Part shown: positions 1 to 31,378 of the stretch, one piece after another
Position numbering within the stretch: position 1 is the stretch's first letter
Layout: every line of letters starts with the position of its first letter
Virus record (IMG/VR): IMGVR_UViG_3300035681_000090
Span: 1 to 31,378 of that record
Length of the DNA: 31,378 bases
Reading direction: 5' to 3' (one strand)
Source of the DNA: a virus
The notes under the pieces: generated by a model
Told to the model about the DNA's origin: nothing
Database searches by the model: none
Seen by the model: the letters and a program-made list of their open reading frames with translations, nothing else
Program-made: the position numbers and the translations under genes

Positions 1-968
1 GCATTGTTTCTGACGGTGGTCGTATTCAAAAACAATTTACCATTATTATCAATTCGCATTCTTTCAGATACCGCCCCAGTTCCATCAGGTGTTGTTGCAA
101 AAATTAAACGTCCTGGCATGTCATTTGAAGCACCTGGAGAACCATCAATTTCTGCTCTAATCAATGCACACTCTGTGTATCCTGTGCCATTGGCTCCAAA
201 AAAATAAACATCTCCCGCAGTATCGCCGTTTTGCACTATTGTATTGGCACCAACGATTGCACTGCGTGATTTCTGCATTCGAATGGATGGCCCTAAGCCA
301 CTTGCGGCAAAATTACTAAACATTGGAAATGTTTGTGTGCTTTGAATTTCAAAAATAGTGCTCGGATTGGTTGTTCCAATACCAATTTTACCATCGTTTT
401 TGATACGCATTCGCTCGGTAAGCGTACCACTAGCATCAGGAGTTGTTGAGAACGCTAACGCTCCTGGCATATCATTAGTTGCGCCAGGCGTACCATCTAC
501 TACCGCACTGATTTGTGCTGCGTTAGTGTAACTTGTGCCGTTTGCACCGTTAAAATTAAGTGCACCAACGGTGTCTCCACTTTGCACGATGGTGTTTGTT
601 CCAACGCTTGCGCCACGCGATTTCTGCAAAGCAAACACAGGTCCAGTAGTATCAGCACTAAAACGTGTATTGGTAATACTGAGGGTTGTTGATTGTTTAT
701 TTATTCCCGCCTCTACTTGCCCGTAGTTAGTTGCATCAGTGCTTGCAGTACCGTTTGCAACGGCAGTTAGCTTAAAGTTACCAATGTTAAGATTGCCCGT
801 AGCAGCGTTTGATCCATCCTTGTTTAAGCATTGGTTAATGCCAGTAGCAAAATCGTTATCCTGCGTGTCATGTCGCCCTGCTTCAATTCCAATACCAGCG
901 GCAGCGTCACCTGTCCAACCACCTGTAGAATTATTGCCCTTTGTGTACGTTCCACCTGACCAAGCCAT
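1..968 (-). CDS. tail fibre protein, N-terminal part (cut by window edge)
   Basis: Reading leftward from an ATG at 968 with a clear Shine-Dalgarno (AGGAGAT, 6 nt upstream), the frame stays open for 322 codons and runs off the window. The product starts MAWSGGTYTKGNN and is rich in G, N, T and S. It has two copies of a 117-residue unit containing QKSR, NTIVQ, GANGT, the DMPG segment and a closing ERMRI plus GKIGIG/GKLFL. This ERMRI..G..GIGT pattern is typical of phage tail fibres and tailspikes that end in a Peptidase_S74 intramolecular chaperone; that end would lie outside the window. It is presumably host-recognition hardware on the virion. It follows the transglycosylase gene after a 9-bp gap and is the last gene of the leftward late operon seen here. 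The fibre call is from composition and repeat style, not a search. Confidence 0.8.
   Translation of the reverse strand, partial: MAWSGGTYTKGNNSTGGWTGDAAAGIGIEAGRHDTQDNDFATGINQCLNKDGSNAATGNLNIGNFKLTAVANGTASTDATNYGQVEAGINKQSTTLSITNTRFSADTTGPVFALQKSRGASVGTNTIVQSGDTVGALNFNGANGTSYTNAAQISAVVDGTPGATNDMPGALAFSTTPDASGTLTERMRIKNDGKIGIGTTNPSTIFEIQSTQTFPMFSNFAASGLGPSIRMQKSRSAIVGANTIVQNGDTAGDVYFFGANGTGYTECALIRAEIDGSPGASNDMPGRLIFATTPDGTGAVSERMRIDNNGKLFLNTTTVRNN
10..640 (-). repeat. two 351-bp repeat units inside the tail fibre gene
   Basis: Matching landmarks are spaced exactly 351 bp: the CGCATT motif at 55 and 406, and the GATTTCTGCA-type motif near 268 and 619. The unit is therefore 117 codons, and the copies diverge at many positions while keeping their motif order. 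Further copies may lie beyond the window edge. Limits of the copies are approximate. Confidence 0.75.
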
Positions 969-977
969 GATTATCTC

Positions 978-3212
978 CTAACTAAATTGCTTTTCTTTAT
1001 TCAAAACCGCATCAACGTATTTACGAGTTTCCTGCGGTAACTTGCGCGGAAAACTGTTGCCATACTTCTTAATGTTGCTCCACGTAGCTGGCACACCCTT
1101 TGTCTTAAGAGTGTTTAATGCACGAGCCATATTACCCTCGCCCCAATTATAAGCTGCTAACGCTAGTTCCATATTGTTGTATCGCTTGTGCAAAGTGTTT
1201 ATAAGCCGCATTCCACCTTGCACGTTCTCTAGCGGATTAGTGGCATCTACACCAAGCCCCTTTGCAGTCTTAGGCATAAGCTGCATGAGGCCATAAGCGC
1301 CGGCTTTGCTCTTAGCATTTACCTTGCCTTCGCTTTCTTGCTTAATTACTGCCTTAATTAGTGATGGTCTAAGCCCATGAGGATTGTTTTCAATAGCAGA
1401 TACGATCTCAGGTGCCAACGGACCTCCTGCGAAACCTCCACCCTTAGCTTCGCCGACTTGTTTAGTTGTCGATGACGGCAACGCACCTCCAACTAATGCC
1501 TCTAACTCTGCATCAGAGTAAACCGAAAAATCTTCCGTGTTTACCGTAGGTGTTGGTGTAGCCGTAACGGTAGGAGTAGGAGTAACTGCTACCTCTTCGG
1601 GTACTATAGGTCGCGCCGCTATCGCGCCAGCTATCGGAGCAGATCGCCCCAGGGCTTCTGCTAATCCTGGGGCAGTTTGTAATGCCTGGCCGACAATATC
1701 TCGCGTTCTGGGACTAGCTAACGCTTTAAGCAAGCCGGTAATGGCTAAACCCGTTACTGGTTCGCGCGTAATAGCCATACTCATTAAGCCGCCGGTCGTA
1801 TAACCAGCTTTGCGAATTTGGTCAAAAACCTTATTAGCATCAGCGCCTTGATTAGCGATGGAACGCGCAGGGATAGGTTTAGCAAGAATCATTGACTGAA
1901 CTTCCTTGTTCAAGTCTTTAACTTCTGGCACATACTTTTCAATATGACTCTTTAACGCTTGGTACACTTCCCGAACAAACACGCCCTCGGTAGAAGTGCT
2001 TTTAGGATCATAAAACTGACCAAAGGCTTTTTTCTGATCTTGAAAATAGGAAAGTTTCCCGCCTGAATTTTGTTGAAGGTTAAACTTAATATCCTCCAAC
2101 CGTTTTAGGAACGCATCTTTTGTTTCAACGGTAAAGTTTTTACCAGATTTGATTTTGGTTTCTAGTTCACTGAATGTAGGCGCATCAACTTTGACACTTG
2201 CTTTTTCGACTTCTGCTATTTTGTTATCAATCTGACTTTCAAACGAACGTATGTTAGCGTTAAGAGTATCAAGCTGTTTAACTGGATCGAGCGTGTTTCC
2301 TGCGTAGCCTTTTTCAATGACGCGGTCTAAAGCATTCTCGGTTAAGGTTTCAACGCCTTCTGCGGTTTTTATTAAGTTCTCTTTACGTGCTGATTTAGTG
2401 TAATCACTTAGCGTAGCCCCAAACGCACTACGCCTAGCACTCTTGCCAAAGGATTGTAATGATGGTGCTGCGGCACTGGCTAATTGTCCTGCTGCTCCCA
2501 ACGCACCACTAACTGCACCGCCGAACTTTGCGCTTTGCTCTGCTGCTGCAAGTCTCTCGTCTAGTGTACCAGGAGTTGAAAGCAACGTTTGCAATCCTGC
2601 TGCGCCAGCGCCAACCCCCGCCGCCGTAGCTACATTACCGCCGCGAGTTGCTAGTGATGAAAGTAAAGATGCACCACGCGCAACTTGACGGGGTTTGAAT
2701 AAAGCGCCAAGCGGAGAAACTAATCCACCAGCAATCTCTGGTTGAGAAATACCTAAAATATCCGATCCAGCTTCACGTTCTTTTTGTCGAACGTATTCCT
2801 TGGCGATATCTTGTTGCCGCACTTGCTCTGCGTAAACGTCTAACGGATTGCGTCCATACAAAATATCTTTTGCCGCTTCCGCTGCCGCATAAGTTTTTGG
2901 CAACACGCCTAAACTAGCACCTTCGGCTATCAACATCTTGCGACCGTAAATATCTGCAGCTAATTGCCTATATGGTTCTTCTGCGCGTAGTTGCGCAACG
3001 CCAAGTTCAATCTCAGTTGGTGGTCGCACTGTGGGGCGAGTTAGTAGTGATTGTAATTGGCTAACGCTAGGAGATTCTGCCACAGGAGTCATCAACGCCT
3101 GTTGTAATCCAACGGCAGGAGTCATTACTGGTTCTGGCGTTGCAGTAACCGCAGGGGTTGTATTTGCGATTGCTTCTAACTCTGCGTCAGTATAACCACT
3201 AAAATCAGCCAT
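978..3212 (-). CDS. virion-associated lytic transglycosylase / internal ejection protein
   Basis: The 744-residue protein has a C-terminal SLT (soluble lytic transglycosylase, lysozyme-like) domain at about residues 605-735. It shows KQESEG with probable catalytic Glu626, AYGLMQLMP at 639-647 and AAYNWGEG at 686-693. Such domains in large phage virion proteins cut peptidoglycan during DNA ejection. The N-terminal 560 residues are Ala/Gly-rich with hydrophobic stretches near 180-270 and a charged, coiled-coil-like centre near 300-450, as in internal virion proteins. A short acidic motif, DFSxYxDAELEA, occurs at residue 3 and again at 561, just before the SLT domain. The ATG overlaps the stop of the upstream gene by one base (TAATG), with SD GGGGAAG. 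This is the only visible peptidoglycan-degrading enzyme here; lysis genes proper are not in the window. Confidence 0.9.
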   Translation of the reverse strand: MADFSGYTDAELEAIANTTPAVTATPEPVMTPAVGLQQALMTPVAESPSVSQLQSLLTRPTVRPPTEIELGVAQLRAEEPYRQLAADIYGRKMLIAEGASLGVLPKTYAAAEAAKDILYGRNPLDVYAEQVRQQDIAKEYVRQKEREAGSDILGISQPEIAGGLVSPLGALFKPRQVARGASLLSSLATRGGNVATAAGVGAGAAGLQTLLSTPGTLDERLAAAEQSAKFGGAVSGALGAAGQLASAAAPSLQSFGKSARRSAFGATLSDYTKSARKENLIKTAEGVETLTENALDRVIEKGYAGNTLDPVKQLDTLNANIRSFESQIDNKIAEVEKASVKVDAPTFSELETKIKSGKNFTVETKDAFLKRLEDIKFNLQQNSGGKLSYFQDQKKAFGQFYDPKSTSTEGVFVREVYQALKSHIEKYVPEVKDLNKEVQSMILAKPIPARSIANQGADANKVFDQIRKAGYTTGGLMSMAITREPVTGLAITGLLKALASPRTRDIVGQALQTAPGLAEALGRSAPIAGAIAARPIVPEEVAVTPTPTVTATPTPTVNTEDFSVYSDAELEALVGGALPSSTTKQVGEAKGGGFAGGPLAPEIVSAIENNPHGLRPSLIKAVIKQESEGKVNAKSKAGAYGLMQLMPKTAKGLGVDATNPLENVQGGMRLINTLHKRYNNMELALAAYNWGEGNMARALNTLKTKGVPATWSNIKKYGNSFPRKLPQETRKYVDAVLNKEKQFS

Positions 3213-4330
3213 TACTTCCCCGCAACTTCTCGACGCCGCGCAAGTTCTGCTGCTGCTTGTTCAGGTGTTACAGGTGGCTTGTATAAAGGTAGCGGCGTGA
3301 CTCGGTTAATGTCACTGGTCCATCCAGCTTGTTTTACGTTATAGAAGGCAGAATTAACTCGGCTGTTGTATCCTTGACCTAACCTATTAACTATTTCTCC
3401 TGCTATGGAAACTAATTCAGCACGTGCCTCTGGAGTAAGATCGCTAAGGCCACTTGCTTCCGATTCGAACCATTTTTGATACCGCTCGTATATGGGAAGT
3501 ATCTTTCCGTAAACCCCAAGTTCCTGCATTGTAACTTGATTGTTCGGATTAGCTGCGCGCTCTATAATCTTTTTCAATGCTATCGTTGCTGCCTTGCTGT
3601 CTTTAGTAGCTAATGTTTGCGCCACTTCGTAGTTAGCTTTTGACTCACGATACATCTGAGTGATTTTATCGTTTTCGATTTGATTACTGATATCGAGCAG
3701 TTTTTTATCTACTTCAAACTGCATTTTGCGATTCTCTTCCGGCTCATTCAACTTTTTCTGTGCCTTCATTTTTTCAACATCTTGAAGGTACTGCTGCTGT
3801 TGCTTGGGAGTACGAAAGACGTTTGTAGGTATTTCTGTAGCACTTGCAGCATCAACAGGCGTTGCAGCACTTGGTACGTTAAACAGGCTTTCGTATCCCT
3901 TAGGGATGTAACCTTCTTTCGCCGCTTCCAATGTCAAAACATCTCGGAGGTCAGCTTCACGCTTGGCACGTACTGCCTGCTGCTCAAGTAAGTTAGTCTT
4001 GAGTTGCGCCCCAATACTTCTAAGCGGAGCACCGCCCTCTTCTGCCATTATCACATCAAGTGCTTCCATGCTTGGTGCTTTAAGAGCGCGTGTAATGTAG
4101 GGCTGCAGCGCAAGATTCTGCTCTAGTGCTTGCTGCCTTGCTTGATATCCCAATAAAGCAGTAACAAGAGTACCGCCCAACCCAACGGCAAGATTACGTT
4201 GCCAGCTACCATAAGGGTCCATCATTTGAGGCGTAGTTTGCGCGACCGTAAGTGCACCTAGCCCGTACGGGGTATCAGCCGCCGAGGTGTTCAATCCAAG
4301 AAGTGCTGCAGTTAAAGCATCAGTTGCCAT
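3212..4330 (-). CDS. putative internal virion (ejection) protein
   Basis: The 372-residue protein is of no family I can name. It has an Ala/Leu-rich N terminus with one hydrophobic glycine-rich segment (about residues 47-62, LAVGLGGTLVTALLGY). A long charged helical region follows (about 85-270, rich in Q, K and E, likely coiled coil), and the C terminus ends in PPVTPEQAAAELARRR. Its position between two other glutamine-rich virion proteins and the transglycosylase suggests an internal core or ejection protein delivered with DNA. It sits 5 bp after the previous stop and shares one base with the next gene, so it is translated within the same late transcript. The function is inferred from order only. 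Confidence 0.7.
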   Translation of the reverse strand: MATDALTAALLGLNTSAADTPYGLGALTVAQTTPQMMDPYGSWQRNLAVGLGGTLVTALLGYQARQQALEQNLALQPYITRALKAPSMEALDVIMAEEGGAPLRSIGAQLKTNLLEQQAVRAKREADLRDVLTLEAAKEGYIPKGYESLFNVPSAATPVDAASATEIPTNVFRTPKQQQQYLQDVEKMKAQKKLNEPEENRKMQFEVDKKLLDISNQIENDKITQMYRESKANYEVAQTLATKDSKAATIALKKIIERAANPNNQVTMQELGVYGKILPIYERYQKWFESEASGLSDLTPEARAELVSIAGEIVNRLGQGYNSRVNSAFYNVKQAGWTSDINRVTPLPLYKPPVTPEQAAAELARRREVAGK

Positions 4331-4335
4331 GTTAT

Positions 4336-5319
4336 TTAGCTTGGTCTATTCATGTAGTTAATGTATCCGGCAAGCCCACCTTGTACTGTGCCTTGAATAA
4401 CAGAATTGTACCAAGGAGGGGCTTGCTGTTGCTGCTGATTACCGTACTGACTATTCACCATCTGCATTGTTGCAATGTCGCGTTGTGTCTGCGCGCCTAA
4501 TTGTGCAGTACCCATACTTGTACGCGCTCCGAGTTGTGCTTCTTCCATGCGCTGCTGCAATAGTTTTTGCTGTTGTTCAGCTTCAAACTTACGTTGCAGG
4601 TCTGCTTGCTGACCGGCCATGCCAGTCTGATACGGCTGAGTAAAGTAAGGAGTAGTTGCTGCAAGCTGTTCAAGCGGTAATCTGCGACCCTCCATTCCCT
4701 GCTGGAACACCTGTTGCTGATATCCTGCACCAAGCTGAAATGCTTGTGCCTGTGCGCCCTGCCTAGCCGCATTTTGCGCTTCTTTCATGTTTTGATACTG
4801 GACTTGAAAAGCGCCTGAGTTAGGATCAATGCCCTGTTCTGCCATGCGTTGTCTGAACCCTTGTTCTTCACGCTCAAACTGCGGTCCCATGCTGCGCTCA
4901 AACTCATTCATGACGTTTTGCCGCGCCTGATCCATTTGACTTTGAAACCCTTGTTCTGACATGCCAGCATAGGGATTATTAGGGTCATAGTTTTGCATAC
5001 CCTTCATTGTTTGAACGGCTTGATAACCTGCATAATCTTGCAAAGTTTGCCCCTGTTGTTCTTGGTTTTGGTCATAAAAACCTCTTCGGTTAATAAACGG
5101 CGGCGGTTTACGATTGCCTCGGTTACCTCGTCCACTACGATTACCGCGACCTTCGCGCCTACGTGCTTCCCTATTTAACGTTCTTGGATCAGGTCTAGGC
5201 GTTGGTCCTGTCGGTTTACCCGCTGCTGCTGTTTGCGGCTTACCTCCTGGCACACTTTGCTGTTGCGCAGTCTGAGGAGTTTTTGCCAGTGCTGTTTTTC
5301 GTCGTGGTGATGGTGCCAT
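4336..5319 (-). CDS. putative virion protein, basic N terminus and glutamine-rich helical body
   Basis: The 327-residue protein is not recognised by family. The first 80 residues are strongly basic, proline-rich and disordered, with RGN/GRGN repeats that could bind nucleic acid. The body (about 85-290) is a Q/M/E/R-rich helical region with FERSMGPQFEREEQGF and the segment GIDPNSGAF, a pattern I associate with internal proteins of uncultured podoviruses. The C terminus is short and hydrophobic (GGLAGYINYM). It lies 2 bp after the tubular-B/gp10-like gene and just before two other internal proteins, which supports a role in the ejected core. Only the composition and location are direct evidence. 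Confidence 0.65.
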   Translation of the reverse strand: MAPSPRRKTALAKTPQTAQQQSVPGGKPQTAAAGKPTGPTPRPDPRTLNREARRREGRGNRSGRGNRGNRKPPPFINRRGFYDQNQEQQGQTLQDYAGYQAVQTMKGMQNYDPNNPYAGMSEQGFQSQMDQARQNVMNEFERSMGPQFEREEQGFRQRMAEQGIDPNSGAFQVQYQNMKEAQNAARQGAQAQAFQLGAGYQQQVFQQGMEGRRLPLEQLAATTPYFTQPYQTGMAGQQADLQRKFEAEQQQKLLQQRMEEAQLGARTSMGTAQLGAQTQRDIATMQMVNSQYGNQQQQQAPPWYNSVIQGTVQGGLAGYINYMNRPS

Positions 5320-5321
5320 AG

Positions 5322-6950
5322 CTATACCTGACCGCCTAAATCGTATCTTATTTCAAAGCCAAAAAACTGTAACGAACTACCTCGGATCGCGCCGCCAAAC
5401 CTGACAGCGCCACAATGCCCTTGTCCTTTTGCAGCGTACCTATCAAAAATATACTCTAATTCTGACGACCAAGCCGGTGCCGTAACAGCCGGCACTGGCG
5501 TATATGGTGGAATCGGTAGCGTTGTTCCTGGCGCTACACCCCACGGACTACCCCAAGGGGTATAAACGCCTGCCGTAGTTGATACGCTTGTAACGGTAGG
5601 TTGCCGCTTAAAGTCCGTATCAATTCCGATATTAAGTGTAAGGCCACGTTTACCCCGTAAGATAGGGCGAATATCGGCAAACTGTTTGAAGTTGCTGCGG
5701 CTGCCGTAAAAACTAAAAGCCGTTCTACCGCTGAACGCTATCGACTGACCGTCACCCGAACTTGGCTTTGCGTCGGCATAACCAGTTTCCCCTTTGTAAA
5801 TCATCCCGGTAGTAGAACCGTAAAAAGGTAGGTCTAAAAACTTACCTGATGCTATGGCGTGTTGATCGGCGTAAAGCTGAAAAGTCGTCCAGGCTTTCGA
5901 ATCTATTGAGTAAACAAGAAACTTTGCAGTACCTGTGCTGCTAGGAAGAGTAACGTACACCCTACGACCACTCGGCCAAAAGAATCCGGTCCACAAAGTA
6001 CTGAATGAAAGTAAAGCAGCGGTTTCAGTGATCAAAGGGTTTATAGTACGCGAAACGGTGGTAACAGCTTGTTGCGGATCAAGTTCAAACAATGCTGATA
6101 CCGGCACTATACCTTGTTGAGTAATGATCCAAATATCCTGGTTAATTCTGACAAACGCCCTGGGTCCTAATGGTTTACCGATAATGAAATGCGCTACTAA
6201 CTCCCAAGCGGTATCATCGGGAGAATAACCCGAATACAAAACTACTTCGCCCTCGCTACTGACGGCCATGAAAAGGTCTTGAGTACTGACACCTCGGATA
6301 TTGGTGTAGCTGCCGGTGAAAAGCAGATAACCACCTCGGCGCATAACGTAAGAAAAATCGTAGCTTTTTAGAACTTCGGTACCAGCGGTAAAAACAGCTT
6401 TTTCCGTCTGGTCGTACCACATCAGCATCGAATTAACTTCGGTGAAGTACAATCGCAACCGATAACTACTTACGTTGCAGAGTTTAGCCAAGCCGCTACT
6501 TGGTCCACCCGAAGCGACTACGATATCAGCTGCTAACCCACTACCGTTATAAACTTGTGGCACATCTGCGCCTGATGAATTAGCAAGATACAAGCGATTG
6601 CTAAAGCCTTCCTTGTTCCAGTTACCGCTTGTGTATCCTCCGACCTTGCTGATGTTTGTAATGGTTCCAGTAGAACTAACGCTAAAAAGTTGCGTAGTCT
6701 GCGCTGCAATAAGTTGTGCCGTTCCATCAGGCAACGGAAACTCGTGCATAAAGTTTATCTGCGAAGCTGTACCACCGGATGCACTAGCTAAGTTTGCAAA
6801 CTCTTGATAGCCAAGTCTAACCGTTGGTGCCGTTGCCCCAGGAAACACGTTTACCAATTCCAACGCTGCGGCTGGTTCCATATTGTCGATAGGGCTAACT
6901 AAGTCTAGCCCTAAAGACGGTGGTGGCATTGTGAAACCTTGAAACGGCAT
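5322..6950 (-). CDS. tail hub/tube protein, P22 gp10-like (packaged DNA stabilisation / tubular B type)
   Basis: The 542-residue, beta-rich protein begins GLDLVSPIDNMEPAAALELVNVFP. That is the N-terminal hallmark of podoviral proteins annotated as packaged-DNA stabilisation protein gp10 or tail tubular protein B. They form the short tail below the adaptor and are built on a beta-propeller. The run of short beta strands (TTQLFSVSSTGTITNISKVGG, NRLYLANSSG) and the C-terminal FFGFEIRYDLGG fit this. The start is ATG with SD GAGGG 6 nt upstream, 13 bp after the previous gene. It sits downstream of the adaptor-like gene, though two other virion genes intervene. The class is fairly secure, while a choice between the gp10 and tubular-B names is not possible by eye. 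Confidence 0.8.
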   Translation of the reverse strand: MPFQGFTMPPPSLGLDLVSPIDNMEPAAALELVNVFPGATAPTVRLGYQEFANLASASGGTASQINFMHEFPLPDGTAQLIAAQTTQLFSVSSTGTITNISKVGGYTSGNWNKEGFSNRLYLANSSGADVPQVYNGSGLAADIVVASGGPSSGLAKLCNVSSYRLRLYFTEVNSMLMWYDQTEKAVFTAGTEVLKSYDFSYVMRRGGYLLFTGSYTNIRGVSTQDLFMAVSSEGEVVLYSGYSPDDTAWELVAHFIIGKPLGPRAFVRINQDIWIITQQGIVPVSALFELDPQQAVTTVSRTINPLITETAALLSFSTLWTGFFWPSGRRVYVTLPSSTGTAKFLVYSIDSKAWTTFQLYADQHAIASGKFLDLPFYGSTTGMIYKGETGYADAKPSSGDGQSIAFSGRTAFSFYGSRSNFKQFADIRPILRGKRGLTLNIGIDTDFKRQPTVTSVSTTAGVYTPWGSPWGVAPGTTLPIPPYTPVPAVTAPAWSSELEYIFDRYAAKGQGHCGAVRFGGAIRGSSLQFFGFEIRYDLGGQV

Positions 6951-6963
6951 TGGCCCTCACAGG

Positions 6964-7815
6964 TTAATAACGACGAATCTGAGGCTGCATCATTTGACCT
7001 GCAGGACTACCCGGCTGCATCTGCTGCATCTGTTGCGGCATTTGCGCTTGATTAAACCCAGATTGCATAACGTTAAATCCCTGCGTCATTGCCGCCATTT
7101 GTTCCGGTGTCATTCGATTTGGTTGAAAACCCACTAACGAACGAGCATCAGGACGACCAAACTGATCATACTGCAGCGGCTGTGTATATGATTCTGGATT
7201 TGTTCCCTGCGGTGGCATTGTAATTTGCGGATTCATAAACTGTGGTTGCTGCTGCGCGTACTTATCCTGCGCCTGCGCATACAGATTACGTGTAGCTTCA
7301 TTAACTCCACGCGAGATCATATTGTTACCCGGCATCTGTGGAATGTTGCCAGTGCGGATCTGATTCATAATGTACGCATCACGACCAAGTTGCTGTCCCA
7401 TGTTTTGCATATTTTGGCCGCCTTTTGGCATAGGTGGCACGTTAGGTGGTATCTGCAACATATCTTGTCTAGCACCTGGAATAGAACCAGCCTGCCCGTA
7501 AATGTTTTCTAAATTGCCATAAGGCTGTGCCATACCACCGCGCTGTGGCTGATTTGGCAACGCACCGCCCTGCTGATTTACAAGCGCACCACTTGCATCA
7601 CGATAGACGCCAGGAGAAAGCCTTGTTAGCTGTTGTGGCTGCGGCTGTGGCTGCGGCTGTGGCTGTGGTTGTGGCTGTGATGACTGAGTTGGAGGGAATT
7701 TGGGCCGTCCAGGTCCACCCTGTACTGGCATTGTTGTTGCCCGTGGATCTCTTGCAAGTGCGCTTGCTAATCCACGACCTCGCCCTGTCAGTCTTTGCAT
7801 TTCATATCGTGCCAT
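6964..7815 (-). CDS. putative virion protein, Pro/Gln/Met-rich
   Basis: The 283-residue protein is largely low-complexity. It has a short basic start (RLTGRGRGL), a Pro-Gln dipeptide tract near residues 47-62, and long P/Q/N/M/G-rich stretches to a C terminus of QPQIRRY. No domain is recognisable. It lies between a 420-residue virion protein and the gp10-like tail protein, so it is most likely a structural or internal protein, perhaps a disordered linker or core component. SD GGAG lies 9 nt before the ATG. Low complexity makes any homology call unreliable. Confidence 0.65.
   Translation of the reverse strand: MARYEMQRLTGRGRGLASALARDPRATTMPVQGGPGRPKFPPTQSSQPQPQPQPQPQPQPQQLTRLSPGVYRDASGALVNQQGGALPNQPQRGGMAQPYGNLENIYGQAGSIPGARQDMLQIPPNVPPMPKGGQNMQNMGQQLGRDAYIMNQIRTGNIPQMPGNNMISRGVNEATRNLYAQAQDKYAQQQPQFMNPQITMPPQGTNPESYTQPLQYDQFGRPDARSLVGFQPNRMTPEQMAAMTQGFNVMQSGFNQAQMPQQMQQMQPGSPAGQMMQPQIRRY
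7637..7678 (-). repeat. hexanucleotide repeat (GGCTGY)7 encoding Pro-Gln repeats
   Basis: Seven consecutive 6-bp units of GGCTGC, GGCTGT or GGTTGT (plus-strand view) encode alternating Gln-Pro on the leftward strand. This is a coding microsatellite that could vary in length between related phages. Confidence 0.85.
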
Positions 7816-7818
7816 AAG

Positions 7819-9081
7819 TTATAACTCCGGTATTTCCTCTGGTTGTTCTGGTTGTATTAACGGTTGTTGTGGGTTAGCTGCGTACGCTAGTTCTAACGCT
7901 TGCCGCAAAGTTTTTGCCTGCTGAATTTTTCCAGTATCAGTTCGATACAATCCAGGTGACAAACGTAGAACTTCGCCTTGCTTCGGACGCTCTAACTTGG
8001 TTAATGCTTGAACGTTTTTAGCATCAATGCCTGCTTGTTTTGCAAACGGACTATTGCCAAGCATGGCAGCGATGTTTGCATCAACTTCCTTTTCGCTCGT
8101 AGCGTTACTGATGGCTGCATTAACTAACATTCCTGTAAATTGCTCGGTATGATAATCTTCTGGCGCGCCTTCATAAATCCGCTTAATCATTGGATCAAGT
8201 TTGCCCGTTGCATAATTTGAAAGCGGGTTTTGAGAATCTCCATCCCAAGGATTGCGTTTCGTTCCATCGATGTTTGTAAAACGATGCTTACCATCAAGCC
8301 CGATATCAAACTTAGAACCATCGGCAAGTGTTACTTGATACTTGTCATCAGCTACCCCGCTATCTTTCAGGTTGCTTCTAAAACTATCGCGGATTTGTTG
8401 TTGTTGACTTTTTCCACTTGTAAGACGTGATCCGATTGATCGACCGCCCATGAGTCGCATTCCAAGATTGAGAGTGCCTAGTCCCGGAAAGTGATTTGCT
8501 ACTTGGTTGATATAATCTTCACGGGTTCCACGACCGCGCACGATATCCTTCATGCCGGTTTCCCATGCGTTACTTGCCGCGATAGCAGCGCCGGCTACGA
8601 TTGCTGCAGGCCATAATACTGCTCCCGCTCCTGCTGCAGCACCACCGCCCGCAGCACCACCACCTGTAGCAACGCCTCCCGTAGCACCGGCTGCAGTACC
8701 AGTACCGACGGCACCACTACCCATGACTGCACCACCGCCAGCCGTAGCCATGCTACCACTAGCGCCAGCACCGCCTGCTAAAGTAGAACCGAGTACGGCT
8801 TGACTGCCGGCTGTAGCTGCAGTGCCACCAAGTTGCGAATATAAATAACCAGCGCCTGCCAAGCCAGCTAATTGCCCTCCAGTCTGTGCTAATGCAGCAT
8901 TTGACTCTGCGCTCTGTTGCTCCTGTCGTAACTGCTCTGGGCTCTTAGGAGGTCCATACGCTTGCTGTAAAGCGGCATAAGCATCTTGACTGCGCATACC
9001 CTGCGAGATAAGCGCCATGTAATACTGTTGCGGCGTCATGCCTTTTGCGGGTGGTGGTGCTTGCATTGGTTGCTGTGCCAT
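7819..9081 (-). CDS. putative internal virion protein with Gly/Ala-rich hydrophobic centre
   Basis: The product is about 420 residues. I take the ATG at 9081, which overlaps the upstream stop as TGATG, over a GTG three codons earlier. The N terminus is Q/P-rich. Residues roughly 65-170 are extremely Gly/Ala-rich with glycine repeats and a hydrophobic helix (LWPAAIVAGAAIAA). A globular-looking half follows (TLADGSKFDIGLDGKHRF, YATGKLDPMIKRIYEG). Ala/Gly-rich hydrophobic segments of this kind are common in podoviral ejection proteins that cross the cell envelope, but I cannot assign a named family. It sits between the adaptor-like and gp10-like genes. Confidence 0.7.
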   Translation of the reverse strand: MAQQPMQAPPPAKGMTPQQYYMALISQGMRSQDAYAALQQAYGPPKSPEQLRQEQQSAESNAALAQTGGQLAGLAGAGYLYSQLGGTAATAGSQAVLGSTLAGGAGASGSMATAGGGAVMGSGAVGTGTAAGATGGVATGGGAAGGGAAAGAGAVLWPAAIVAGAAIAASNAWETGMKDIVRGRGTREDYINQVANHFPGLGTLNLGMRLMGGRSIGSRLTSGKSQQQQIRDSFRSNLKDSGVADDKYQVTLADGSKFDIGLDGKHRFTNIDGTKRNPWDGDSQNPLSNYATGKLDPMIKRIYEGAPEDYHTEQFTGMLVNAAISNATSEKEVDANIAAMLGNSPFAKQAGIDAKNVQALTKLERPKQGEVLRLSPGLYRTDTGKIQQAKTLRQALELAYAANPQQPLIQPEQPEEIPEL

Positions 9082-9944
9082 CAGATCCACGTTCCAAAAA
9101 CTGCAGTGCCACTACGCGCAAACAATTCTGCTCGTGTATGGCCGCCTGCATAAATAATCTTGCCAGGGTTTTGCTTGGAAAAATCTTCGTTAAGTTGCGC
9201 ATCAAAACGAGGTTTAATGTTATCTAAACCGTGAATCTCAGAGAATCGCTCCATCATTCCCTGCTCTAACGTTTTTTCATTAAAGATTGAAACGTCAGTA
9301 TCTTTCAAAAATTCCTTATAGGGACCTGAATAGTAGTCCCAAGTTACGCCACCGTCCGAAACACTACCGCTAGTGTGCGTCGGTGCAGTTGCACCGGAAG
9401 TACCGCCTGCTGTTGTGGTGTAATAGTTGCCGTTGTAAAATGTGTATGCACCTGCAGCGTAAACTGTCGCAGTTACCCACGTTGCCGGTTTTACACTTCT
9501 GTCGGCGATATACTCAAAAATTACTATGTTTCCAGCGTTAGAAGCTGTAGGAGTCGGACTAATCAAAAGTTCGGTATTGGAAATACCGCGAATTTGGAAC
9601 CGCTGATAAACGGTTGTATTAAGTCCATAACCCCTAATCTCTGCATACTCTTGCTCGCTCATCGGTCCAAGGATGCGCCAGCGAGTGCTGCTATTCCAAA
9701 ACGATTCGTAATGGTAATAAGAAAAAGAGGCCGGCAATGCATACGATGCTTGCCCTGCGACTAGGGAGAAGGACCCGCTCGCATACATCACCGGCCAGGG
9801 ATACGCTTCTGACATCTCATGGTTGATACGATTCGCAATGGTGCGTAGCTGCTTGGTAGTCGTCTCCGTAGAAGTCATTATGTTTGACTCTACAGAATAG
9901 CCAGCTTCGTTAGCGACGTTTGTAACAACCGTTGCAAGTGTCAT
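9081..9944 (-). CDS. head-to-tail adaptor-like protein (P22 gp4 / tubular A type) with inserted binding module
   Basis: The 287-residue protein has an N terminus of TLATVVTNVANEAG followed by KQLRTIANRINHEMSEAYPWPVM. This matches the helical start of podoviral adaptor/tail accessory proteins that ring the portal exit. Residues about 156-206 form a small beta module (TATVYAAGAYTFYNGNYY, then GGTSGATAPTHTSG, then SDGGVTWDYY). It resembles the carbohydrate-binding-like repeats usually seen in tail fibres and glycosidases, and here it interrupts the adaptor. The C terminus (MERFSEIHGLDNIKPRFDAQLNED) returns to the adaptor pattern. The ATG overlaps the previous stop by 4 bp. The family call rests on the pattern of the first 60 residues. 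Confidence 0.7.
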   Translation of the reverse strand: MTLATVVTNVANEAGYSVESNIMTSTETTTKQLRTIANRINHEMSEAYPWPVMYASGSFSLVAGQASYALPASFSYYHYESFWNSSTRWRILGPMSEQEYAEIRGYGLNTTVYQRFQIRGISNTELLISPTPTASNAGNIVIFEYIADRSVKPATWVTATVYAAGAYTFYNGNYYTTTAGGTSGATAPTHTSGSVSDGGVTWDYYSGPYKEFLKDTDVSIFNEKTLEQGMMERFSEIHGLDNIKPRFDAQLNEDFSKQNPGKIIYAGGHTRAELFARSGTAVFGTWI

Positions 9945-10627
9945 ACTTTTCTTGGTCTACCCCTTCTTTTGGGAGTTTCGACGACTTCCTCATTAACAAA
10001 ATCGTCTTCATTATCTTCAATATCCGGTTCTGGCTGAAACACTTTACGACGCTGTGGCCGTAAATCAGTACCTTCCAAACCTTCGATACGCTGCATCATA
10101 AGTTCTAACTGCTCCTCTAGTCTCGCAGTACGAAGCTGTTCTCGGTCTAATTGTTGTTTGAGTGCTGTCACCTGTGCTTGATCGCTGTTAGCGGCTGCAA
10201 GCCAGTCTTGTGCCAATTTGATAAACTTACCCAAAGGACCGAGTTTGCGTTTAACCTCATCATTGGCGCTCGCTACCTGCTCAACGGTGCGAAAACCAAT
10301 ATGCTGAAACTCGCGCATTGCTGACCCATTCATTAACGGCCATTCTGCTAATGGTGTCCCACTCTCAACAGGTTGATTGCCGGCAGTAAAAGCGGCGTAT
10401 AGTTCTGAGTACTCTGCAATATCGTGGGGTTCGATGCGCCTAACCGTCTCATCTCCACCCGGCCACTGTATCGAGATAGACGGAATCTCATCAAAGATCG
10501 GGCGACCTTGCGCTAGTGTCTTTTCTTTGTTTTCGTTATAGGCATTAAAAAACTTAACGTTAGCCCCTGCATAACGTCGCTTTGGTTGCCCTACTCCCAT
10601 TATCGCGTTCCAATCTACTTGTGCCAT
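9941..10627 (-). CDS. conserved phage virion-module protein with C-terminal AT-hook-like tail
   Basis: The 228-residue protein starts MAQVDWNAIMGVGQPKRRY. The centre carries a pattern I have seen repeatedly in podovirus structural clusters: a DIAEYSELYAAF segment, then GTPLAEWPLMNG, then GFRTVEQVASANDE. Function there is unknown. Residues about 150-190 are a coiled coil (VTALKQQLDREQLRTARLEE). A very acidic stretch follows, and then the last residues, PKRRGRPRKV, which match the R-G-R-P core of an AT-hook minor-groove binder. It is placed directly before the adaptor-like gene. It may be an internal or neck-associated DNA-contacting protein; this is inference. Confidence 0.75.
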   Translation of the reverse strand: MAQVDWNAIMGVGQPKRRYAGANVKFFNAYNENKEKTLAQGRPIFDEIPSISIQWPGGDETVRRIEPHDIAEYSELYAAFTAGNQPVESGTPLAEWPLMNGSAMREFQHIGFRTVEQVASANDEVKRKLGPLGKFIKLAQDWLAAANSDQAQVTALKQQLDREQLRTARLEEQLELMMQRIEGLEGTDLRPQRRKVFQPEPDIEDNEDDFVNEEVVETPKRRGRPRKV

Positions 10628-10669
10628 ATTTAACTCCCTAGTTAAGGCTACACAGTTAATTACCTAGTT

Positions 10670-11392
10670 CTACGAAAGTCCCCATTTACTCATCAAATAC
10701 GTTTCTACCTTTCCGCGATCTGTTGCCGAAAGTACAGAATCATAAGCTAGAATTTCGCCCATCTGACCATAAAATTGTCTTGGTGTGTCATTACGATCAA
10801 ACGATATCTGGTCAATGTATGTATTAGCAGTCGTTGTCACCGCAACTAACTTATACGTTGTGTATCGCACGACACTAGAATGAGCGGTTTCAACACTATT
10901 AACGTACTTTTTACCAAGATACACAAAACGTGTTTCTAATGTATCTGCGCCAGCGCCGTCGTAAAATAAGGCACCTCCGGCTGCACCACCATGAAAGTTA
11001 TAGGTTATAGAATCACCGATCAGCGGGCGATAGTCGCCTGTTGTAGCAGTCCACTTGTGAATTACAAACACAGTCCGAACGGTGGAAAGTCTGCTTGTGG
11101 TAGTAAAAAAGTCATCAGTACCATCAAACAGAATGCCAGGTAGTCCATTTTGCTGACTCACCTTATACAAAGGTTGTTTAGTACTTGTGCTTTGAACAAG
11201 GTGATTAGAATTGCCACTTTGGTCCTGCCAAGTTTTTACGGCAGTTCCATCACTCGTAATGGGATTATTACTGGCGTCCAGCACTCCGGCATCAGCTTTA
11301 TACCAAGTAAGTAAGCCTGAAATACTGCTCGGATTGAATCCAGCTATGCCTTGAAAAGGAACAACCAAACCAATACCAACGCCAATTCCCAT
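10670..11392 (-). CDS. LamG/concanavalin A-like lectin-fold virion protein
   Basis: The product is about 240 residues. The open frame extends to a TTG at 11,410, but the ATG at 11,392, just after the upstream stop (TACTAATATG), is preferred. Motifs WYKADAGV, TWQDQSGNSNHL and PGILFDGTDDFF, and the closing GEILAYDSVLSATDRGKVETYLMSKWGL, are the usual signature of LamG-type jelly-roll domains on virions. These often bind carbohydrate or decorate capsids and fibres. It sits between capsid-associated small proteins and neck genes, so it may be a head decoration or adhesion protein. The fold call is confident, the ligand unknown. No good SD is visible, suggesting translational coupling. Confidence 0.8.
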   Translation of the reverse strand: MGIGVGIGLVVPFQGIAGFNPSSISGLLTWYKADAGVLDASNNPITSDGTAVKTWQDQSGNSNHLVQSTSTKQPLYKVSQQNGLPGILFDGTDDFFTTTSRLSTVRTVFVIHKWTATTGDYRPLIGDSITYNFHGGAAGGALFYDGAGADTLETRFVYLGKKYVNSVETAHSSVVRYTTYKLVAVTTTANTYIDQISFDRNDTPRQFYGQMGEILAYDSVLSATDRGKVETYLMSKWGLS

Positions 11393-11393
11393 A

Positions 11394-11651
11394 TTAGTAC
11401 AATGCAACAATAGAGGTTGCTGTGGTAGCTGCCATTACACGCGACACAAACAGCGGCAGAAGAACCCCGGCGTTTGGAATGGCGATAGTAACGGCGGCGC
11501 TGTCATCAACACACTTAATGCTAAGGTTTCCTGTTCCACCTACCCAAAGTGCTCTAACGCCAGTAAGGTCGGTAGAATCGGATGGTGTAACTGTTGCAAG
11601 GCGGCGTGCGCTAAACAAAGCGGTGGGATTAGAAGGGGTAAAATCTGGCAT
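11394..11651 (-). CDS. small virion-module protein
   Basis: The 85-residue beta-rich protein ends in a hydrophobic strand-like C terminus (VLLPLFVSRVMAATTATSIVALY). The centre VRALWVGGTGNLSIKC resembles a short structural domain frequent in phage virion proteins, where it ends with the pattern of allowing a value or mean and a spread. No specific function is known to me. It starts 9 bp downstream of the terminator at 11,661-11,687, so its expression depends on read-through of that hairpin or on a separate promoter that I do not see. Confidence 0.65.
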   Translation of the reverse strand: MPDFTPSNPTALFSARRLATVTPSDSTDLTGVRALWVGGTGNLSIKCVDDSAAVTIAIPNAGVLLPLFVSRVMAATTATSIVALY

Positions 11652-11660
11652 AGCAATCCT

Positions 11661-11687
11661 AAAAAACGGGGGGATTGCTCCCCCCTT
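11661..11687 (-). terminator. intrinsic terminator inside the late operon
   Basis: On the leftward strand six G, a 6-nt loop and six C form a perfect all-GC stem, followed by G and six T. This is a textbook Rho-independent terminator. It lies between the 107-residue and 85-residue genes, downstream of the capsid gene group. It probably attenuates transcription so that head genes are made in excess over neck, tail and ejection genes. Confidence 0.85.
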
Positions 11688-11689
11688 AA

Positions 11690-12013
11690 TTATGCACCCT
11701 TAGTCATCTTAAGTGCGTAGTAACTTGTTCCGTTACTTGCACAAATGAAAAAGTTTGTATCTGCATTAGCATCTTTAATAACGCCAATAAAACCTGATCC
11801 AGTTGTAGCTGCAGCACCAAACGCCGTAACCATCTCAGCCTGAGTTGGCAAAGCGTCAGTAACGTTGTCGGTATTCTGCTTGGTGCGAATACCTGCTGCA
11901 GTTGCAACAACCTGACCTGTTGGCGTTACGGTGCCGGTAAAAACTCCGTCAGCTACCGCTGCCGCAAGTTCTCCGGGCATTCCAAGCCCCATCAAAGTAG
12001 TTGTTCCTGCCAT
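11690..12013 (-). CDS. small virion-module protein downstream of capsid
   Basis: The 107-residue protein is Ala/Gly/Thr-rich. It begins MAGTTTLMGLGMPGELAAAVA and ends in a beta pattern (SGFIGVIKDANADTNFFICASNGTSYYALKMTKGA) that looks like a compact structural domain. It is the third gene of the capsid group (major capsid, 161-residue protein, this one) and the last before the intrinsic terminator. It may be a minor capsid or head-tail component. I do not recognise the family. Confidence 0.65.
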   Translation of the reverse strand: MAGTTTLMGLGMPGELAAAVADGVFTGTVTPTGQVVATAAGIRTKQNTDNVTDALPTQAEMVTAFGAAATTGSGFIGVIKDANADTNFFICASNGTSYYALKMTKGA

Positions 12014-12032
12014 ATAAATCCTTTTAGAAGGC

Positions 12033-12056
12033 GGGGCTGCTACACAAGCCAGCCCC
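12033..12056 (-). other. intergenic hairpin without U-tract
   Basis: GGGGCTG and CAGCCCC form a perfect 7-bp stem with a 10-nt loop in the 50-bp gap between the 161- and 107-residue genes. The bases after the stem are not T-rich on either strand, so it is not a standard terminator. It may be an RNase processing site or an mRNA-stabilising structure. Confidence 0.6.
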
Positions 12057-12063
12057 TATAGCC

Positions 12064-12549
12064 TTAGTTCACTGTGAGGTAGCCAGTTGATTTTAGTTCA
12101 ACAGTGCCAGCGCCGGTAAGGGTCGTAAGACCTACCACGTTAGCAATCTTAGTTGTTGAAGCATCATCAGCTACGCCAGCGGTTGCAGTCGTATTAAGGT
12201 TAGCATCTGCAGCATACGATGCAGCGCACTTACCCTTAATACCTGTTCCTACTCCACCGCCACCTACGCCGCCAACCCATACCCAAAGGTACTCGTTATC
12301 GGCTGCAGCGACTTGCGCTACACCGATCTGAAGGTTGTTAGAACCAGCGTTTGTGGTTGTAAGTTCTACAGCTTGTCCATCGTCAGATATTTTGACGAAC
12401 GCATACTGTGCAAGCGCACCATCTGCCTGAACAAACAAAAACTCACCCTCCGGGCAGCTACCAACATCAGTAACTTTTGCCGGAAGCGGAATGGTAGTTC
12501 CATCCCATACTTTTTTGTAATTAACACCGAATGATCCAGAACGTGACAT
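12064..12549 (-). CDS. putative capsid decoration / head protein
   Basis: The 161-residue, beta-rich protein starts just after the major capsid gene with a strong SD (AGGAGG, 8 nt upstream). The N-terminal part (PEGEFLFVQADGALAQYAFVKI) and the middle (IGVAQVAAADNEYLWVWVGG) resemble small head-decoration proteins encoded beside capsid genes. The C-terminal segment is a T/A/G-rich beta pattern (CAASYAADANLNTTATAGVADD). Position and fold style support a structural role on the head. I do not have a specific family name. A stable hairpin and then another small gene follow. Confidence 0.65.
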   Translation of the reverse strand: MSRSGSFGVNYKKVWDGTTIPLPAKVTDVGSCPEGEFLFVQADGALAQYAFVKISDDGQAVELTTTNAGSNNLQIGVAQVAAADNEYLWVWVGGVGGGGVGTGIKGKCAASYAADANLNTTATAGVADDASTTKIANVVGLTTLTGAGTVELKSTGYLTVN

Positions 12550-12567
12550 AGTTCAATCCTCCTACAG

Positions 12568-13524
12568 TTAAGCGTAAATAACAGCTTGAAGTGCCGGGGC
12601 TGAACAACAGAGGTTTCCTTCAACGATAATAACCGTGAAGAAAGCATCCTGATCAATCGGACGGTTCATCTCTGGAGCGAGGGGCTTAAAGTCAGCACCA
12701 CGTACCATGTCAAAAGTCCAATACTTTGTGTTAAGCAATCGGCAAGAATTGGTCTCAAGTACGCTTGAACCAAATCCACCATCAAACACAAAATCGCATC
12801 CGTCATAGCTGAGAGCGCGGAAACCAGCGGTAGCCTTCTTTACAGGAAGCTGAATGCGCTGAATTGCCGTGAGCGAACTATGGAGGTACTTCCAAGCAGT
12901 GCGATCCATCAAACCGAGGTCTGGGGTTTCGTCACCACGAGTGATCTGCGAAATAGTGTCCGTTACAGTCTCCTGAACGTTTGAAGCAGAGAGAGTCGTA
13001 TTAACAGCTAGGTTACGTGCCCAGGTGTTAGAAGTACGATCAATCTGTCCATACGTTCCAGATGACGGTGAAGTTGATACAGCCTTCTTAATACCGTCAA
13101 ACTCAAGTCCACCGCTTCCAGTCCCATCACCGCGAAGTGAGGTAGAAACAGTATTCTTAAGGCGAGCGATTGCCGCGTTCATCTTCATCTCAGCGAGATC
13201 AAGAAGCTGTGCCTGATCGCGGTTAGCGCGTCGGTCACGGCCTGCAATAGCTACAGGCTCGTAGCACTGCTTAATTGCGAATCGAAATGCCGTAGCATCA
13301 TCGATTGAATCAAGGTTAAAAGATGAGAATCCCGAATAGAAACCACCTACAGCCGAATCATTATACATAATTGGCTTGCGTAGTTCGTATCCACCGGAAA
13401 ACTTACGAATGAGGCCCTGATCGTCAAGCGATTTCAGGAGCGGATTGTGATGCAAAACCTCATCTGCGATCTGATCGCTCTGATCGAAGAGGGTTGCAAC
13501 GATTGCTTCTTCAAGATTAGCCAT
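12568..13524 (-). CDS. major capsid protein
   Basis: The 318-residue protein lies directly after the scaffold gene, with 46 bp between them. N-terminal MANLEEAIVATLFDQSDQI is followed by a charged region, a long alpha segment around RRANRDQAQLLDLAEMKMNAA (spine-helix-like) and a glycine loop (LRGDGTGSGG). The beta-rich C terminus has WTFDMVRGADFKPLAP and AFFTVIIVEGNLCCSAPALQAV. The order scaffold-capsid, the length and the spine-helix/P-domain pattern fit the HK97-fold major capsid proteins of uncultured podoviruses. The SD is AGGAT, within a leader that also holds a weak GTTATC/GATAAC inverted repeat. It is expected to be the most abundant virion protein. Confidence 0.85.
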   Translation of the reverse strand: MANLEEAIVATLFDQSDQIADEVLHHNPLLKSLDDQGLIRKFSGGYELRKPIMYNDSAVGGFYSGFSSFNLDSIDDATAFRFAIKQCYEPVAIAGRDRRANRDQAQLLDLAEMKMNAAIARLKNTVSTSLRGDGTGSGGLEFDGIKKAVSTSPSSGTYGQIDRTSNTWARNLAVNTTLSASNVQETVTDTISQITRGDETPDLGLMDRTAWKYLHSSLTAIQRIQLPVKKATAGFRALSYDGCDFVFDGGFGSSVLETNSCRLLNTKYWTFDMVRGADFKPLAPEMNRPIDQDAFFTVIIVEGNLCCSAPALQAVIYA

Positions 13525-13570
13525 TGTTGTTATCCTATAAAGTTAAGATAACCCCGGCTAAATGAAGCAG

Positions 13571-14638
13571 CTAATCGCCGGTCATTCTAGCCCGTAGGTT
13601 ATCACGTATGTTTTTAGCTTGTACTCTGGGAGTCCCCGAACCGGCGGAGCCAGTGATCGAACGCGAAGCGGCTTTAGCTTTTTGCACACTTGCGGATGTT
13701 TGTTCTACCTGCGCCTTTGCAGTAATCGCATTGGCGATACTGGAAAAGGTCGGATTGCCGGCTACTACATAGTTGTAAGCGGTTTCGAGGATTTGCTCTG
13801 GGCCGCTGTACTTGCCGGTCTGCGTTAATGCCGCCACAATCGGTGCCATTTCAGCCTCTAACTGCGCTGCTGTCTCGGCATCTTTGAATAACGGTTTATT
13901 CGCTACAAAAGATTCTACGACCCGCTCATTATAATAAGCAACGGCTTTTTGTTCCTGTTGCTGCTGCATTGCGGCAATCTTCTCTTCGGCAATGCGTTCT
14001 GCATCAGCCATTGTGAGGTATTGCGCTGGCTGCTGCTGTGGATAGTAACCCTGCTGATCATAACCTTGAAACAGTTGTTCAGGCTTAATGCCGTAAGCGT
14101 CTAACCATTCCAAAGCCGTTTCAACCGGGTTCGTCATCATTGCCTTGTCCCAAGCAATAGAGCGCCTGGTCAGGTCTGCAATGCTGATACCTTCTTTTGC
14201 GTAGTCGTTTTCGTACTGTTTGACTGCATCATAAATGCTAGAAGTTTGCTTTTTAAGTTCTTCAACTTCCACCATTTTACGCTGATAATCGGAGCGTGTT
14301 TCATACGCCCTACGGTTCATGTACTGCTGCAAAACATGCGCGTTATCAGGCGTAGGATTAAGAAAAGCCTCCTTTTCGGCTTTGTTCATGTCAGCGGGTG
14401 GTACAAGCGGAATTTTCTCAACCGCTGGCGTTGTTTGCTGCGTTTGTTGCTCTGTAACAGATTGAGGTGCTTTAGCTACCGCATCAGGATCTTCTTTAGT
14501 CTCTACAACAATCGGATCATCTTCTGCCTTAAAACTGCGTTTGAGAGCGTCACGAATGCTTACGGGTTCTGATTGCCGCTCAACAGTAACTTCGGTATCC
14601 GCTGCTGTCGTTCCTGTTTCTTGCTCTACATTATCCAT
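13571..14638 (-). CDS. capsid assembly scaffolding protein
   Basis: The 355-residue protein is acidic, highly charged and helical. The N terminus has SIRDALKRSFKAEDDP. The middle has a Q/E-rich coiled region (AERIAEEKIAAMQQQQEQKA). The C terminus is basic (KNIRDNLRARMTGD), which in phage scaffolds is the helix-loop-helix that binds capsid subunits. It sits immediately upstream of the major capsid gene, where scaffolds of T7- and P22-like phages lie. The ATG overlaps the preceding gene by 8 bp. It is expected to fill the procapsid and leave during maturation. No protease domain is seen. Confidence 0.85.
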   Translation of the reverse strand: MDNVEQETGTTAADTEVTVERQSEPVSIRDALKRSFKAEDDPIVVETKEDPDAVAKAPQSVTEQQTQQTTPAVEKIPLVPPADMNKAEKEAFLNPTPDNAHVLQQYMNRRAYETRSDYQRKMVEVEELKKQTSSIYDAVKQYENDYAKEGISIADLTRRSIAWDKAMMTNPVETALEWLDAYGIKPEQLFQGYDQQGYYPQQQPAQYLTMADAERIAEEKIAAMQQQQEQKAVAYYNERVVESFVANKPLFKDAETAAQLEAEMAPIVAALTQTGKYSGPEQILETAYNYVVAGNPTFSSIANAITAKAQVEQTSASVQKAKAASRSITGSAGSGTPRVQAKNIRDNLRARMTGD

Positions 14639-14945
14639 TTAGTCGCTCCCTAATTTGTTGCATTACCCTAGACACTAATTCTTTTTGCCGACCAGGATCT
14701 GACTTTTGTGGGTCGTATCCGCGCTCGTAAGCATCCCCAACTTCTATTGCGCCAGCGGCTTTATAAGCCTCTCGTAGCTTTCGCTTGCTTGTGTAAATTT
14801 CCTTAGAATTAAGAGGGTTTCTAACGGGTGCCATCTCGTCGGTAATGATGTAATGCGTCTCTGGAACGCGCACCTGCACATTTTCAATCGGCACTACCTT
14901 CTTTTGCACTTTGCAGTATTGATACAGTTTGTATTTAGTCGTCAT
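14631..14945 (-). CDS. conserved small phage protein of the portal-scaffold interval
   Basis: The 104-residue basic protein shows TSKRKLREAYKAAGAIEVGDAYE near residues 52-75. It matches a common motif of small phage proteins found between portal and scaffold genes (a 'Y-T-S-K..R...K..G..EVG' pattern). The preceding ITDEMAPVRNPLNSKE also fits (these proteins often read 'ISD.M.P..H...G..Y.SK'). Function is unknown. It overlaps its upstream neighbour by 11 bp and the scaffold by 8 bp, so it is translationally coupled within the head module. Confidence 0.75.
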   Translation of the reverse strand: MTTKYKLYQYCKVQKKVVPIENVQVRVPETHYIITDEMAPVRNPLNSKEIYTSKRKLREAYKAAGAIEVGDAYERGYDPQKSDPGRQKELVSRVMQQIRERLNG

Positions 14946-15252
14946 CGTCTAGTGCCAATAGCATTAAGACCATTTTGATTCGCTTTTTGCGTTCTTCGCC
15001 AGTTAGTTCCCCTGGTTTAGCCCTAGCATGCAATGCTGCTTTTAGCTTATCAGCTAAATTCTCTCTGTCTACAGTCGTCGGTAGTTCTATCTCTTTTTGG
15101 CGACTCTTAAGGATTTGGGCTGCTACTTCTTCCTCAAGCAGATCGTCATGCCGTTTTCGTCGCTTGGCGTAACGATCCAAGATATCACTTGTATCAGGCG
15201 TTACAGGGGTTCCACCGTACTGCTTGGGATTAAGGAGCAGTATTAGACTCAT
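14935..15252 (-). CDS. small helical head-module protein of unknown function
   Basis: The 105-residue protein has a hydrophobic start (MSLILLLNPKQYGGTP) followed by a charged helical body with KRRKRHDDLLEEEVAAQIL. The C terminus (GEERKKRIKMVLMLLALDDDD) ends in an acidic tail. No named family is recognised. The ATGA overlap with the collar gene and the overlap with the next gene put it in the same translation chain. It could be a chaperone or minor virion component; the sequence gives no further clue. Confidence 0.65.
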   Translation of the reverse strand: MSLILLLNPKQYGGTPVTPDTSDILDRYAKRRKRHDDLLEEEVAAQILKSRQKEIELPTTVDRENLADKLKAALHARAKPGELTGEERKKRIKMVLMLLALDDDD

Positions 15253-15824
15253 TGGTATTTGATAATGTAATTAACGACCAAGTACGGAGGATTGTTTCCC
15301 CCTGTTGCGCCGGGAGTAGTGCTGCCGCTTGTCATTGCTGCGTTACCGTCAACACCCCCCGTGACTAATCCGATACGACCGCTAATCGTCGGGGCTGTAT
15401 AACTACCGGCTGAGGTATCGCCTTTTGGTGCGGTAGTTGTGACTGATCCTCCCCACGCGCTGTAGCCGCTTGGCGAGTTGGTAACAGCTAAATCTGCTCC
15501 AGTTCCCATACCGTGATAATGCGCTGGCACACTATGGGTATGGGCGGCTGAGGTATGCGTATGGTCTATTGTTCCCCCTGTACCCGCAAGCGCATTGCCC
15601 GTCCCTGACGCCGCTTTACCGAGAGGGAATCGCTGCCGTAAATCTGGTAAGCTAAAACTACTTGCATCCACGCTGCCATAAGTTGTGCCAATGATGGCAA
15701 ACAGTTTTGCATACGTTGTCCTCGAAAGACTTGTGCCGTCACAGATTAAAAACGAATCGGGCGCGGTGCCGGAGTACCACAACAAACCAGCGCCAATAGG
15801 TAACTCGCCACCAAAAACAGGCAT
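15249..15824 (-). CDS. phage tail collar domain protein
   Basis: The 191-residue protein opens IGAGLLWYSGTAPDSFLICDGTSLSRTTYAKLF with IGTTYGS..SSFSLPDLRQRFPLG. This is the tail-collar domain (Phage_Tail_Collar, PF07484), found in short tail fibres and receptor-binding tips. A His/Thr-rich segment (DHTHTSAAHTHSVPAHYHG) probably coordinates metal in a trimer, as in T4 gp12-type tips. The C terminus ends in NPPYLVVNYIIKYQ, also typical. Its partner is the preceding fibre-like protein. Together they form an adhesion pair placed unusually between portal and scaffold genes. The start shares its base with the upstream stop codon. Confidence 0.9.
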   Translation of the reverse strand: MPVFGGELPIGAGLLWYSGTAPDSFLICDGTSLSRTTYAKLFAIIGTTYGSVDASSFSLPDLRQRFPLGKAASGTGNALAGTGGTIDHTHTSAAHTHSVPAHYHGMGTGADLAVTNSPSGYSAWGGSVTTTAPKGDTSAGSYTAPTISGRIGLVTGGVDGNAAMTSGSTTPGATGGNNPPYLVVNYIIKYQ

Positions 15825-17572
15825 TAGCTTACCTCAGTAATTCGCATTGCTCCCGTTGGAGTATTCGCCCAAATGCCATCAATAATGCCGGTGTATACGG
15901 GAAATGGTAGTTCTAGCGTCTGCGCTGGCAACAACTTGTAACTAAAACTAGTTGCACTAGCTGTCGCACCAAACTTAACGTATACGGCAGTGTCAGCATC
16001 GTTATAAAGTATCGCTTGGCGACGCGAAGCGTTGGATGCCAAAAGTGTTGTGTTGGAAGCGGCTGCGGTAACATTGCTTAACGTGCTGGATGAATACGTT
16101 GCATTCGTAACGGTCCAGGTCCCGCTTTGCGTCGCTGCTATTGTACCATCAACCGTGATACTTCCACCGTTATCACTAACAGGCACCGCCGAAGTAAATG
16201 GATTGCCCTGACTTGCCAGGGTAACATTAGGCAACGTTAAAACATCAACATCTCCGATATTATTACCGCCAGCCGGCAAGGATGCACTGATAGTAACAGC
16301 GCCCGTGTTACATGCCGTTACCTTTCCGTTCAGACTACTAAGCGTAGCTTCTGCTGCAGCGCCAGTTGGTAAGCTGACAGTGCCGCTTATATTATTGATA
16401 TTCCAAGTACCGCTCTGAGTAACGGGAATAGCACTTTGATCGCTGGCAATAACTACCGGCAAACTATTTGCCATTGTTGCTTGACCAACAACACCCGTAA
16501 TGTCGCCGATTGCCGTAATGAGAGAACCAGAAGGATTAACTTTTACGTTATAATACGTGCCGCCACCACTAGCAGATCGTCCGGCTATTACTGAACGTGT
16601 TACGTTAGCAAGGGTATAATCAGTTAGGGTAGAAGTTATAGGTAGGTAATCACTTGTTGTACCTGCCGCCCAACACGCTGTGTAAATTGATAAGTTTGTT
16701 GCTCCACCGCCATTTTTTTTGACATCTAAAGTCATTGGCAGATTTGGCGTTTCAATTGACGGGGCTAATTGACTATTGGGTATTCGAATGGTGTGAAACG
16801 TTATCCACTTTCCATCAGGACTAAATACTTCAAAAATGAAAGAAGCTGATCCCAACCATGCAAACCTGATACGGTACAAATTGCTATATGTAAGGTTAAT
16901 TGCTTCTGGTGTACCTGCTCGCGTAAAAATTGATCCCGCAGAACCATCTAACGGATCTCCATTCCATGATGCGCGTGCAATAGTAGTATTTGCACCACCA
17001 CTACGAAGTGTTACACCGAAAGACGTGTCTTCATACCCGATAAAAGCGCCATTGTTAGTATCGTACAGTCCAATACGTTGATAGCTATTAGCGATTCCTG
17101 CAGTAAATGCAGCGGTAAAAAATGCGTATTCTTCATGAGCGGGACGATACGAACTATTGTAAACGCTAACACCTTTAGCGCCGCCGTTTGTGTTACTGCC
17201 CGTTTGATATCTGGCATGGCCGCCAGTAATAGAAGCAGATCCGCCCGAACTAGTTGTATTGGTTATAAGGTTAGTGTCGAACGAATCAAAAAAACTTAAT
17301 TCAATTTCGTTATTTCTACGCCCGGTAACTGCAACACCAAGGATGTCAGCACTAACGATATTGTTGACATTTAGACCACTTGCTAACTCGTTTTTGACTG
17401 CGTTTAGAGTTGTTTCAGTAGCAAAATCTGGAACGGTTAAATCTTCTGTACCAGCCCCACCGTAATCAATAGCAACAACCTGAACCTGCTCGCCGCTCTT
17501 GTCTATCGTGCGTACAGGAATATCAGTATTGACACTGGTAGGCGAGTTACTAACCGTTACGTTGTCTGACAC
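15824..17572 (-). CDS. fibre-like virion protein with VTQSGTW repeats
   Basis: The 582-residue protein starts at a GTG 2 bp after the portal stop, with GAGGAT as SD. It is beta-rich and low in charge. A jelly-roll-like region near 90-300 (FDSFDTNLITNTTSSGGSA ... WITFHTIRIP) is followed by S/G/T-rich repeats, VTQSGTWNI and ATQSGTWTV. The terminal domain (SNASRRQAILYNDADTAVYV and FPVYTGIIDGIW) often occurs at the end of phage neck and fibre proteins. It is followed at once by the collar protein. It is likely a virion appendage. No enzymatic motif was found. Confidence 0.7.
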   Translation of the reverse strand: MSDNVTVSNSPTSVNTDIPVRTIDKSGEQVQVVAIDYGGAGTEDLTVPDFATETTLNAVKNELASGLNVNNIVSADILGVAVTGRRNNEIELSFFDSFDTNLITNTTSSGGSASITGGHARYQTGSNTNGGAKGVSVYNSSYRPAHEEYAFFTAAFTAGIANSYQRIGLYDTNNGAFIGYEDTSFGVTLRSGGANTTIARASWNGDPLDGSAGSIFTRAGTPEAINLTYSNLYRIRFAWLGSASFIFEVFSPDGKWITFHTIRIPNSQLAPSIETPNLPMTLDVKKNGGGATNLSIYTACWAAGTTSDYLPITSTLTDYTLANVTRSVIAGRSASGGGTYYNVKVNPSGSLITAIGDITGVVGQATMANSLPVVIASDQSAIPVTQSGTWNINNISGTVSLPTGAAAEATLSSLNGKVTACNTGAVTISASLPAGGNNIGDVDVLTLPNVTLASQGNPFTSAVPVSDNGGSITVDGTIAATQSGTWTVTNATYSSSTLSNVTAAASNTTLLASNASRRQAILYNDADTAVYVKFGATASATSFSYKLLPAQTLELPFPVYTGIIDGIWANTPTGAMRITEVS

Positions 17573-17574
17573 GC

Positions 17575-20127
17575 TTAATCCTCATCTTCCATGTCATTTA
17601 ACTCAATGCTTGGATTACCAAGTTCATCGAGAGTAACTTTGCCGACACGTTTTGCTCGCTTAGGAATCACGTTGTTAATAACGATAGGTTGCTGTGTTTG
17701 TGTTGGCGCTTGAGTCATAGTGCGGAGTGACTCCATGCTCATGAATAGCTTTTCAATCTGCTGTTCAGAAGCAAGTCGCCTTTCTTCCATTAGCTTCTCT
17801 GACTCGCTTAACCTGATCCGCATCTGCTCAAGTTCTAACTTCTGTAACTCAATGATCTGAGCCATACGGTTAGACTCTTGGCTGATGTTATGCTTAATAG
17901 CATCAGATTCCGTATTAGCCTGAATCTTAAGCATATCAGCCTGCACACCGCTGGCTTTGATCTGCAATTCCTGCTGTGCAATCTGCAATTCCTGTTGCGC
18001 TATGTATTGTTCAAACTGTTGCTTATCGACAGCTAGTTGCGCATCAAGTTGCTCACGCTGCATCTTTATTTGTTGCTCTGCCGCCGTAAGCTGATTCTTT
18101 TGAGCAGCATCTTGCATTTGCATTTGAGTTGCTTGAATGCGCGCTTGAGACTCCATCTGGGCGATCTGCATTCTTGCTTGCATTTCTTGTTGCACTGGAT
18201 CTGGGGGCGGGGGTTGCTTGGCTGCTTCTTCTTTAGCTTTTGCAATCTCGCCAATTTGGTTAAGGGCTTTCGTGAAGATGCCATCTAACTCCTTTCCGCT
18301 CTTAAAGCGTTTAATGACGTTCTGGAATAGTTCAATGCTAAACCCTAACAACGGAGGATACTGCTCAATCAACGACCGCATCTGATTAAAAAACTCGCCG
18401 CAAGTGCTCATGAGTTGCGCACCCTCTTGCTGCTCTTGCATTTGATCAACGGCTACCATCGAATCAGAAGCAATTTTAATGCGGTAGCTTAACCTATCAT
18501 CACTACGAAGCAGGTTAAGGATCTGCATCTTTAAAGGTGCCATCATCATCTCTGGCGATGGAGGTGGTGGAGGCGGAGGCGCTGGCGGCATCATCTCACC
18601 ACCTGTCTCATCCGGTGGCATAGGTGGTGGCGGAGGTTGTAGTTCTGGAAGTATTGGCGCTAACAACCTATCGGCGTCACCAACTTGAAATATCTGCTCT
18701 GGTTCAAACAGAGTAGCAATGATTGTACCAAGTCGCTCAATACCATCAGAGATAAACTTGGCAAACATGTTTTGCCGAACTACTAAGCCAAGCGACGACC
18801 AGGCATTCTCTAGGCGATTAGCCGTGGCACTCTTGTATTGCTCGCTTGTGCCGCGAAGAAGATCGCTAACCTTTAACGTTTCATACAACTGCTCAAGTGC
18901 TGCTTGTCGTGCAGCTTGCAAAGTCTGCAGTGCATTTACATAAGCAGTGATGTCCATCGTCTCTACGCCAGCTTGCAAACCGCCACGGCTTTTATATGAC
19001 GGCCAATTCATGACAGGGATCATCTTGAGATCACCCTGCATTAACTGCTCTACAGAATTGCCAAGGGTTGCGTCATACAAGGTATTGGTGCGAATAGCCT
19101 GAGTAACAGCATGAATGCGGGTGGTGAGGCGTTCAACCTCAAGGATCTGATCCTTTACATGCGCGTAATCAGAAACAGGGATAACGCTATCAGGGTCTAC
19201 GCTTTGAGAGATAACACTACACGGATAAAAGTTTTCAAAGTCTATCGGTGGTTCTGACTCGTATATGATGCCTTTGTCGCTGTTCTTGTGAACCCAATAA
19301 ACGCGCTCTGTCTCTTCGCACCATATCTCGTATAGTTCAGCTTTGCCCTCATACTTAGTTTGATCCTGATACTTATATTTCTTATCTTTATCAGGAAAAG
19401 AATCGTAGTTGAGGTCATCAGCTATCTCAGTCCCAAACATCTTTTCAGCTTGGGTACGTGTTAAATATGCACGACGACCGCGCCACTCTACCTCTGTCTC
19501 ATTCCTAGCATCAGAACAAAGGTAATCGTTATATTGAACTGCATCGAGGATCGCGTATTCTTCTTCCTTAGTTTCCTGCGGTACTTTGACTAACACCAAC
19601 CCGCCGGGACCAGGTCTACTCTTGCTGGTATTACCCTCAAAAGGCTGGCCCTTGTCATCAACTAAGACACCATCCGGCCCCTGGAATAAAGCAATCTCTA
19701 CTTCATCCTCTTCGATCTCAGCTTCATACCTAGCCCACAAAACAGCACGACCAGTGAGCAAAAACTGTAAAGCTGCGTTGTAACCAACCAAGTCAAATGA
19801 ACAGTCCATATCCATCGAGTATTGGATATTGCGCTCAAGAATGACGGCGCTCATCTCTTCAATAACACCGCCGGCACGTTTGCGAAGGGTTACTTCCGCC
19901 TTAGGTGTGCTGGAATAGTAAGCAGGGAGCAAAGTATTAATGCAATACCACCAACTATTAAGCCTTCGTTCGGTGTCATTTAGAATACCTACTTGCTTTT
20001 GTGCGTTGTAAACCCTAACGGATTCTTCTGCTAACTCTACAAACTGTCTGCTTCTATCCTCAGCCTTGCCGATCTCACTCTTCCAGTACGCCCCGCTAAA
20101 CTTTTCGACCAACGGCTTTATCTTCAT
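17575..20127 (-). CDS. portal protein (head-tail connector) with long coiled-coil C-terminal tail
   Basis: The 850-residue protein begins MKIKPLVEKFSGAYWKSEIGK with an early helical region. The core to about residue 490 fits podoviral portals: NSWWYCINTLLPAYYSSTPKAEV, the wing, then RIHAVTQAIRTNTLYDATLGNS and RQAALEQLYETLKVSDLLRGTS. A proline-rich block at 497-525 follows. A Q/M/E/A-rich coiled coil at about 640-810 may project into the barrel or the head. Portals of this size class are dodecamers that thread DNA with the terminase. The gene overlaps the terminase by 4 bp (ATGA). The proline block and glutamine-rich tail are longer than in T7-type connectors. The core assignment is strong from order and motifs. 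Confidence 0.85.
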   Translation of the reverse strand: MKIKPLVEKFSGAYWKSEIGKAEDRSRQFVELAEESVRVYNAQKQVGILNDTERRLNSWWYCINTLLPAYYSSTPKAEVTLRKRAGGVIEEMSAVILERNIQYSMDMDCSFDLVGYNAALQFLLTGRAVLWARYEAEIEEDEVEIALFQGPDGVLVDDKGQPFEGNTSKSRPGPGGLVLVKVPQETKEEEYAILDAVQYNDYLCSDARNETEVEWRGRRAYLTRTQAEKMFGTEIADDLNYDSFPDKDKKYKYQDQTKYEGKAELYEIWCEETERVYWVHKNSDKGIIYESEPPIDFENFYPCSVISQSVDPDSVIPVSDYAHVKDQILEVERLTTRIHAVTQAIRTNTLYDATLGNSVEQLMQGDLKMIPVMNWPSYKSRGGLQAGVETMDITAYVNALQTLQAARQAALEQLYETLKVSDLLRGTSEQYKSATANRLENAWSSLGLVVRQNMFAKFISDGIERLGTIIATLFEPEQIFQVGDADRLLAPILPELQPPPPPMPPDETGGEMMPPAPPPPPPPSPEMMMAPLKMQILNLLRSDDRLSYRIKIASDSMVAVDQMQEQQEGAQLMSTCGEFFNQMRSLIEQYPPLLGFSIELFQNVIKRFKSGKELDGIFTKALNQIGEIAKAKEEAAKQPPPPDPVQQEMQARMQIAQMESQARIQATQMQMQDAAQKNQLTAAEQQIKMQREQLDAQLAVDKQQFEQYIAQQELQIAQQELQIKASGVQADMLKIQANTESDAIKHNISQESNRMAQIIELQKLELEQMRIRLSESEKLMEERRLASEQQIEKLFMSMESLRTMTQAPTQTQQPIVINNVIPKRAKRVGKVTLDELGNPSIELNDMEDED

Positions 20128-21527
20128 ATCCTTGCTCTGTTTTGCTGCGCTCTAACTTGCGCAATGTAGGCTTGTAACTTAACCATGCCCTTGTTCAACA
20201 CTTCTGTCGGTTGTTCCCATTTACTGTCTATCAACCGTTCTTTACACAGATACCGTAAAGCATCACAAGCATGATCCTCTCCGGTACTGTCTGCATCTTC
20301 GGGGTGCCGCTTGTCGATAGCAAGTGCCGGTAATGTTTCTAACAAGTACGGACACTGGGTCGTAATATACAGTAGGGCTGGCTTGGCTACCAAGCGTTGT
20401 CTGATCTGCGACCAGCCGCTCTGCCTGTCATTATCGGCCATGCGAAACGAAGGATGTTTGTATTTGGCAAACACCGCATGAAACTGGTCAGCTATTGAGG
20501 GTCCACCCTGGGTATTGAATATAGAGGGGTCCGCTGCAGCATGGACACTTTCGCCAACGGAAGCCGCTGCAATTCTGTTTGCTTGCTCAACGTTATCGAC
20601 CCCTTTTCCCCACATTTCTCGGTAAATGACAATGGCACCTTTGGGGTATGGGACCTCATTACCCGCGTCATCGCGTCCAGAACTAACAGCGCCCCACACA
20701 GCGGCAAAAGGACTACGGTAGCCCCAATCATAACCGAGATAACGAGGCCAATGCTTAGGGATGTTAAAAGCAGGGACAATATGCCGTGAACTAAATTCTG
20801 GAAAATAGCTACCTTCATGGATCTCCCAATCGCCCTCTAGCCATGCCCTGACTAGTTCAGGACTACCAACCAAATGAAGCCGATCAACGTAACCGGGATC
20901 CTGCGCTAAAAGTATCTGGTTGTCACCGATCCTTGAAGGGATATAAATGAACTCAAAGCTAGATCCATTCCCTAGTTTCTTAGTTAGTACCTTCTTCCCC
21001 TTTGGCGCTGGCCGTATAAACAATTCTTTCAGCCAGTGATGCCCTACGCCGCCAGGGTTAAAGGTTAGAATAATCTGTGGATTACCCTTACCTCGGAGCG
21101 CACCGAATAGCTTGTAAATCGGGCTAGGGTCGGCAAAGTTTCCCGCCTCTTCTACGCAAGCCATCGACAGGTTTTGCCCCTGATACTTCTCAGCATCACC
21201 ATCATCGCCTAACGGTCTAAACCTAAGTCTTGCCCCATTTGGAAAAGTAAACTGCTTCTTCTGGTCCTGCCAATGAGCATGTAAAGGTAGGTAAATCTGT
21301 TTAGCCCGTTCAATAAGGTCATCAGCCTGGGGTAACTCTTTACGAAAGAAAATAGCGTTAAAGTCGCTCCCGTAACGCTCCTGGTCTACGGCAATCTTGC
21401 CTAACACCCCGTCGGTCTTTCCCCCGCCTCTAGCGCCACCATACCCAATAAGTGTTATAGGGCAATTAACCAACATTTCCTGTGGACCAGGCTGGGGACT
21501 CCAAACTATCCGCTCACTAACGCTCAT
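20124..21527 (-). CDS. terL: terminase large subunit (ATPase-nuclease packaging motor)
   Basis: The 467-residue protein has a Walker A-type motif GYGGARGGGKT at 28-38, a Walker B-like stretch SMACVEEA at 121-128 and a coupling motif ILTFNPGG at 153-160. The C-terminal RNase H-like nuclease has YDWGYRSPF (Asp267), ADPSIF (Asp333) and DHACDALRYL (Asp418/Asp422). It translocates DNA into the prohead and cuts the concatemer, working with the portal just downstream. The ATG at 21,527 is the only in-frame start, since TAA lies 27 bp upstream. The SD is weak, which may be compensated by structure in the 101-bp upstream gap. Packaging strategy cannot be read from this alone. Confidence 0.95.
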   Translation of the reverse strand: MSVSERIVWSPQPGPQEMLVNCPITLIGYGGARGGGKTDGVLGKIAVDQERYGSDFNAIFFRKELPQADDLIERAKQIYLPLHAHWQDQKKQFTFPNGARLRFRPLGDDGDAEKYQGQNLSMACVEEAGNFADPSPIYKLFGALRGKGNPQIILTFNPGGVGHHWLKELFIRPAPKGKKVLTKKLGNGSSFEFIYIPSRIGDNQILLAQDPGYVDRLHLVGSPELVRAWLEGDWEIHEGSYFPEFSSRHIVPAFNIPKHWPRYLGYDWGYRSPFAAVWGAVSSGRDDAGNEVPYPKGAIVIYREMWGKGVDNVEQANRIAAASVGESVHAAADPSIFNTQGGPSIADQFHAVFAKYKHPSFRMADNDRQSGWSQIRQRLVAKPALLYITTQCPYLLETLPALAIDKRHPEDADSTGEDHACDALRYLCKERLIDSKWEQPTEVLNKGMVKLQAYIAQVRAQQNRARI

Positions 21528-21626
21528 GCGGCTGTCCGATACCTGACACTGTTAATCTTCGGTTCTCAGTAAATGCCTACCGGAGCAGGAAACAGTAAAA
21601 ACGCCCACCATTAGACAACCAGCCGC
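21528..21626 (-). other. intergenic region upstream of terL with long-range inverted repeat
   Basis: This is the largest gap in the late operon (about 100 bp). GCGGCTG follows the upstream stop and its exact complement CAGCCGC sits directly before the terL ATG, 85 nt apart. It could close a hairpin loop that affects terL translation, or be part of a packaging recognition site. No U-tract terminator is seen. Confidence 0.4.
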
Positions 21627-21628
21627 AA

Positions 21629-21880
21629 CTACTTCATATCATCAATAACGGGATTAGAAACTTGCGTCCACGCAATTATTTGATCATCGGGCGCTAAAGG
21701 TAGTTGATATGACAAGTCCCACTCATCAGTTTCATGGTCAAACCATGTAATAAATTGCCTTCCTTTTTTACTAACCGCTAAAACGCGCCCAATGAACAAA
21801 GGTAAATGACGCGGAAAGTCTGGTCCATCGTAATCAATAAACACCCAATCATGCGCCTCTACTGCTACATGCTTTAACAT
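21629..21880 (-). CDS. small accessory protein of unknown function
   Basis: The 83-residue protein, HVAVEAHDWVFIDYDGPDFPRH then FIGRVLAVSKKGRQFITWFDHETDEW, has a beta-rich pattern that could be an SH3-like or chromo-like barrel. No family was recognised. It is the last gene before the terL gap, 2 bp after its upstream neighbour's stop, with SD AAGGAT. It is part of a block of small accessory genes between the two terminase subunits and has no visible catalytic motif. Confidence 0.6.
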   Translation of the reverse strand: MLKHVAVEAHDWVFIDYDGPDFPRHLPLFIGRVLAVSKKGRQFITWFDHETDEWDLSYQLPLAPDDQIIAWTQVSNPVIDDMK

Positions 21881-21882
21881 GG

Positions 21883-22230
21883 CTAATCCTTGAACTTTTC
21901 TGCCCTCATCTTGTCCAACAATAGTTTGCCTTGCTCCGTTAACTTGTTTTCTAGCAACTTAATGGCTTCCTCTTTTGTTCCTTTATAAATGGTAGCTAAA
22001 TATAACTCTCGTTCTTTTTTGTGCGTTTCTTCAATTAGCTGTTTAGCCTCTGCGTACCTCGTTTTTTCATCTGCTATTGCAGCCCGGTATCCGGCCATAT
22101 AGCCTTCAATAAATGCACTATTAACTTCATAAGAAGGTTCACCACCATATCGTTTCCAGCCAGCATCGTTAGCATAAACACATGCTTTTAAAGACAATTC
22201 ATCGCTATCAACATCGTCTATAAAGATCAT
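21883..22230 (-). CDS. small accessory protein, helical, with GYMAGYRAA motif
   Basis: The 115-residue protein is acidic at the N terminus (MIFIDDVDSDELSLKA). It has a SAFIEGYMAGYRAA segment followed by a long charged helix (DEKTRYAEAKQLIEETHKKE) likely to be coiled coil. The 'F..GY.AG/A' segment recurs in several other small genes here. The ATGA overlap with the upstream DUF551-like gene indicates coupling. Function is unknown. Confidence 0.6.
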   Translation of the reverse strand: MIFIDDVDSDELSLKACVYANDAGWKRYGGEPSYEVNSAFIEGYMAGYRAAIADEKTRYAEAKQLIEETHKKERELYLATIYKGTKEEAIKLLENKLTEQGKLLLDKMRAEKFKD

Positions 22231-22589
22231 TTTTCCCCCTCCGGTGGCTTAGGCAGCGGCATCCAGTGGGTAAACTCTTCAATTTGGTCCCCGTCCTCAG
22301 TTTCAATAAAGAAGGCTTCCTGAAAAGGACGCACAAATCGAACACATTTTTCTATTCTGGCAATTACTATAAATCTATCTGCTCTGAGCAATAAAACACG
22401 ATTGCTGTAGTCATTGTCTGGAATTTCCGGCAGCCGCTCCTTAACGCTGATCCATTGAGGCTTCGCGGCTTGGTAGCCAGCATAAAAAGCATCAAGCGAC
22501 ATTTCTTGTCCCATGTAGGTCCAATTTGAAGTGTCGCCATATTCTTCTTTTAGCCATTCAACGGCTAACTGCTCAGGCGTTTTAGTCAT
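22227..22589 (-). CDS. DUF551-like small phage protein
   Basis: The product is about 120 residues. The ATG at 22,589 is chosen because a GGGGG SD precedes it and it makes an ATGA overlap; a GTG two codons upstream is less likely. QWISVKERLPEIPDNDYSNRVLLL and the ending FTHWMPLPKPPEG are the two ends of the DUF551 domain common in phages and prophages. The N-terminal extension (TPEQLAVEWLKEEYG ... DAFYAGYQAA) contains the F-x-GY motif seen in neighbouring genes. Biochemical function of DUF551 is unknown. A second, divergent member lies at 23,053-23,322. Confidence 0.8.
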   Translation of the reverse strand: MTKTPEQLAVEWLKEEYGDTSNWTYMGQEMSLDAFYAGYQAAKPQWISVKERLPEIPDNDYSNRVLLLRADRFIVIARIEKCVRFVRPFQEAFFIETEDGDQIEEFTHWMPLPKPPEGEK

Positions 22590-22894
22590 AACCACCCCCG
22601 AATGAGCATACCCAATAAGAATGAGCCAAGCGGAAATAGTAACGTTTCCAAAGAAAAACGTGGATTAGACCACGCTGCCATTTCTGCACATTGGGTAATT
22701 TCTTGCGTTGTCAGCAACCGACCGTAATTGTAACCGGCAATAAAGCAGTTTTGTAAATTTCTAAGAACAAGAACATCACCGTGTGGCTCTATATTTCTAA
22801 CAATATATGTAAGCGCAAATTGCCTTAATTTTTTATAATTTTTGTCTAAATCGTTCATATTCTCCTGCTCAGGTGTTTTCAAATCTTCTGTCAT
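22586..22894 (-). CDS. small accessory protein with C-terminal hydrophobic segment
   Basis: The 102-residue protein has FIAGYNYGRLL near residue 51 and a C terminus of ETLLFPLGSFLLGMLIRGWL, which looks like a membrane helix. The start at 22,894 has SD AGGGAG. An ATG at 22,858 with its own AGGAG is an alternative. It overlaps its upstream neighbour. It may be a small membrane protein; I do not recognise the family. Confidence 0.55.
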   Translation of the reverse strand: MTEDLKTPEQENMNDLDKNYKKLRQFALTYIVRNIEPHGDVLVLRNLQNCFIAGYNYGRLLTTQEITQCAEMAAWSNPRFSLETLLFPLGSFLLGMLIRGWL

Positions 22895-23072
22895 ATATCT
22901 CCCTAGTCACATTCCTACCCTTACCCTTCCAGCCAAATACTCGCTTGCATTGAGCACACTGAAGGTAATATCTGTCAGTCACACAATACCCTATCCAGTC
23001 ACACTTGGGACATCGATAAAAGACATCAACCGGCGAATTCAGCCTAGTAGCCTTACGCTTCTTTTTGGTCAT
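22869..23072 (-). CDS. small zinc-ribbon-like protein
   Basis: The 67-residue protein starts at the ATG at 23,072; the longer open frame has no supported start. It is very basic (MTKKKRKATRLN) with two CxxC knuckles, CPKC and CAQC, 18 residues apart, the pattern of a zinc ribbon. KRVFGWKGKGRNV follows. It may bind nucleic acid or be a small regulator. The C terminus overlaps the next gene by 26 bp, as usual in this block. Confidence 0.65.
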   Translation of the reverse strand: MTKKKRKATRLNSPVDVFYRCPKCDWIGYCVTDRYYLQCAQCKRVFGWKGKGRNVTREIYDRRFENT

Positions 23073-23322
23073 AAAAGGGTGGAGTAGGTAATGGCATCCA
23101 ATGCGGATACACGTCAAACCCTACCGCCCGATCACCAACAATCCAACACCCGGCAGCACAATCCAAATACCCCACCTGATGCTTATAGGTCGGCCCCGTA
23201 ACTAACACCTCAGTGAACGGCGTAGGCGCAAACTCAGTCACCTTCAACCACGGCATAATAGCCGGTAAACTAAGACTTTTGAAAAACTCCTGCCTTAAAT
23301 GCTCATGATCATAGCTAGTCAT
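23053..23322 (-). CDS. short DUF551-like paralogue
   Basis: The 89-residue protein starts at the ATG at 23,322, 8 bp inside the small terminase gene's 3' end, with GGAAAAGGAT as SD. Its ending, YPHWMPLPTPPFYDQKEA, matches the DUF551 tail, and the middle FTEVLVTGPTYKHQVGY fits the domain's beta core. The 'W.s..e.LP' beginning is only partly kept (LKVTEFAPTP). It is a second, divergent copy of the domain in the same operon. Function is unknown. Confidence 0.7.
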   Translation of the reverse strand: MTSYDHEHLRQEFFKSLSLPAIMPWLKVTEFAPTPFTEVLVTGPTYKHQVGYLDCAAGCWIVGDRAVGFDVYPHWMPLPTPPFYDQKEA

Positions 23323-23827
23323 CAGTAGTATCCTTTTCCAAATACTTAGCCACAAACTCATCCCGACTAAGCGGCTTGGCACTCACTACCGCCCTAATCT
23401 CACCTACATGCTCCACTACGTTAGCCTCGGTCCATCCCAACTTACTCTTACCCAAGTACATCAATATCTGCGGATTACCAGCTAACGCTTGCTCCATTAA
23501 ACCCCTGGCCACAACCTCCTGCATGTTAGCCCGGCCAACCTCATATTCCTCAATATACAAGCGATTTAACTGCTCAAGCGTAACCCTACACGCAATCGAT
23601 ACCGCCTGCTTGCTAAGCCCTAGCCTACCTAGCCTCTCAACCGCTCCCGCAATCTCAGCATCCTTGGGCACTATCTGATCACTGTAGTCCTTCCTACGCT
23701 GCGCCCTCGGTGGTGGCATGACAAACTTGGGGGATAAATTTTTTTCCTCGCCGTCAGTCTCAACTACAACCTCTGGTTCAATGGCAGAATCACTTTCCTG
23801 GGATGGCTTATCAGTTTCGTCAGACAT
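23315..23827 (-). CDS. terS: terminase small subunit-like protein
   Basis: The 170-residue protein has an acidic, disordered N terminus (to about 55), a helix-turn-helix region (GLSKQAVSIACRVTLEQLNRLY) and then MEQALAGNPQILMYLGKSKLGW. The latter is highly typical of phage small terminase/DNA-packaging proteins. It recognises the packaging site and recruits the large subunit. Unusually, six small genes lie between it and terL. It overlaps the downstream DUF551-like gene by 8 bp and the upstream 91-residue ORF by 8 bp. It is plausible that the packaging site lies in or near this gene, as in P22, but no site can be picked by eye. Confidence 0.8.
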   Translation of the reverse strand: MSDETDKPSQESDSAIEPEVVVETDGEEKNLSPKFVMPPPRAQRRKDYSDQIVPKDAEIAGAVERLGRLGLSKQAVSIACRVTLEQLNRLYIEEYEVGRANMQEVVARGLMEQALAGNPQILMYLGKSKLGWTEANVVEHVGEIRAVVSAKPLSRDEFVAKYLEKDTTDD

Positions 23828-24095
23828 AACTGTGTTTGAATGGGATATTTGGAATTTTTTGTGGGTAGGTAGATGCCGCCGCTTGTCCTCGACCCTCCGT
23901 TTTCAAATTGAAACCAAAAGCGAAAACCCTGCCGGGACTGGTAGTTAGCGCGTATCCCATTGGAATCAGATTACCCCTTGCCCTGCCTAACCTATTGATT
24001 CCGTTGGGGCGGAGGGAGGCTAGGTTGCTTAATAGTTTTCTATTTCTCGTTAAGTAAATTATCTTCTGTGATTCTGCGGGGTTAGGTGTTGGCAT
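23820..24095 (-). CDS. possible small protein between regulator and small terminase (doubtful)
   Basis: The 91-residue open frame has an SD AGGTGA 9 nt before the ATG and overlaps the small terminase start, which favour translation. The sequence is basic (TRNRKLLSNLASLRPNGINRLGRARGN) and matches nothing I know, and its composition could also be that of a leader or promoter region. Weak promoter-like hexamers (TTTACT and TATTAA, 18 bp apart, leftward) lie inside it. Treat as uncertain. Confidence 0.4.
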   Translation of the reverse strand: MPTPNPAESQKIIYLTRNRKLLSNLASLRPNGINRLGRARGNLIPMGYALTTSPGRVFAFGFNLKTEGRGQAAASTYPQKIPNIPFKHSYV

Positions 24096-24108
24096 GTAAT
24101 GATATCAC

Positions 24109-24495
24109 CTACTTGGCTACCTCTTTGATGAGTGCCCACCACTCCGGACCATCGATACCTGTCAATTCTTGCAACGCCACTAACTCCTCAAGCGAGTATA
24201 CGTGCTTTGTACGCTCGCGATGCAGGATGCAATAACGGCTACACCCTAGCAAACGGCCCATAGCCTCCTGAGAGATGCCGAGCCTTGACCGTACCAGTTT
24301 GTATAGTACGCCGGTCGTTCGTCGCTCCTCGCGTATCCTAGACGCTGTCAGCCCTGTTTGTACTCGTCTTCCTACCATCCGTTCAGTGTCCACTGATTTA
24401 CCGTATAAGCTGCTGATTGCCTCTCCAACCCATAATTTTCTATTTTCTCCGTTTACAGTGAATCCTCCCTCATGTATCCTGTACCTACTCAGCAC
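24109..24495 (-). CDS. XRE-type helix-turn-helix transcriptional regulator
   Basis: The open frame holds 128 codons from a GTG at 24,495. An ATG at 24,378 would give 89 residues, and neither start has a strong SD, so the start is uncertain. The C-terminal part (SRLGISQEAMGRLLGCSRYCI...SLEELVALQELTGI) has the XRE/Cro-CI helix-turn-helix pattern: SQEAMGRLLG as first helix and the SL-EEL dimerising tail. It stands at the divergent junction of leftward late and rightward early genes, where a repressor or late-switch protein would act. A rightward promoter and a 20-bp inverted repeat lie over its 5' end. Its target is inferred from position. Confidence 0.7.
   Translation of the reverse strand: MLSRYRIHEGGFTVNGENRKLWVGEAISSLYGKSVDTERMVGRRVQTGLTASRIREERRTTGVLYKLVRSRLGISQEAMGRLLGCSRYCILHRERTKHVYSLEELVALQELTGIDGPEWWALIKEVAK
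24452..24480 (+). promoter_or_regulatory. rightward early promoter candidate
   Basis: TTTACA at 24,452-24,457 and TATCCT at 24,475-24,480 are spaced by 17 bp, matching sigma-70 consensus at 5/6 and 4/6 positions. Predicted start is near 24,487, about 40 bp before the first early gene. It lies within the 5' end of the opposite XRE gene. Confidence 0.4.
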
Positions 24496-24507
24496 TGACT
24501 AGCTGAG
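24488..24507. promoter_or_regulatory. inverted repeat, candidate repressor operator
   Basis: CTCAGC and GCTGAG are exact 6-bp inverted arms around an 8-bp centre, placed at the predicted early transcript start and next to the regulator gene. This is a plausible dimer site for the XRE protein. Confidence 0.45.
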
Positions 24508-24527
24508 ATCAAACATAGGAGATACAC

Positions 24528-24794
24528 ATGATACGCAAGTTCGGAGCTAAACAACTCACAGAGATAGACAACAACGGATTACGCATCCTTGTCTCATATG
24601 AAACCCCGGTAGCGGTATTTACCGGCTCAACACTATACCGCACTGAGCGCAAGTTCAGCGTTACAACTAGCAAACATATAACGTTCTACATCGACACGCT
24701 AATAAAAGAGGGACATACGTTCAACGTAGTGACCGCTCCTCAGTATGTAATTGAAAACGCACACAACACGGGATTAACACCCGTTCAACTGTAA
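24528..24794 (+). CDS. small conserved phage protein (DUF8033-like)
   Basis: The 88-residue protein, MIRKFGAKQLTEIDNNGLRILVSYETPVAVF then RTERKFSVTTSKHITFYI, matches the pattern of a widespread small phage and plasmid protein of unknown function (DUF8033-type 'FG.KQL......L.SY.TPV.....Y.T..K.S.TTSKHI'). SD is AGGAGAT before the ATG. It is the first gene of the rightward early operon, just after the promoter candidate. The family name is from memory of the pattern. Confidence 0.7.
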   Translation: MIRKFGAKQLTEIDNNGLRILVSYETPVAVFTGSTLYRTERKFSVTTSKHITFYIDTLIKEGHTFNVVTAPQYVIENAHNTGLTPVQL

Positions 24795-24823
24795 CCGACT
24801 AACCGACTAACGAGGAAACACAC

Positions 24824-25054
24824 ATGACACGCAAAACAGAAATCTTTCGCAATCAATCAGCTTTCGGCGGTTACAGCTATCGCGTGCTCGCGAATGAGTC
24901 AGCTGTAGCAATTCAGCAAAGTAACCAGGGCGCAACGTGGCGCACGGTGAAACTAGTACCGCGTGCACAGTTTGACACTTGGGCTGATGACGTGGGTCTT
25001 CACGATCCGTACAATCAAAACCCTGCCAAACTTGCGCGTTTCGCTAAACAATAA
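24824..25054 (+). CDS. small early protein of unknown function
   Basis: The 76-residue protein starts MTRKTEIFRNQSAFGGYSYRV and ends in DPYNQNPAKLARFAKQ. No family was recognised. It has SD GAGGAAA and lies 29 bp after the previous gene. Beta-rich first half and basic tail. It may be a host-takeover type small protein, but that is only from position. Confidence 0.55.
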   Translation: MTRKTEIFRNQSAFGGYSYRVLANESAVAIQQSNQGATWRTVKLVPRAQFDTWADDVGLHDPYNQNPAKLARFAKQ

Positions 25055-25085
25055 ATGACTAACAATGGTAAACAGGGGACACATT

Positions 25086-25280
25086 ATGAGCAACGTAAGA
25101 CAATCAACCAACTATCTTATCGAACTAGCAGAAAACGGCGTAATTACGTGGGAGGCTATAGCGTTAGCGGCACTGCGATATATGTCGGAGGATGACATAG
25201 CCGATATGGCACATGATTACGGATGGGAAGAAGAAGAGGAAGAAGAAGAGGAAGAAGAAGAGGAGGCGGCAAGCATATGA
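25086..25280 (+). CDS. small acidic early protein with poly-Glu tail
   Basis: The 64-residue protein starts at ATG 25,086 with SD AGGGGA. The helical N terminus (RQSTNYLIELAENGVITWEAIALAALRYMSEDDIADMAHDYG) resembles small phage proteins that share the 'MSEDDI..MA...G' ending. Thirteen consecutive Glu follow, encoded by an exact 12-bp tandem repeat, then AASI. It overlaps the next tiny gene by 4 bp (ATGA). The strongly acidic tail could mimic DNA or bind a basic partner. This is inference. Confidence 0.7.
   Translation: MSNVRQSTNYLIELAENGVITWEAIALAALRYMSEDDIADMAHDYGWEEEEEEEEEEEEEAASI
25227..25262 (+). repeat. three exact 12-bp tandem repeats (GAAGAAGAAGAG)
   Basis: Three perfect copies sit head to tail inside the preceding gene, encoding twelve Glu with period three and four. 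The tract can expand or contract by four residues through slippage. Confidence 0.9.
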
Positions 25281-25375
25281 CACCCACAACCCGCGAATGT
25301 ATCGAAGATGCTATCGGCCTGCTAGTGCTAGTAGTCCTAGCCTACCCCGCATTGATCCTCGTGTTTGCATTGTAA
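25277..25375 (+). CDS. 32-residue single-pass membrane peptide
   Basis: The 32-residue peptide starts at an ATG that overlaps the previous stop (ATGA) with AGGAGG 10 nt upstream. Residues 1-12 (MTPTTRECIEDA) are polar. Residues 13-32 (IGLLVLVVLAYPALILVFAL) are a single hydrophobic helix with a central proline, ending at the stop. This is a typical small phage membrane protein, too short for most gene callers. Function is unknown. Other small membrane peptides of phages affect host envelope or lysis, but nothing here shows that. Confidence 0.65.
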   Translation: MTPTTRECIEDAIGLLVLVVLAYPALILVFAL

Positions 25376-25388
25376 CCGTGTAGACCCG

Positions 25389-25438
25389 GCACACTCTTCG
25401 GGGGTGTGCATGGTCGGCATGGTGCCGATGCATATCGG
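25389..25438 (+). promoter_or_regulatory. mutually exclusive hairpins before the secreted-protein gene
   Basis: A GCACACTC/GGGGTGTGC hairpin with a TTCG-type loop (25,389-25,409) is followed by TCGGCA-TGG-TGCCGA (25,414-25,428). The 3' arm CCGA can instead pair with a downstream ATCGG (25,425-25,438), which overlaps the GGAG Shine-Dalgarno of the gene at 25,449. The layout resembles an on/off translational switch, but no ligand is indicated. Confidence 0.4.
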
Positions 25439-25448
25439 AGATACTTAC

Positions 25449-25820
25449 ATGCGATACATTACACTCACTATATTACTTGCCTGTGCGACCACTGCACATG
25501 CTCAGACCGCTGCTGAATACCTAGTTGCAAACGGTGTCGGCAATCTTGCGGGTGCTGCCGGTTTTGGCAATCTCTACCCATCTGAAGTAGTGCCGGTTGC
25601 GCCTCCCTTCGGTCCTGCAATACCTATCCCGCAAGGGCGTTATGCTGGTCCGTGGGGTACGGGGTATAGCGTTGTGACTACCGAGAGGGAATCGACAGAT
25701 TGGCTTAGAAAGAGTCTTGGAGATCCCAACCATACCTATAAGCGAACGGTGACTAGCATTCTGCCGAATGACGCATTGGGACAACCAATGCAGGGTCCGA
25801 GTCTTAACTTTTTGCCGTAA
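25449..25820 (+). CDS. small secreted/periplasmic protein
   Basis: The 123-residue protein starts at the ATG at 25,449, next to SD GGAG; the open frame extends upstream but lacks a supported start. MRYITLTILLACATTAHAQ is a clear Sec signal peptide, with cleavage predicted after AHA. The mature part has a VGNLAGAAGFGN motif and proline-rich PVAPPFGPAIPIPQ, then GRYAGPWGTGYSVV. No family was recognised. In a phage early operon this could be an accessory (moron-like) envelope protein. It is flanked by two 13-bp direct repeats, GGTCGGCATGGTG, at 25,412 and 25,908. Confidence 0.6.
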   Translation: MRYITLTILLACATTAHAQTAAEYLVANGVGNLAGAAGFGNLYPSEVVPVAPPFGPAIPIPQGRYAGPWGTGYSVVTTERESTDWLRKSLGDPNHTYKRTVTSILPNDALGQPMQGPSLNFLP

Positions 25821-25947
25821 GCAGCGGCAATCGTAGCACGATAAAGGGGGGTGATTATGGGGTAGGTTAATCCTGCCAACAGGAGAGGTGTATCACGGGC
25901 TGAATTAGGTCGGCATGGTGGCATTCTGCCATCATCCTTCGGCTGAT

Positions 25948-25985
25948 TGTCGAGATACTGTCGGCAAACTGTCGTGTAAATGTCG
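25948..25985 (+). repeat. four TGTCG motifs at exact 11-bp spacing (iteron-like)
   Basis: TGTCG begins at 25,948, 25,959, 25,970 and 25,981. The spacer bases differ but the period is constant and close to one helical turn, so a protein could bind along one face. It is followed within 15 bp by an AT-rich stretch. This is what replication iterons and cooperative operators look like. Confidence 0.7.
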
Positions 25986-26037
25986 GTGTAGCCTAAGTAT
26001 AAAATTGGACCAAAGTGATCGGGTTTTTAAAAAAATT

Positions 26038-26066
26038 CTGACAACTCGAATCATTTTCAAAATCAT
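26038..26066 (+). promoter_or_regulatory. rightward promoter candidate for the recT operon
   Basis: CTGACA at 26,038-26,043 (5/6 of TTGACA), 17 bp, then AATCAT at 26,061-26,066 (4/6). It is preceded by an A/T tract (TTTTTAAAAAAATT) like an UP element. Predicted start is near 26,073, about 70 bp before the RecT gene. Confidence 0.45.
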
Positions 26067-26089
26067 TTAGGAACCACCTTGCGATGCCG

Positions 26090-26099
26090 CTGTATACAG
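26090..26099. promoter_or_regulatory. CTGTATACAG palindrome (candidate operator, copy 1)
   Basis: A perfect 10-bp palindrome lies just downstream of the predicted transcript start. The same ten bases occur at 28,647-28,656. It is unlikely to be a LexA site of the Escherichia coli type, because the CTGT and ACAG halves are only 2 bp apart. Confidence 0.5.
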
Positions 26100-26145
26100 A
26101 GTAAGGTGCGTGAAAAGCCTTCGGGCTAAACAATAAGGAGACAAT

Positions 26146-26937
26146 ATGAGCAAAGATGTTTTGATAGCACCAAGCGTAATCGAGATGTTGCACGCCCTGC
26201 GCAACAGCATTGCCAAAGAACTGACGGATGCGGAGTTTCAACTTTTTGTTGAGATTTGCAAAACAACCGGGCTAAACCCACTGACCAAAGAGATGTGGGC
26301 CATTAAGGCTAACGGTCGTTTGCAGCTTATGACTGGAATCAACGGATTCCTTCGTATCGCTAACAGTCATTCCCAATTCGATGGCATGGAAGTGTCTTTT
26401 GAGTGGGATGGTAAAACGCTTGTTAGCTGTACTGTAAAAGTACACCGCAAGGATAGAAAATTCCCGTCAATAGCTACGGCTTATTGGAATGAGTACAACA
26501 AGCCAAGTCCGGTGTGGAAAACGATGCCTACAGTTATGCTCTCAAAGTGCGCGAAAAGTCTCGCCATAAGGGAAGCATTTATTCAAGAACTAGGCGGTTT
26601 ATATACACAAGAGGAAATGCCAAGTGAGTACGCTAGTCACAATGTTAAGTCTGTTGTTTCTTTACCTGTATCTGAGACTCAAGAAGTTTCATGTGATCGG
26701 GAAACAGGTGAAGTTAAGGCATCGAGCGATGAATTGCCTTGGGAGAGTGCTCCATTAAAGGAATCGCCCAAGAAAACTAAGGCAATTAAAACCCGCTACG
26801 ACGTCTCGGGCTTGGAAGGTAACAAGTTAGAAATAGCTGAAGCCTACCTTACTTCTTCAAGCTGCAAGCAGATCGGTGATGGCCTGTGGGAATGTCCCAT
26901 AAGGCTTGAGAAACTAACAACTTGCATCGTGGATTAA
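26146..26937 (+). CDS. bet: RecT/Bet-family single-strand annealing recombinase
   Basis: The 263-residue protein has SD AAGGAG just before its ATG. LTDAEFQLFVEICKTTGLNPLTKEMWAIKANGRLQLMTGINGFLRIANSHSQFDG is the classic N-terminal pattern of phage Bet/RecT proteins (RecT family, PF03837). TMPTVMLSKCAKSLAIREAF is the second conserved block. The C-terminal 80 residues are an acidic linker and a small domain (DVSGLEGNKLEIAEAYLTSSSCKQIG). It anneals complementary single strands for recombination-dependent replication or repair. No exonuclease partner is in the window, but a Holliday-junction resolvase is present downstream. The preceding control region likely drives it. Confidence 0.9.
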   Translation: MSKDVLIAPSVIEMLHALRNSIAKELTDAEFQLFVEICKTTGLNPLTKEMWAIKANGRLQLMTGINGFLRIANSHSQFDGMEVSFEWDGKTLVSCTVKVHRKDRKFPSIATAYWNEYNKPSPVWKTMPTVMLSKCAKSLAIREAFIQELGGLYTQEEMPSEYASHNVKSVVSLPVSETQEVSCDRETGEVKASSDELPWESAPLKESPKKTKAIKTRYDVSGLEGNKLEIAEAYLTSSSCKQIGDGLWECPIRLEKLTTCIVD

Positions 26938-26939
26938 TT

Positions 26940-27149
26940 GTGGAAAAGCGCAAGAAACGAAAGCAGTACCCTCGCGCTTTGAACTACGACAAGCCCAGAG
27001 AGGGCTTCGATCGGTGGACGTGCCACGTTCGGATTGAACTACTCCAAAAATTCAAGGATGTAGCAAAATCAGAAAACAAGACACTGATCGTAGCCCTCCA
27101 AGAGGCATTGGAGAACTGGACTAACTTTGAGACACCAAATGAAAAGTAA
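26940..27149 (+). CDS. small basic ribbon-helix-helix-like protein
   Basis: The 69-residue protein starts at a GTG 2 bp after the Bet stop, in preference to an upstream TTG. The basic start MEKRKKRKQYPRA is followed by WTCHVRIELLQKFKDVAKSENKTLIVALQEALENW, matching an Arc/CopG ribbon (strand) and two helices. It is likely a DNA-binding regulator, for example of this operon. Sequence pattern only. Confidence 0.6.
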   Translation: MEKRKKRKQYPRALNYDKPREGFDRWTCHVRIELLQKFKDVAKSENKTLIVALQEALENWTNFETPNEK

Positions 27150-27393
27150 AATTGAAGCAGAAGCCTCACAATCAACGCTACGGCCCGAAACACCGCTGAG
27201 TAGCCCTACGGATAGGAGGAAGCTTGAAAGGGCTTACCTAAACGGTGCTAGGGCCCTTAAAGCGCATTTGGACAAAGAAACAGAACGGTTAATTGGGCTA
27301 ATCAATCCTGGTAAGAGTGATTTCGAAAAGGGTCAGCAAGACGGGATTTTGTGGTTGCAGTCATGCATCGATGAACTTTTCAACCAAGAATAA
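27139..27393 (+). CDS. small early protein of unknown function
   Basis: The 84-residue protein starts at ATG 27,139, overlapping the previous gene by 11 bp. After an S/T/P-rich start it has a helical charged body (RKLERAYLNGARALKAHLDKE) and FEKGQQDGILWLQSCIDELF, whose spacing (F..G...G) repeats elsewhere in the early genes. It ends seven bases before the tRNA. No family was recognised. Confidence 0.6.
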   Translation: MKSKIEAEASQSTLRPETPLSSPTDRRKLERAYLNGARALKAHLDKETERLIGLINPGKSDFEKGQQDGILWLQSCIDELFNQE

Positions 27394-27399
27394 GCAAAC

Positions 27400-27475
27400 T
27401 GAGGCGTAGTTCAGTTGGTAGAACAGGCGACTGTTAATCGCCATGTCGTAGGTTCGATCCCTACCGCCTCAGCCA
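27400..27475 (+). tRNA. tRNA-Asn (anticodon GTT), CCA encoded
   Basis: A complete cloverleaf is visible. The acceptor TGAGGCG/CGCCTCA has discriminator G and an encoded CCA. The D arm is GTTC/GAAC, the anticodon stem GGCGA/TCGCC has loop CTGTTAA (anticodon GTT at 27,433-27,435), and the T arm GTAGG/CCTAC has loop TTCGATC. All stems pair perfectly. It lies in the early operon seven bases after a protein gene, so it is probably processed from that transcript. Confidence 0.95.
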
Positions 27476-27477
27476 AT

Positions 27478-27512
27478 AAAAAACCCACCGATAGTATGAG
27501 GCTATCGATGGG
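27478..27512 (-). terminator. strong leftward intrinsic terminator beside the tRNA
   Basis: On the leftward strand an 11-bp stem (CCCATCGATAG with CTATCGGTGGG, one G-U pair) and a 7-nt loop are followed by six T. Read rightward the same hairpin has a C-A mismatch and no U-tract. It therefore ends a leftward transcript, although no leftward gene is called nearby. Confidence 0.65.
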
Positions 27513-27542
27513 CAAGTCCCGTTGACAAGACGGGGGAGACAC

Positions 27543-27908
27543 ATGAGAAAAATATATCACAAGAAATGCAAATCACCAACACAGCTAAGTAGCCCAACAG
27601 TATTGTGCACCATTGAGGTGCAAGACAACCGATGCTGTGACTCAAGCAGATCAGAATACGTCTTGTGCATCATTGAGATGCAACCCTACAGCATTCAAAC
27701 TCGAACTGATCATATTAAACCCGTAGGGTTTAATTTCAATAACAGAAGAAATTGGCAATGCAAGAGCATTACAGATGCGATGCATTGCGGGAAACAACAG
27801 AGTGAGCGAAGCGAACGGATAGGGGGGTGTTTTGGGGTCAGGGGTATTAGGGGGGAGAATTGGGAGTGTGTCAAGTTAATTTTTTGTTATGAGGGATATA
27901 TACAATGA
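27543..27908 (+). CDS. doubtful rightward ORF over the structured region
   Basis: The 121-codon frame has an excellent SD (GGGGGAG) before the ATG and an ATGA overlap with the next gene, which favours translation. Against it, the product is odd. It has ten cysteines without spacing of a known zinc domain, and two near-repeats VLCTIEVQ and VLCIIEMQ that correspond to RNA hairpins. The 3' end is G-run-rich. I recognise no family. It may be an accidental frame in RNA-coding sequence. Confidence 0.3.
   Translation: MRKIYHKKCKSPTQLSSPTVLCTIEVQDNRCCDSSRSEYVLCIIEMQPYSIQTRTDHIKPVGFNFNNRRNWQCKSITDAMHCGKQQSERSERIGGCFGVRGIRGENWECVKLIFCYEGYIQ
27606..27682. repeat. two covarying hairpin repeats, 60 bp apart
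   Basis: The 21-nt units TTGTGCACCATTGAGGTGCAA and TTGTGCATCATTGAGATGCAA (written here as motif forms) each form a 6-bp stem with the same ATTGA loop. Their only two differences sit opposite each other in the stem (C-G versus T-A). The change is compensatory, which argues for selection on structure. Confidence 0.7.
27714..27734. other. perfect 9-bp stem with 3-nt loop
   Basis: ATTAAACCC-GTA-GGGTTTAAT is perfectly self-complementary. It could be a processing site, a transcription signal or a protein site. The following bases are only weakly T-rich, so terminator function is doubtful. Confidence 0.6.
27822..27864 (+). other. G-quadruplex-like run cluster
   Basis: Five G runs (6, 4, 4, 6 and 3) lie within 43 bp, with loops of 3-6 nt, meeting the usual four-G3 quadruplex pattern. 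It overlaps the -10 of the leftward promoter candidate and lies just before the helicase-loader-like gene. Confidence 0.6.
27844..27874 (-). promoter_or_regulatory. leftward promoter candidate (consensus -35)
   Basis: A perfect TTGACA (plus-strand TGTCAA at 27,869-27,874) is preceded by an A/T tract. TAATAC lies 19 bp downstream (27,844-27,849) and CCTAAT at 17 bp. The -10 is weak and the spacing long, so activity is uncertain. Predicted start is near 27,837. Confidence 0.35.
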
Positions 27909-28432
27909 CTGATGAACAGGTCCGACAGATATTCAAGGTGTTAGCTGCTGAGTTTGGGAACAAAGTCTTGTTCAGTAGGGATCGGTATAAGGTATGGCAG
28001 ATGGTCCTACATCATGCCTCTTACGACGAAGTACAAGCCGCCGTAATCGCGCTGTTGGGCGAAAATAGGCAGTTCCCTCCTACGGTAGGCGAAGTCAATC
28101 AAGCGGTTTTGACGGCTCGTGCTGGTTTTAAAGAAGATTGGGGCAAGTTGTGGGAGCGGGTCATGATAGCCGCACAAAGAAGTACCTACTATGCCGACGA
28201 AGAGGCTAAAAAACTACCACCAGCGGCATTGGCAGCTGTTGGTGGTGTTGTAGGGCTTAAAGAATTAGCGGCTTGCGACCCTGACAAAATAGCCATTGTC
28301 CGCGCTCAATTTCGGCAGCGTTTGGAAAGCAAGCAAGTGATGGACAGAGGCAACGCAAACCAAGAGAATGTGCAGGTGTTAATCGATAACTTAATGACAA
28401 AAAGGATTGGTCATGTTCAAGAAAAAGAGTAG
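27905..28432 (+). CDS. replicative helicase loader/inhibitor-like protein (G39P-type)
   Basis: The 175-residue protein has SD GAGGGA before the ATG. MTDEQVRQIFKVLAAEFG and VWQMVLHHASYDEVQAAVIALLGENRQFPPTVGEVNQAV follow the pattern of the SPP1 G39P-like N-terminal domain and its phage relatives ('W...L....Y..V..Al..l.....FPP..geI'). These bring the replicative helicase to the origin. The C-terminal part is helical (ERVMIAAQRSTYYADEE; ALAAVGGVVGLKEL). It would work at an origin, perhaps one of the structured regions beside it. The next gene overlaps its end. Confidence 0.75.
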   Translation: MTDEQVRQIFKVLAAEFGNKVLFSRDRYKVWQMVLHHASYDEVQAAVIALLGENRQFPPTVGEVNQAVLTARAGFKEDWGKLWERVMIAAQRSTYYADEEAKKLPPAALAAVGGVVGLKELAACDPDKIAIVRAQFRQRLESKQVMDRGNANQENVQVLIDNLMTKRIGHVQEKE

Positions 28433-28640
28433 GGAAGAATGGGAGGCAGAAGCCTTGTTGCGCGAAGCCGAAAGTCTAGTTGGATACAGCGAGCAGTACA
28501 AGGCCGTAGCAGCTTCAACAGCAGGACAAGTTCTTTTGCTCGCGCATGAGCTTAGACTTTTGCGAAGCGAACTGAAGTGGGTTGCAACGCATCTGAAAAA
28601 ACTTGGCGAGAAATCAGGCGACGATAAAGTACCGTTTTAA
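28413..28640 (+). CDS. small early protein of unknown function
   Basis: The 75-residue protein starts at ATG 28,413 with SD AAAGGA, inside the loader gene's 3' end. MFKKKSREEWEAEALLREAESL is followed by hydrophobic AVAASTAGQVLLLAHELRLLRSEL, an amphipathic helix pattern. The acidic/basic tail ends KSGDDKVPF, which looks like an SSB-type acidic hydrophobic C terminus, though short. No family was recognised. Confidence 0.6.
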   Translation: MFKKKSREEWEAEALLREAESLVGYSEQYKAVAASTAGQVLLLAHELRLLRSELKWVATHLKKLGEKSGDDKVPF

Positions 28641-28645
28641 TTTTC

Positions 28646-28657
28646 CCTGTATACAGG
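28646..28657. promoter_or_regulatory. CCTGTATACAGG palindrome (candidate operator, copy 2)
   Basis: A perfect 12-bp palindrome ends one base before the ATG at 28,658. It contains the ten bases of the palindrome at 26,090. A bound protein here could block translation or transcription of the next gene. Confidence 0.5.
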
Positions 28658-28927
28658 ATGCCCGTGGTCCTGTACTTATTCTACATGCAGCAATTCTACA
28701 GCACGCACCGGGTCATCGACGGCAAATGGGAAGTTACTATCTGGATTTATGAACAAGAGGATTTTACTGGCCGCAAGCCTGACTGCCCGGACCTACGCAA
28801 ACTAATAGCCGACAATTACTCAAGCGAACCCATTGATTTAGCCAAACTGATTCTTTCAAACGTGCTGCACTGCGAGCGCGTAGAGATTAAAGACTTGTCC
28901 GGCAACGGAATTTATGTCGAAAAGTAA
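28658..28927 (+). CDS. small early protein of unknown function
   Basis: The 89-residue protein starts at ATG 28,658, directly after the palindrome, or at ATG 28,685; neither has a clear SD. WEVTIWIYEQEDFTGRK is a beta pattern and CPDLRKLIADNYSSEPIDLAKLILSN is helical. It ends VEIKDLSGNGIYVEK. No family was recognised. It overlaps the next gene by 14 bp. Confidence 0.6.
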   Translation: MPVVLYLFYMQQFYSTHRVIDGKWEVTIWIYEQEDFTGRKPDCPDLRKLIADNYSSEPIDLAKLILSNVLHCERVEIKDLSGNGIYVEK

Positions 28928-29111
28928 GCCTGATCCTGCAGAAGAATACGCCGAAGAATACTGCGATTTGTTGCGCCTCAACTTTGGACCTATTACGCGC
29001 AACGATGTTGTTAGGGCTTTTATAACAGGCTTTCGAGCCGGGGAAATACATCAAGCCAACCGAGGATTAGACGTCTTGATTGACTATGAGCCTGAAGATG
29101 CCGACTCTTAA
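28914..29111 (+). CDS. small accessory protein with AFITGFRAG motif
   Basis: The 65-residue protein, MSKSKPDPAEEYAEEYCDLL then VVRAFITGFRAGEIHQANRGL, is acidic at both ends. The F-x-x-G-[FY]-x-A/G pattern matches the small accessory genes of the leftward block. It overlaps the upstream gene by 14 bp and the next one by 14 bp. Function is unknown. Confidence 0.6.
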   Translation: MSKSKPDPAEEYAEEYCDLLRLNFGPITRNDVVRAFITGFRAGEIHQANRGLDVLIDYEPEDADS

Positions 29112-29355
29112 CGAGATAGCCAAAGTATACGCTGAACGGTGTCTAAAAACTGGCGACCTACAGGCCGATATCGCTGCGGCCTACCTTGACGGGTATCAGC
29201 AAGCACAAACTGATATCGTACTTACTTGGCCGGTGCCTGTCGGTAACAGATGGTGGTATTATGACGCGAAATGTCTACCAGGAGGAGCGTATGCCACTAA
29301 CGAAAAAGGGTCTGAAAATCCGTCAAGCGATGATGAAGTATTACGGAAAAGATAA
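29098..29355 (+). CDS. small accessory protein with AYLDGYQQA motif
   Basis: The 85-residue protein starts at ATG 29,098, within the end of the upstream gene. MPTLNEIAKVYAERCLKTGDLQADIAAAYLDGYQQAQTD is helical and ends with the F/Y-x-x-GY family motif; VLTWPVPVGNRWWYYD is then beta-like. The last third overlaps the 5' end of the next gene by 65 bp, so the frame may end less meaningfully than it begins. No named family. Confidence 0.5.
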   Translation: MPTLNEIAKVYAERCLKTGDLQADIAAAYLDGYQQAQTDIVLTWPVPVGNRWWYYDAKCLPGGAYATNEKGSENPSSDDEVLRKR

Positions 29356-29440
29356 AGGTAAGGAAGTTTTCTACGCATCCGAAAACAAGGGTAACATTAA
29401 AGGTGTTACCAAAAAAAAAAAGGACACTGCTTCTGAGTGA
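29291..29440 (+). CDS. 49-residue conserved basic phage protein
   Basis: The 49-residue protein begins MPLTKKGLKIRQAMMKYYGKDKGKEVFYASENKGNIKGV, the pattern of a very common small phage protein. A strong GGAGGAG lies just before its ATG at 29,291, which fixes this start. It is too short for the usual length cut-offs, and the longer frame upstream is not supported. Near the end an A11 run encodes KKKK. Function is unknown. It is a reliable marker of tailed-phage gene clusters. Confidence 0.8.
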   Translation: MPLTKKGLKIRQAMMKYYGKDKGKEVFYASENKGNIKGVTKKKKDTASE

Positions 29441-30045
29441 ACGCTGATCTGCCACCGTTAAAAGTCTGGATACACAATCGCCATTTGACTCAGAACGATG
29501 AGGCAAGCGGTTACGAACCAGGCTATTTGTTTGCGCTGCAAAGTTATCGGGGACGGGCATTACAATTTCACGTGCTGCTTCAAAGCGGAGCGCACTTTCG
29601 GCATGTTCCTTTGCACTGGCTACTACACGCTCCAGGCGGCTCTGAGTGCTATGATTTAGAACGATTGCAGCTATGGGACTGTTACAGCTACAAGCCCGTG
29701 GTGAGCGTTCTAGACTTCTTGCGAGACTATGAAGTGCGAGCAATTCTAAAAGATAAAACAGAAGTGCCGGGAAAATACTACTGCACCGTTGACTGGTTAC
29801 CTGACAGCGACGACAAAGCTGGCTACGTGCTCCAACCCGATCAAAACAAGTGTGCTCACATTGTGCTTCTTGACAATGGCCAGATCGCGGCGTTACCAAC
29901 CAACCGGCTAGCGTTTCAAGACGGGTTTTTTATTGGCAACACTAGCCGCCCCGAAACAAAAGGCTACCGCACCATTGAAACTATCTGGACGGCTGAGGAT
30001 TCTAAACGGTGGTCGGTTGCAGATAAAGACGAGGTTTTCTATTAA
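29437..30045 (+). CDS. conserved phage protein of unknown function
   Basis: The 202-residue protein starts at a GTG overlapping the previous stop (GTGA). GYLFALQSYRGRALQFHVLLQSGAHFRHVPLHWLL is a strongly patterned segment I associate with unknown-function proteins in uncultured phage genomes. It is followed by CYDLERLQLWDCYSYKP and an ending of AEDSKRWSVADKDEVFY. No catalytic motif is visible. It looks like a globular, soluble protein. It sits just before the GIY-YIG-like gene. Confidence 0.65.
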   Translation: MNADLPPLKVWIHNRHLTQNDEASGYEPGYLFALQSYRGRALQFHVLLQSGAHFRHVPLHWLLHAPGGSECYDLERLQLWDCYSYKPVVSVLDFLRDYEVRAILKDKTEVPGKYYCTVDWLPDSDDKAGYVLQPDQNKCAHIVLLDNGQIAALPTNRLAFQDGFFIGNTSRPETKGYRTIETIWTAEDSKRWSVADKDEVFY

Positions 30046-30555
30046 GTGAATACAATGATCACTGAAGAACTAACATCAAAATTAGAAAATCTGCAGGAAG
30101 TAGTAAATGAGGTTGAATCATTTAGCGCCTTGTATGGCAGTAACAATACTGTAGGGTGGTTACTCAATCATTTCAAAGAAAACGGTCGCGTTTTGCCTTT
30201 GGAAATATGGCTATTAACTAGATCAACTTACATACGCAAAAATCAGTTGGAAGGATTGTATGCGTTATATGTCGAAAAACCGCACGTTAAAACGCAATGG
30301 GTAACTGATAAATCATTTGTTTATGTTGGCATTACTAAAAACATGAATCAAAGATGGTTGAATCACGAACCATGGGTTCGCAAAGTATTTTTGTCACAGG
30401 AACATTGGCCGAATAACGCAAACTGGCCGCGCTCTAAATTTTATTTCTGTTTCTACTCTTGTTTTTTAGAAGAAGCTCGAAAAATTGAAAGTGAATGTTG
30501 GGCCAACGCTGACGAATTGGGATTGAAAAGACTAAAAGAGTTGCAACAATTATAA
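30046..30555 (+). CDS. GIY-YIG-like nuclease (possible homing endonuclease)
   Basis: The 169-residue protein starts at a GTG at 30,046 or at ATG 30,055. LEGLYALYVEKPHVKTQWVTDKSFVYVGITKNMNQRWLNH matches the GIY-YIG core: GLY near residue 68, VYVG near 92, then an R and an H. The later EEARKIESECWAN supplies the Glu/Asn end of the fold. GIY-YIG nucleases cut DNA and include phage homing endonucleases. The gene is clearly AT-richer than its neighbours (the first 60 coding bases are about one-third G+C), which suggests later arrival. Catalytic Arg/Glu positions seem present. Confidence 0.6.
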   Translation: MNTMITEELTSKLENLQEVVNEVESFSALYGSNNTVGWLLNHFKENGRVLPLEIWLLTRSTYIRKNQLEGLYALYVEKPHVKTQWVTDKSFVYVGITKNMNQRWLNHEPWVRKVFLSQEHWPNNANWPRSKFYFCFYSCFLEEARKIESECWANADELGLKRLKELQQL

Positions 30556-30866
30556 TGACAAACTCAAAGGCCAAAGGATCAGCAGGCGAACGAGAACTAG
30601 CCGCCAAACTACGCGAGCATGGCTATACGGCTAGACGTACTCAACAATTCTGCGGTGCCGCCGGAGATTCTGACGTAGTGTGCAGCGAATTGGCGAATTA
30701 TCATATCGAATGCAAACGAGTAGAGCGCCTAAACGTGGATGCTGCCATGGATCAAGCACTGCGCGACTGCAATGATCGCACTCCTATCGTGGCACATCGT
30801 CGTAATCATAGACCTTGGCTCGTAACGATGTACCTTGAGGACTTTCTCAAGCTACAAAAGCCATGA
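30555..30866 (+). CDS. PD-(D/E)XK Holliday-junction resolvase-like nuclease
   Basis: The 103-residue protein, AKGSAGERELAAKLREHGYTARRTQQFCG then AAGDSDVVCSELANYHIECKRVE, shows the archaeal-Hjc-like/phage resolvase pattern: Glu12, Asp40 and Glu52-x-Lys54. Four-way DNA branch resolution fits with a RecT-type annealing protein in the same operon. It overlaps its upstream gene by one base. Start is the ATG at 30,555. The size (about 100 residues) is normal for this class. Confidence 0.85.
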   Translation: MTNSKAKGSAGERELAAKLREHGYTARRTQQFCGAAGDSDVVCSELANYHIECKRVERLNVDAAMDQALRDCNDRTPIVAHRRNHRPWLVTMYLEDFLKLQKP

Positions 30867-31345
30867 AGTACAAAGATATTATTCAGCCTGATCCGCAAGA
30901 CTTTGAAACACCTGAACGCAATCTCTGGTTTGCTGTCATTGAACGCGCCCTTAAAGACTATTGTTTCTTTTTTGACCGCTTGTGCAACACAGGAAACGGC
31001 AGCTTGGTTGTGTACGAACGCTTAACTGATAAGCATCGTCAATCATTTAACCTGCAAGCAATCGCTGAACTAAACCGATTACGTTGGTTTTTGTTTCTTA
31101 AAGATTCAGCACAATTTAATTTAACCTATTTGGCCGATCAGCTTTACGATGACGGTGAAGGTGCAGCGAGTAGCATTCGCAAAGCAGCAAAAGAGCAATT
31201 TAAAAGACATTTTATCGAGACTGAACTTGCCGGTAAGTTTGACGCTATCTGCGCTTACGTCAGAGACACAATAGCAATCGACCGCATTGAAAGCGCGCCA
31301 ATCGAATCAGCACTACGTTACAAACGCTACCGAATTGATCCTTAG
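30863..31345 (+). CDS. conserved phage protein of unknown function (DNA-replication side)
   Basis: The 160-residue protein starts at an ATG that overlaps the resolvase stop by 4 bp. PERNLWFAVIERALKDYCFF followed by AELNRLRWFLFLKDSAQFNLTYLADQLYDD is a pattern of unknown-function phage proteins often found near early replication genes ('P..rnLW.aVl..A..D'). It is rich in aromatic and basic residues and ends YKRYRIDP. No enzymatic motif was seen. Confidence 0.7.
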   Translation: MKYKDIIQPDPQDFETPERNLWFAVIERALKDYCFFFDRLCNTGNGSLVVYERLTDKHRQSFNLQAIAELNRLRWFLFLKDSAQFNLTYLADQLYDDGEGAASSIRKAAKEQFKRHFIETELAGKFDAICAYVRDTIAIDRIESAPIESALRYKRYRIDP

Positions 31346-31378
31346 CGTTTCTTCTTGTCTTTAATCGACCAAACTTGC
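31342..31378 (-). CDS. possible 3' end of a convergent leftward gene (very short)
   Basis: Leftward from the right edge, one frame reads QVWSIKDKKKR and stops at TAA (31,342-31,344), overlapping the previous stop codon. A lysine-rich end next to a convergent stop is plausible, but 12 codons are too few to judge. Confidence 0.25.
   Translation of the reverse strand, partial: QVWSIKDKKKR

Follow-up and report, generated by a model that had tools for sequence, protein, structure and literature searches.

A candidate leftward non-coding transcription unit upstream of a helicase loader gene in an uncultured phage

Introduction

What occupies the interval between a tRNA-Asn gene and a replicative helicase loader gene in an uncultured phage? 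The phage is represented by IMG/VR virus record IMGVR_UViG_3300035681_000090, analysed here over its whole length (31,378 nt, positions 1–31,378) and referred to below as the window. Its structural genes (TerL, portal, major head protein) run leftward, and from about 24.5 kb a rightward early module carries RecT, two small ORFs, the tRNA-Asn, the interval in question, the loader, a RusA/PDDEXK-type nuclease and others. An earlier note, made from the letters of this DNA, had proposed that the interval is a leftward gene for a structured RNA, lying beside a phage tRNA and new of its kind. The claim of novelty was too strong, since GOLLD and ROOL are structured phage RNAs that lie beside tRNAs, GOLLD members often exceeding 800 nt (PMC12286853), and the OOP RNA of phage lambda is a 77-nt self-terminating leftward RNA at the phage replication region (PMC3349717). 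Transcription from lambda pO runs against the rightward early transcript and has an influence on the initiation of replication (PMC3985674).

Results

Setting of the interval

The tRNA-Asn(GTT) gene (27,400–27,475, plus strand) was identified by both ARAGORN and Rfam. The loader gene (27,905–28,432, plus strand) is assigned as G39P-like from matches to phrog_2289, helicase loader (E 1.2e-5), and to PF11417 (E 1.7e-4, just above its cut-off). The loader protein was not found in a search of cultured phages, a scan of bacterial genomes gave no relative, and no O-like gene was found in the window contig. At the DNA level, a search of plasmids returned nothing, and among the matches listed from cultured phages all were to the tRNA. 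The GC-skew minimum of the window, at 25.1 kb, falls in the same place as the switch in gene direction and is uninformative. Close to the point where the two modules diverge lies a low-complexity GAAGAAGAG-type repeat (25,215–25,285), which gives rise to a glutamate run ending a small rightward ORF. Further along, a rightward gene at 29,437–30,045 matches phrog_3704, annotated as a ferredoxin and auxiliary metabolic gene; it has no Pfam hit.

Signals that bracket the interval

Examination of the two ends of the interval revealed the candidate leftward start and stop signals that had been described earlier. Within the loader leader, a consensus −35 hexamer, TTGACA, occupies 27,874–27,869 and is preceded by an A/T-rich, UP-element-like tract at 27,876–27,895 (minus strand). 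The hexamer belongs to a bipartite promoter-like element, CTTGACA-N13-CCCCCC-TAATAC-CCC, at 27,841–27,875 (minus strand), in which the −10-like TAATAC lies at 27,849–27,844 with C runs on either side. A standard sigma-70 −10 (TATAAT-like) at 16–18 nt from TTGACA is absent and a promoter scan reports no promoter, because the −10-like block stands at 19 nt and has only three of the six consensus bases; CCTAAT, at 17 nt, has four of six.

At the other end, adjoining the tRNA gene, lies a leftward intrinsic terminator (27,478–27,513, minus strand), with its hairpin at 27,513–27,483, a stem of 11–12 pairs, a loop of 7 and a T6 tail. The T run follows the hairpin only in the leftward direction. A scan of both strands of the window, which required a hairpin energy of −12 kcal/mol or better with T5 behind it, returned this one site. 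From these signals we infer the start of a predicted leftward non-coding RNA of about 360 nt, at 27,478–27,837 on the minus strand.

Coding potential

The absence of a leftward ORF over some 360 nt, as noted previously, is confirmed in substance: the leftward ORFs of the interval start with TTG and do not exceed 54 aa, and none of those of 47–54 aa is intact in a relative, L010, that is 89% identical. The rightward ORF antisense to the RNA (27,543–27,908, plus strand) had been called doubtful, and it is not conserved. It is broken by indels relative to L010, it has no start in L021–L023, which lack the ATG, and its pN/pS between the window and L010 is 0.75 compared with 0.23 for the loader gene. 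A different rightward ORF, of 64 aa, is found in L028–L030, with a pN/pS of 0.5–0.8.

Relatives carrying the loader

Relatives were found by scanning with the RecT and loader proteins, and L134, which is related to L038, was recovered by the element pattern scan described below; the IMG/VR contigs compared are partial, and L002 and L003 are near-identical. Amino acid identity of the loader is 66% for L010/L013, 54–55% for L021–L023, 49–55% for L024–L030 and L038, and 44–49% for L043 and L044. In the relatives whose contigs extend far enough, a common plan is evident upstream of the loader gene, comprising an A-run and hairpin (the leftward terminator), a GGAGA box, 250–350 nt of variable sequence and plus-strand G runs followed by TGTCAA, the complement of the leftward TTGACA. 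Outside L010/L013, identity to the window is only 43–63% over the 430 nt that precede the loader. TTGACA is nevertheless unchanged in each loader-bearing relative whose sequence extends to it, and the predicted leftward terminators lie 291–409 nt from it, with stem sequences that are unrelated from lineage to lineage. The persistence of both signals around a changed interior, in every loader-bearing relative with enough sequence, supports the proposal of a leftward terminated non-coding unit. By these comparisons, the predicted unit is conserved but its content mostly is not.

The tRNA at 27,400–27,475 is indeed the neighbour that had been reported. However, the unit stands without an adjacent tRNA in L021–L023, L043 and L044, and we conclude that this neighbour is incidental.

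L008 differs in arrangement. At 7300–8210 its tRNA-Asn and leftward terminator are kept, and a leftward lambda-O-like initiator gene, running toward the same tRNA-side terminator, replaces the non-coding unit; the promoter-like element is absent there. In the same record (G011), the TerL gene at 12,369–15,947 consists of three matching pieces in a 1208-aa open frame, as if there were two in-frame insertions (inteins?).

DnaA boxes (TTATCCACA), mostly spaced by 11 bp, occur five times in L044, upstream of the leftward terminator, twice in L028–L030, inside the unit, and three times in L067; their presence suggests host DnaA-dependent origins in these phages. In the window, no such box was found at a distance of 3 kb or less from the start of the loader gene.

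RNA folding and covariation

The interval had been described as dense with stems, some of them covarying, and both observations are supported. The leftward 360 nt has a predicted folding energy of −113.5 kcal/mol compared with −84.3 ± 4.6 kcal/mol for shuffled sequences (z −6.3), and none of 100 shuffles was as good. With the terminator left out, z is −4.6 for the left strand and −1.6 for the right strand; the rightward RNA also folds above chance in several lineages. A search of the interval against Rfam, at gathering and at relaxed thresholds, gave only tRNAs, with a tRNA the only match above threshold, plus sub-threshold noise; the predicted RNA thus has no Rfam family.

The local stems, all on the minus strand, begin with hairpin 1, GCAAUGCAUCGCAUC...GCAUUGC (27,755–27,788), which lies in the conserved 5′ part and in which an inner U-A pair becomes G-C in L022/L023. 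It is followed by AUUAAACCC-UAC-GGGUUUAAU (27,714–27,734), with two double compensatory changes between the window and L010; by TGCATC-N5-GATGCA (27,666–27,682), with one such change and a loop that goes from 5 to 6 in L010; and by TGCACC-N5-GGTGCA (27,606–27,622), whose stem is invariant between the window and L010 and whose loop is 5 here and 6 in L021–L023. Before the terminator, beside a GTCTCC/GGAGAC box, CCCGU-N7-ACGGG (27,518–27,534) has one double compensatory change, and the terminator itself has four, together with two leftward G-U changes. The palindromes were also considered as NtrC-type enhancer sites (TGCAYC; TGCACC-N5-GGTGCA), an idea that was dropped because the half-site spacing varies, being 5 in the window and 6 in L010's second copy and in L021–L023. 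An RpoH-like promoter and a rolling-circle nick site were considered and found no support.

The window and L010 RNAs differ by 46 substitutions. Using the structure predicted from the window alone, we counted 8 compensatory pairs against 0.9 expected from random placement (P<0.0005); four of these lie outside the terminator (P=0.002), and this is the only comparison in which covariation there reaches significance. A set of seven local helices was picked by eye after inspection of the folds and stems, and in these 49 of 49 pairs are kept, with 8 double and two one-sided changes, whereas partners slid by 1–3 columns as a control pair in only about one-third of cells. The excess of covariation is equal on the two strands. 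Both one-sided changes convert U-A to U-G in the leftward RNA and would be A-C mismatches in a rightward one. These two pairs are, besides the T run, the main strand-specific evidence in the sequence, and a counter-example exists: the terminator stem of L021–L023 has a leftward C-A mismatch that would be G-U if read rightward.

Over the first 87 alignment columns, identity to four relatives is 87–93%, compared with 57–70% in the loader coding sequence. For the L021–L023 lineage the values are 87–91% and 57–59%, from which it follows that part of the predicted RNA gene is more constrained than the adjacent protein gene. Between the window and L021 there is no excess of compensatory changes, and in L028–L030 such changes fall almost only in the terminator. 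No fixed structure common to the distant lineages was found in this analysis, in which covariation is drawn from few independent sequences. The description of the interval as a structured RNA is supported by the covarying stems of the window and L010, and the overall fold is kept only among close relatives. As the global fold is lost at L021 and beyond, the shape of the RNA may not matter.

The bipartite element in other viruses and in bacteria

Written leftward, the element reads (C)TTGACA, 11–15 nt, CCCC(C)(C/T), TAA(T/A/C/G)A(A)(T/C), CCCC. A pattern derived from the shared block matched 102 stretches of viral contigs, and these, with other loci, gave 35 clusters, unrelated in their flanks, after similar flanks were merged (loci L005, L021–L159). 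The A+T content in the 35 cluster representatives is 64–65% over the 40 nt that precede TTGACA and 52–57% further away, in keeping with the A/T-rich tract in the window. When GGGGGATTATTAAGGGGG was searched alone, 32 stretches were found, some of them related to one another, and 23 of the 32 carry GTCAA at the expected distance, where about 1 in 100 would by chance; the element is therefore not an artefact of requiring TGTCAA.

In 40 whole records, the largest holding the element being of 143 kb, the element is present in exactly one copy in 37 and is missing from L007, L008 and L009. Two of these three, L007 (25.8 kb) and L009 (26.4 kb), are incomplete contigs, and L010, which has the element and comes from the same sample as L009, may be the continuation of L009. 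In L008 (35 kb), even a relaxed form of the element is absent. Six named phages that have a related TerL or scaffold protein likewise lack it.

In bacterial and archaeal genomes the element is nearly absent. Tightened by one base, the pattern matched six sites in 257 Gb of such sequence; these and the viral numbers are raw counts, not scaled to the size of the collections. Three of the six (L160, L163 and L164, Rhodobacteraceae) lie 189 nt upstream of rpsM, the gene for ribosomal protein S13, and point into it, which suggests a ribosomal-type promoter. Like the phage element, the rpsM sites have TTGACA, a C-rich spacer, a TAA-type −10 and CCCC behind it, oriented into the transcribed gene; unlike it, they serve a host gene and have a spacer to the −10-like block of 17 nt rather than 18–20. 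The likeness is one of architecture only. It indicates that this architecture exists where a host promoter is expected, in a direction that corresponds to leftward in window coordinates.

The neighbours of the element are varied. They include replication and recombination genes, namely a DnaC-like loader (L062), a primase (L153) and an Erf recombinase (L120), as well as TerS genes (L073, L091, L129; also L005, whose gene resembles the TerS of the window), TerL genes, and unknown genes in either orientation. In L142 the element is directed at three tRNA genes. In L055 six tandem tRNA genes (Ile, Ser, Leu, Gln, Arg, Thr) lie to its right, 95–716 nt away. The neighbour in L137/L141 appears loader-like by eye and has no PHROG match, and hence is not claimed as a loader. 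Enrichment of DnaA boxes around the element over all clusters is weak and comes mostly from one cluster. The element is possibly a promoter with lineage-specific products, or possibly an origin-linked start of transcription.

Discussion

We consider it probable that the minus strand at 27,837–27,478 forms a leftward transcription unit complete in itself and working like lambda tO-oop-pO. That the interval is transcribed at all seems very likely, and a role in the control of the replication module is put forward tentatively. The evidence, from sequence and comparison, consists of the two signals and their invariance, the non-coding content, the covarying hairpins and the position of the unit. 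The promoter reading is supported by the A/T-rich upstream sequence, the rpsM look-alike in the same orientation and the element aimed at tRNA genes in L142. The link to replication is supported by the adjacent loader, the exchange for an O-like initiator in L008 and the DnaA boxes near the unit in L028–L030, L043 and L044. Elsewhere the element stands beside terminase and other genes, so that a replication role may not be general.

In the mechanism that we envisage, the promoter-like element in the loader leader would start a leftward RNA of about 360 nt, which would fold into a series of hairpins and end at the intrinsic terminator just before tRNA-Asn. Leftward transcription would meet the rightward early operon (recT–tRNA-Asn–loader) head-on, and by analogy with lambda the converging transcription, possibly with the antisense RNA as well, may tune rightward transcription and the initiation of replication. 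The terminator would prevent the leftward RNA from running antisense into tRNA-Asn and recT.

The predicted signals share with OOP a leftward start just upstream of a replication gene, opposite the early operon, and self-termination, here at a predicted intrinsic terminator; as in lambda, a short leftward RNA in the replication region would converge with the rightward early transcript. The differences are that OOP is 77 nt and the predicted RNA about 360 nt, that no sequence relation is seen, that the promoter is of another type, and that the unit adjoins a G39P-like loader, with no O-like gene found in the contig and no lysogeny gene in the interval. OOP is antisense to a lysogeny regulator (cII), whereas the strand opposite the present unit holds no conserved gene, and for this reason we do not file the RNA as a member or homologue of the oop family. 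With GOLLD and ROOL it shares being phage-encoded, structured and beside a tRNA gene, and it differs from them in having no Rfam match and a tRNA neighbour that is not conserved.

The main rival is an origin of replication acting at the level of DNA. The interval would then be chiefly a DNA element used by the loader (iteron-like palindromes and G runs, with DnaA boxes or A/T-rich repeats in some lineages), and transcription would open or prime it, leaving the RNA a by-product without function. We regard this as a serious possibility, though not the one that we favour. It accords with the loader lying next to the interval, with the DnaA boxes 11 bp apart in L028–L030, the five in L044 and the three in the unrelated L067, with the single copy of the element per genome and its absence from L008, which has an O-like initiator, and with an interval whose content changes fast while its signals stay. 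However, the region in the window has no DnaA box, and few clusters have such boxes close to the element. Moreover, compensatory changes in hairpins whose loops vary between 5 and 6 nt fit an RNA better than a protein-bound DNA palindrome, and the GC-skew minimum lies elsewhere, at 25.1 kb, though it coincides there with the change of gene direction.

It is improbable that the hairpins act rightward, in a 5′ leader of the loader mRNA or around a small protein encoded behind the GGAGA box. This box, which is Shine-Dalgarno-like, is present in all lineages, an ORF of 26–121 aa follows it in the window, L010, L028–L030, L043 and L044, and the covariation excess does not distinguish the strands. 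On the other hand, the ORFs are unrelated between lineages, absent in L021–L023 and evolving at pN/pS values of 0.5–0.8; the tRNA-side hairpin has its T run leftward only, and the one-sided changes between the window and L010 fit leftward G-U pairs.

A packaging site (cos/pac), in which the element would be recognised by the terminase, is very improbable. The element is indeed single-copy and adjoins TerS or TerL in several phages, including L005 of the window's own group, but its position relative to TerS shifts between near relatives and the contigs run through it in the window, L023, L025 and L044. The idea was dropped because L008 keeps a terminase, with a TerL 78% identical to that of the window, and has no element in its 35 kb. 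Finally, TTGACA occurs four times on the minus strand of the window and 11 times on both strands together, yet a chance pairing of a −35 match with a terminator 360 nt away is scarcely credible when both signals are retained in diverged relatives and the terminator is the only strong one in the contig.

Returning to the proposed leftward transcription unit, the signals for its start and stop have been kept more strictly than most of the sequence between them, which, if the unit is transcribed, would suggest that it is the act of convergent transcription that counts. A wider proposal, more speculative and on balance rather unlikely to hold as it stands, is that many unrelated lytic phages share the bipartite element as a control element, virus-specific, present in single copy and previously unrecognised, which starts a phage RNA or marks a transcription-dependent origin important to the cycle, the 360-nt RNA of the window being one lineage's product.

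If transcribed, the unit described here would add one more family to the non-coding RNAs located at replication genes of phages. With the bipartite element as a signature, such units can be searched for in metagenomic phages that have no cultured relatives, and the element makes testable the question of why unrelated phages would each retain this promoter-like site in one copy.
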